Of a DNA stretch of 64,000 nucleotides, positions 1-64,000 are shown piece by piece. A program made the translations under genes and the position numbers. The notes below the pieces were generated by a model. The model searched no databases and was not told the origin of the DNA. It saw only the letters and a list, made by a program, of their open reading frames with translations. Location: the NCBI RefSeq assembly GCF_964355755.1, contig NC_092670.1:16739201-16803200 (forward strand), written 5' to 3'. How positions within the stretch are numbered: position 1 is the stretch's first letter; each line of letters begins with the position of its first letter. Source of the stretch: Antedon mediterranea (taxonomy: Eukaryota > Echinodermata > Crinoidea > Comatulida > Antedonidae).

Positions 1-49
1 ATCAAAGCTATAGGTAGTTACACGTAAGTCATGTGTAGTATAGTATAGT

Positions 50-224
50 AAAGACGCGCGGTAACGGTAAGCGGGAAACCATGTACATTGTCCCATATAG
101 ATTCTGTATCTATTCTGAGCGTGAAACTGCCTATCCGCTATGCGTTGAGTGTAATGGTCATAAGGAATAACATAGATTCTATATTTTTATTACCGTTACC
201 ACTTGTCTGTGTAAATTGGCCTTA
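50..224. mobile_element. Foldback element, family B, copy 1
   Basis: It contains ggtaacggtaagcgg near 58 and its inverted partner, ending gtctgtgtaaattggcctta. It is the same family as 30079-30285, with a less clear left end. Confidence 0.55.
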
Positions 225-326
225 ATGGACCACCAATTTTCATATAGACCTTAACATACTATACTTTTCTTTCAAACCAGAATTATTCAATTTGCTTAAT
301 ATAAATGACAGGTTACAAAAACAGCA

Positions 327-741
327 ATGTCTCACCATTCTCATCATTCTCATATCATTCTCTTAATTCTCATCATTCTCAACATTCTCATCATTCTCAC
401 CATTCTCATCATTCTCTTAATTCTCTTAATTCTCATCATTGTCATCATTCTCACCATTCTCATCATTCTTATCAGTGTCATCATTCTCATCATTCTCTTA
501 ATTCTCATTATTGTCATCATTCTCACCATTCTCATCATTGTCACCATTCTCATCATTTTCTCGCCATTCTCATCATTCTCATCATTCTCATCATTCACAT
601 CATTGTCATCATTCTCACCATTCTCATCATTTTCTCGCCATTCTCATCATTGTCACCATTCTCATCATTTTCACCATTCTCATCATTCTCACCATTCTCA
701 TCATTCTCACCATTCTCATCATTCTCACCATATGAAATATC
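327..741. repeat. 9-bp minisatellite (attctcatc / attctcacc)
   Basis: About 46 imperfect copies of a 9-mer lie in the intron before the first visible EGF exon. Because 9 is a multiple of 3, all frames can stay open, giving false His/Ser-rich ORFs. The array ends 34 nt before the 776 exon. Confidence 0.95.
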
Positions 742-775
742 AACACTAATGTAATGTTTTTTTTTTACCTTGCAG

Positions 776-3700
776 AAATTGATGAATGTAATAGTAATCC
801 TTGTTTTAATGGAGGTTTATGTCAAGATGCAATCAATGGTTACAATTGCTCATGTTTCAATGGATACTCAGGACCACAGTGTCTCATGGGTACTTACATA
901 TTTTCTTACATTTACTTTTATATTATTATATAAAGAGATCAATACACATACTCTTATCTATTTACATTTGGCACAACAAGTATTACAGAGGGAAAAACCC
1001 GGTCAAACTAAGGGCCAAGAATTATCAAAATTGAACTTAATCACTGTACTAGGGACTAAACTATAAAACAATTCGCCAACACACTTTTAGACCACCTTGA
1101 CCGGTCCAGAAAATAAAATATTTTCTTTCATTATTCTTTGATAGATGTGAATGAATGCAGTAGTAACCCATGTTTGAATGGTGCAATTTGTACAAATCTT
1201 CCAAACCGATATCAATGCATATGTCCATCAGGTTATGAAGGATTACTTTGTGAAACAGGTAAGATTTTATGTTTACTAAACCCGTAATATGTATATTGGC
1301 ACCATATGAAATAGCCACTGTATACATCTCTCATTTGTCGTATTCGATTGGGAACTTTCGTTGTCAACGTAAAGATTCGTTGAATACTTTTTGTATTCGA
1401 ATTGTAAATTTGTGCTCAACAGAAAGTCATTTGAATAGAAAACGTTGACAACGAAAGCTTTTTTTGTTAAGAACAATCTCAACGCTCAAAATACTCCGTT
1501 AAAGAAGTACTCAACAGAAAAACTGTACTCAACGGTGAAAGTCTAAATCGAATAGGACAATCGTCACACACAAATGTATAAAGTACAGAGTTGAATAATG
1601 CTCACAGTAAAATACATTATACACCACTTAAATATAGGGGATCTACCTTCAATTGGGTTTTAAATTTTATTCAGACTAGTTTGACGACAAAAAAAAAGGG
1701 TTATGTACCCATATATGGTAGTGATATGACATCATTGTGTCCATATATGGGCACATCACATTTTGTTGTCACATAAAGTTTGATAGCTATATAATGCTTC
1801 TTTCACATTATTTTTCAGAGATTGATGAATGTATCAGTGATCCTTGTAAGAATGGCGGCAACTGTGAAGATGACATCAATCGTTATACTTGCACCTGCAT
1901 TAACGGATGGACTGGCACAAACTGTGACATAGGTAGCAATCACTGCAGCAGTTTTACCCATCAGTTATGGGTGCATGTAATGCTGTTTTTGTCACAATAG
2001 ATGGTGGCAACAGTTTGGTGGAAGACTTGTACACACTTTTAAAATTTATAATATTTTTTTCATTAAAAAATAATCATTGATTCACAGATAGATATAGTAC
2101 TTTTTTTAAACCTTTTTTGATTGATAAGGGTGATTGGTAATTTACTTTACTTATTTAATTGTTGTGTTTGTAAACAAATACTGTACTGACTTTGGTATTA
2201 GGAGGATTAGAAATGAGACTTAATTTATTTGCATAAAATTTACACTATTGATTGTGATGTTTAGCTTTACACGAATCCAGCCAGACTTATCAATGGGTGC
2301 CAACATGGGATTACGACCATAATGTGCGGAGCGCTGCGCTGTATGCTTAGTTAATTCCATAATACTGCAGATTCATCAGTCTGCTAAAGTCATCTCGTCA
2401 GGGAAAAAATTAAACGCTAGTCTCGTCGGGATTCAACTCACACAGCACCAACGAGTGAAGACGTTTCATCAGGCCTCGTCTGATGCTGTCTGAGTTGGTC
2501 ATAAAACTGAAACAACTTGCATCACCCATGTGGTCCCCATTGGGTACGCCTCCATCGATGAAAACTTAGGGTTATATCTGAATCAGTACAATATTTGTAT
2601 AAAATTTACATGAATGTTCAGCACTTTATTGTCAATCAGGTAGTTGGTATTATTTCAATTATAATTTTGGTTTGAGGGTTTTATTTCTTATTTGCTAAGA
2701 AAATTTTTCTGTATTAGGATACAATTATTGTTATACAGTATTTATATTATGTTTTTATTTGAAATTAAGGAGCTTTTATTTTTCAATACAACTATGCAAC
2801 AAATGGTGTTTCAATGGGAACTTTTTATAAAATAATTGTGTTGAATTTTATTACCCATTTAGAAAAGTTTACAGACAACTTAGTACTTTTTACAGACAAC
2901 TTAGTACTTTTTACAGAGTGGTACTGGTTAGTCAACTTAACATTAATTATATAATGGAAAACTGAACATATGTCTATTTTGTGAGATTCCTACCTGTATA
3001 TGACAAGTGTCATTATTCTTTATATGGACCACCCCTTGAACATGTATTTAAAAGCCCAAATTCTCTCCCATACTTTTAACATGAGTTTTGAAAAACTAGA
3101 GGTAAAACATGTGAGAATTTTGTAGAAACTATATGTTATTGGAAAACGAATGGAACCATGTTGGTCCTGTACAGGGGACATAATTACTAAATACTAAACT
3201 AATTAATAACTCATTTACACATATTTCCACCTTATGTTTATTACAGATATTGATGAGTGTAGTAGTAACCCCTGTCAGTTTGGAGGTTTGTGTACTGATG
3301 GAACAAATGAATATACCTGTACTTGTCAACCAGGCTATGATGGTACCCGCTGCCAAAATGGTAGGTAACTTCTTAATCAAATTATCTTCCAGGCATTACT
3401 TGACTAAGATTTCAAATTGACATCTTGACATATATCTACTGTATAATAGTCTATAGTCTATAATAGTTACTGAAAGCAGTGAGTTAGTGACTTAATATAG
3501 TAACAAGATAAAGTAAGACTACAGTACTTAAGACAAAAACCTACTAACATAAAAAAGACAATAATTATAAACTTGGGGCAAATCTAAGTGCCTATTTTAA
3601 TCACTATTTGTCCTGCTATGGCACAGGTTGATGTCTGTCTGTGTCTCTAAGTGGTCTTCCTCTGGCGTTTTTAGCCCTTTTCGACATATTATAATGGCTG

Positions 3701-6700
3701 TTTTTTTCATCAGGACCCTACTCAAGGACCCTCGTAAGCTCCAGAGCCCTGGCTTTAGCCAGTGAGTGCTCATAGCCTTTACCTGACTTTACGTACTGTA
3801 ACAGTTTATGCCAAATTACTAGTTTTATACCTAAGTTTAGTCTGTATTCATCTTGAACCAAATTCAGTGAGTGCTCATAGCCTTTACCTGACTTTACGTA
3901 CTGTAACAGTTTATGCCAAATTACTAGTTTTATACCTAAGTTTAGTCTGTATTCATCTTGAACCAAATTCAGTGAGTGCTCATAGCCTTTACCTGACTTT
4001 ACGTACTGTAACAATTTATGCCAAATTACTAGTTTTATACCTAAGTTTAGTCTATTCATCTTGATCCAAATTCAGTGAGTGCTCATAGCCTTTACCTGAC
4101 TTTACGTACTGTAACAATTTATGCCAAATTACTAGTTTTATACCTAAGTTTAGTCTGTATTCATCTTGAACCAAATCCAGTGAGTGCTCATAGCCTTTAC
4201 CTGACTTTACGTACTGTAACAATTTATGCCAAATTACTAGTTTTATACCGAAGTTTAGTCTGTATTCATCTTGAACCAAATTCAGTGAGTGCTCATAGCC
4301 TTTACCTGACTTTACGTACTGTAACAATTTATGCCAAATTACTAGTTTTATACCTAAGTTTAGTCTGTATTCATCTTGAACCAAATCCAGTGAGTGCTCA
4401 TAGCCTTTACCACCTGACTTTACGTACTGTAACAATTTATGCCAAATTACTAGTTTTATACCTAAGTTTAGTCTGTATTCATCTTGAACCAAATCCAGTG
4501 AGTGCTCATAGCCTTTACCTGACTTTCCGTACTGTAACAATTTATGCCAAATTACTAGTTTTATACCTAAGTTTAGTCTGTATTCATCTTGAACAAAATT
4601 CAGTGAGTGCTCATAGCCTTTACCTGACTTTACATACTGTAACAGTTTATGCCAAATTACTAGTTTTATACCTAAGTTTAGTCTGTATTCATCTTGAACC
4701 AAATTCAGTGAGTGCTCATAGCCTTTACCTGACTTTACATACTGTAACAGTTTATGCCAAATTACTAGTTTTATACCTAAGTTTAGTCTGTATTCATCTT
4801 GAACCAAATTCAGTGAGTGCTCATAGCCTTTACCTGACTTTATGTACTGTAACAGTTTATGCCAAATTACTAGTTTTATACCTAAGTTTAGTCTGTATTC
4901 ATCTTGAACCAAATTCTTTTAATGCTTTTACAGACATAAATGAATGCAGTTCTGATCCATGTCAGAATGGAGGCATTTGTACTGATCAAGTCAACATGTT
5001 TATGTGTACATGTACATCAGCGTGGAGGGGTATCTTCTGCAATATTGGTAAACATTTTTATTTCTCTAGAAATCTCTATAAAGCATATTTACCTCCAAAA
5101 TGTAGCAAAATATATAATGTGAATCATCACCAAATTGTAATGGCTGTCTAGTTATAATGAAAAAAAAAACAATGTATACGGAGTCACATCTCTAAAGATT
5201 TCCCAAACAATCTGAATATAGAAAAGTTACTTTTACAAAATAAAATTGAAATGGAATCTGAAACTTGAATTCAGAAAACCAGCACATTGTTGGAAGTTTA
5301 GTCTAAAGCCTTGTTGAATACACTATCAAACTTTATGGGATAACAAACTATGGACATTTCATATCATTACCATATTTAGGAATATCACACTTTTTTGTCA
5401 AACTAGTGTAATGCTTCATCTAAGGTTTCATTTGTTGATGATCTTTTATTGTCATCAGATGTCAATGAATGCACAAGTAATCCTTGTTATAATGGAGCTA
5501 CTTGTATCAATATGCAGAATTATTTTGAGTGTGATTGTGCATCAGGATTTACAGGTACTACATGTCAACAAGGTGAGTTATTTATTTATTCAGACTTTTT
5601 CATTTCTTTATTAATTATTCACATACACATAATTCATTCAGTCATTAATTCCATTTATTCATTTCAGGTATTCATTTAATTCATTCAGTCATTTATTTCA
5701 GTCACTGATTTGGTCTTTAATTCCATAGTCATTTCAATCCATCATTTCAGTCATTCACATCAATCAGTCATTCATTTCAGTCAGTCATTCATTTCATTCA
5801 TTTCAATCAATTATTCATTTGATTCATTCCTTTCATTCATTCACTTCAATCAATTATTCATTTGATTCATTCACATCAATCATTCATTTCATTCACTTCA
5901 ATCAATTATTCATTTGATTCATTCACATCAATCATTCATTTCATTCACTTCAATCAATTATTCATTTGAGTCATTCACATCAATCATTCATTTCATTCAC
6001 TTCAATCAATTATTCATTTGATTCATTCACATCAATCATTCATTTCATTCACTTCAATCAATTATTCATTTGAGTCATTCACATCAATCATTCATTTCAT
6101 TCACTTCAATCAATTATTCATTTGAGTCATTCACATCAATCATTCATTTCATTCACTTCAATCAATTATTCATTTAATTCATTCACATCAATCATTGATT
6201 TCATTCACTTCAATCAATTATTCATTTGATTCATTCATTTCATTCATTCACTTCAATCAATTATTCACTTCAATCAATTATTCATTTCAGTCATTCATTT
6301 CAGTCATTACTCACTCACTTCAGTCATTTGAGTCATTTGCTTCAATCATTACTCACTCACTTTAGTCATTTACTTCAATCATTCATTCATTCATTCATTT
6401 CAGTCATTCATTCATTTCATTCACTTCAATCAATTATTCATTTCAGTCATTCATTTCAGACATTACTCACTCACTTCAGTCATTTCAGTCATTTGCTTCA
6501 ATCATTCATTCATTTCAGTCATTTACTTCAATCATTCATTCAATCATTTCAGTCATTCATCTCAGTCATGATTTCAGTCATTCACTCATTTCAGTCATTC
6601 ATTTCAGTCATCATTTCAGTCATTCACTAATTTCAGTCATTCACTCATTTTATTCATCATTTTAGTCATCATTTCAGTCATTCACTTATTAATTCAGTTA

Positions 6701-9700
6701 TTTCTTCATTTAAGGAGTGAAGTGAGTGATTCATACAGTCATTCATTCTGTGGCACTTTTTTTTTAATGCTTTTTACCTTTTTCCACAGACTTTAATGAA
6801 TGTGCAAGTGCACCATGTCAACATGGAGCAACATGTGCGGACGGCCAAAATAAATACACATGTTATTGTCCCCATGGATGGCAAGGGATTAACTGTGATA
6901 TTGGTAGGTTTCAATGTTTCCAGTCTTGACTGGAATAGTCACTCTCATACTGTACATTTAAAAGTAACACATCCAAATGCCAACTTCAAGTCAATGGCTA
7001 CCAGATGTCTCTGTGAGATGGTTATTTGAACCAGTACCAGTATGAGAATGCACAAATGTTTTCTGATCCGGAAACCATCATCGCAAACTACAGTATAAAT
7101 GATACAATGGTTTTATCTCCTCTCGTCTTGATTATTGCAATTCTCTGTTCTATGCCCTTCCGAAACTTCAAATTAATCGTCTTCAACGACTACAGAACTC
7201 GGCTGCTCGTATCATTACGTTCACTAACCGTCGCTCTCACATTTCACCTGTTCTTCGAGAACTTCACTGGCTCCCCATTGACAATCGAATCAAATTTAAA
7301 ATCTTGCTCCTTACTTTTAAAGCACTTCTTTTCAACCAACCTGCTTACATCCGTCAATAATCACCTTTTATGTTCCTGGACGGACTCTTAGATCATCTGA
7401 TGATTTTTTACTCTCTGTTCCACGCATAACCACTAAAACCTTTGGTCATAGATCGTTTTCTTTTGCAGCACCCACACTCTGGAATTCACTCCCCCCACAA
7501 ATTAAACACTGCTCTTCTGTTGCCTTATTTTAAAAAATTGCTCAAAACTCATTTTTTCGACCACTAACATGCCCAGCGCCTTTGTTTTTGTACCTCGGTC
7601 TTTGAATTGACGCTTTATAAATATTGATATAATAAATAATAATAAACAATAATAATAAATAATGAACTATTTAATATAACTATGCTATACTTTATATTGC
7701 ATTGTATGATATAGTATTATGTTTGTGTAGAAATAAAAGTAAGAATATTTCTACAATTCCAAACTTATGGTAACTTTTTCAGATATAAATGAATGTGCCT
7801 CCAACCCATGTCAAAATTCAGCAATGTGCAACAACGGACAAAATCAGTATCTTTGTACATGTGAACCAGGCTGGCAAGGCACCAATTGTGAAATAGGTAA
7901 GAAACAATAACGGTATTAGGCACATGCCATCCAACCTCTCAATAGTATATTAATGGGTTAAAGTCATCTTCCATAGTTTTTTTTTCCCAAATCATGTTGT
8001 ACTTATGGGTCCAATGACTTAATATCTGATCATAATTAGCTACCTGAAAGTTTCTATTACTGTATATATGTGGAGTTTGGTAGAGTTGACAGTACAGAAA
8101 ATAATAATATATTATAATATTAATATAATTTACATCATATATCAGACCTGTGCTGGAATATGCCTGCCAGGTTTGGCATTCATCATTAACTGTTCAGCAA
8201 TCAAATTTAATATAAAAAATTTAAAAACGGGCATTGCGCATAATTTTGAGCCCACATTATGTTAGCTATAAATTAGCCCTAGAGCAAGTAGGTTTGCCTT
8301 AGAGAACAGATTCTTCTCAAGTTTTGCAAGAGTCTTTTAGAATCTACCAAATTTAGAAATATGTTACCAGCATATAAATCTGATAGGCATTCAAGATCGT
8401 TGAGGAGCAATACTAGCTCAAAGTTGGATTCTTGCAGATGTCGTACAGAAGATATAGGCGGTCTACTATTCCGCACTTAGCACGAATCCTTTAAGTTTAA
8501 GTTTAATGTTTAGTTTAGATCTCTTATGATGTATTTTACTTCTCAGTTTATGATTGTAATCCAACCTTTTCAGCTCTTGCTGCTGGTTGGAATTTGATGT
8601 TTTTTATACCTTAATAAATAAATAAATAAATAAATAATTCAGGCATAGTTTTTACTAATTGTAAGTGTGTGACCTAACCACCAAAGTTAGCGACAATTGA
8701 TTAACTTTAGTTGTCTTTTAGTAGTTGACTGTATGATTTGTCATTTGTACTTTGGTATATTATATCCTTATAACAGATTTTAATGAGTGTTCGAGCAACC
8801 CTTGTTTCAACGGATTTTGCCAAAATGAAGAGAATGGCTACACTTGTATTTGTCAAGCAGGCTGGAATGGTACACACTGTGATGAAGGTACGGTATGCAT
8901 TTAAGTTGCTCATTAAATCTCAATAAATTCAATTAGTTTGATTTTTTCCATGCACAAGAAAATATATATGAACGAATGAGTCTATTTCGTGAGATCTCTA
9001 CCTGTATAGACTCTACATATGCCATTAATCCCAATATGGACACCTCTTCGAAAGGAAAATGGAATATGTAGAGACTATACAGGTAAGTATCTCACTTATA
9101 GACTACCAACACCGCTGTTGGTTTGTGTAATATATGTATTTTCAAACATTGATCATGTTTGTAGAATATTCTAATACTGATTTTCACCCTTTTTTTTCAG
9201 ACATAAATGAATGTATTAGTGACCCTTGCCAAAATGGTGGTACATGCTTTAATCTTCAAAATGTCTACACCTGCTTTTGTGTGAATGGGTATTCAGGAGT
9301 CAACTGTCAGACAAGTAAGATGCTTGATGTACTGTATACAAATAAAATGGAATATTTTTTTACTTAAAGATGTATTGTCCCCTTGAAAAAATAATTCTTA
9401 ACAACATTTTTGTTGAATGTGCAATTTTAATGTAACATCCACTTTTTACCAAAAATTGGATCGAAAAAAAACTTATTTACCTGAAAAAACTGTAATTCAA
9501 AGCAAAAAATTGTCAAATTTGCTGGTTCAATGTTTTTTTTGTTAAATTTAACCATTTATTTTGTCATTTTATAAGTGAAAACATTATTTTTTTCGGGTTT
9601 TTTTTTCACGGAAGTGATTAACTTTATTAAAACTACAAAATAACATATCCAAAGTCTGATTTAATTAATATTCATTTTCATGTTTTTGGGGGACAACATC

Positions 9701-12700
9701 TTTAAAAACAATTCTATTTATAGATTCACATTTTTTTTCTACAAAAGAGAGTTACCTTTTTACAGAAAAAAAACAGATCGGCATCAATCTGTTCACTTTT
9801 CTTACGTATTTTTACTACTTCTTTTTTCAGATACCAACGAATGCAATAGTTTTCCATGTCAAAATGGTGGTGATTGTGTTGATGATATCAATATGTATAG
9901 TTGCGTTTGTCTTGCAGGTTATGCAGGAACAACATGTAATATAGGTATGAGTACTTGTCAGTTATATGGTATACAACTAATGAATGATTATGAGTTAAAT
10001 ATATGAGTTAAAGAGAATATTTAATGAGTTGAAAATCTATTGTTAATAAGGCGGAAATTAACTGTTAATATTGCTTGTTTTAAAATTGGATTTTATTATC
10101 AGAATATTGGTTAAATTCAATTATTTTATTATTTTAGCTATAAACGAATGTGAGAGCAACCCTTGTGTAAATGGAGGTACATGTTCAAATCAAATCAATC
10201 AATGGGTATGCCTGTGTCGGCCAGGTTGGGAAGGAACGGCATGTGATATAGGTATGTTATAAGATACAAGATAACTTTATTGTCAAATAGTTCAACGAAA
10301 GATTTGAAATTGATTTTTCTCATGGCAACTGAATATAAAAATAGAAATAAAATCAATAAAATGTTAAAACACGAAGTAAAATACACAGTACAGTAAAAAT
10401 ATACAGGATTAAAATGCATATACAAGATTTACAAAATACAAAAAATAAGAAGAGGATAATGCTGCTAGGTGTTCCCAGATGTTCGAAAATACAATTATTT
10501 GTGTTTGTTGTCATATTTAAATATGCATTGTGGGACAAATGACAGTCGGTACCGTGCTGTCCGTAACCTTGATGGTACTCTTAGTCTACACCCAGTACGA
10601 TTAAACACGAAGGATGTACGAAGTGGATGAATATCATCGTTCATAATTGCAATTCTTTTCTGTTTCATTCAATTATTGTTCATTTCCATAACACTAGGCA
10701 GATTATTATCTCCATTATTATTATTCTACTTACAGTAACATTTTATTGAATTTATCACATTTTTTCATTCATTAAAAAATGTCTCAACTTGAAAAAATAT
10801 CGGGAGAATTGATAAAAGCATCCCAACAAGAGAAAAAGCTATAAAAATAAGGGGGTACTTTCATAAAAAAAGCATCTATAGTAAACAATGAACATGCCAG
10901 GAACTTTTCAGGTGCGCATTTTTGCCACCCTTGTATACCAAAATAATTCGGAGAAATTGCATTTTATCAAGAGATATTGGAAATATCGGTAAACTCTCAC
11001 AATTATTGTCAAGAAATTTTTTTTTTACATCTTTTATACATACAAAAAAAACCACATTTAGTTGAAAAGTCTGCATTATGATTCTTCATACTAAAAATCT
11101 AAATAGATAAATGTAATACTAAGTTTTCTTTTTTTGTTTGTTAGATATAAATGAGTGCAGTTCCAGCCCCTGTCAGAATAATGGAACATGCCTTAACAAT
11201 GCCAATCAGTACACATGTAACTGTCCAGCAGGTTACCAAGGCGTCAACTGTGACACAGGTAGAAACAACGCGTGACCTTCATTACTTATCAATTTGTCAA
11301 TGTCTTCATTGTTATCATCATCTTCTCATCATTTTTATCAACATATATATCTCATTATCTTTATTGAAATTCAACAAACGTATAAAAATATATTTTGAAT
11401 TTGTCCCACGTGAGATGAATAAAGAATTCAAATTTATAAAACAAATAGAAAAATTATTAAATAGTATTATAACTTTTTCATTCCAAAGAAATGAATTTTA
11501 GTAATAATGTAAGATTTCATAATATTATCATTTTTATCATTATCCTCTCATCATTAGTATTACAGTATGTAATAAAATTATCATCAGTTAACAAATTAAT
11601 TTAGTGTTATCATTTGTCAATTCTTTTCCTTTCATTTGCTATCATTATTATCTTTATGTTACCCAGAAATAAGTTATAAACATAAATAAAACATAATATA
11701 TCAAGGGAAGGGCTAAAAAATAATGTTTTACCCAAACAATCTATTTTTAGAAATAAATGAGTGTGGAAGTAACCCATGTTTCAATGGTGGCTCCTGTACA
11801 GATGGACTAGCCTCTTACTCTTGTGCATGCATTCTGGGATACACAGGAACCAACTGCGGAACAGGTAAAGGCTTTAATTTTTCCAATGTGGTAATGTGTT
11901 ATATGTGAACTTTATTCCATCAATCATACATTTTTTTGGTATTATAATGGTAACCATAATAACCTGTATTTACAGTGATTTTTACAAAAAAAATATTAAT
12001 TATAAAATATATACAGTGATTATTTACAGTAATGATAATAATAATAATAATTATATTGACTATTATTGAAACAGAAGTTGAAGAATAAAATACTGAATAA
12101 ACAATTAGAGTCATTGTCAACATGAAGTTGCTTAAAATATACTTTCACATCATCTAGCAAAATTCCATAGTTTACACACAACAAAGGAGAGTCAACGCTG
12201 GTGTTTTTTATTGATGTGATCCAGTTGTGTGTAAACACCAGAGTGAAGTGTATGTGAGGATGGGAGTTGTCTGCATGTTACAAGTGTACAGTACTATAAC
12301 AGAACCACTATTACAGGTTCACTTTGGGGACCTAAACAATTGTCTCTTTAGTAGAGATGGATAAATTTGATGTGTATGTAGCTAATTCTTGGTACTGTAT
12401 CTATATTTTGTTAGTATCATAGGCAGATTCTGTAATACAGTGTGTTGCCTTTATCATAGGTCATAAGCTTAACCTAACTGTTACCATAACATACAAGGCC
12501 ATAGCGAGAGGTTGAAAAAAAGTCGAAGGCAAAAATTATCGGGTGCCGTGTGGATCTCTCAAACTTTCTAACGTTGTCTTCTGATTCTTCATTCACCATT
12601 GTGTTATCTTTATCTCATTATATTCGTTTTATCTGCAGACATAAATGAATGCGCAAGTAGCCCATGTCTTGGTACAGCGAGTTGCATTAACCTTATCAAC

Positions 12701-15700
12701 AGCTACCAATGTAACTGTCCATCAGGGTGGATGGGAACAAATTGTGATCAAGATGTTAATGAATGCGATTCTGCTCCTTGCCAAAATGGTGGTCAGTGTA
12801 ACAATGGTCAGAATAGTTACACCTGTAATTGTATTGATGGATGGACTGGAACAAATTGTAATCAAGGTGAGTTTTTGACTTATAACAACTTATATTTACC
12901 TTGTACTGGTGGTCTACACAAGCAAACCCCTGATAAAACCATTCCTGGGAACTTACTATATTAACTTAAATACTTGTATATTAATAGCAAAGAAAACTGA
13001 CCCAGAGCAGGTACTCTCATAACCCCTATCCACACTCTGGGGAAATTCTCATATGTAGCTTACAACCTTTCAAATGGATAAGTACATTAGCAACAATTTG
13101 TGTAACAGACAACCATCTTAAATGTGGAAAAGTGGGAATTTATATCCAAAATGGAAGATATTGTTGAAATGTTATATAATCATTCCCAGTAAAGTTGAAC
13201 TGTAGTTGTATGGTGCATGCAGTAGGAATAATAATAACTGTACAAACTTTCTTACAATAGATATACAATAGTGATATACTTGTTTACCCACTTATTCACA
13301 CACAAAATTATATTTCCAGACATTAATGAGTGTTCAAGTAATCCATGTTTGAATGGAGCAACTTGTGACAATGGCCGTGATTTTTATCGATGTAATTGTC
13401 TACCAGGTTATCAAGGTGTTAACTGTCAAATTGGTAAGTTCTCCAGATGGACCTAAAAACTATACCTGACAATATCTCAAGACGACTCGTCGCGATTCAA
13501 CTCAAACATCACCGACGAGCCAAGATGTTTCTTCGGGCCTCGCCGTATGATGCTGTCGGAGTTGGCCTTTATTCAACTTGATAATGAATTTTGATTATTG
13601 ATTTTGAAATTAAGAAACCAACAATATATAATTTAGAATAAATTAACATATGTTAACTTAATTTATTACGCCAAAATTACATTAACTTAATTAAATAAGC
13701 TTAAATTAACCAAACATAACATACAACAATTGTTGTTGTCATTAATGGCTTAGCCTATTTCCTACTTAGAGTCTACATAATTTTAAATCAACAAACACTT
13801 AAAGCACATTGATCTGTATGAAATAGTGCTATATAAATGGATCATTATTATTCTTCATTTTCATTTCATTTATTTATTCGAACAAAACACATAGAAACAG
13901 AACAGAAAAGAAACAGAGCACAATGGTCAGGGGCAACTAAAGCAAAACAATTACTATAACTCAAAGAGTCAGTTGCCCCTTAAAAAACATCGAAATACAA
14001 AAAATATTGCATTAAGTAAAACATTTGTACAAGCTTATAAATTCTTGAAACTTATTGTGTGTGGGTATATATTACATAGGCTAATTTGCCTCTTGTGACC
14101 CACAGTCAGTTATGCTTTGAAGCCCAGAATGATATTAAAGTCCTTTTTTGACCAATACATGTCCAATTTTCCTTCAAAAACGTTCACAGAGGTTGCGTTT
14201 ACTAAGTCATATGGCAATGCGGTCCAGTGATTTATTATTCTGAATACTTGAATTATTATTTTTTAATTATTTTAATTTGCCATGCTAATTGATGTGTTTT
14301 ATTACAGATATTGATGAATGTAATAGCCAGCCTTGTCAAAATGGTGGAATATGTTTCAATGAACCTGGACAGTATTCGTGTAATTGTCCTACAGGATGGG
14401 AGGGACCGTTTTGCACTGCTGGTGAGTCTTGCTTTCAAAGCATTTTCTTATAATTTAATTAGAAAAGGGTGGGCTGTTATATAATTAACTTTTATTATTA
14501 TATATTTCTTTTATTATTTACATATTTGGACATTATCTTAAATAAATTATCTTAAATATTTTATATAATCTATGTTACTTGTCTTATTTTTTAACTAATT
14601 GTTAAAAATATGTGTTAGAGAAAATGTATTTGTTAAGAAAAAAAAAATCTTCGTTATTATGTGATGTCGGTCATTTAGGCTCCTCCAACTTAAGTTATTA
14701 AGTGAAATAAAAATGAATTATGAGTCTGAATTGTATTGAATATTAAAATTAAATCATAAATAAAGTCAACAGTTTTAGACTAAAATTGTGTCTATATTGA
14801 CATTTATAAAGGAATCAAAAATAGCAGTGAAGTCACAATATAAATACCATTGACAATTATCAATAAACTTTTACTTCTTAGACACTAACGAATGTGCTAG
14901 CAACCCGTGTGGTAATGGTGGTTATTGCCGAGACTCCTTCACACAATTTATTTGTGATTGTACACCTGGATTCACAGGTGTTAGATGTGAAATTGGTAAG
15001 TACCGTATTCAAATATAAGTTCAGTAAGCAAGCTAAATTAGAAAAAATAAATGAACATTTCAGTAAGAATGCTATAAGATTAAGGACCTATAAATTTAAA
15101 TAAGTAACCCAACTTAGTTAGCACACTGTTCAAATAAGTATGTACTGTACCAAGTTGATTCCCCATTCATTATATGAGTAAGCCATTTGAATAATGTTGA
15201 TGTATTTACATAGTGCATTCCACAAACAATGTTGTCTCAATGGGCTGTGGACTTAGTTACACTTTTTAACAGCATTCTTCTCCCATCATGTCGGAGCTGC
15301 CAACTACAGCGATAATTATTCTTTCCACGACAGTGACTGTGAGCTAGTACACTCACTGGAGTAACCCCCCTTCCCCATTCTCGAAAGTTGTACTAAGTTC
15401 TTTAAAGTGCACACAAGCATTTTGTGTACCTACGTTTTATAGTTTTTATCTAAGAAGACTACTGGAATTCCACTGTCTAAACCGCTCGACCACTACTAAA
15501 AATATTCTGTTGAATTAGTAGCTTCATTTGAGTTTATAGTATCATATTTAAATAAGTTACTCATATGAATTGGTACCCAGTCTGAATAAGTAATTGTTTG
15601 AGTAATTTTGACAATTTTAACCCAATGTCAGTGGTGTAACACAAGCGCCCGAGGCCCCAGGTTTAGGAATCCTTAGTGGCCCACCCAATGCTGGAGGCTA

Positions 15701-18700
15701 CAGACATATTTAGATTTTTTCGACATAATTTAATTGACAATTGTTTTGACAGGGCACTGCTCAGGGGCCCCTGTAAGCTCCGGGCCTCTGTTAAGCCAGT
15801 TAGCGCTCATAGCCGTTGCGCACCTGCCCAATAGATTCAGTGCAATTAATATATTGTAATTATTTTTCTTTTAAAGACATTAATGAGTGTGATAGTGGAC
15901 CGTGTCAAAATTTTGGAATTTGCATAAATGGTGCAAATAGTTATGCCTGTCAGTGTCAACCAGGATATGGAGGCGTATTATGTGATTTGGGTAATTTTCT
16001 ATTTTGTTCAAATTATTAAATAAAATTATTTTTTATTAAATCAGTAATAATTTAGTATAGACACTATTTTTCTGTTGGACTGACTATTTTTGGTAGATAC
16101 TGAAAAATGTTTACTGTCCTACCTACATATTAAAACGAAATTCTTTTAACCATAAACCTTATTTATTTTTGTCAGATATTAATGAATGTTCTCCTAATCC
16201 ATGTCGGAATGGAGGAGCTTGTCAAGACTTTTTAGGATCTTACACATGTACATGTGCCCAAGGATTCCTTGGAGCAAACTGTGACAATAGTAAGTAAAGC
16301 TCTGTCTACACTATCAAACTTTATGTGACAAAAAATGGGATGTCCCCTTATATTGACATGATGTCATATCACTACCATATTTGGACACATCACACTTTTT
16401 TTGTCCAACTAATTTGATGGTGTAGACAGAGCTTTATTAGATTATATAACATAGTTATCAATGACAGTAAAGGAAAGTTTAGAGTGTTATGAATTTGCTT
16501 AAGTTACCCTTGGTAATTTGTCTTAATATGTTTAAAAAAAAATAAATAAAAACAGATACAGAAGCATAACATCCATCTTCTGCCATACATATGCGTGACT
16601 CAGCCATTCTTTTAGCCATTGTTATTCTCCCATTATTAGATAATGGGAATGAATGTAGATCTGAAATCTTCACTCAAACTCATTGTTTGAGCAGTATATG
16701 CTCAACTGCTCAGTCATAGCTGTTCTTTTGGTTGTAAGACACTAATATTGGAAGATACATTACAAAAGGTCCTTTAAAACCACCAATTTCAATTCACAAC
16801 ACTTAGTATGCTTTACAGTTGATTTTAAAGTTGATGACAAATTTGTAAAGGTTTATTATTAACATTAATGCAAAGGTTAATGATACTAAACACTAGAAAC
16901 TGTTAACACAAAGCTACCTTTAAATCATTATTGTATTCCTTTGATTTGCTTCTAACTGTGTATTTTGTGTTAAACTGTAGATGAAGATGATTGTTTAAGT
17001 GGACCATGCCAGAATGGTGGCGTTTGTAATGATCTTATTAATATGTACACCTGCAGTTGTGCACCTGGATTTACAAGTACAAACTGTGATCAAGGTACGT
17101 TGTTTAAGGGTCGGGGGATGGTTTGGGGCAAAGGTTAGTAATCACACAGAATGTTGGATGAGGGCTAATGCTCTGTCTACACTACAAAACTAGTTTGACA
17201 AAAAAAAGTATCATGTGCCCAAATATGGTAGTGATATGAAATCATCATGCATATCACATTTTTTTGTATATAAAGTTTGATAGTGTAGAGAGAGGGTAAG
17301 AGGGCAGCTATGAAAAAGTTACTAGCATTATGTAACAATTAATAAACCTTTTTGCTTATTTTCATTATTTTTATCTTCTAGATTACAATGAGTGTTCTAG
17401 CGTTCCTTGTCAAAATGGAGGAGCTTGCACGGACGTAATCAATGGTTTCTTTTGTACATGTCAGCCGGGCTATACAGGCACACAGTGTGATACAAGTTAG
17501 TATGATGCTTGCTACAAAAACATAATCTAAGCCTACCACATAGTTTTCTAGTTGATTAGATTCACAAAAACCTAGAAACTATGTGAGGATATTGGGACAC
17601 GCTAGGTCCGATGTCCTTATTCACCATTCACACTTAGGCTAAGAAAAAATAAGTGAGATACGTATACGTATATTTATTGTTTATATCTTACTTAAGTGAT
17701 TGGTGAATACAGCCACAGTGACTACTGACTACACTGTACATTGTAGCTTCTAGATCATCAAAATTTGTCGTATATTAAAGTAAAATATTGCTATCTCTGA
17801 TATACATATTGTTTTTTTTAAACTAGAGTGTAATACTACCTTATCTTAAATTTTCAGATGAAAATGAGTGCGATGGCAATCCATGTCGGAATGGTGGTCA
17901 GTGCTTGGACGGTATAAACTACTACAGCTGTATATGTTTAAACGGATGGAATGGAGATAACTGTGAAAATGGTATTTAAAGCATTTTATTTTACATGGTA
18001 CAAAGAACATTTTTTTTTGTGGTAAAAAACAAACAAAAAAAGTCAAAAGATTATGTTTTTACATAATTGCCCAAAGATACCAAGATATATATATGGACGT
18101 TTACATAGAAGAATTATCAAAAATTGTAAAGTGTCGGGTGATATACTGAATATTAATTTATTTATTTTGAAACGATAAAGGAAATCATTGAGATTGAGAA
18201 AAAGCCGCAATAAACCTACCAACCAGACTTTCCGGAAAACCGGAAATATTTTTCCCAACACCCACAATTTGTCACTATCATTTTTGTTACAGATATCAAT
18301 GAGTGCAACAGCAATCCATGTCAGAATAGTGGAGTTTGTGTGAATGGCCCTAACATGTTCACATGTAGTTGTAGTACTGGCTTCACTGGAATTCTTTGTG
18401 AACAGGGTAAGTATTAAGTGAGTGAATGGGCGAGTGAATGACCAAGTGGTTAAGACAGTGGAACCGTAATCTTTAGCTTTTATGTCAAGGGTTCAAGGCT
18501 CACTTGTGGTGGTAGAACAAATCTTCTCAGATATGGACTATAAACCGTACGTTCAGAGTTTAAAGAACTTAATACATCTTTTGAGATGAGGTGTACTAGT
18601 CAAACATATGGCATGACGCTCAGTTGAAATCCAGTGCCATGAGCAATGATCATTGGAATGGTGCTACACAAATTGGAACTATTACTATTAAATGGAAACC

Positions 18701-18906
18701 TATTATTATATTAATTGCTTGATTTAATTTCTATTAAAACCCTCTATACAATGACTACTACTATTTCCCATCTACCTTTATTTATTTGATAGATGTTAAT
18801 GATTGCACACCAAACCCATGCACAAACAGTGGTGTATGTTTTGATGAAACCAATAGCTACCGGTGTGAGTGTCCTCAAGGCTTTACTGGAATACATTGTG
18901 AACTAA
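776..18906 (+). CDS. Pre-CUB block: 25 exons, 26 calcium-binding-type EGF modules
   Basis: Exons: 776-889, 1145-1258, 1819-1932, 3247-3360, 4934-5047, 5459-5572, 6790-6903, 7783-7896, 8777-8887, 9201-9314, 9831-9944, 10138-10251, 11145-11258, 11751-11864, 12639-12866 (two EGFs), 13320-13433, 14308-14421, 14882-14995, 15877-15990, 16176-16289, 16981-17094, 17382-17495, 17858-17971, 18293-18406, 18793-18906. Twenty-three are exactly 114 nt, one is 111 nt and one is 228 nt. Each module opens with a D-I-N-E-C, D-V-N-E-C or similar motif, the calcium-ligand signature of cbEGF domains, followed by N-P-C-x-N-G-G and G-Y/W-x-G. Calcium-rigidified rods are the known behaviour of such tandem arrays. 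Uniform size and phase point to growth by exon duplication. Confidence 0.9.
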
Positions 18907-21900
18907 GTAAGTACTAACAGTCAGTAATTTACTTTACCATAGTATCAACAACTTTTCTATAGGTTTAAGCTCTGTCTACACTATCAAACTTTATGTGACA
19001 AAAAATTGTGTCCATATATAGATACGAGGATGTCATATTACTACCATATTTAGGCACATCACACTTTTTTCGGCTTGATAGTGTAAATAGAGCTTTGGTC
19101 TTGCATATTGTTGTCTAATAAATTGAAGAAACCAGAAAGTACTGTCAGTAAGGACACCAAGTGAGCAATCTAGTACCTGATAACACACACATAACATCAA
19201 ATTTAGCAAATTCATACATGGATATTTCATGAGATAAGTTACTTTCACACGCTGTGGATAAAAGTATTAGCTTACAACTTTATAGGTCTGAACTAGAAAA
19301 GTTTAGGGTAATCTTCTGTGACACTGACATAGAAGTACATATGACAACTTGACACAAGACTGCCATTGACTTTCTGAAAACCACTAACAAAATAAAGTTA
19401 TTTCCTGAACAGGGTTTGTTAATGTGTTTATATACTCTTTTGTTTTTTCTAAACCTATATATTGTCACCTATTTTATCTTTAGCTACTGGCTGCGATCAA
19501 GTATTCACAATAGATAATTGTGATAAAGTCGTACTCACGTCACCAAATTACCCTGAACCATATGATAACAACTTGAACTGCCTATGGCGGTTCTATGCTT
19601 TAGGACCGGTTGCAGGGATACGTGTAGTCTTTTCTCTATTTGATATTGAAGACGAACATGATATCCTGTCTGTTGGGTATTCAGATGCAGCTGACGATTC
19701 AACCAAGTTGTATGAATTTACAGGCAGTGTTGTACCTGAAACATTTGTGGTGAATGATGACCAGATGTGGATGCAATTTGAGACAGACTCTACTAAAGTT
19801 GAGAGTGGGTTTTACGTGGAGATACAAGACACATGCTATGGTATGCAACATTTAATTATTACACTACATATTCAAGCTGCAAATTTAATTATGATTCACC
19901 TCTAAAAGCCTTTTAAGTAGTATGTTGCTTATACATCGCTTTGATCTTATTATTATTATTGATTCTTATTCAAAAGACACATTTGTATACAAAGTTCAAT
20001 GAACTGGATTTTTCATACAATGACTTTCATCTCTTCTAAGGGTCCCGAGAGTGGTACCAAACAGCTGTTATTCTTTTGTTCATGATGAGCTGAGATAGAC
20101 CAGTATGTTGGACTAATGCACTAGGCTTTTAAACTACACACAAGTCAGCTGTGTGTAGTGTGTGCTATGCTAATTGACTCATTTATCAGTGACAATTATT
20201 CTGTTTTACTCATGAAAAACAATATACTGATACTGAACCAGATTTAAACCCATAACTCCATATAATTTATAAACGAGTACTGCTGTTTCACTTTTTAAAA
20301 ACTTTTTTTCTCCATAGTTCCCAACCTTTGTGATGCATCGCCATGTTTAAATGGAGGGACATGTGTGCCTTTGACCGCAACAACTTACTCCTGCACATGT
20401 GTGCTTGGGTACTCCGGTGACAACTGTGAAATAGGTAATGGCAGAGACCAATATATAGAGAGTTTGTCCAAATGTTATCAAAATGCACCCTAATCCTATT
20501 TCATAACATAGCACTGTAGATTACGTTATAATATAACTGTATTAATTAACTAAGTTGATCTCTGTTTATTTGACTCTTGGTAATCCTACATTTATTACCA
20601 CCTTTAGTTGTGCTTTTAATAATTTTTATCAACTCTGAAGATTATATATATTATCTGTAACATATCTTATCTATAACATCTGTTAAACCAACTCAGTCCG
20701 AACTTGACTAAGAGTCGCCAAACTTATACCTTAGGTTAAGGTCATTATCTTGCAGTTAGTGTTTGTTAGTTACTTCTTTTACCACTCACTTCATTTCTGC
20801 ATAATCATATTCACTTAATCATCACTACTAATATTGCAGTTCCATTAACCATGTAGTTTTTAGTTTTTATGTTATTGCTCTAATAATAGTGAGCTTTCGT
20901 TACGGGTGGTGGACAAAGGAGGTGGTCACTTAGTAAAATTGACGGAATACCCCTCCACTTGTCACGGTCTGTTACCACTCCTTTGACTACTGTCACAAAA
21001 TATTAACAACAGTATGGTCATATTCTACTACTAAACTATTATCATGGTAGTAGCTTTTACTATTCTAATATTAGTTTATTGTCATGCTAGTTCATTGCTT
21101 TGATAATAGGGTTTATCGCAAATAGCTGATATCGTGACAAAGCTTTGTTGCATAATGTATGTTAGGAAGGAACTGAGGGAAAATGAACAACAAGTGAATG
21201 TTTCCTACAGTTTCTTTCCAGCATGCGCCACGCATTTCTTTGCTATCTGCGATAAATCTCTTCCTATTACATGTCATGCTTATATTAGTAGCACTTCTAT
21301 AGTAGTATTCATTTCATTATTCTGTTAGTACCGTTGCCATGCGCTTCGTCCCCATGTCAGAACGGTGGTACGTGTATGGACAGTGGTGGGTCATTGGTCT
21401 GCGCCTGTCCACTTGGATTCTTTGGTTCGTTCTGTGATACCACAAGTAAGTTGTCATGCATCATCATCATGTCATTTCACAATAATTCTTCCCCTACCCA
21501 AAAAAGAAATCTTTAATATATTGAATTGTGTGTTGATGTATCTAAATTGTTCTACATGCTTTTATGCTAACATTTTATACTAATAACGTGCACATAACAG
21601 AGCTAACTTATTTTTATTACATTTTTTCTAATACAGTCTACTCTTCCACTACCGGACTCTCTGAAAACCGAAACTCTCCCAAATCTAGACTTTTCTTGAG
21701 GTCCAAGTGTTCCAAAATACCAGACATCCTGACATATTAGGCCAGCCTGTCTGGTATTGGAGAATAAACTGTATTTTAAATTCTTCTACACATAATAATC
21801 ATTATTTTGTTTATAAATTGCAATTGCTTCATATTCTAGTTTCACCCTGTGATGCTAGTCCCTGTCAAAATGGTGGAACATGTATTGAATCTGGAAATTC

Positions 21901-24900
21901 TTACATATGCAACTGTGAGGCATTATATTCTGGAATGGACTGCGAGATACCAAGTAAGTTTTATTTTTGTAGAGATCAAATCAAGTAGTGTTTTGAAAAT
22001 GAAGAGTTATGGATTGTTATATATACTGCTGAGTGTTAGATGATATGAAGTTAAGAATGTAAAAGACGGGTAAAAACTTGGTAAAACCCCTATTAAGGGA
22101 AAACCTTTAACGCCTGACACAGTGTCTCTTGAATAGTGTTGTCTCAAAGGAGGGATTCTACTGTACTGTATAAATTATATTTTTTTCATTGATTGTAAAC
22201 TTTAATTTTATTTTCAATTTGTGTAACATTACATGGAACAGTCACAGCATGTCATAGCTCTCCTTGTGAGCCTCCATGGGAGTGCATTTCGTCTGGCAAC
22301 ACATATGGTTGCTACTGTCTATCTGGTGTTGATTGCACCCCAGATACCACCACACAATTAGGTAAAGAGATGTGGTGCTGATAGCTATAGCTGGCTTAAT
22401 TTCTACCAGATAAAGTACAACTAACTTACTGTAATTTGTACCTGCCACCAGTCATCTATAGTTTCTTGTCAAGCTCGCTTAGCCTAGTCTTGCTTAATTG
22501 TAGACTTACCACGTCTTCAGTTTTTGTTTCATTTTATGAAGCAGGGATTTGTTCCTTCAGCTCAAGTATGGTAATTGTGACACACCATATGGGTCAAAAT
22601 GTTTTTTTCTAATATTAAGCCAAGTTGCTGTCTAGAACATAAACTAAGCTTAATTGTAGCTATATATTTTATCTGCATGTAGCCTAACTGTGTCTCGCCT
22701 AACTCTAGCGCTATGTGCAGATACAATAGCTTCTACATTTAAAATGTCATCAAAATATGATCTATGTAATTTAGTAATCGTAGATTTAGATTGTATATAA
22801 CGACTTGTTGTCAGGATTATTAAAAGCTTTACTTGTTAACTTTAAGATAATAACAGGTTTTTGTGTCTGTTAATATGCCTAGGATAATATTTTGCCCAAC
22901 TTTGTACATTTGATAATACAGGATTGTGTGTAAACGTCCATCTTGGGAAACTTAATAATATAAAAGGCTTACTGTTTAATTTACTCATCTTCTAGCCACT
23001 GATGTTTGTAGTAATATGCCATGTATGAATGGGGGTCAGTGTTCCCCTTCTGGAACAACATTTATATGTGTATGTACAGAAAGGTTCTCAGGTGCTCAAT
23101 GTCAAGGTCTGTCTGTGTTTTTATGTTTTGTTTTTGTAATGATATAGATTGTTTAGTTCCATCATTTTCTTGCTTCAATTAACACTATTCTTACTCTATG
23201 ATTAGACCATTCATCTTTTTAATTAATATTTTCTATTATTAACATACAACATGTAATGATCATTGTATAGTAGTTAGTATAGTTTGTCTTTCTACTAATA
23301 TAAGTTTTAATCATTGTATGTTATAAGGCTTTAGTCATTATAGTGTGTATAGTGATCATCTAGTACTTTTTATTATAATATAGCAGCATTAACCTTCTCA
23401 TATTATCATTACCATCTTTTATATCATTCATATCCTTACTATTTCCATTGTAATCCTCAACTCATTAAATTATTACCATCAGTCATCATTAGTAACTATA
23501 CATTTTAACAGAAAGATAAACTTGAAATGGTGTGAATTGGTAAAAAAGGGAAAAAAATATGAAAAAAAACACTTTCTACTTGCTGTTGTATTGAAAGTAC
23601 GTTAGAGTAGCAGTTCTTTCCATCCTCAGAAGCCACAGTGCTGTGATCGTCACTCTTGGAAACAATAATAATGATAGAACAGGTCTTTGTTCTGCACTTG
23701 TGCATTTATGTGCAAGACCAATGACTTATTTTGACCATATTCAGCAACCCAGTGTAACCCAATTTTAATATGAATATTTTGTCCTTACAGATGATGTATG
23801 CAACCCAAATCCATGTGAGAATAATGGATATTGCGATGCAGTAGACAGTACAAACTACCAATGTCAATGTCCTGACCAATTCTATGGTGCAACCTGCCAG
23901 TTTGCAGGTAAGTCAAACCTCTGGGTTTATTGATTACTTTAGATATGAACCTACATGTCATCCCTACTTAATAAGTCTATTTTGTGAGACACTACTACTT
24001 TATAGACATTACATTATTTCCGATATGGACACCCCTTTAAAAAAATTGAATAGTCCATGCGCCATTGCAGGCCATAAAAAGGGCTCTCACACATTCATAT
24101 TTTTTAACAATTATTTTCAGAGTGTCAAACTAATCCATGCCTAAATGGAGGAACATGTAGTATTGCAAATTCTCAAATCATGTGTGCGTGTGTCAATGGC
24201 TGGACTGGACCAGAATGTGATGACGATGTAGACGAGTGCCTGCTTGCACCATGTCTTAATGGAGGGGTTTGTTCGAATCAAGAAGGAAGTTACATATGTG
24301 ATTGTAGCAATGTTCCATTCAGTGGCCTAAATTGTCAGGATGGTAAGTTTTTATTCATTGATAATTTTTAGTTTTTTCCTTTTTTCTTTGTCTTTTTTGT
24401 TTGTTTTTTTTTTACATTTTCTAAAATTATTTATATATGTTTATAGATTTTGTCCTTATAGAGACATTTAATTCAGTTTATCCTTTTAAGTTTTATTAGA
24501 ACTGAGCATATATTTATAATTAATATAAGTCATTGCTCATCTCTATTTTCCAGTTTTCAATTTTATTTTCCTTTACCTGGTTGTATGAGGAAGAATGTTT
24601 TATTTTTAAACTAGTACCCTACTGACACATATATATGAGCATGTATAGCACATATTAGTATGCTGTATAAAGAATATGGTTTAAACCAAACCTAGGGTGT
24701 AAGCCTACCCTGGAGTATCAGCCCAACCTTGCAATTTCAGCCCAACCTGGGGTATCGATCATAAGCACAATCTGGAGTGTAAGCAAGCCCAAACTTAACC
24801 CATTTTGCTTCATACCCGTGTCAGTACGGTACTTCTTTTACTCTCTTTTGTGGGTTTTTTTTTTTTCAACTTTGCTGTTCTTTTTGCACGTTGCTTTAGG

Positions 24901-27900
24901 TCCTTGTTCATCGTCTCCTTGCCAAAACAATGGCAATTGTTTTGCCTCTGAGGATGGTTCATATGTTTGCTCGTGTACCAATGGCTTTACTGGAATCAAT
25001 TGCCAAACTGAAGGTCTGCAATCTTTTATATATACTGTATTTTCAGAGATTATATATTTGTATTGGATTATATATCGATAATTTGCATGCTGAAAAGCAA
25101 TTTTTTTCATATTTTCTTTAAATTTATTTGTTATTTCTTTTTAATTGATTTTTCATTGATTTCTAGATTATCCTATTGTGTTTGTTTAATTTAAAATCAT
25201 ATCCAATAGCAGGAAACCAGTCACTTAGTACAGTGAGATATTGATAAATTATCAAAATGTTAAACTAACTGAAATACATAAATGTAGTCAAAACATCTAA
25301 AACTATCAACTGAAATATAAATTAATGTTTTAATGTTTTTTAAATTTTGTTTCTAAAATTAGTATTAGTATTTTCGATTGCATCTATTTGGAATACGTTT
25401 TTCATCAATTAGTTATACTGGAGATTGTTGCTTAAAAGTAAGCTGTTTTTCTTTCTTTACCAGGTTGTGAACAAAATAGCTGTTCAAATGGTGGTGTATG
25501 TAACTCTAACAACAACCAATGCGAGTGTACCACTGGATATGAGGGCGCTACGTGTGATGACGACGTCGATGAATGCCTTACTAAGCCCTGTGGCAGTGAT
25601 GGTACTTGTGTAAATTCAGTTGGATCTTATACCTGTTTATGCTCTCAAAATGGTGTAGACGTGAACTGTGATGCACGTTAGTAATTTTTTATGTTCGCAC
25701 AAATATTTTTTTATAAAATTACTGGTAACATTATTATCATAATCATTATTATCATTCATCATCATTGCCATCACATTATTATCATCATCATTACCATCAC
25801 ATTATTATCATAATCATTATCATCACATTATTATCATGATCATTATCATCATCATTGTTATCACATTATCATCATTCATCATCATTGCCATCACATTATT
25901 ATCATCATCATTGCCATCACATTATTATCATCATCATTGCCATCACATTATTATCATGATCATTATCATCATCATTGTTATCACATTATTATTATCATCA
26001 TCATTGCTACAACATTATTATCATGATCATTATCATCGTCATTGCCATCACATTATTATCATGATCATTAATATCATCATCATCATCATCATTGCCATCA
26101 CATTATTATCATGATCATTATCATGGTCATTGCCATCACATTATTATCATCATCATTATTATCATCATCATTGCTATCACATTATTATCATCATCATTAT
26201 CATCATCATTGCCATCACATTATTATCATGATCATTATCATTATTGCCATCACATTGTTATCATGATCATTACTATCATCATTATCGTTGCCATCACATT
26301 ATTATCATCATCATTATCATGGTCATTGCCATCACATTATTATCATCATCATTGCTATCACATTATTATCATGATCATTATCATCATCATTGCTATCACA
26401 TTATTATCATGATCATTATCATCATCATTGCTATCACATTATTATCATGATCATTATCATCATCATTGCCATCACATTATTATCATGATCATTATCATTA
26501 TTGTCATCACATTGTTATCATGATCATTACTATCATCATTATCGTGGCCATCACATTATTTTCATAAAGGCCTAAAAAGGAAAAATGTAATGCACAGCAT
26601 CAACTGAAATCAGTGCAGCTTTTTTTAGCTGATTTTGAGTTAATGACGTATATTAATTTGTATTCTAACTGTGCAACAAATTTGGTTAGGCTTAATAACC
26701 AGTAACATCACTATTTTAATCACATTATCATTTTGATCTTTATTATCATAATCTTTATCATCATACATAATTCATGATAATGTTGCATTGGTTTTTTTTT
26801 GTTACAGTTGAATCATCTTCAACCAGTGGTCTTGACAATACAGAAATCATCATCATCGTTGGTGCTATTCTCGGTTTTATCGTCTTGTTAGTCCTTGCTG
26901 TAACACTCTATTATTGGTTCTCACCTAAGTAAGTTATTCATTTAAAAGTTTCATTTTGTTCCTTATTCATCCAATCTTCTCCACTTATAACAATTAAAAG
27001 TGATTGCATAGTATCACAAGTTAGAAAGGATGGACTGTTCTATTATTTTGGAGGGTGTTCCACTTCATTTGAATAAATTTCATTGTGTAAGTACTCATTA
27101 AGTAACTCAGCTGTTTAGCTATTGGTAAATTTTGCTTTGTATAAATTGTTATATGCTTTTGTAAACACTTGCAGTATATATAAGTATGTTATTTAATAAT
27201 TATTTTTCTGTGATTTCAACATATTTTAATGTATGCTTAATCTACAAATAAATGTCATATATAAAACATACGTCATTCACTTAAATTTTTTTGGGTGAAA
27301 CACAGTGGCTTGTAAATATAGTATATAAAACTCCCAACAATAAATTGTTAAAAATCACAAATTACAACGTTTCACTTGTGATACATGTCTACTACATTTA
27401 AACTTAACAAAGTCATAGACATACTGTACACATATGCAATATATTTTAAGAATTATGTTCAAGTCCATATATTAAATTTTGCATCGTTTTTCTCTCTTTT
27501 TTCAAATAAATTAAATATGGTTTTTAAAATTAATTTCATATTTTATTCTCTGAATAGTACTTTTAGGAGATTTTTTTTAGATCTGTATTAGATCAAATTT
27601 TATGTGGTGAAATTTGTTGATTGAATATTAATTTTGTATACCATTTTTTTTCCTTCAAAATAGAGACAGAAGACTAAACTATGCAATGAGTGAAGAAGAA
27701 GCTTCTCGCCTTCATGCTGATGATGACATAGTGGAGCGAAACGGCATCCCGTCTCCGCCTCACAAGAGTCGGAGTAATGCTGAAAATGAGTACGGTTTTA
27801 TTCCACCAAATAGTGGTAGCAGGTATGATGCACAGGACTGGGTCATCCAGAAAAAAGGTCAAAGCCATATGAATGGCGCCACACCAACTCCCAGCATTCA

Positions 27901-30533
27901 TGACAGGTGCTTACATTCTGTAATTCTTTAAATTCTAAAATTATTTTGAAACAGCCTTAAGGCTCACAGTGGCATATCTTAACAAATTTGATTAAATTTA
28001 TTTTATTCTGTAAAACGATTATAGGGCTGTTTCAAATAATTGATCTACTAAACACCATTGGCATGCAAATATGATAATCCCAGTTTTTGCCCCAACCAAA
28101 AAGTTTTCATTTTTAATCCTAACTCTATGGCATGACATCTTGGCCTATCAGGTATCCAGTATATCTAGAAGTACTTTTATTAGCCTACTCTTGTTGAACT
28201 TCATAGCAAGAGACCTACTCTATATAGCATGTTCATTGTTAGGATCTTTAATCTATGGATGTGGGGATATTTAAATCCATTAGAGTAATAAAAGGACATC
28301 ATTAGTATTAGATGTAGAAGTGCATGTAACTAGTGATGTAGCATCATTTATATGCATGTTACCAGAGAATATTTCATGCGACATACAAATAGAAAAATGT
28401 ACTGTAGCATGATGTACATATCAAATCTGCATCGTGAGAGCTCTGTCTTTCTAAAAAGTCAGCAACATCAGCTGTTTAAGTGCATGTTGGCAAATTAGGA
28501 TATTTAGCTATACTACATATACCATAGCTCAATATGATATAGCAGAGAAGACAATTATAGATAGCTTACCTTTTCGCACTCATTTCTTTCACATTCATAC
28601 TAAACCTGTCTTGTTTAAAATTACAAAGTATTTAATAAATTATAAATCCAGTTTAGTAACAAAAAGTATTTTTCCCAAAATTTGAATGTCAGATTGGAGA
28701 TAAACTCCTCGCATCCAGTCGCTGTGCTCATGATTGCTACATATTTTAGTAGTAGAAATCTTTTTTTTTTCTTTTAAGAATTTTGAATATATATTTATTA
28801 GTAATAATAATTGGTCAGCATCATCTTTATCATAATTACCCAACATCTTCATCAATATCATACAATCGTTGTTATTGACATTTCTAGCTAATTTAATAAT
28901 TTGATTGATGTGTGAGCTGTTTTTATTTAGAATGCAAAATATAACACATTAAAATATTGCACTGTGGAGTGTTCTTAACTTGTTCAGGCTGTAGGCCTTT
29001 CCAATTGGATGTAAATGTTCCATTAACTCTATCTTTTAAAAATACAACTCAAAAAAATTGCCTCACTCAATTTTTCTTATCATTTAAGCAAAAAAAAAAT
29101 ATTACAATGTAAAACTACCGCACCTATGAAGTGAAATACTGGAGTTGGAGCAATTGGCCATTTTTCCAGATAATTCCTTTTTTTTTCTTTTATTTTTAGC
29201 TGTTTTGAAAAAAATGCGTTTCCTATTTTTTTGCATTTTTAACCTTGCCTAAATGCTATAGAAATTAATTAAATGGCTATTGATTTGCATGTAGAGAAAT
29301 AATGGTTTAAAAATTGCTTATTGCTAGAATAGTAATAGCAGATCAGTAGAATTGGGTCATAGGTTAAAGGTTGTAGGTTGAATATTTTTTTTTATAAAGT
29401 TGGTGTGAGGTTTTGCTGCTCATTTCGTTTAATTCTGTGAGTTATTATTTGTTATATATTATATTTTTAGTAACAAAAGCCTGAACAAAGATCCTATAAA
29501 ATTAAAATAATCACCAAAATTACTATTGTTGTAAGACCAAACTGTTCATTTTTATTTGAAATAAAATATTAACCTACTATAGTACCATATTTTAAACGTT
29601 TACAAACAATATTATTGAATTACATATTTTGCACACAGCCCTTTAAAAACAAACAAAATCACAGTGCATTTTATTATCATGCTTTTATTTCATACTCGCT
29701 TGTTAAATATTGATATAGTAGTTATATATTTTATTGATTTTTTTGTGTATTAAATTCATAGTAGTAGTGTAATTGTTTACAGTCAGACTCTGGAGAGAAA
29801 AAAAAACATTAGAAAAACAATGCGACAGAAACTTAAAATCTTAAAATTATCAAAAATGTATCATCAAATTTTAAATTTCTTTTCTCCACTGTCTGACTGA
29901 AAGCTAAGTGTAGTATGTATAATTACACAGCATGCATTGCATATTATTTGTATAATTATGCTGATTATAAATATATATAGTGTATTTTGAATTTTTTTTA
30001 TTCAATATAATTTGTATTAATAAAAATGCTAAATATATAATACTCATATTACTGATCTGACTGGCTGCCCACCCTCTTTAAGGCCAATTTACACAGACGA
30101 GCGTTAACGGTAAGCGAAAAAAAAACTGCGTGCTTGACCAATGTATATATTATGAGCGAGCTATCGCTGAACTGCCCCCGTCAGTTCCACGTTTTGGGTA
30201 AATTGTCATAAAAAATAACATACTGTACTTTTGTTTTCCGTTTACCACTTACCATTACCGCTCATCTGTGTAAATTGGCCTTTAATGGGTCATCCTATAG
30301 CAACATTATTTACTTATTAAGAATTCATTTTTAGACTTTATACCCATACCAAGACATAACAATTCAGTGTAATAATTTCATCTGTATTACAATAGTACAT
30401 TTTTCAAATACTATACTGGTAACACCTTCATTTATTTATATTTTTTAGGTCAACAATTGCTGAAATCAACAGTTATGAGAACCCATGGCCAGTTAGCACA
30501 GAAGAATTTGAGCCTCCACGAACAACATTATAG
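776..30533 (+). CDS. Giant EGF/CUB single-pass membrane protein (3' part of gene)
   Basis: The 3' portion of a multi-exon gene; the window codes about 1,670 residues and the 5' end lies upstream. Domain order is 26 EGF modules, one CUB domain, 11 EGF modules (one degenerate), a short stalk, one transmembrane helix and a cytoplasmic tail of about 110 residues. All extracellular introns are phase 1, so each exon is an in-frame cassette; the last two introns are phase 2. Six-cysteine EGF spacing is clear in nearly every exon and exons have consensus AG/GT borders. No LNR, DSL, laminin-G or avidin domain is seen, so this is not a Notch, Delta, Crumbs or fibropellin ortholog in the strict sense, although EGF similarity will name it fibropellin- or Notch-like. 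Likely a cell-surface adhesion or receptor protein (inference). Splice joins were predicted by eye, and small missed exons are possible. Confidence 0.88.
1338..1557. mobile_element. Foldback element (family F)
   Basis: Perfect 15-bp inverted arms lie at 1355-1369 and 1443-1457 (ctttcgttgtcaacg), with outer arms tattcgatt at 1341-1349 and aatcgaata at 1546-1554. No coding capacity is seen. Single copy in this window. Confidence 0.6.
1670..1797. mobile_element. Foldback element, family A, degenerate copy
   Basis: It contains actagtttgacgacaaaa, a central catatatggtagtgatatga and a closing tcacataaagtttgatag, matching the family-A body in reverse order. The terminal gctctgtcta has been lost. 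Confidence 0.6.
2390..2505. repeat. Dispersed repeat, copy 1 (partner at 13480-13567)
   Basis: It shares gattcaactca, ccaacgag/ccgacgag, gggcctcg/aggcctcg, gatgctgtc and gagttgg in the same order with 13480-13567. The parent element is not recognised. Confidence 0.6.
2970..3050. repeat. Dispersed repeat family G, copy 1
   Basis: The motif tctattttgtgaga is followed by tacctgtata, then tatggac-accccttgaa. The same order occurs at 8978-9095 and 23968-24055. Confidence 0.5.
3635..3775. mobile_element. Dispersed element fragment that seeds the 105-bp array
   Basis: The stretch ctcgtaagctccagagccct then gccagtgagtgctcatagcc closely matches 15755-15812 (ctgtaagctccgggcctct, gccagttagcgctcatagcc). 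The tandem array starts within its right end. Confidence 0.6.
3760..4915. repeat. 105-bp minisatellite, 11 copies
   Basis: Units start (cagtgagtgctcatagcc) at 3760, 3865, 3970, 4073, 4178, 4283, 4388, 4496, 4601, 4706 and 4811. Nine steps are 105 bp or nearly so; one is 103 bp and one 108 bp (a cac insertion). Copies are nearly identical, so the array is young. As 105 is 35 codons, long open frames appear on both strands; these are repeat artefacts. It ends 18 nt before the EGF exon at 4934. Confidence 0.97.
5300..5430. mobile_element. Foldback element, family A, degenerate copy
   Basis: It contains acactatcaaactttatggg and ttttttgtcaaactagtgta, with a recognisable family-A centre (catatcattaccatatttagg). 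The terminal repeats are eroded. Confidence 0.6.
5590..6715. repeat. ttcattca-type minisatellite with a 52-bp core unit
   Basis: A degenerate tract of ttcattca, tttcagtca and cttcaatca words. From about 5830 to 6240 it shows a higher-order 52-bp unit (for example tcacatcaatcattcatttc at 5871 and 5923). It fills the intron between the EGF exons at 5459 and 6790. Confidence 0.93.
7035..7660 (+). mobile_element. Truncated non-LTR retrotransposon, 3' end (L2/CR1-like)
   Basis: Translating from about 7190 gives [10 protein letters not shown] and then [18 protein letters not shown], the conserved C-terminal part of L2/CR1-type reverse transcriptases. Later text reads [21 protein letters not shown]. 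Stops and frameshifts break it. It ends with gacgctttataaatattga and an aataata-rich tail, as in L2-type 3' ends. It sits in an intron of the EGF gene. Confidence 0.8.
8145..8635 (+). mobile_element. Truncated non-LTR retrotransposon fragment
   Basis: The frame after 8145 reads [13 protein letters not shown], a hallmark of the region following the catalytic core of Jockey/CR1-type reverse transcriptases. Degraded coding follows, then an (aata)n tail near 8612-8636. Confidence 0.75.
8978..9095. repeat. Dispersed repeat family G, copy 2
   Basis: It opens gtctatttcgtgagatctct and contains tacctgtatagactctacat and an inverted partner gtagagactatacaggta, so this copy folds back on itself. Confidence 0.55.
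9366..9706. mobile_element. Foldback element, family C, full copy
   Basis: The left end aaagatgtattgtcccc is inverted at the right end (gggggacaacatcttta). The body is AT-rich and non-coding. Half copies are at 33060-33258 and 39552-39775. Confidence 0.7.
10258..10690 (-). mobile_element. Probable antisense retrotransposon 3' end
   Basis: On the + strand it opens with aagatacaagataactttat, the reverse of a common LINE tail, and carries an antisense reverse-transcriptase-like stretch near 10530-10620. The family is uncertain. Confidence 0.4.
12395..12490. repeat. Dispersed repeat pair, copy 1 (partner at 47585-47672)
   Basis: It shares agtatcatagg, attctgtaatacag, ttgcct, atcat and taacctaac in the same order with 47585-47672. 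Confidence 0.5.
12639..12866 (+). CDS. Double-EGF exon of the EGF/CUB gene
   Basis: This 228-nt exon encodes two complete cbEGF modules back to back ([10 protein letters not shown] and [10 protein letters not shown] starts) with no intron between them, unlike every neighbour in the pre-CUB block. It is exactly twice 114 nt, so it probably arose by precise loss of one phase-1 intron. Acceptor is ctgcag before 12639; donor is gtgagt after 12866. Confidence 0.92.
13480..13567. repeat. Dispersed repeat, copy 2 (partner at 2390-2505)
   Basis: It contains gattcaactcaaacatcacc, cgacgagcc, gggcctcg and gatgctgtcggagttgg. Confidence 0.6.
13850..14240 (-). mobile_element. Antisense non-LTR retrotransposon 3' end
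   Basis: The minus strand reads [20 protein letters not shown] and then [16 protein letters not shown], the usual W-x-x-L-P end of a Jockey/CR1-type ORF2, followed by a 3' UTR toward lower coordinates ending in an aaataaatga-like tail. It is inserted just before the EGF exon at 14308. Confidence 0.7.
15630..15815. mobile_element. Dispersed element related to the seed of the 105-bp array
   Basis: It contains cgaggccccagg, ggcccacccaatg, cctgtaagctccgggcctct and gccagttagcgctcatagcc. The last two blocks match 3747-3778. It is GC-richer than the surrounding intron. Confidence 0.55.
16297..16435. mobile_element. Foldback element, family A, full copy
   Basis: The terminal inverted repeats begin aagctctgtctacactatca and end ggtgtagacagagctt. 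It lies 7 nt into the intron, right after the gtaagt donor of the EGF exon ending at 16289. Confidence 0.85.
17168..17299. mobile_element. Foldback element, family A
   Basis: It begins tgctctgtctacactacaaa, has the centre aaatatggtagtgatatgaa and ends aaagtttgatagtgtagaga. The body is in the opposite orientation to the 16297 copy. Confidence 0.8.
17611..17715. mobile_element. Foldback element, family D, copy 1
   Basis: The left end attcaccattcacacttagg is inverted at the right end (cttaagtgattggtgaat). The centre is a palindromic acgtatacgtat. Confidence 0.7.
18418..18690 (+). mobile_element. tRNA-derived SINE, copy 1
   Basis: The head carries pol III-like boxes: A box around agtggttaagacagtgg and B box gggttcaaggctc. 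The body reads caaatcttctcagatatgga then ctataaaccgta and tttaaagaact. The same body is found at 36455-36730. Confidence 0.7.
18966..19096. mobile_element. Foldback element, family A
   Basis: It begins taagctctgtctacactatc and ends cttgatagtgtaaatagagc. It lies in the intron before the CUB exon. Confidence 0.85.
19484..19840 (+). CDS. CUB domain exon of the EGF/CUB gene
   Basis: A single phase 1-1 exon of 357 nt encodes a whole CUB domain. It begins [11 protein letters not shown], continues with [18 protein letters not shown] (the S-P-N-Y-P and N-C-x-W hallmarks) and ends [11 protein letters not shown]. The stretch [13 protein letters not shown] contains the acidic residues used for calcium in cbCUB domains. 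CUB domains mediate protein-protein contacts in developmental and complement proteins. It sits between two EGF blocks of different character rather than at the N-terminus as in fibropellins. Confidence 0.92.
19841..21328. other. Introns flanking the first post-CUB EGF exon
   Basis: Apart from the exon at 20318-20434 I see no gene, RNA or clear repeat here; it looks like plain AT-rich intron. Confidence 0.5.
20318..25676 (+). CDS. Post-CUB block: 9 exons, 11 EGF modules
   Basis: Exons: 20318-20434, 21329-21445, 21840-21953, 22242-22361, 22996-23106, 23791-23907, 24121-24342 (two EGFs), 24900-25013, 25464-25676 (two EGFs). Sizes vary (111, 114, 117, 120, 213, 222 nt), unlike the uniform pre-CUB block. 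Most modules lack the D-x-N-E-C calcium motif; they start CDASPC, CASSPC, CSSSPC and so on. The exceptions are the second modules of the two double exons, both of which begin D-D-V-D-E-C. The module in 22242-22361 is degenerate: W and E replace the usual N-G-G, and its end reads [12 protein letters not shown]. All exons are phase 1-1. Confidence 0.87.
21635..21775. mobile_element. Foldback remnant, mariner-like ends
   Basis: It starts acagtctactcttccactac, contains ccggactctctgaaaaccga, and ends ctggtattggagaataaact, approximately the inverse of its start. A related remnant is at 36315-36455. Confidence 0.5.
22080..22165. repeat. Dispersed repeat with the cccttaatagagg theme, copy 1
   Basis: It contains acccctattaaggg, gacacagtgtctcttgaata and ggattctactgta. 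Related copies are at 31850-31945, 32600-32710 and 41262-41393. Confidence 0.45.
23968..24055. repeat. Dispersed repeat family G, copy 3
   Basis: It contains agtctattttgtgagac then gatatggacacccctttaaa. Confidence 0.5.
25725..26570. repeat. Tri/tetranucleotide minisatellite (attatcatc / attgccatcac)
   Basis: A dense tract of atcatcatt, attgccatcac and atcatgatcatt words fills most of the intron between the last EGF exon and the transmembrane exon. It produces false Ile/His-rich ORFs on the + strand. Confidence 0.95.
26808..26928 (+). CDS. Juxtamembrane and transmembrane exon of the EGF/CUB gene
   Basis: It encodes a Ser/Thr-rich stalk ([12 protein letters not shown]) followed by about 24 hydrophobic residues ([19 protein letters not shown]) and YYWFSPK. 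The acceptor is gttacag; the donor gtaagt at 26929 leaves phase 2. The helix follows the last EGF, so the EGF/CUB part should be extracellular (type I topology). Confidence 0.9.
27664..27906 (+). CDS. Cytoplasmic tail exon of the EGF/CUB gene
   Basis: It joins in phase 2 to read [20 protein letters not shown], with basic residues just after the membrane. The tail is hydrophilic with tyrosines ([13 protein letters not shown]) that could be phosphorylation or adaptor sites (inference). I recognise no domain. The donor is gtgctt after 27906. Confidence 0.85.
27907..30448. other. Last intron of the EGF/CUB gene
   Basis: A 2.5-kb AT-rich intron. It holds one full foldback element (30079-30285); otherwise I see homopolymer runs and no gene. 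Confidence 0.6.
30079..30285. mobile_element. Foldback element, family B, full copy
   Basis: The left end aaggccaatttacacagacg is followed by gcgttaacggtaagcg. The right end is the inverse: ttaccattaccgctcatctg then tgtaaattggccttt. About 205 bp with no coding capacity. Confidence 0.8.
30449..30533 (+). CDS. Terminal exon of the EGF/CUB gene with PDZ-ligand-like end
   Basis: It reads [20 protein letters not shown] and continues to end PPRTTL followed by stop TAG at 30531-30533. The final T-T-L fits the class I PDZ-ligand pattern (S/T-x-hydrophobic). The acceptor ttttttag lies 2.5 kb from the previous donor, and the phase-2 join is clean. Confidence 0.83.
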
Positions 30534-30804
30534 TCTACTGTCAAAACGTTCTTTTTTTCCTACATCTATAATTTACAACTATTTTACTGGACTATAGTGT
30601 TATGTTTGTATATTTGAGTAATGAAGACAATTCAAGCCAATACTTAAGTGTCAACTTAATGTTGACTGCCTGCTGTCGTATCTGGTAGTTTCCAGGCATT
30701 GATGATGTGCTGGTTTCAAATGTGCCTTCTTTACTTTACATTTATATTTCTATCAGTGTCAATTGTGTAGATAATGAAGGGCATATCTGTGTCTTGCAAA
30801 ATGA

Positions 30805-30810
30805 AATAAA
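30805..30810 (+). terminator. Candidate polyadenylation signal for the EGF/CUB gene
   Basis: AATAAA lies about 270 nt after the stop codon. A second AATAAA at 31225-31230 could be used instead. Confidence 0.5.
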
Positions 30811-33059
30811 ATATATATTAAGCTGTAAATACTTAATTTGATAATCATTTTTTAATTATTGATTTTAAATATTTTATTAATTACAAATAATTTTTAGTTG
30901 TGAAGAAGCTATCTTCATATTAAATAGAATTTAGTTGATTTTGCTACACAGCATTCAAGACTATGAGGCTGTATGACAAAAAAAAAACAATTATGGTAGC
31001 TGTGCAATCTATGACAACACAGATTGTGGCAAGTTGTTTTGTAGTCTTTGTGTAGGAATGTTTTCAAAAAAGATTAATTAAGAACTGTTTTTATACGATG
31101 ATTGTGGTTTTTAACTAATGTTGTTATTTTGTTATGGTGAAGGAACCAACATTTGTTGAATATATAATCTATTGTAAATACTGTATAAATTATGGAGTGT
31201 AAATTCTATTTTATTTGTAAAAAGAATAAAATACACTTTTAAAGAATATAATTAACTTTTTTAAACACCTTGATATATTTGCTTCTATTCCTTTTGAAAT
31301 TACCTATTCCTCGTAACAATAGCAAAATAGCATTTGCCATGTATTAGTACATACAGTATTAAGTATAGTAACTGGGTTATTAGGTAAGCTGTAGTCAAAA
31401 GCTCTATTGCTGCATTGTATTTGACATTTTGAATAGTTTGAAATTAAATGGGTTAAACCATTTGGGTTAAACCAAATGGGTTAAACCATTTTCAAGACCT
31501 TAGAATCCAATCCGTCCAATTTATTATTCTTGTGAAAGTGAGAAATTGTTGTTTTTTATAAATTTATTGTTAATATTTCAAATTTAAAAGTGTGCTTTCG
31601 ATAGTAATCATTCTATAAATTTCATAAATAAATTAAACAATTTTTCTTATTTTATTTACTGTACAACATTTGTTTTTTCAAATGTTTTAATCAAGTTTGA
31701 AGTTTAGATCAATTCAAAAGTACAGACCGTTGTAAAAAAATAAATGTTATTCTGTTTATGGGATGAATATATACACAGATACTGTATAATAGATAAATAA
31801 TGTGTTAAATTTGTATTGAAATGCAAAATGTCAGTAGTGGGTTTTAGTTTCAAATTTCTCATTGTTAAGCCTGCCAGCAGCCTAAGTGAACACATTGTTG
31901 GGTTCCAAAGGTGTCCCCCCAATAGGGGTTCAACTGTAGTGTTTTTGTACATAACAACAGGCCCTTGAAATGTGAAAGTATTAATACACAGTATAATGCA
32001 ATCATATATTTTCATCAGAATTGTATTTTAATATTATTGCTAATTGTGGTGTTCCAAATATATACTTAATGATTTATTAATCAACACAGTACTTAATTAT
32101 TTAATTGCTTACTTAAAATAATTTAATTTGGTAAGGTGTATTACTTTTATGAAAAAGGATAAGGGATAAAATATTTTATAATATTCTTATTTACTTTGAT
32201 TTTAATTAAATTAATTCTGTAGTTATGGATGTGTAGAACATGTCATTATTACTTCTGTATTCAACTTTTCTGTGGTATTTATGCATTAAATGCTAATTCT
32301 AATGATAACTAACAAGTGATTGATACTCCATACAATTTGCTGGGGTTTTGTGTACTATACATATTATCCTAGTTTGCTGAGTGTTCATTTTTAAGCTGCG
32401 CTTTTAAGATGGTTTATGCAAATCAATTTATCAATAAAGGCATACATTGTTCCTTTGTATTGATTACTATAAAAATATGGAAATAAAGGTTTGAATTGAG
32501 ATTTTAAAGAAAGTGTTTGTATGTCATGTCATTGTTTTCATTAGAGTTAAAATCTATATTATGTAGTACAGTGTAAACCATCAATTGGAAGACCCCCCCC
32601 CCCCTCCCATTAAGAAATGTTGTCGTACATGACCCCTCATAAAACGTAAGAAAAAAAATGTCACAGCCGGGACACCTCTATCCAGGGGACACTTTCTTGT
32701 GTAACAACTAAGAGCAATATGTGTTTTAACACTACAGCCAATTAAAGGGACACAATTAATAATAGCGGTTCTGCATTTGAAAAAACAAAATTAATGTTCA
32801 ATGAAAAAAAAGGTTATGAATGATCGATCTATGATTTAGTAGTCAATCTTTTTATAAGTTATAAACAAAATATACCTCTTTCCTGTCAGCATTTTTTCTT
32901 CCAATTTTCCCATCTTCTAAAGTTATATAACTTACACATAAAATAAATATAAATTAAATTTGGATAACTACAACCTGTTGTCGACAGGGCTTAAAGGTTG
33001 GTAATTAATTTCATTAATCAATTTTATATATAGATAGATATATATATATCAGTCCAAAG

Positions 33060-33258
33060 GCAAATTACTGAACAAATGACAAGCTGTGGGTATGTCATTT
33101 TAAGTCACATAATATTATTCACCAAAAAAATTTACAAAGGTTTGAGGATTTTTTTTTACAGAAGTCAATAACTTTATTAAAACTACAAAATGGCCTATTT
33201 AAAGTCTGATTTATTAATCTTCATTTTTCATGTTTTTTGGAGACAATACATCTTTAAA
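33060..33258. mobile_element. Foldback element, family C, right half
   Basis: The segment from aagtcaataactttattaaa to acaatacatctttaaat matches the right half of 9366-9706 closely. Confidence 0.65.
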
Positions 33259-33727
33259 TCTAAGTATGTGCATAGTTTTAGTAGGCCACTGTATACAAAT
33301 AGCCCCGACAATAGTAAATTGGTATTATATTGTTATTTAAAGTACAGTCGAGTACTTGAGTACTTAGTTCTGATTGGTTGGTAAGTTTTCAGCCGCAACC
33401 GTCAGAATCCGTATTCTTATATGTTCTATGCCTAGTCTCCCAGTACCAGATTTCTTTTTTGCATTGTAATGTTTATTAAAATCTCTAAAATTTTACCAAG
33501 CAGTTTGATTGAACATGTATTTCTTTTAAATAAGCGCTGATTTCCTGTAAATATTTTAGATGTGTAATATTCTAGCCTTCTAAAAAAATTATATTTGGGT
33601 TGATTTTTTATTATACCAATTTGGTACTAAAATTATACCTCCAAATTGAGGACAACAATGAAGAAGCGAGCTAAACAACTGTAGTTTCCGCAACTAGCTT
33701 ATGGTTTAGTTGCTTTGTTTTCAAATT

Positions 33728-36700
33728 ATGAGCCTCCAAAGCTGCCCACATTTAGGCACCTTTAAGGCGAATAAAGGAACAAGGCCATATTCAATAATAC
33801 ATAGATATTTTGTTGCCTGTTCTTCCGTGGAAGCTCGAGAAAGAAAGGTAAGTAGCCAATGGCTAAGCCTAGCTAGATAGCTCCTCCCCTCTATTTTCAT
33901 TCAAGGCAGGGAGGCCTGACCGGACCCATCCTCCCTCTAATCCTAGGCCAAGAGTAGTATTATAAGCTTGCCCAACAAAGGCTAGTAGTATGACCCAACG
34001 TCTACAAAATATGAAAGTCTCTTAAACTGTAAACGCTACTACTTTACTGTGGAGATGAGATAATAAATTATAAAAATGATACTGGGCAATTTCAATCAAT
34101 GATTTCCATTGTCTCGACATAGTCTAACCATAGAGATATTATAATAATAGCAATATACATCAAATCTTTTTTCTTTTTCAGGCAAAAGTTTCTAAATGTA
34201 ACACATGTTATCGTCATGATGGTCGGCTTCACGCCTGTCTTCAGTGCATATACTTTGGATGCTACAACAGAGGGCACATTCATGATCATGCTAAATTAAA
34301 TCAACACAACTTAGGTAAACAAGAGATTCCATCCATTATTGTTAAAATTTATATTCTAATGCATCCTGGTTTCAATGTGGGTGTGGTCAACAGTGCAAGT
34401 TCCTGCTCCCTGATCCACCACCTAAATCTGCAGTGAAAGTAATTGATTGGTTTTAGAAGAGAGTTAGTATTTTTATTGTGTTATGAATGATAATCATTTT
34501 GTTGTTGTTGTTTTATTTTCTCAGCTGTGGACTTGGCATATGGTGCTGTTTATTGCTGTGCTTGCAGAGATTATATTTATGATCAAGAATTAGAGGAAGC
34601 TAATGAAAAGTTTAAATTACAAGGTGCATTTCATTGAATTTCTGCAGAAATTTGTGGGCTAGAAGGTCAAATAAATGCAATGTATTTTGTACAACACTGT
34701 AACTAATAAACAAAACGGAAACACAAAACACACCGCTTAGCACCAGATTATTTTTTATCTTTAAGAAGGAACTGAATAGTAAAATAGTCATGAACAGAAA
34801 TATTTGTCACACTCCCTGGAATTAAATATCATCTACTTATTTAATATAATGCTAACTGAAGTTTTTGTTTGTTCTTTTATCTTAAGAATCTGCATCTCAT
34901 CTAAGTATAGACAAGTTTTCCTTTTGGGAGGCCTCGGAGCGTGAAGTTGATTTACTGCTACGAAATCCAAAGCGAAGAAAAATTACAGATAACTCAACAA
35001 TAGGCAAGTATTTTCTGTATACGTAGTAAGTTATTAATTTTCATTTCATTTATGTAAATAAATGGAAATTCCCAATCGGCTCATATTTTCGTACTATGAG
35101 TTCCATTTGGCCAATATTTTTGTCAAACACATGTTGACCAATTTCTCAACTAATTTTCTTTTTTCTTTAAAGGTCTTCTAGGCTTGATAAATTTAGGTAA
35201 TACTTGTTTTATGAACTGTATAGTACAAGCTCTAACCCACACACCTCTGCTACGAGATTACTTCTTATCTGATCGTCACCAATGCCAAATGCTAGAGCAT
35301 GGCCAATGTTTAGTATGTGAGATGTCAAAACTATTCCAAGAGGTATGTTTTTAATTTATTTATGTACATTTGATATTAGCTTGTTTAATAATTCATTCAT
35401 TCAATCTTTTATTTCAAAATCTCGGGTCTATATAGAAAGTAAAATTACATTCAATAAACAAGACTGTACTAATTACTAACTACTCATCTCCGGATGGCAT
35501 TCCACCTGGAGAGCATCTTTGACTTGCTGTGTATAAAACGTACACAATAACTGTTTCACTTGAATTGAATCTACACATCCATATATATCGATTTATAATA
35601 ATAACCAAACAATTTTCATTTTATAGTTTTACTCAGGTAGACGCCATGTACACATTCCATATCGTTTGCTGCATCTAGTGTGGACGCATGCTAGGCATTT
35701 AGCAGGTTATGAACAGCAAGATGCGCATGAATTCTTTATAGCAGCATTAGATGTTCTACATAGACACTGCAAAGGTAAGTTGCAGGTTCACATCATTCCC
35801 AGTATTGGTATCTCTCCTCTCAGTGATGTAACCACAAAAAATAAAGTGGTGCGGTTTTTGCAAGAAAAGGGAACAATCTCTGTTCAAGTCACTGAGTTTT
35901 TCTGTGAACAAGTGGTCAGGTTGAAACCTTACCCAATCGTACTAATGGCTATAGCCCTAACTCTTGACCCTCAGCACTCCACTTCAATTGTGTTTATTTT
36001 TATGTAATTTTTTTCAGAAGGAAATAACATTTTTGTATGGAATTGTCTTTTGTATCTTTCAGGTCACAATGGAGTGCGTAGCAGTAACCCAAGCAATTGT
36101 AATTGTATTATTGACCAAATATTTACAGGTGGTCTGCAGTCAGATGTCACTTGTCAAGTATGCAGGTATACAAATCACTTTGTAGCATATAACGAGCTTT
36201 GCACGTTTATTGTGTCTACTGGCGCTTGATATGAAAACAATTCTGGAACATCCGCACATACGTTAGTCGCTAAACAGTCATCAATTGTTCGAGTCTATGT
36301 TCATCCAATAATAATATTCACTCTAAAACCAGAAAGTCTCTCAAAATCAGAGGTCCAAAATGTTTTGTTTACCATTAAAAATACCACCATTTCTCGAAAA
36401 CTATATTATGCCAGCAGTCCAAGAGTGTCCAGTTTTGGGAGAGTTCACTGTAAGTCAACTAGGCCGAGCAGTTAACTGGGGCACCCTTTACTGTACCTAA
36501 AGAGCCAACAATGTCGGCATAGATTTGAGGCCGACTAGCTCCTAGTTCTGGTGGTGGAGCAAGTCTTCTCGGATAAGGACTATAAACTGTAGGTCCAGTG
36601 TACACAGTTATAACCCATGTGCACTTTAAAGAACCCAGTTCATTCGAGACGAGTAGGAGCTTACTCTGGTGAACTGGTTCACAAAATAGCCCCTGTATCA

Positions 36701-39700
36701 GGGGGATTACCACTTATCTGGTAGGACACTCATTAATATACTATTGGTAATCCTTGGCCACATGTGCCTAAAGACACACAATAAACTACTCACACATTTT
36801 AATTGTTAATGCAAAATTATCTATATAGAAATTTCTCTGCCTCAATATAGTTTTTCATTTGTTTTTCTGCAGGGGAATTAGTACAACAGTTGATCCTTTC
36901 TGGGATATATCATTAGACCTTGGCTCATCAGGCAGTCATTTTTTAAATCCAATTTCAGTAAATACATCGGTGCTCTCAAATGACAGTAATTCATCTGGTA
37001 AGCAAGATTTGATCCACACATTAAATGTAATAATAATAATACAATCGGATAATATTTTAATACTGTATAAGAAATCAACAAAACTTTGTGAATACCAGGA
37101 CTACTATTTTCTCTCAACACATAATCCCTTGAGGAATATATAATAGTTCCCTCGACGGATGTCAAATTTTATGTTACACTCCACACTATTATAAAATACC
37201 TAAATAACATAAAGGAACTTTCTTGTCATTTTTCTTTAGGCTCTAGTTGTAACTGTATTGATGATTTCCCAAGTTTATTATCTCCGACAGGATTTGAAGA
37301 TATTCCTACATCCCTTGACGATTGTCTTCGAAGGTAGGTTAACTATTTGGCTTTTCACCCATGACCAATTAAAATGCATTTGGGAAGCAGTAACTCATGT
37401 GTTTGGTTTGTTTTTTAGACTTGCATAGATGGAGCACTTGACAAGCCAATGTGACTATTATCAGCATTATGTGTTTTGTTTACTTTTTCAGATTTACAAG
37501 GATAGAGCATTTAGGAAGAAAACAACTCATTTCAATATAATATATTATTGTTTTAATTTTTAGACGCACACAGATGAAGCATTTGGCAAGCTAATATGTG
37601 TTCATGTTTACTTTTTCAGATTTACAAGGGCGGAGCATTTGGGAAGCAGTGCAAAGATTAAATGCAACTCATGTCAAAGTTATGAAGAATCAACTAAGCA
37701 ACTAACCATGAAGAAACTTCCAATTGTCGCATGTTTCCATCTTAAGGTAAACAATCATTATACCGTTGGTACAGTTTTCGTAAACACTTAACATAGTACA
37801 GTGTTACATTACAATTTTGTATCTAAGAGCAGTTACCGAAAATATTTGAAATGTGTAGCTTTCAACTATTTGTGACAGTACAAAATAATCGTACCTGATG
37901 TTATAAGAGGCATTAGTTTAAGCCATGTTAATTCCAGAATGCTTGAACCATTAATTAAGATACTTTACTCCCATTGCCAAATGAAACATAAAGTTGTTGT
38001 ACACTAATAAAAAAAAATCATCTCTCGTTGTGCTGATCATGGTCCTGTACAGCGCCCTCTGGAAAAACATTCTTGAACTGAGAAGAGGTCATCTAGTATA
38101 AAGCTCTGTCTACACTATCTAATTTTATGTGACAGCAAAATGTGATGTGCCCATATATGGGCATGATGATGTCAAATCAATACTATATTTGGATATATCA
38201 CTACCATATTTGGGCACACAGATAATGTAGGCACAGCTTTAGAGGCATTCGTTTCAAGAAACTGCACCCTCTGGAAGAAAATTCTGAAAGAGGAAAAATA
38301 TCAAAAATATTTGTCTATTTCTTACAGAACTATATTACATTCTTTTTCAGAGATTTGAGCATAGTACCCGTTCCCGTAAGAAGATTAATACTTTTATTTC
38401 ATTCCCTCATGAGCTTGATATGACTCCATACATGTCATCACACAGACGTTCTAATGGTCAACGTAATAATCTTAGGTCTAATATCGGTATATCACCAACT
38501 AATAATAAGTAAGTGTGAAATATTTTCGTGTCTGATATTCAGGTCAGTGTTATTGTTATTCTTCTTCAGTGTTGTGTATATTAGTGATGTGTTTTGTGAT
38601 TTTTTTGCAATTCCTTATATTGGCTTTATGCTGAATATTCAGAGAAAGAGCTAGGGGTGCATGCTCCATCCGCCTTCTGAAATTAATCTATTTTTGATAC
38701 ACTATTAATATACTATTAATATAATATGTTAATCCTGGATCCACCCATGGGAGTTGTATTGTTTAATCAATCGTTCAAAGTGCCACTCCAACAATGATTG
38801 CTCATAGCGCTGTCAAAAACAAACAAGTGAGTTTTTAGAAGTTACTTAAAACTAGAATCATTAAAGTTATTTTATACTGAGATTTGGAATTTTTTTTACT
38901 GCAACTTGTTATCATTACTGTCATTTTGTGTCATTATCTTGTAGGTACTGTTTGTTTGCAGTTGTCAACCACATTGGTACACTAGAATCAGGACATTATA
39001 CATGTTTTATTAGACAACACAAAGATCAGTGGTTTAAATGTGATGATGCCGTTATCACTAGAGCTACACTCGGTGAAGTTCTAGATAGTGAAGGGTATTT
39101 TATTTACATTTATTTGAGATATCGAACCAGGCTTCTGATCCATTTTGAATGTTGGGGGCGACACCAGCGATTTGAGAAAAATACCTAAAAAATGGTTTCT
39201 GACCATGATAGGGACAATATATTTCCCCCCAACCCACCTTTATAAAGGGTCTTTCAAACCTGTTCCGGCACGGTTTCGGTACGGCGACTCGAACGTCAAT
39301 GTTTCGTTTTCATGACTTCATGCGGCTATGCACAAAACATTGACGTTCGTTTGGTTTGCCTTCACCGGACCGGAACCGTGCTGGAGCAGGTGTGAAAGGC
39401 CCTTTAGGGAAGGGAAGTAGATGAAATCCCCTAAGATATTTGCTAGTTATATAACCGAGTCAATTCCGTTGATACTTTTCAACGATAGTAACAATCTAAA
39501 CAAGAAATATTTCTTACAAAAAACGCTGCTCGCTTATTGACGTAACCGTTTTAAAGATAATATTGTCCCTCTGAAAAATATTTTTTATTTCAAATTTGTT
39601 TTTGAATGTGTCATTTTATTGTCACATAATAGTTATTTTACCTGAAAAAATGTAATTAAAAGCAAAAAATACTTCAATTGTCTGTCAGACAATGTGGTTT

Positions 39701-40217
39701 TTGAGTTATAATTAAACGTTTCTTTTCTCTTTCTATAATGTGAATTTTGTTACAGAAGTGAATAACTTTGATATGAAACAGACTCAGTTTAGTTTATTTT
39801 ATTGCTAAGGTCAAGTCTGGGGGTCACTTCATCACGCCTTAGATACTTCAAGTGTGAAGTATCATATTACAAACAAAAGTTTTCATGGACTGTTTTGATA
39901 ATAATTCAATGATTATCTGACAGCGAAATACAGTATTATCATGGGACTCATAAATACCAGAAATGCAGCTGCTACCTATAAATTATAGTGGAGTTTCCAT
40001 TTTAACAAAAATGTCAAAGTGTAGTACTATAACTGCTGCTTGATTTCATCTAATTAATGAGTCATCTCGTGTGACGTAGCGGGCTAGAGCAACAGCGTGA
40101 AAAATTTTACTTGTATCCCTCAAATGACATTTAAATAGACACTGAAGCAACATTCAAATTATTTTTCTCAACAGATATCTACTATTCTACCATAAGCAGA
40201 TTCTGGAATATCAATAG
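33728..40217 (+). CDS. USP22: USP22-type ubiquitin carboxyl-terminal hydrolase (SAGA deubiquitinase)
   Basis: Complete gene, 13 exons, about 528 aa (human USP22 is 525). Exons: 33728-33847, 34182-34314, 34525-34623, 34887-35003, 35173-35342, 35627-35774, 36063-36165, 36873-36997, 37240-37333, 37620-37746, 38351-38508, 38945-39094, 40175-40217. An N-terminal ZnF-UBP domain has [26 protein letters not shown] and [10 protein letters not shown]. The catalytic Cys box is [10 protein letters not shown] (Cys about residue 168), followed by [12 protein letters not shown]. The His box is [11 protein letters not shown] (His about 482), with CDDA after it. It ends [14 protein letters not shown], matching the family C-terminus. 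USP22 removes ubiquitin from histones H2A and H2B within the SAGA co-activator complex, a nuclear role known for the family. Start chosen at the first ATG that aligns with the family N-terminus. One intron appears to be GC-AG. Confidence 0.95.
34182..34623 (+). CDS. USP22: ZnF-UBP core exons of USP22
   Basis: Exons 34182-34314 and 34525-34623 (phase 0, then phase 1) carry most of the zinc ligands: [24 protein letters not shown] and YCCACRDY. In yeast Ubp8 and human USP22 this domain anchors the protease in the SAGA DUB module. Confidence 0.92.
35004..35009 (+). other. USP22: GC-AG intron donor in USP22
   Basis: The exon ending at 35003 reads NSTI plus the first base of a glycine codon and is followed by gcaagt rather than gtaagt. 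Only this join, to the acceptor before 35173, gives the conserved [13 protein letters not shown] frame; nearby GT alternatives lead to stops. Confidence 0.8.
35385..35480 (-). mobile_element. Antisense LINE tail fragment in a USP22 intron
   Basis: A tract of attcattcattcaatctttt followed by atttcaaaatctcgggtct resembles an inverted LINE 3' end. Low confidence. Confidence 0.35.
36315..36455. mobile_element. Foldback remnant related to 21635-21775
   Basis: It contains aaccagaaagtctctcaaaa and closes gtgtccagttttgggagagt followed by tcactgta. Confidence 0.45.
36455..36730 (+). mobile_element. tRNA-derived SINE, copy 2
   Basis: Head ggccgagcagttaactgggg resembles a pol III A box. The body tcttctcggataaggactat, aaactgtaggtccagtgt and ctttaaagaaccca matches 18480-18640. 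It lies in the USP22 intron before exon 36873. Confidence 0.7.
37405..37619 (+). repeat. USP22: Duplicated 3' splice site and exon start in USP22
   Basis: The sequence at 37479-37517 (gtttactttttcagatttac then aaggatagagcatttaggaa) closely repeats 37605-37642, which is the true acceptor and the first ~23 nt of exon 37620-37746. Two further partial repeats (ttttagacttgcatagatgg at 37416, ttttagacgcacacagatga at 37558) lie between. The decoy frame stops soon after. Confidence 0.8.
38101..38240. mobile_element. Foldback element, family A
   Basis: It begins aagctctgtctacactatct and ends ataatgtaggcacagcttt. It is flanked by TA on the left and lies in a USP22 intron. Confidence 0.8.
39244..39406. 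mobile_element. GC-rich foldback element (family E)
   Basis: The 13-bp arms aacgtcaatgttt (39292-39304) and aaacattgacgtt (39335-39347) are perfect. Outer arms aagggtctttcaaacctgtt and aaggccctttaggg are imperfect. It is clearly GC-richer than the surrounding intron. Single copy here. Confidence 0.65.
39552..39775. mobile_element. Foldback element, family C, left half
   Basis: The segment from aaagataatattgtccctct through ttttacctgaaaaaatgtaa to acagaagtgaataactttga follows the order of the 9366 copy but lacks its right terminus. Confidence 0.6.
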
Positions 40218-42715
40218 ACCTCAGCAGTGAAACAGATCATGAAGTACAGCAAGTACAAGTAATAGATATTGCTATGTGTATAAGGTGTTACTTATTATTA
40301 GAATATAATCCAACGTTGAATGGAACCATAATGGTCAACATGTTATCAAACCTCAGACTGTACTGTACAAACAGTTGAGGTGATTCAAAGGGTCCAAAAT
40401 GGTAGAGTTTGGTGTATGGTCGCATTCAATGAGAAGTTTAATATTAAATTAGGTTCTTTAGACATGGCTTAAGAATTTAATAATCAGGGAATAAGATGGG
40501 CATGTCTAATTAGAAACTGATAAATATGAAATGAATATAATTATTTATTAAACAAACTGAAAATGTATTTAATGACATATATTTTTAATTCATATTTATA
40601 ATTCTTTGCGAACTTGTTTTGAAGGTCTTAGAGTAGTAAGCAGAGAGTGTATTATTACAATAATGTCAATATAGTATTACAGTCCTTTATATTTATCCAT
40701 GTAGAGGAGGTTTAATATTAGATGAACGTTGTTGGGGAACCCGATTGGTGCTTTTACTTACACTTTAGTTTATTAAATAATAAATAAAAAAGTATTTAAA
40801 AAAATCAACTGTATTTATAAATACTAAAATTATTACTTTTTTATAATAGAATTGTATGTATTATTATAGAACTGTTAATTAATAAGTAGTTGATATATTT
40901 ATTAGGATCAGTATGCGGCCAATAATTTCATTAAGAAAGCATTTTTGTATAATTTTCGTATGTAGACAAATAAGCATTTTATGCGTTAATAACTAACCTC
41001 TGAGCTGGTGGCACAGAGGCTGTTATTATACAGTATCATACAGTAATTGAAATTGACAAAATCATCATCATCTTTCTCCAATGGTTAGTAGATTAGAGTA
41101 ACGAGTTGAATATCATAATAATTACTCCTTGCTTCAATCCGGTGGATAGTTGTGTGCGCCGGACAAGTGTGTCTATTCTGACAGTTAAATTTTCATAATT
41201 GTAATATTATATTGCGATAATACTTTCTTAATACATAATAATATATATATATTGGTACATAACCTCTCTATTGGGACACCCCTAGTACTGGGACACTTTC
41301 CCATGAAACAGGGGCAATGTATGAATTAACACTACCAACCCAGTTCAGTGAACACTTTACTTGGTGTCCCCTTAATAGAGGCTCTACTGTTTTATTATTA
41401 GTATTATTTATACATATTTTCGTTTGTACCTTGTCAAATAAAGCAGTCGATAAAGCATCAGGACTAAGGCTGTATTTAAACAAAAATTTTAGCAATCAAA
41501 AGAGTTTTGTTGGTCTATATTGTTTTTTAAAATATCAATATGAATAATTTGATATTTTTGTGAGAGTAAAATGCATCAAATATTAAAATAACAAATATTT
41601 CTGGTTTACAGAGACATGGGAATATAATATTATGCTATATATTTCAATAGATTTTGCTACAATCTGCAGTTTTAGTTTATAAAAAAGAAATTTAATTTTT
41701 AGAAATGATAAAGAGGTATTTCAGAAATCCTCAAAAAACAAATGATGCTTAGTAGTGGTAACTGGCTGGCCTTTTTACTTAAAATAGATTTCATATTTTC
41801 AATAGCTATTTATGATAAGATGTAAGTGTATAGAGGGCGACATTGTCCTTAAAATATTCGAAACATCATTTAAAAAGTTGAGTAATTTCTGTATAAGTGA
41901 CATTATGTCGTTGGGTATGCAAACGGCGCTGTTAATATAGTGAAATAAATATTAATTTTTTTCAGTTCTGCTATTAATTATTATAGTGTGAAACTGATTA
42001 CAGGATACAGGGATTATGTCATGTCAAGTAGCCAGTTATGTCAAAAAATAAAATAAAAACATATATACAGATAAAAATGATTTCCCTGTATATAGTGCTG
42101 TACAGGGATATTTTCAAAAAATCGCTAAAATATGGTTTTCGACCCGTTTATTTTTTGACATAACTGGTTACTATATACTATATCATAATTAACATGCGCC
42201 GAAACACATTATGTGTTCTGCGCATATATTTACTTCAATATTCAATATGTTGAGGTAACTTATGTTCTGAGCATGTCAATTATGATATAGTAAAGGGTCG
42301 AAAATTGGTACATTCAATTATGCAATAATATTGCATAGTAACCAGTTATTTAAAAAAATAAAAGGGTGGAAATTTGGTCATTTTTCAACAATTTCCCTGT
42401 ACTATAGTACAGGGATTTTTTCAAAATTGACTTCTTAAATTTAATTATTATGTAATAATATTGCCATATATGTGCATATATTGTGTTATCATCATCTTAT
42501 AGAGTCATAGTAACCAGTTATTAAAAAAAATAAAAGGGTCAAAATTTGGTCATTTTTCGACAATTTCCCTGTACCAAATAACCAAAAATAAAACAAAACT
42601 TGCCCATTAAAAAAAAAGCACCACAGATGACTATAATCAGCACGATCATTATTTATATCTACGCTTCTCATAATTGTACTTGTAGCAATTTTTTAATAGT
42701 TCAGATTTATAAATG
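40218..42715. other. Convergent intergenic region between USP22 and MRPL27
   Basis: It probably includes the USP22 3' UTR (AATAAA at 40779-40784 and 40783-40788). A dispersed repeat with ggtgtccccttaatagaggc lies at 41262-41393. The stretch 42000-42590 is an inverted-repeat cluster described separately. No gene is visible. Confidence 0.55.
42000..42590. repeat. Inverted-repeat cluster with aaccagttat and tccctgta motifs
   Basis: The arms gtagccagttatgtcaaaaa (42028) and ttttttgacataactggtta (42148) are inverted. Related gtaaccagttat copies are near 42328 and 42509. A perfect 22-bp palindrome centred on ctatag spans 42394-42415 (tccctgtact and its inverse). A further hairpin, atgcgccgaaacacat with atgtgttctgcgcat, lies near 42193-42226. 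Confidence 0.7.
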
Positions 42716-44117
42716 TTACACTTGTTCAATGAGTTTAAATCGTCCAACTTGTGGTTCTGGCTGAATGTGTACGAATGTTTTAAGCATGCGCTCTTCAGGT
42801 AACGTTGGCGCTACATCTCGTGTAAAATCATCCACTGGTGCTGGGATCCACTGTTCTCGTGTGAAGAACACATATCCAGGTTCCATTGCATATAATGTTC
42901 TGTCACGCCCTGTTCCAACCTGCAAAGAAAAATTTATTTTAAGACGATTAAAAAAGACTAGGATGATCAGAGTGTGTGGTTGTGTGAAAATTGATCTGTT
43001 GTGGAAGGCATTAAAACATGTTATGCTGGGTATAATTCATTTTGGCTGCACATTGTATCCAAGTTGTTAATGTGTACTTACATATTGCCCTGGTAACCAT
43101 CGATAAGCACCCTTTTGCCGCACCAGTATCATCCCAACTTGCACAAATTCTCCTGTAACAAAATACAATTGAAATAACTCTGAAACTTTTGAAGATAAGA
43201 TACCCTATTTATTCGAATACACACTGTTAAATAAACATGATCCCCACCCACGAAAGAACATCATTTGGAATTAAATGTATATACACATTCAATATTTCAT
43301 CACAACACACCAAACTATTTAAAGTATTTTTATACAAGAAGTTTCATTGTATTTTATTGATAATAATTGTGTTTTATATATAGGGGGCATTATTTTGTAC
43401 ATGTTACCATACACACCAAAACAAAATAAAAGTCTCCCTCAAATAAACACTAAACCAATGGTGGTTTTCTTTGTTACTTACCATCACGTTTTTTTAAGCC
43501 GAGACGTTTTCCTCTTCTTTTTCCTCCTGTATTTCTTTTGCTGCTACTTGCTTTTTTTGATGCACATCTTGCCGGTAATACCATTGATGCTGGCGGCAAT
43601 ATATGCCTACATGTTTGTTGTAATATAGAATTAACTAGTAAACCTAAATGTTAAGAAAGAATGAAGAAATATTGTTTCAAATTAATTTATTAAATTTCAG
43701 TATATAAATATATCACAGGGCGGTTTAGAATTCATGTTCTGTGTTGATTTGCGTTTATATAAATATATACATATTTATATACAAATAACCAAGCTATTTC
43801 ATATACTGTATGACCAAATACAAAATCTGATTTAAGCTAGGCCGCTGGTCTAAGCCTTGATGGTCCGCTCACATCCCTAGCTCAGGAGATGAGCTCACTC
43901 AGTCAGTACAGAAAGTCACGCCGACAAATCCAGACAGGCCTAGCCCATACTTAATATTAGAGGTCAAATTAGCATCAGATTCGGATTACTTAAAGTTTAC
44001 AACTTTCTCCATTTGAAAATTAAAATGTAATGAAACCATTATAATATTTAATTCTACAAATTAATTACCTTTTCCAATAGAAAATACATTTCTAAGGTGA
44101 TTTGATATAGCCAGCAT
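42716..44117 (-). CDS. MRPL27: Mitochondrial large ribosomal subunit protein bL27m
   Basis: Four exons on the minus strand: 44069-44117, 43482-43634, 43082-43152, 42716-42919; about 158 aa (human 148). Phases 1, 1 and 0 join cleanly. The product has a basic, hydrophobic N-terminal presequence, then CASKKASSSKRNTGGKRRGK and RLGLKKRDGEFV, matching the L27 N-terminus that reaches toward the peptidyl-transferase centre. The core is VQVGMILVRQKGAYRWLPGQ, VGTGRDRTLYAMEPGYVFFT and a C-terminal ERMLKTFVHI. It is imported into mitochondria and is a structural part of the mitoribosome. The ATG at 44115-44117 is my choice. The same frame stays open upstream to an ATG at 44325-44327, so a longer N-terminus or another 5' exon cannot be excluded. 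Confidence 0.91.
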
Positions 44118-45148
44118 TGTGTATTTTAATAAAAAAAAGATGAGAGCGCCATCAACGGCTATCAAGAGTTTTTTGTTTGGTTGTTTGTTGATATAATCAA
44201 AGAATATATATAACAAGAATGAGTAATCCGCGATTTTTCCTGTAACAGTAATATTGTCCATGTGGTAGGGCGCCGCCATAAGTGTGGATGTATCTGGGAT
44301 GTATACAACTTTTTGTGACGGTTTCAATAATCAAAGGCTAGACCACCGGTAGTATTTTCATGATAAAAAATGTTATCAACTACATGCCAACTTCATGTTA
44401 AATACTATTTGGATATTTAATTGTTCGTTTTATGAAATTTATTTAGTAAAAACTGCCGTATAAACAGTTTGCTTTATCAACCGGGCGCTACGATAGCGTG
44501 ACCGGGCGTGTTGGTGTTTACGCGTTTTCACGAAGGATTGTTTAATAATATTCCTATATTTAACTTGTTTCTGGTAAAACAAATAAATGTTAATAACATT
44601 TAACATTTTGTCCTATTAATAACATGTATTTTATACTAATTTATATCATAAAAACAATACTTAATTTACCGGGCGTAGAGTAGTACACGGCAATGGTAAA
44701 GAATAGGCCGTGCTGAGTAAACGATTCATTGATTTTTGGTGTTGCTGTGTTAGGCCTTTTTTGTGAACTAACTTAGGATGTTAGTAAATAATTGTCTGTA
44801 AAAGTGAATGTACACTAGTTTGTTAATAAATATGTATTATAAAATAGTTTAAAATTGCAAAAACTATTATCATAATTCTATTTAATGTGACATGTATAAT
44901 ATCTATTAAATCAAGTCTTATTTAGTATGTATACATCCGCCCTTATGAGGGCGGGCATCACTCACTGGAGCTCTCTGTTACAAATTTCTCATGCAAAAAT
45001 CGCGGAATACTCATTCTTGTGATATATATTCTTTGATATAATGTTTTCATCACGAGTTTCCTTCCGATATGTGTCAATAATTGAGGCCTAGCCTTGGCCT
45101 ATTTCTTTATTGTTTAAAACATAACAACATATACTTTATACAGTAACC
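44118..45148. promoter_or_regulatory. Divergent promoter region between MRPL27 and MFSD11
   Basis: About 1.03 kb separates the two start codons. A 43-bp inverted duplication has arms at 44196-44238 and 44995-45037 (core aaaaatcgcggaatactcat on the + strand of the right arm), so each gene sees the same sequence about 80-110 nt upstream of its ATG. Several aggcctagcc-type motifs lie at its right edge and just inside MFSD11 intron 1. No TATA box was identified. Confidence 0.55.
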
Positions 45149-48100
45149 ATGGCATTGGTTTTTGATGTTCATTTGTTCAATGTGATAATTCTCGGGCTAG
45201 CATTCATGTTTCTGTTTACAGCGTTCCAGACGAGTTCAATGATTGAAGTAAGTTCACATCATAATTCCTTCTGACTCGCTGTCCGCCAAGGTTGGTTGGT
45301 CAAGTCTGCAGCGGGTCAGGATCCTTCTTCGAAGTGGCACAGTGTCGTTTTAGACTAGGCCTAGCCTCAACATGCGATAATCAGCCTTACATACACAATG
45401 GCCCAATGGGTATTCGCCAGATTAGTAGTACAAATCATGGAACTGTGAATTAGTATCCTTATATACTGTAATTATATTTACATTTTAATGTAAAAGAAAA
45501 GTGACTGTAGGCCTAACCCTAGCTAGTAGGCCTAGCCTAGTAGTAGCTAGGGCCAGGCCCTATCTATAGGCTAGGTCTAGTGAAGAATAGAATCCAGTGA
45601 GTGGTGGCTAGTGGGGAGAGGTATAGTAGAGCGTTTATTATTGACTGTATCATATGTATGACATGTACGTCTATAATAGTGTAACGTTTTTTTTTGCAAA
45701 CTTCCACACTTTGTGAAACTTGCTCCTTCAGTCTGTATTTTTAAATCACGACTGAAAGCCCATCTGTTCTCATCTGGTATTAATTAACTTATTCATTCAT
45801 TCATTCCATCCCCGAAACCTTGACTCAGAAATACCGGGATGGTGTCCGGCGGGGGATAGTTTTACCTTAGTTAAGCATAGTTACATTCTTTCACATTATT
45901 GATCGTTTCCATCCCCGAAACCTCGGCTAAGAAATACCGGAATGGTGTCCGGTGGGGGATAGTTTATTACCATTAGTTAGGGTGTAATGTAAAGCACCAA
46001 GAGGGGTCAGTGATCCATAAGGCGCTATATAAATATTGTTTATTATTATTATTATTTTTGGATGGTTGAAATTTCCAATAGATAAATTAGTTAGTCTGGG
46101 AGTTATCGACAAGGTTGATTAATGATTTACACACAAACAAATACAAAACAAAAAATGTTGTTCGTTTGCAGGAAACGGTAATCAATTCAGTAGATGCAGA
46201 GACACTCAACAAGACAGGGCATCACTTCAAAGCCACTGGCTACTACAGCTTATCCATTATTTATGCAACATTTGCAGCTGCTAACTGGATAGCGCCATCT
46301 GTAGTGGCGATGATTGGTCCAAGATTCTCAATGTTTTCTGGGGGAATCATCTATACACTTTTTATCTTGAGCTTCATCAAACCAATGGTGTGGAGTCTTT
46401 ATACTGGCTCAGTGTTACTAGGATTCGCAGCTGCAGGTCTGACACACATTAAACATTTTTAAAAATAAACAGACACCCATTCAGATAAATGCTTTGTGTT
46501 CGTGACATATAACTAATAGGAATTTTGATGTCAAGTAACTAGTACCCATACCGATATTTAAATATAGAAATATACAAAGCAATTAAACAATTAGACAATT
46601 GACTTTTAGAATATCAATTAAATTGGTATTTTATAAAAACAATATTTTATTGCCAAAAAAGCATAAAAAAATATCTACAGTAGTATGTTTAACCCCCTCT
46701 ACAAATGAAAGACAAAAAAAAAGACTGCAACATTTTTTTTTCTCAAGTTACAGTTGTTTTATGAATACATTTCTAGAGCTAAGACTTTGGATAAATAAAA
46801 TGTATTATTTCTAATCATTTATTAAATCTTCGTTGTAGTTCTGTGGACTGCGCAAGGCAACTATCTCACAATCAATTCCAATTCAGATACTATGGCTCGC
46901 AACAGTGGTATATTTTGGGCACTACTGCAGTGTAGTCTCTTTTTCGGAAATATCTTCATCTACTTTGAGTGGCAGGGAAAAGAAACAATAGAAGGTAAAG
47001 CTTAGCTGATTATACAAATTCAGCATTCAATTATATTGACAGATTTCAATATTTTATAATTTCATTCTTTTTGTTTTACAGATAGTACACGTGTTACTGT
47101 GTATACAGTTTTAACAGTACTGGCCGCTATTGGGGTTGCACTCTTTCTTTTATTGCGAGACAAGCGACCAGAAGACACAGATAATTTATTATCAGTAAAT
47201 TCTAGGTAAAAATCAACATTAGTGAAAACGTTCATCTGGATTTATAGATTGTATCGATTTCTTTTTGATGATTCAATAAAAACTATCTGGATAAAAGCGA
47301 AAGCTTAAGAATCAAATGTACTGTAGGTGTATAGTTTTTATTATCATAGTTTTTTATTGGATGATTAATAAAAAATCAAAAATCTTTTTGTAAACAATTC
47401 GAGATCTAAAAATACAATGTGTTTGTAAAATAAATTGTTTTTCTAAACAACTAGGTGTCTATTTATTAACTTTTTTTTTTTTTTTTCAGTGTAAATCGTG
47501 TAGAAAAGCCTTGGAATGCACTGGGTAAGCAACTTACAAAAAGTAAATTACAGTTTAAAACACCTTATTCTGGATACTGTATATACTTTTTTCTGCAGTA
47601 TCATAGGAACATTCTGTAATACAGCAATATATTGCCTATAGTATCATTGACCATAACCTAACCTCACAATTTGTATTACCAATTTGTCTTCTGATATTGA
47701 GCAAAACATTGACATATGTGGAGGTAAAACACTGAGAATCAGTGACCGTATTCACCAATCACACTTTAAGTGAGATATTTACTTAGAATTTTAAGTATTT
47801 CATTTAACTCAATAAATTTGCCTTAAATTTTATTCACTTAGATAGGAGATTTTTTTAATTTTAAGGATGTTTTCCTTAGCCTAAGTGTGAATGGTGACTA
47901 CAGCCACTGGTGTTTAGATGGTAAACAAATGCTTGTAATGAAACTTACAATAATAACTATATTTGTTGTTTCAGTGAGATCTTTCCAACTGTTTTGTACC
48001 AAAGAACTACTGCTACTAAGTGTTTGCTTCTTTTACACGGGTAAGGCAGAGAAAATAATAACTATAATTTATACTAAAAATCAACACATAAAAATAATAA

Positions 48101-50070
48101 TATATGTAAAAACATAACAATTTCAAATACAAACAACAAGGAAGAGCTAAATATAAATATGTAAATCAAAATATGCAAAGTAAATAAATATGTAAAGTAA
48201 TAATGATTTCAAATATGCATACAAATAGTGCAGAATATTTTTAGAATATATTTTTTTTGTAATTTACACGGGTAAGAAAATAATAACTAAAATTTAAACT
48301 AAAAATCAACAAATAAAAATAATAATATATGTAAATCCATAAAAATTTTAAATACAAATACAATCAAAATATGCAAAGCAAATAAATATGTAAAGCAATA
48401 ATATTTCAAATATGCATACAAATAGTGCAGAATATTTTTAGAATAGATTTTTTTTGTAATTTTAACTTGATTTATATAATATAAAATTGTAGGTGTTGAG
48501 ATGACATTTTTTAGCGGTGTTTATGGGACATGCATTGGCAATGTTGCATTCTGGGGTGAAAAGGCTAAAGGTTACATTGGACTAACCGGTACTCTGATTG
48601 GTTGTGGAGAGATCATCGGAGGCGCTACATTTGGAATTTTGGGTTATAAAACCAACAAGCACGGTCGTGATCCTATAGTACTTCTAGGGTATATCGTCCA
48701 TATAATAGCTTTCTATATGATTCTGTTAAATATACCTGGAAATGCACCATTGCACAAGGCTGAAGATAATGCATACATTGAACCAAGGTACTACTACTAA
48801 CTACTTAATTGGACATTAACCACTTAGAAACATGAGAATATGCCCTTCCACTAATTGTGTTTGTCCCCGCCTGCGTGAAATCAAAGCTACGATGTTTGCA
48901 GCACTATTGCGTCGTTGGCTTTATAAGCATCCACAATGGACTCTACTGTTTATATTTAGCTAAGATTAAACAATAGATCGGAATCTCACTGACTACTACT
49001 TATAAAAAGTTTAATTTTGAATGAATTGAAGGCATATAATAGGCATTATGTCACATTACATAAAGCTATCTAAATAAACAGTACATTGAAGGCCAAATTA
49101 CACAGACGAGCAGTAACGGTAATAAAAATATAGAATCTATTGTTTTTGACCATTTACACAAAGCATAGAGTGGACGGGCAGTTTCTGCTGAGAGGATAGA
49201 TACAGATTGTACTTGGGACAAGCTACATGATTTTTTGTCTACTGTTAATACTGCTTGTCTGTTCAAATTAGCATTAACCCCACCCACTTTATTAGGAGCC
49301 AAGAGTATTGTTAATCATGTTGTGTATATCCCCAGCTAGCTACAACATATTTTGCATTTCAGCATTGGTGTTGGCTTGTTGTGTGCTTTTCTGTTAGGAT
49401 TCGGTGACAGCTGTTTCAATACACAAATCTATTCTATTCTTGGATACATGTTCCCAGAAGACAGTGCTCCAGCATTTGCACTTTTTAAATTTACACAGGT
49501 AATCTATGTGTATGCTCATCATGTAACAAAAGTGAATGTGAAATTTAATTTCCATCATAAAGTAACAGTCTATTTTTGTCCACAGTTTAACCTTTGACCT
49601 CTTGTTTACATAAGATAAGATAACTTTACTTCGTCCACAAAACAAGTGGAAATAATGGTGCTTGTCTCATACAAAGATAAAACATAACGGAAAAACAAAT
49701 ATCAAACAATTCTATCCTAAAGTTATTAACATCAATATCAAGTCATAAAGTCAATAATAGACATCATATAATAGAATTATTTCACTTTACTATGCCACTG
49801 TTGAATTTTGCCCAGAAAAGTAATTAAATTAGCTCTTGGTAAAGTGTATGAACCAATGAACACCAACCCACAAGTTTACATCATTAAATTTGCACCTTTG
49901 TTCTCTTCTAGTCTTTGGCCGCTGCTGCTGGGTTCTTCTACAGTAACCATCTTCAACTTGAATGGCAGTTGTTAATACTGGTGATATCCGGAACTCTTGG
50001 AACGATCACTTTCTTTATGGTTGAAAGAATTGCCAGCGAGGCTTCAAGAACATGCTATCGCAAAATTTAA
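45149..50070 (+). CDS. MFSD11: UNC93-like protein MFSD11
   Basis: Complete, 9 exons, about 444 aa (human 449): 45149-45247, 46172-46436, 46839-46994, 47082-47205, 47490-47524, 47975-48040, 48493-48787, 49363-49498, 49912-50070. The N-terminus FNVIILGLAFMFLFTAFQT, then VLWTAQGNYLTINS, SGIFWALLQCSLFFGN, EMTFFSGVYGTCIGN and GFGDSCFNTQIYSILGY match the family along its whole length. It is a multi-pass membrane protein of the major facilitator superfamily. The transported substrate is not established for the family. Exon five is only 35 nt. The second exon's donor (gtctga) is weak. The stop TAA is at 50068-50070, and AATAAA at 50252 or 50263 is a likely polyadenylation signal. Confidence 0.95.
45690..46055 (+). 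mobile_element. L2-like retrotransposon 3' end in MFSD11 intron 1
   Basis: The frame reads VCIFKSRLKAHLFSSGIN, the end of an L2/CR1-type ORF. Two copies of a ccatccccgaaacct...gtccggcggggg segment follow, and then the L2-like tail ggcgctatataaatattg with an (att)n end. Confidence 0.7.
47585..47672. repeat. Dispersed repeat pair, copy 2 (partner at 12395-12490)
   Basis: It contains agtatcataggaacattctg, taatacag and ataacctaacc. Confidence 0.5.
47749..47910. mobile_element. Foldback element, family D, copy 2
   Basis: It begins tattcaccaatcacacttta and ends ttagcctaagtgtgaatggt, the inverse. It lies in the MFSD11 intron before exon 47975. Confidence 0.7.
48050..48450. repeat. Local ~240-bp imperfect duplication in an MFSD11 intron
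   Basis: The text acgggtaag...aataataacta, aaaaatcaacacataaaaat, caaaatatgcaaag and aatagtgcagaatattttta occurs twice, starting near 48038 and again near 48268, about 230-240 bp apart. Confidence 0.65.
49087..49230. mobile_element. Foldback element, family B, partial copy
   Basis: The left end aaggccaaattacacagacg is followed by agcagtaacggtaa. The right terminal repeat is not clear. Confidence 0.6.
49605..49765 (-). mobile_element. Antisense LINE tail fragment
   Basis: The stretch ataagataactttacttcgt, ccacaaaacaagtgg and gcttgtctcatacaaagata looks like an inverted non-LTR 3' end. Low confidence. Confidence 0.4.
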
Positions 50071-53000
50071 CTTGATAGACTATAACATCGAAAATAGACA
50101 ATGCAATAAGGGTTCTTGCTAAATATGCTACCAGAATACAGTTGTACAAGATGGAGCCTATTTTTCATTGACTTGTGCCAGTGTCTCCCTCTTATGGCGG
50201 CATATTGGAGCGTTACTAACCTTTGGTGGTGTCTGAACCTTAGAATTAATTAATAAAGGCTGAATAAAATCGTGCTACTGTACTTAATTATCGACCTTAT
50301 CGATAGGATATTCTTTAAACAATTTAGACAATGCTTTTAAAGGTGATGACATTTACACATAGGCGATCAAAATTAAGAGTATTACAGTAAAAAAATGTAC
50401 AAACTGTTATATTGATAAAAATGTTATGTATATTTTAAAAATTATTTATGTAAAGTAATTATGATTATTATTTACAGATATTTATTAATTGTCTGAATAA
50501 CACTGTATCATGTTAATTACATTTGTTATTTAACTGTACTATATTGTAATTTGGTGATGATAACAATGAAAATGCAATAAAGTATATATGTTGGTTTATT
50601 AAGGCTTTTCCATGTATTATATCTATTTCAACAGCAAACCACTGTGCAAGCTCTCTTGAAGGCATGTTTACTCTCTCATGGGAACCAAGCTTAAGTGTAT
50701 TTTGGATGCATTTGGTGGTGGATTTGTATTCTGTATAGAGACATATCTCTACCAGGTGTTCAGACTGATCAGTTAGTACAAAGTGCAATGATGTGGTCTA
50801 TATTGTAGGTAGATGTAAGTTTAAAGCCTCCATGATGCATGTTGAAATACAAATCAAAACATTAAATCCATCCATCCATGACAGCATCTCATTTTCAACA
50901 AAGCCAAAAGCCTTTTTGTAAAACATTTTTAGATAAATGATAATATTTTACCAAGCACATCACCATTTTCTTTTTACTACGGCAGACAACATGTGCATTC
51001 ATTGATCCGAGAACATTAATGTGTGCCAATTTTACATCACAGTTTGACTTATGTGAACTGAAAGACAATGATTTGATTAACACAGCAGCAATAGCAACAA
51101 CGTTTTAAACAAAGTTTGACATGTTTTTTATTTTTCTAATTACAATTTTAACATTTTTGAATCACAATTTCAGTTTTATGCTATGATACCAAAATATTCA
51201 TAGCTCTCTACAAAGCAAATAAAAAGAACTTAAAAGAAATTACATTTTGTTTACTTTGCTTATATACTTACTCAGTTTAGTTTTGATACCTTTGTCCTGC
51301 AAAATGAAACTAATCATCGGATATACAAAGCAAACGTGCTCAAATGTATTGCTGTGTCAAAGTAATAATAATAATAAATGAAAACTTATATAGCGCCGGT
51401 ATCCTCCACCCATGTGGCGCTTTGTGCATTAACAACGTGCGAGAACATCAGCGAATAGCGACGTCTTTAGGTTGGTCTTGAAACTGTTTAGACTAGTTGA
51501 GCATTTAACTGTTGCTGGTAAGCTGTTCCATACACTTGCGGCCGCAACGTAAAAAAGTGAAGTGAATAAAAAGTGAATGTGGTGCTTAATTAATCTAAGA
51601 ACCTTTCTTAATTACAAATATGTCTTTGTCATCTTCATGTCCAGATACAATATATTACTTTGGATATTCTATAATTAACTATAGAACTTTGCAACAGTCA
51701 CCGTCATAAACTATATATTAATAAAAAGTAGTATATATAAATTCTGTAAATGTGTATATAATGTTATCAAAAGAATAGAAATTGATAAATTAGGCAAAAT
51801 ATTAAATTTATCACAATTCATAATTTTTATACATTTAGTTATTATTGTTTTTAATATAAACATAAAGTTAATTTAATTAAATTCATGTATTGTACTGCAC
51901 TGCAGTATGGAGACAGACTCCATGAATAGTTACAATATACTCTTACCCACATTTTAATTCATTGTATTCAGCTTGCTTCCCAAAATGTACCCAATTATGT
52001 GCATGCCTAATGAGTCCGTGCAGGAATTATTCAGTTAGATAAATGGCAACCAACATAACTAAACAGCACAACACAACATTTAATTGCATAATTGTATCAA
52101 ACTTAAATTTCTACATATTATATCTCAACAGAATTTTATTTAGCTCCTTTATTTAATGACATTTTTTGGTGTGAAAATTCAAAAAATATACGCAAGTTGT
52201 CCAAGTAAGTACCTCCATTTTAACACTGTTCATTAATACAAAAAATATATTTAAAAATCAATTCAGAACAGTTTGATTTGATGGCATGTGCACCTCATTT
52301 CTTATTGGAAAGCCTGCAGAGCTTGGCCTATAGTGTAAGTTACTACTTAAAATTATGTGAAACAATACACAGTGCTATAAAAAATGTGTTTTAGGAAGAT
52401 TTCTTATGTTATTTATGAATTATTATTAATAAAAAAAAACTTAATTTAAAAAATTACCAAATAAAAAAGTGCATGCGATGTTTTAAATAAGAAGGTATGT
52501 AAGAATACGTCTGAGACTAAAATGCTATTTGTATTGTCTCCTTGGAAATGATATATACATCACTGTTCCCAGCAATATAAAATCATTTTATCCTATGTTT
52601 GTTGTTTACCCTTGTATAATAGTGAAATTGCAAAATGAAAAGACTGTGCATTATTCAAACAAATAAGAACATTATTCAAATTAATTGAAATAGAACAAAA
52701 AATTAAATTAAATTTAGTGAATAAATTAAAGAGATACTTACATTTTCATTATAAATACATTATATATTTGAATATAATTAAAATATAATTAAAAATATTA
52801 AAATATAATTAAAAACATAAATAGAAATTCATTTACTTATAAATAGTTTTTGTTTATATCTTATTTATAATTTTAAACTAGAAATATTAAAAATTAAAAT
52901 TATATATAGATTTAGTGAAGCATGAAAGGTAGGTTTTAAAAGTAAACAATTTACAATTGCACAGTTTCACTAGGATTGGGTTTGATTTTTTAAACTGTAA

Positions 53001-53160
53001 CTCATAATTTTTACAGGAATTGCCTAATTTTACCTATATATATGGCAGATAATTTTTAACGACTGAATGTTAAAGCGTACTTTACAATTATTTTAATGGT
53101 TTATTCATAATTATTTTATTATAACTATCCATTTCTACTATTATAGTTGGTGTATCTGTT
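50071..53160. other. Convergent intergenic region between MFSD11 and Cav3
   Basis: It should contain the MFSD11 3' UTR on the left and the Cav3 3' UTR (minus strand) on the right. An antisense L2-like 3' end lies at 51360-51560. The rest is very AT-rich, especially 52400-52900. No gene is visible. Confidence 0.55.
51360..51560 (-). mobile_element. Antisense L2-like retrotransposon 3' end
   Basis: The minus strand reads an AASVWNSLPATVKCS-like peptide followed by SLNSFKTNLKTSLFADVLAR, then ggcgctatataagttttcat and a (tta)n tail. This is the standard end of L2-type elements. Confidence 0.7.
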
Positions 53161-54461
53161 TTATATATTCTGTGAGCCACATTCCTCCACTTGGACTATT
53201 GGTAACCATATAGGAGTAGATAAATGTTCATCATTATCAACTGGAGCAACAGGTTTACTAGGCTCTTGGCAGTCAACATTAGAAGGCCTAGAAGTTGTTT
53301 CTGTTGCAGCTGTTTTACTAGGCTCTTGGTAGTCAACCTTAGAAGGCCTAGAAGTTGTTTCTGTTGGAGCTGTTTTACTAGGCTCTTGGTAGTCGACCTT
53401 AGAAGGCCTAGGAGTTGTTTCTGTTGGAGCTGTTTCACTAGGCCATTGACAGTCCTCGGAAGGCCCAAGAGTTGTTCCATTTGGAGATGGCATACTAGGC
53501 CCTTTGCAGTTATTATCCTTGCTAGAGTTTTCAATGTCATTATTTTGTATCTGTTCTTTTCTTGGTTGCCTAGGTCTTGTTCCTCTGCGAATTAATTTAG
53601 GTGACTGAAAATCAGTGTTGTCAGACTGATTTGCCATTTTGTTTTTCTGTATCTGTTCTTCTTTCGGAGGGGTCGGCCTCGTCGTACTATTGTCACTACA
53701 ATTAATTAATTCTGGTGATAAACAGCCATTACTTTTTTCTAGTTCATTGCTAGAGTTCATAGTATCACTATTTATCAGTTCATTTCTTAGAGGCCTAGAA
53801 TTTCCGTTAAAAACTATGTTAGGCGATTGGCAATTATTGTCCTTTTCTTGCTCATCACAAGAGATCACCAATCCACCATCGCTACTATTCACCTCATCCT
53901 TCTGCGTAGGTCGTGACCCCCTGGCTACCCGTATCGGTGCTGGACTGTCTTTAATCTGTAATTTTTCTTCAGAATTTGATTTCTTTACTTTATCATCCTC
54001 TGTTTCATTCACAGAAAAAATTTCATCACTGATTGAAAAGGCAGCCAAGGGAAGGATTTCGGTTTCGTTTCGAACATTTTTTTGTTCCGTTTTACTATTT
54101 TCTGGTGAAAATACTGGCATATTTTCATCGTCTAATTCTATCAATTTTTCGTATGAACTATCTAACTTTGGATCCGCTAATCGAAGTGTATTTGAAGAAC
54201 TAAGTCTTGTTCTATCGTTTGATTCGTCCGCAGACAACTCAAAATCAGGTTCATCGCTTAACACAATTGCAGGCACCGGAAGAAAGGCATTGTTGTTAAT
54301 CAACTTTTGTTCAGTCATTGCCTTTAGGTCAAGAGATTCATTCGATTCATCATACGATTTCATTTTTTTCCTAGCTACTGGTGTAGGAGACCAGTGTCCT
54401 CTAAATGGGTTAGAGTGACGAGCTTTTTTCCGTAAAGATCGCTGCCTTGGTTTTCTGGTTT
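53161..54461 (-). CDS. Cav3: Cav3 last exon: long repetitive C-terminal tail
   Basis: A 1.3-kb exon with no stops begins [20 protein letters not shown] and ends VEECGSQNI and TAA. It is Ser/Thr/Asn/Glu-rich and probably disordered. Near the end are four copies of a 20-residue unit (core [16 protein letters not shown]; 60 nt). Further upstream lies a looser, roughly 45-residue repeat (for example [12 protein letters not shown] and [12 protein letters not shown]). I cannot match it to vertebrate tails, which diverge quickly. Linkage to Cav3 rests on strand, phase and lack of another start. Confidence 0.75.
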
Positions 54462-57400
54462 CTGAAAGATTAAAAATACACATTTTCCAAGTCAAAAATA
54501 TCTTTAATTTTCAAAATATAGCATAAATGTGTTGTTGTTGTATTTCAACTCAGTGCCAATGTGTGATATCATAATTGCATTTAAATTTGATTGTATCATT
54601 CCTTTCTATTTTATATTTGTAATGTTTTTTATGTGCATTATGTATTTTTATACAGCTTTATATAGTTCTATAGTATTTTTATACAGCTTTATATAGTTCT
54701 ATAGTATTTTTATACAGCTTTATATAGTTCTATAGTATTTTTATACAGCTTTATATAGTTCTATAGTATTTTTATACAGCTTTATATAGTTCTATAGTAT
54801 TTTTATACAGCTTTATATAGTTCTATAGTATTTTTATACAGCTTTATATAGTTCTATAGTATTTTTATACAGCTTTATATAGTTCTATAGTATTTTTATA
54901 CAGCTTTATATAGTTCTATAGTATTTTTATACAGCTTTATATAGTTCTATAGTATTTTTATATTTGAATTTCTTAGTTTTGACTGTCAGGCCTGCAGGCT
55001 GAAGTAATTGAGTTTATTTTGCCATCCATAGCCGGCCGATGACAACATTCTTTTTCTTATCTTGTTTTTAACTGTATATATTTATGAATGAATGAATGAA
55101 AAACACTTGCTCTTTGGTTAAAAGGTCAACCTCCAAACTTTGCAACATTTCATATTTAAAGCCCCCTTCACTACGTTTTTTAGATCTAATTTAAGATCAC
55201 AAACTATATTTAATGTAAAAATAATACTATATGGTCCTATTGCGATAACTTTTTTCGTCTTTAAACGGTTAAAAATGTGAAAAATAAGTCGATTCTAATA
55301 ATTATAGCGGCCCGCTATAAATCCCAAAATGCATTGCGCGCGGATTGATATTTTTGTTTTTCACCTGTAATTTGCCCACTTTTCTATCGATCGTGAGGCC
55401 AAAACAAATGGAAGACTCCTAACTTTTCAGCGAAAATACCGGGTTTTCCCCAATTTGTATTAACGGAGTCTGGCAAAAATAGAAAGACAATTAATGCAGC
55501 AACTATACAACGTCAGGCTAGGTATATAGCTAGCGTATGATGTTCGTACGTTACCGATGTTTACCAGCTAGGCCTACAAAACTAAGCCTAGCTAGGCTAG
55601 GCCTAAGACCGTCCACGAGAGGTCGATCGCCGCGAGCTACTTAGGTAGTGCATTGTTTCTCACTTTTTATCATAATTTACCATAAAACGTACATTTAAGA
55701 CAAGAAATGACATGGTTTAATGTTTTTAAAGTGATATATATGTATTATTTTCCAAAAAACGTCCAAAATTGCAGGGAAGGGGTCTTTAAGTAACTAACCT
55801 GCATTGATCTCTGCTTCTGTAGTTGAGCTGTCATTTTCACAATACGGTTTAAAACTAAATGGTAATGACTGAACACGGGAGACGGGTTGTTTCTGACCAT
55901 AGAGTCTATGATCCTGTAGATTTTCGCTATGACAACTGTAGCTGGTCATACCCATTTCCATACCCTCATTTTCAGTCTAAAATAAAAAAGAAGACAAAAA
56001 AGGTAATTATAAGAATGTAACAAATATGGTGATAACAAACATCCACAATTCTTGAGGAAAATGTTTGTGTGAAGTGGGCTCATTTTTACCAACGTTAGAA
56101 CAAACACATTAAGCTCTGTCTACATCAAACTTTATGTGACAAAAAATGTGCCCTTATATGGACATGATGATGTCATATCACTACCATATTTGGGCACATC
56201 ACACATTATTTTTGTCAAACTAGTTTGCTAGTGTAGACAGAGCTGTAGACAAAAGATGTGACAGTTTCACATTCACTCCTTCATCAAATTTTGAAGCGGC
56301 ATGACGTTTTTAGCTATTTAAAATTGTTTTCCATAGTTCAGTACAAAAAAAAATCGTCTGATGTTTCATAAATATTGCATGATTATGATCTTGTTCCTAT
56401 TGGTGCGTAAATTTCGAATGAACTTTTAGATTATCGTCCTCATGTCTGGCATGTCACAGTAGCTAATAGTAAAGCCTTTCATCTATAGATTTCAAATCTC
56501 AGTTGTGAAACTTTTAACAATTTAAAATTGTTGCCATAAATGAATTGGTAAAGTTATAAACAATTTAATAGTGCATTGCTAAGCTTAAAGTAGATATACA
56601 ATGCATTAATATCATCTATGAATACATATTATTATTATGAATATAGATCACAAATTATGACTATAATTATTTTGCATAGCAGACATGCTAATTATGTTTT
56701 GCATTAGCTTGAAACAATTTATAATATCAAGAAAAGACTATACACTAAAGATACAGGTTATTGAATGTGAGCTTATACAAATAAACAATTTGCTGATATT
56801 AGAACTATAATAATATGAAAAGTACTATATTATAATACAGTAGTAAAGAAAAATAATATGTATTACTTTTAAGTTAATATATTTGTGCATAGGTATAAAA
56901 TATACACAAGGTGTGTATAATCTATTAGTGCATGCAATTGATTTGAACAAAAAATGTTAAAAAAAATGCATTTTGAAAAAAAAAATCATCTAATAAAATG
57001 AAATTCTGTTAAGAGTATATAAATAATTTTTTTAATAAATTGGTGGAAAAGGTGAAAGATATATATAAGAGATAAACTAAAAGTATTATATGATGACATA
57101 GGTGCAGATCTGTAACTTAGAGTACAGGTCAGAGGTTATAAGATGACATGGGTGCAGATCTGTATGTTAGAGTACAGGTGAGAGGTTATATGATGACATG
57201 GATGTGGATCTATATTACTAGGGTACAGGTCAGCTATATATCAGACAAGCTTTATTGGGTTTTGGCACTGACCATATGTGCACCCGCCAAAAATTGTATT
57301 AATGAATAAAAATAACATGTTTTACCAAATGTTTTCTATCATAACCCAGAGAGAGAACGACTTCGGCTGGTGATATAAGCTAATGGACAGAACAAAATAG

Positions 57401-60400
57401 GGAGAAGGCAAACAAAAAACATTAAACAAACATTCATTCATCATTAAAACAATTTAATAAAGGTTAAAGGTTAATTATTAATACTAAAAATAAAGTACTC
57501 ATTTTTCATCAATGTTATTTGTCGAAATTGTTTGTTTACTGTTATTAATAGTATCAACTGATTCATTGTGGTTAGGTTAATTAATGTTCTCTCAAAAAAT
57601 AAATGTTATTTTTTCTATCAAAGTTGAGCTAATTTCACTCTTCCTTGGTTTAGTGTGTAAACAGTAAAGAGTGAAACATACTCTTTTTTGGTTGAGTGTG
57701 TAATCAGTAAAGAGTGAAACATACTCTTTCTTGGTTTTGTGTGTAATGAGTAAAGAGTGAAACATACTCTTTCTTGGTTTTGTGTGTAATGAGTAAAGAG
57801 TGAAAAATACTCTTTCTTGGTTTTGTGTATAATCAGTAAAGAGTGAAACATACTCTTTCTTGGTTTTGTGTGTAATCAGTAAAGAGTGAAACATACTCTT
57901 TCTTGGTTTTGTGTGTAATCAGTAAAGAGTGAAACATACTCTTTCTTGGTTTTGTGTGTAATCAGTAAAGAGTGAAAAATACTCTTCCTTGGTTTAGTGT
58001 GTAATCAGTAAAGAGTGAAACACACTCTTTCTTGGTTGAGTGTGTAATCAGTAAAGAGTGAAACACACTCTTTCTTGGTTTTGTGTGTAATCAGTAAAGA
58101 GTGAAAAATACTCTTCCTTGGTTTAGTGTGTAATCAGTAAAGAGTGAAACACACTCTTTCTTGGTTGAGTGTGTAATCAGTAAAGAGTGAAACATACTCT
58201 TTCTTGGTTTTGTGTGTAATCAGTAAAGAGTGAAACATACTCTTTCTTGGGTTTGTGTGTAATCAGTAAAGAGTGAAACATACTCTTTCTTGGTTTTGTG
58301 TGTAATCAGTAAAGAGTGAAAAATACTCTTCCTTGGTTTAGTGTGTAATCAGTAAAGAGTGAAACATACTCTTTCTTGGTTTTGTGTGTAATCAGTAAAG
58401 AGTGAAACACACTCTTTCTTGGTTGAGTGTGTAATCAGTAAAGAGTGAAACACACTCTTTCTTTCTTGGTTGAGTGTGTAATCAGTAAAGAGTGAAAAAT
58501 ACTCTTTCTCGGTTTAGTGTGTAATCAGTAAAGAGTGAAACATACTCTTCCTTGGTTTTGTGTGTAATCAGTAAAGAGTGAAACATACTCTTTCTTGGTT
58601 TAGTGTGTAATCAGTAAAGAGTGAAACTTACTCTTTCTTGGTTTAGTGTGTAATCAGTAAAGAGTGAAACACACTCTTTCTTGGTTTAGTGTGTAATCAG
58701 TAAAGAGTGAAACATTACTCTTCTGTAGTATAATCAAATATAACAAACATAACAATAACAATGAGACCTAAAAATTAGATGAAAAGATGAGTTTAAGAAT
58801 TAGAAGAGAAGGATAAAGTACCTTAAGGAGTGGAGTAAGAGCTGAAGCTTCTTCCTGCAGAAGAAAAAAAGAATTGTGCACATAACAACAACAGTGAAAA
58901 TAGTGGAGAGAATTATATGCTTCTCATACTAACTTAATTATTGTATAATGCTAGCACACAGGGGTGGATCTAGGATCAAATAGGGCTGCGCTAATAGATG
59001 CTACTAATTAGTCTGTCAAAAAAAGTAGTTAATTTTAGGTAATCAAATTAAGGTGTTTATATGACAAGTTAGAACACCTCTTTTTGTTCTTTAGGAACAC
59101 AGTTATTTATATCTTTTTCTATATTGAAATCAAAATTTAATTTAGCCTACAAATCCTATTTGAACTAAAAGATTATACAGTACAGATTGTCCCATGCAAA
59201 CCTTTATTGTTAAAGTAGGTACCCACAACACATGGGAAGGCATTCCTCTAAAGACATATAGGTAAGTTTACTTTTTTACATTACACACTTACATACTTGA
59301 TGCTAAATTGACTACAAATACAAAACATCCTCATTTCGGGGGGTGATTAAACTTGCAAAAACAAATGTGAAATATTTGATAGAAGAATGTAGAGTGGAGA
59401 AATAAATAGATGACGAAAATAAAGAAGTGACTTGGAGTCTTGACAAGATATTTGTTTAACATTCACACAAGAAAAACAAATGTGCATACAGTAGGTCAAA
59501 GCTCATTGTGCAACAGTGGTGAAATGTACATCTGAATATACTTTAAGTGCATCATTGAGGAATTCCAACATTCCCCACAATAACTATTATGACGTTGGCT
59601 GTACCTAGTATAGATTGAATTTTTCTATATAACTTTTTGGTTTCAACCAAGACACAACACATGGGACATACTGTAGGTGTAACTCATGTAATTTGACCAA
59701 CCATTGATCAATAAATGATGTATTTTTTATCATAATTTATTGTATTAGCAAGCAACTTATAAGCAATACTTAACCAAGTATTATTTAAAGCTTTTATAAT
59801 AAATACAAAATCACATAGTTTCTGCCACCATACATAAAGAGCACCAAAATAAATACAGGGCAAGCTTACAGGAGTATTGAGTGCAAATATCGACAAAAAG
59901 GAATTTTCATTTGTAAATGTACTGTATATGGAGTTATTATAATTTTTATTTAAAAATTCCTTTTTATATAAACAAAATTCAACCAGGGGTGCATGTGTGC
60001 TCTGTACATCATCATATTTATTATACCTTTTTGCTTTGTTCAGAATTATTTTGCGCATCCTCTGCCTGTGATAAAAAGATATTTACAGCATAATTTAACG
60101 AACAAATATTGAGGCACCATGCCAACATGTTTCAGCATCCAACAGATGTTACAATTGTGTTGATAATTTTTTTAACATTAATTAATTTTGAACAAAAGCT
60201 AGTTCACACAGCCATACTTCTGACTGCACATATCGTCAGCACCTATCTTGGTATTCAATATGTTTGTGATAGTAGCATGGTTACTCCTAAACAGTATCAG
60301 TTGTAACTTATCTTAGTGACAGAGGATTTTGAAATAGAATTGTAAAATGTACTGAACTTTAAGCCAATGTCCTATGTGCATTGCTGGATTGAATCTATGG

Positions 60401-63400
60401 GTTGAAGTAACTTTAATACAGAACATGACCAACTATTGAGGGCTACAAATAAACTAAACTTCTACTCCAAGTTTCTATCGTGTTGGAAGATTAAAATAAC
60501 AATGTTCCTTTATGATTGCATGTTGCTGATGTTAACTTACTTCACTTTGGGCAATTGCCTCTGCCAGATCTTCCTCTTCTTGAATAGTTTCATTCTCTAA
60601 TTTATGCGCTTCATCAAGATGTTTCATCAACACTGCCACCACTACATTCACAAGGACGAATTGCGCCATCAGGACGAACGATACAAAGAACAACGGAGCA
60701 ATTACTGAATTTGCACAACAGTTCTGTTTGCAACTTGCCGATGAATCACACCCATCTGACCTAAGTGTGTCCTGCAAATCAATGAATATGTAAATTAGCA
60801 TATGGATATGCAAATTAGAATATGAGTATGTAAATTAGCATATGAATATAGAAATTAGCATATGAGTATGAAAATTAGAATGAGTATGTAAATTAGCATA
60901 TGAACATATAAATCATATGGTTATGCAAATTAGCATATGAATATGTAAATTAGCAAGTATAAATATGTAAATTAGCAAATATTTTTGTATAAATAATATT
61001 TGTTGGCATGGCATCTTTTGGAAAAGAGTACATACTACTATGGCAATCTAGTCCTTTTTAAGCTCTGTCAATATTCAATGCTTTGGTCTAACAACACTAA
61101 AAGTTGAATCAATAGTGATGAAAACTGTTCATAATTCCTTATACTCTTGTCTTTGTGTTTAATAACACTCTCATTTTACTATTTACACAGGTGCTGGAGA
61201 GTCTCTTTGTTTTCATCTGTACACTAATCATGCCTTACCTTCATAATACCATTCCAATTATCACCAGTCGCAACACGGAACAGTGTGAGGAAAGCAATAA
61301 AAAAGTTTTCAAAAGAAGCATGCCTGCCAAGACCTTCACAAGGATTGTCTTCAGAACAACCTATGTGTTATATAGAAACGAATAAACAGTATAAATAATG
61401 ATTTTGTTTAGAAAGATGCTCCCTAGTACCATCTGCCATGTTGATTTTATCCCCACCAATCATCATTGCCATCACTGTATTATAAGTCATAATATTTAGA
61501 TAAAATACGGTTCAGTATTACTTCTTACCTAATCGTCCAAATAACTCAACTCCCAAAGCAGCAAATATAAAAAATAAAAGAAAGAAAAGAAGACCAAGGT
61601 TTCCAACCTGTTGGGAAAAAATTATAAATAAATAACTATCTCATAAGAACATATAAGAAGAAAAACCTGCATTTTTAGGCTAATTTGATAGTATGATCAA
61701 CTGGGCACCCTTGGGCTGGCATTTTGAAAAATAAAACAAATTTGGATGATTAAAAAAGTGAATTTTATTGAGCTATATAATTAGTTTAATTTGTTACAGC
61801 TGGCTGTAATCCCATAGTTAAATATACACCATGTTGTATACAAATTATTTTTAAATATGTCTATATATAAACTGAATTTTACAGTATACAAGTTAAAGTT
61901 ATTCCCACGCATTTCTAAAAGCAGATTTGACTTACTATAATTACTACAAAGGTAAAATCTATATATAGCAACAGTATAAAACTACAAAAACAATACTAAA
62001 AAATAATACTAAGAAAATAATACGCAACTATATAAAAATGTTATTTAGGTTTTGTTGATGAAAATCATCTGACAAACAAAAATAACTATTATGTCATGGA
62101 TGATGTCATAGATTCCAACAGGCTGTGCCAATTACAGCACTTTCAATCACTAAATACGTATACTGTATGGTCAAATATTTATTACTATATTTTGTAAAAT
62201 TGAAATGAATACTCCACAATGTTTACCTGAGGAAAAGATTTCTGTACAGTGTACAAAAGGGTACGGATGCCATGAGCATACCTTAACAACTTGAGAACTA
62301 CAAAAGACATAACATGCAAAGAAAATGGAGGGAAAAAGCAGACAATAACACTATTAAACAACATGCAACATCAAAAAAATCTATACTGGTAGTCTATAAA
62401 CAACATTCAATCTCACGTTCTCAAAAGCATTAAAAAAATTTTAAACAAATGATTATGTGTTTGAAACAAGAGCATCCAATTGATTGTTTTTCTATGTTTT
62501 GAGAACATGTGTTTGAAGTTACATACTACAATAAAAGCTAGTACAATTACATTTCAATTCAACATTGATGTTTGATGAAATATCCAGAAATTTAAAGCCA
62601 TAAGTCATCAAGCAACAGTTTGTCATAATTGTAACTAAGATTGAGGTCAACAACGGATCCAGCTGACCTACTTTTTTATTGTTGAATTGTATCACATTGT
62701 ATGTGACATACATCAAGATCAATTCAAGAACATGTATGCATTTCAATAATGGCATAATAACAATAAGCATTTGATTTTAACATTTAAATACTTGTCTCGT
62801 GCAAGATCCCATGGAAATGTACATACAAGTGACAAGGTACAGGAAATAAACATTGACTTGGTGCTGCATAAGCTTCTTGATGTCAACAATATACAGTACG
62901 ACAATCAACATACATTTCACTACATTATCAGTACATTCATGCACTGTATAGCTAATATGCAAGTGGCAACAATACATCTCTAATGTAAACCATCTTTATG
63001 GTGTAAATACAGTGAGCACAGCATGCTAGGAGGAATGGGTAATGGGTATTAAAATACATGCCAAATTTATGCCATGTACTCTCGACATTACCTGTGGTAT
63101 CGCACCCATCAATACACCCAACAGCTCACGTAAACCTTTCATAGCTTTCATTATTTTTAACACTGTAGTGTCAAAGGTCAGCGTAGAAAAAACAATATAT
63201 TATGAATATTAAAAGTAAGAGGAGAAGAAATTGAATTTGTAAATTAAAGAGGTGTATATAGACAATAAAGAATTAAAGCTTTTTCTGTTACTATAAACAT
63301 ACTGTATGATATTCAATATATCACTGTACTAACTTACCTCTAGCAATTCTTAAAACCCTCATAACACGTATAATGGTTGGATTAATTGGAATAACATCGC

Positions 63401-64000
63401 CTTCTACTTCTTCTAAACCAATTCCAATAATTGACAATATTACAATCATCATATCAAGTTGATTCCATCTATAAATACATAAAGAATAATCAATATTAAA
63501 AAACAAAATTTAAATTAATATAAGAAATATGAAGGCAAAACTATTCTGGGACTTTGATATGGATTGTAATGATGATGATGATGATGAGGATATTGGTTAT
63601 AATAATAATGATTAGCAATAACAATTCAATGACAAAATGATGATTATATATGAATATTAATAATTGGGATAAACTTACTTGTCTTTTATATAGCGTTTAA
63701 AACTGTAGGCATATATCTTCAAAATGGCTTCCAGAACGAATACAACCGTAAACACATAATTAAAATAGCGTAGAACTTCAATTAGAAGCTATAAAAGTAA
63801 AAAAAAATTAAATTTGAAAATTGAAAAAATGTGAAATATATATATATAGAGGTTTCAATTAACAAACAAACCAACCTGTGGCATATCATAGAATTCCATT
63901 CCCATGGTGATGACATTTAGAAAGATTATAGAAGCAATAATAAGGTCAAAGTATTTGCTTTCAACCATAGCATGACATCGCCGTCGTGTTCTTCCGTAAT
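53161..64000 (-). CDS. Cav3: T-type (Cav3) voltage-gated calcium channel alpha-1 subunit, domain IV and C-terminus
   Basis: 3' part of the gene; the window codes about 805 residues when one of the two alternative 71-nt exons is used. Domain IV is complete from S1: [13 protein letters not shown], then [20 protein letters not shown], the S4 [17 protein letters not shown]5 [20 protein letters not shown], pore loop [14 protein letters not shown] and S6 [19 protein letters not shown]. The pore aspartate in TGDNWNG fits the EEDD filter of T-type channels, and S5/S6 match Cav3 rather than Cav1, Cav2 or NALCN. These plasma-membrane channels open at low voltage and shape pacemaking. The gene begins upstream (beyond 64000). 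It is co-orthologous to vertebrate CACNA1G/H/I. Confidence 0.94.
53250..53480 (-). repeat. Cav3: Coding 60-bp tandem repeat in the Cav3 last exon
   Basis: The + strand word ttactaggctcttgg recurs at about 53255, 53315 and 53375, and in altered form (cactaggccattgac) at 53435. The unit is a multiple of 3, so copy number can vary without breaking the frame. Confidence 0.9.
54642..54963. repeat. 31-bp minisatellite, 10 near-identical copies
   Basis: The unit tacagctttatatagttcta plus tagtatttta-type filler recurs with exact 31-bp steps from 54651 to 54930. It lies in the last Cav3 intron. The near-perfect identity means recent expansion. Confidence 0.97.
55155..55793. mobile_element. Non-autonomous DNA element, ~640 bp, in the last Cav3 intron
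   Basis: The left end tttaaagcccccttcactac is roughly the inverse of the right end (gcagggaaggggtctttaag). The interior is GC-richer with tgcattgcgcgcgg and repeated aggcctag motifs. No ORF is visible. Its right edge is within about 6 nt of the exon border at 55799 (the donor side). Confidence 0.6.
55799..55976 (-). CDS. Cav3: Cav3 C-tail exon
   Basis: It reads [20 protein letters not shown], then [20 protein letters not shown]. 178 nt, phase 0 to 1, ending EINA and one base of E, which continues into the last exon. The RVQSLP segment recalls the Ser/Pro-rich Cav3 tail. Confidence 0.75.
56111..56246. mobile_element. Foldback element, family A
   Basis: It begins taagctctgtctacatcaaa, has the centre atatcactaccatatttggg and ends tagtgtagacagagctg. 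It lies in a Cav3 intron. Confidence 0.85.
57085..57240. repeat. ~60-bp tandem repeat, about 2.5 copies
   Basis: The unit atgatgacataggtgcagat, then gagtacaggtcagaggttat, recurs at about 57089, 57140 and 57190 with substitutions. Confidence 0.8.
57645..58725. repeat. 43-bp minisatellite, 25 copies, each with a hairpin
   Basis: The word agtaaagagtg recurs from 57663 to 58699 in 43-bp steps, with one 4-nt insertion near 58457. Each unit contains aaagagt, a 7-nt spacer (gaaacat or similar), then actcttt: a perfect 7-bp stem. It lies in the Cav3 intron between exons 58822-58854 and 55799-55976. Confidence 0.97.
58822..58854 (-). CDS. Cav3: Cav3 33-nt microexon (C-tail)
   Basis: It reads [11 protein letters not shown] between a strong ttcttctgcag acceptor and gtactt. 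Phase 0 to 0, so it may be skipped in frame. Confidence 0.65.
60027..60065 (-). CDS. Cav3: Cav3 39-nt microexon (C-tail)
   Basis: It reads [13 protein letters not shown] between cacag and gtataa. It is in frame (phase 0 to 0), so it could be a cassette. The acceptor has a second AG (caggcag) that would allow a shorter form with a frameshift. Supported only by splice signals and composition. Confidence 0.6.
60541..60771 (-). CDS. Cav3: Cav3 exon: domain IV S6 and start of the C-tail
   Basis: It reads [20 protein letters not shown], then the S6 [20 protein letters not shown], then [20 protein letters not shown], an acidic helix. 231 nt, phase 0 to 0, donor gtaagt. Confidence 0.95.
60782..60980. 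repeat. ~20-bp AT-rich repeat (atgtaaattagcatatga)
   Basis: About ten imperfect copies of atgtaaattagcatatgaat begin only about 10 nt upstream (minus strand) of the acceptor of the Cav3 S6 exon. Variants include atgcaaat, the octamer motif. Confidence 0.85.
61239..61360 (-). CDS. Cav3: Cav3 exon: domain IV pore loop
   Basis: It reads [20 protein letters not shown] then [20 protein letters not shown]. The turret has paired cysteines, and the aspartate of GDNW is the fourth selectivity-filter residue. 122 nt, phase 1 to 0. Confidence 0.95.
61529..61607 (-). CDS. Cav3: Cav3 exon: domain IV S5
   Basis: It reads [20 protein letters not shown] then ELFGRL, nearly identical to the S5 of known Cav3 channels. 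79 nt, phase 0 to 1. Confidence 0.95.
62227..62297 (-). CDS. Cav3: Cav3 alternative exon B: end of S4 and S4-S5 linker
   Basis: 71 nt, phase 1 to 0, reads [20 protein letters not shown] then SFPQ. Borders are ttgtag and gtaaac. About half its residues match the vertebrate Cav3 segment. It differs from exon A most in the linker half (LLYTVQKSF against LLGVLMGAI). Confidence 0.88.
63092..63162 (-). CDS. Cav3: Cav3 alternative exon A: end of S4 and S4-S5 linker
   Basis: 71 nt, phase 1 to 0, reads [20 protein letters not shown] then AIPQ. Borders are ctacag and gtaatg. It aligns with the family segment VLKLLKMAVGMRALLDTV. It has the same length and phase as exon B, and the two cannot both be included without a frameshift. 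Confidence 0.87.
63338..63468 (-). CDS. Cav3: Cav3 exon: domain IV S3-S4
   Basis: It reads [20 protein letters not shown] and then [16 protein letters not shown], with arginines at every third position (S4 gating charges). It ends phase 1 before the alternative exons. Confidence 0.95.
63679..63788 (-). CDS. Cav3: Cav3 exon: domain IV S2
   Basis: It reads [20 protein letters not shown] then [17 protein letters not shown], with S2 acidic residues (E in FVLEAILK) as in voltage sensors. 110 nt, phase 0 to 2. Confidence 0.94.
63876..64000 (-). CDS. Cav3: Cav3 exon: domain IV S1 (runs off the window)
   Basis: It reads [20 protein letters not shown] and then [21 protein letters not shown] up to donor gttggt. 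Phase 0 at the 3' end. The basic stretch at the start is the end of the III-IV linker. Confidence 0.92.

Follow-up and report, generated by a model that had tools for sequence, protein, structure and literature searches.

The Host Gene and Its Setting

The window, that is, the whole 64,000-nt stretch of the Antedon mediterranea genome analyzed here, carries on its minus strand exons of a four-domain channel gene. When joined, the domain IV S1-S5 exons match human Cav3.1, Cav3.2, and Cav3.3 with 399-413 bits (E values of 1e-123 to 2e-119) whichever form of the hinge they include, whereas other channel families reach at most 261 bits with the same query. According to this sequence comparison, the host gene is a Cav3 (T-type) channel gene, as an earlier note on this DNA had proposed. 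Both splice forms score alike against the Ion_trans profile (182 and 187 bits). Of the EEDD selectivity filter that marks Cav3 channels, the aspartates of domain III (SSKDGW) and domain IV (ATGDNW) are readable; the filter exons of domains I and II were not located. In the upstream DNA (C1:16803201-16863200), open frames read as the remaining three channel domains. In domains I to III of the gene, the hinge shares its exon with other sequence and is never alone on an exon. As it stands alone in domain IV only, it is only there that it could be duplicated by itself.

Tandem repeats and one further open frame were noted in the window. A 60-bp unit repeated 3.2 times at 53254-53443 lies within the long open frame for the Cav3 C terminus (53164-54510) and encodes a recurring 20-residue unit rich in Ser, Thr, and Pro. 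Minisatellites are located between Cav3 exons at 54642-54962 (31 bp, 10.4 copies, 100% matches) and 57637-58722 (43 bp, 25 copies), and another is found at 3760-4916 (105 bp, 11 copies). On the minus strand at about 42719-42925, an open frame matches Ribosomal_L27 over residues 2-24 of the 66 submitted (E 1.1e-4); it is probably an exon for mitochondrial L27, situated downstream of Cav3.

Searching the genome (354 Mb, 18 contigs) with either splice form of the joined domain IV exons gave 9 and 13 matches. The matches on contig C1 in this region correspond to the exons described below, and the strongest ones elsewhere belong to a Nav-like gene on contig C11. No second Cav3 hinge locus is present among the genome matches examined, namely those at this locus and the strongest ones on C11; weaker matches fall on contigs C1, C4, C5, C9, and C11, and gaps may hide some. 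The Nav-like gene on contig C11 (about 17619300-17634200) encodes four domains with the pore motifs D (ITLDYW), E (ILCGEW), E (ATFEGW), and A (ATSAGW), a DEEA pore that we take to be of the Nav2 type. Two tektin exons of the genome find their best matches in sea urchin chains of 8SNB (211 and 175 bits), ahead of bovine and human tektins (135 and 136 bits), which makes an echinoderm source likely; a third translated tektin stretch proved out of frame and was set aside. The structures 8SNB, 7RRO, and 7UNG are doublets from sea urchin, cow, and human, respectively (PMC10973386). Searching with COX1 for mitochondrial sequence gave no hit.

Two Hinge Exons in Series

Between the constitutive IVS3-S4 and IVS5 exons lie two exons, A and B, each encoding a version of the domain IV hinge. 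The features of this part of the gene are the following:

63338-63468, minus strand: constitutive exon IVS3-S4, placed by reading frame and splice sites; donor GAG/GTAAGT at 63338
63163-63337, minus strand: intron from the IVS4 exon to exon A, 175 nt, without GCATG
63092-63162, minus strand: exon A, 71 nt, one version of the hinge; its 3' splice site is weak and its 5' splice site ordinary
62298-63091, minus strand: intron between A and B, 794 nt, with five GCATG
62227-62297, minus strand: exon B, 71 nt, the other version of the hinge; its 3' splice site is moderate and its 5' splice site, CAG/GTAAAC, weak
61608-62226, minus strand: intron from exon B to the IVS5 exon, 619 nt, without GCATG
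61529-61607, minus strand: constitutive exon IVS5, starting in phase 0

The coordinates given in the earlier note for A (63162-63092) and B (62297-62227), together with the flanking positions 63338 and 61607, agree exactly with this layout, and the sequence confirms that the two exons are of equal length (71 nt), run from phase 1 to phase 0, and stand in series between the S3-S4 and S5 exons. Each encodes 24 residues, the first of which is completed by the G at 63338, and spans the end of S4 together with the S4-S5 linker. Joining A only or B only keeps the frame free of stops across the 248 codons inspected, IVS6 exon included. When both exons are skipped, the frame meets a TGA in the IVS5 exon, and when both are included, it meets a TAA four codons into B, which bears out the frame break that had been claimed for either case. 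Because none or both truncates the protein and a single copy restores the frame, a productive mRNA needs exactly one copy. These same two stops would also suit a gene in which exclusivity is not strict, one choice being productive and double inclusion or double skipping acting as an off switch through nonsense-mediated decay; the 794-nt intron between A and B likewise seems to present no obvious bar to A-to-B splicing. A poison-exon role alone would not, however, preserve two good hinge sequences, and we regard this explanation as very unlikely.

The resemblance of A and B to a Cav3 hinge was evaluated against all AG-71nt-GT windows on both strands of 124 kb, with the human Cav3.1 hinge as reference and BLOSUM62 as scoring matrix. 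Of 708 such windows, 132 are open in the needed phase (68 on the minus and 64 on the plus strand). B scores 63 and A 59, and the other 130 open windows do not exceed 9 (66 other minus-strand windows: mean -18, maximum 2; 64 plus-strand windows: mean -20, maximum 9; SD 9-10). As A and B stand far above these 130 windows, chance resemblance is excluded. The best hinge-like windows are thus the two exons for which a shared domain IV S4-S5 segment had been claimed, and both end in P23 Q24. Similarly, a BLAST search of the 124 kb with the human Cav3.1 hinge retrieved B (E 8e-5) and A (E 3e-4), the next match having an E value of 4.3.

No same-length twin was found for the 16 other exons scanned (best other score 6), in a scan of 18 exons including A and B that considered exact lengths only, several exons of the gene not having been located. 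A protein self-search for further duplicated exons gave only matches that read as the four homologous domains. This search is insensitive and missed the A/B pair itself, B being taken in the wrong frame and A failing to reach B at E 0.05.

Divergence of the Two Copies

A and B share 9 of 24 residues and 30 of 72 nucleotides. Their agreement differs among codon positions, with 9/24 at first, 16/24 at second, and 5/24 at third positions. The second-position value was reached in none of 20,000 codon shuffles (for first positions, P 0.09), and third positions do not agree more than independently drawn codons. As third positions look saturated and second positions stay alike, the pair reads, in this one genome, as an old tandem duplication of which both copies have been retained as coding. 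It is extremely improbable that the pair is instead an assembly artefact, a second allele or a paralogue collapsed in series. In favor of an artefact, the analysis rests on a single assembly. Nevertheless, the divergence between A and B is far beyond any allelic difference, none of the 16 other scanned exons (0/16) has a same-length copy, and no other Cav3-like hinge was detected in the 354 Mb, where weak matches or those in gaps may escape.

Compared with human Cav3.1, the sequences flanking the hinge are strongly conserved, with 15/16 identical residues on the S4 side and 24/26 on the S5 side (92-94%). The hinge itself is identical at 12/24 positions in A (50%) and 14/24 in B (58%). By comparison, the domain IV S4-S5 hinge is nearly identical among human Cav3 channels, Cav3.1 and Cav3.2 sharing 22/24 residues. 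The sequence therefore reads as a local release of constraint at the hinge, between strongly conserved flanks. Nine positions of Cav3.1 are kept in both copies (V1, L2, K3, G10, R12, L14, L15, P23, and Q24), three in A only, and five in B only; the remaining seven are changed in both copies, to different residues. The two copies do depart from the consensus in different ways, as had been claimed.

We also considered whether exon A is Nav-like. With a 49-residue query, Nav1.5 gave about 56 bits for A versus 43 for B, but these totals sum all four domains. When the hinge is compared with domain IV of Nav1.5, B shares 12/24 residues and A 9/24, and the idea was rejected.

Splice Sites

Splice sites were scored with a matrix built from 17 donors and 19 acceptors of this gene, placed by reading frame. 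The earlier note described consensus splice sites for both exons. This is correct in that all of them are GT-AG, but one site of each exon is weak. The acceptor of A falls short of every one of the 19 constitutive acceptors, and its score is matched by 32% of the AG dinucleotides in the region; its donor is ordinary, above 5 of the 17 constitutive donors. Conversely, the acceptor of B lies above 4 of the 19 constitutive acceptors, and each of the 17 constitutive donors outscores its donor. Regulated exons often carry one weak splice site. The weak site in each exon nevertheless leaves room for one of the copies to be rarely used.

Taken to its extreme, rare use becomes an explanation in which a single copy, probably B, is used and its counterpart is a relic that still has an open frame by luck. 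The weak 3' splice site of A would fit a relic, as would the greater proximity of B to human Cav3.1; if A were the copy used, the weak donor of B would fit equally. This explanation is unlikely in view of the codon positions. Over the time implied by third positions that look saturated while second positions are held, decay of an unused copy would be expected to disrupt frame, boundaries, and hinge pattern alike; the nine residues listed above are retained in both copies. We consider it highly probable, from the sequence, that A and B arose when the Cav3 exon for the domain IV S4-S5 hinge was duplicated in tandem long ago, and that they are spliced in a mutually exclusive manner.

How the Choice Might Be Made

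In the mechanism that we propose for this mutually exclusive splicing, each mRNA would include one copy, and transcripts with none or both would be cleared by nonsense-mediated decay. The choice would be regulated: the acceptor is weak in A and stronger in B, the donor of which is weak in turn. An RBFOX-type protein bound to the GCAUG motifs that follow A and closely precede B would block B and favor A, and B would be the default without this protein.

The intron between A and B contains GCATG five times, with first bases at 63061, 63026, 62942, 62366, and 62317, the last three within TGCATG. This compares with 0.63 expected (Poisson P 5e-4, for a motif chosen post hoc, after the intron had been read) and with none in either flanking intron; 7 of 617 equally sized windows of the region contain as many. 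Downstream of A, three GCATG begin at distances of 30 to 149 nt; ahead of B lie two TGCATG, whose ends are 15 and 64 nt from the last base of the intron. Within 100 nt upstream of the acceptor, TGCATG is found twice at B and at none of the 19 constitutive acceptors, one of which has GCATG. Within 200 nt downstream of the donor, GCATG is found three times at A and once each at 2 of the 17 constitutive donors. Among the 409 five-mers of the intron, GCATG ranks fifth, TG-rich words ranking higher; UGUUG is enriched more (9 versus 1.57 expected). RBFOX-like RRM exons are present in the genome, with matches of 96% over 24 and 69% over 42 residues. The Fox-1 C-terminal family (Fox-1_C) gave no match in the genome search, and the controls were equally without match. 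Based on the distribution of the motif, an RBFOX-controlled switch of the A/B choice is a possible candidate, proposed tentatively.

A similar layout is described for FGFR2 exons 8/9, where UGCAUG in the intron between the exon pair represses the downstream exon, which owns the stronger 3' splice site (PMC2880598). The likeness extends to both the UGCAUG between the pair and the downstream exon with the stronger 3' splice site. FGFR2 is, however, a receptor gene with reporter-tested regulation, whereas the case made here is based on motifs only. Exon 7a of unc-32 is acted on by RBFOX proteins and by the CELF protein UNC-75, which binds UUGUUGUGUUGU (PMC3585155). We discarded egl-15 as a second precedent for the layout: its UGCAUG lies in the intron upstream of exon 5B, which does not show it to be between the pair.

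Pairing between the first and third introns (63163-63337 with 61608-62226) is predicted at -59.5, compared with -47.7 for shuffled sequences (SD 3.9; reached in 0/60), and would loop out both exons. For the two other pairs of introns, the predicted pairing is not beyond that of the shuffles (21/60 and 60/60). No clear docking/selector mechanism for exclusive choice emerged from these predictions. Steric exclusion was rejected as the main mechanism: the 794-nt intron between A and B and the 51-nt AG-free zone before B disfavor a block by a short intron or a distant branch point.

Expected Consequences for the Channel

The two predicted channels would have the pore in common, as well as the voltage sensor as far as RIAR; the helix that couples IVS4 to IVS5/S6 would set them apart. 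They should be distinct in activation or inactivation kinetics and in voltage dependence, not in ion selectivity. Since ions would follow an unaltered path, the effect is expected to fall on activation, deactivation, or inactivation. One gene would then give rise to two differently gated T-type channels, and hinges differing from Cav3.1 at 12 (A) and 10 (B) of 24 positions would constitute a natural experiment on the coupling of sensor and gate. Changes in this part of related channels have been associated with altered gating. In weakly electric fish, Nav1.4 has a modified S4-S5 linker in domain IV that is tied to a persistent sodium current (PMC6259924), and a mutation in IVS4 of Cav3.1 shifts activation and is linked to the ataxia SCA42 (PMC7351805).

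A broader proposal is that the pair forms an ancient, echinoderm-wide, RBFOX-controlled switch of the domain IV hinge of the only T-type channel, which would provide one gene with two modes of gating, such as a transient and a sustained one; we regard it as doubtful in this extended form. If it were true, Cav3 may bear more of the spiking in animals reported to lack Nav1. Echinoderms are reported to be without Nav1 in PMC6259924, and without both Nav1 and Nav2 in PMC9694082.

Comparison with Known Systems

Consistent with the earlier note, we found no alternative exons at the Cav3 domain IV S4-S5 hinge among the openly accessible papers listed by our searches; in PMC3376122 and PMC2696442, "S4-S5" and "mutually exclusive" do not occur in the text. 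The note's other statement on the subject, that Cav3 genes have alternative exons elsewhere, in domain II of a snail, is borne out by PMC9694082. There, exons 12a/12b form an alternative pair in snail, nematode, and other protostomes. This is likewise an alternative exon pair in a Cav3 gene, but it lies in an extracellular loop of domain II (IIS5-P1) and affects ion preference, not the gating hinge. In a survey of human and fly, calcium channels have ten independent mutually exclusive exon events; the single one in Ca-alpha1T is described as conserved in protostomes (PMC9741552). This event is probably the 12a/12b pair, its position in the protein being deduced from PMC9694082.

In Drosophila para (DmNav), mutually exclusive exons C/D are located at the domain II S4-5 region (PMC4309913). 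As in that gene, an exclusive pair alters the S4-S5 region of a four-domain channel; para differs in being a sodium channel, with the pair in domain II and in insects, whereas here it is found in domain IV of Cav3 in an echinoderm. The insect Nav exons C/D at IIS4-5 are the closest precedent, one that the earlier note does not mention. PMC11828482 describes a further equal-length exclusive pair, IS4A/IS4B of cacophony (Cav2), with exons of 99 bp encoding 33 amino acids with 13 differences, whose splicing modifies the voltage sensor and shifts the activation voltage. Unlike this pair, which lies in S4 of domain I and has a length that is a multiple of three, A and B are 71 nt long (3n+2). Tandem exclusive exons are also described for echinoderms and hemichordates, in NALCN (exons 15a/15b; PMC3557258); unlike the hinge pair, these affect the pore and selectivity filter. 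The pair described here would extend the list of sites with tandem alternative exons in four-domain channels. This type of exon pair is well known in such channels; its site, the Cav3 domain IV S4-S5 hinge, appears to be new.
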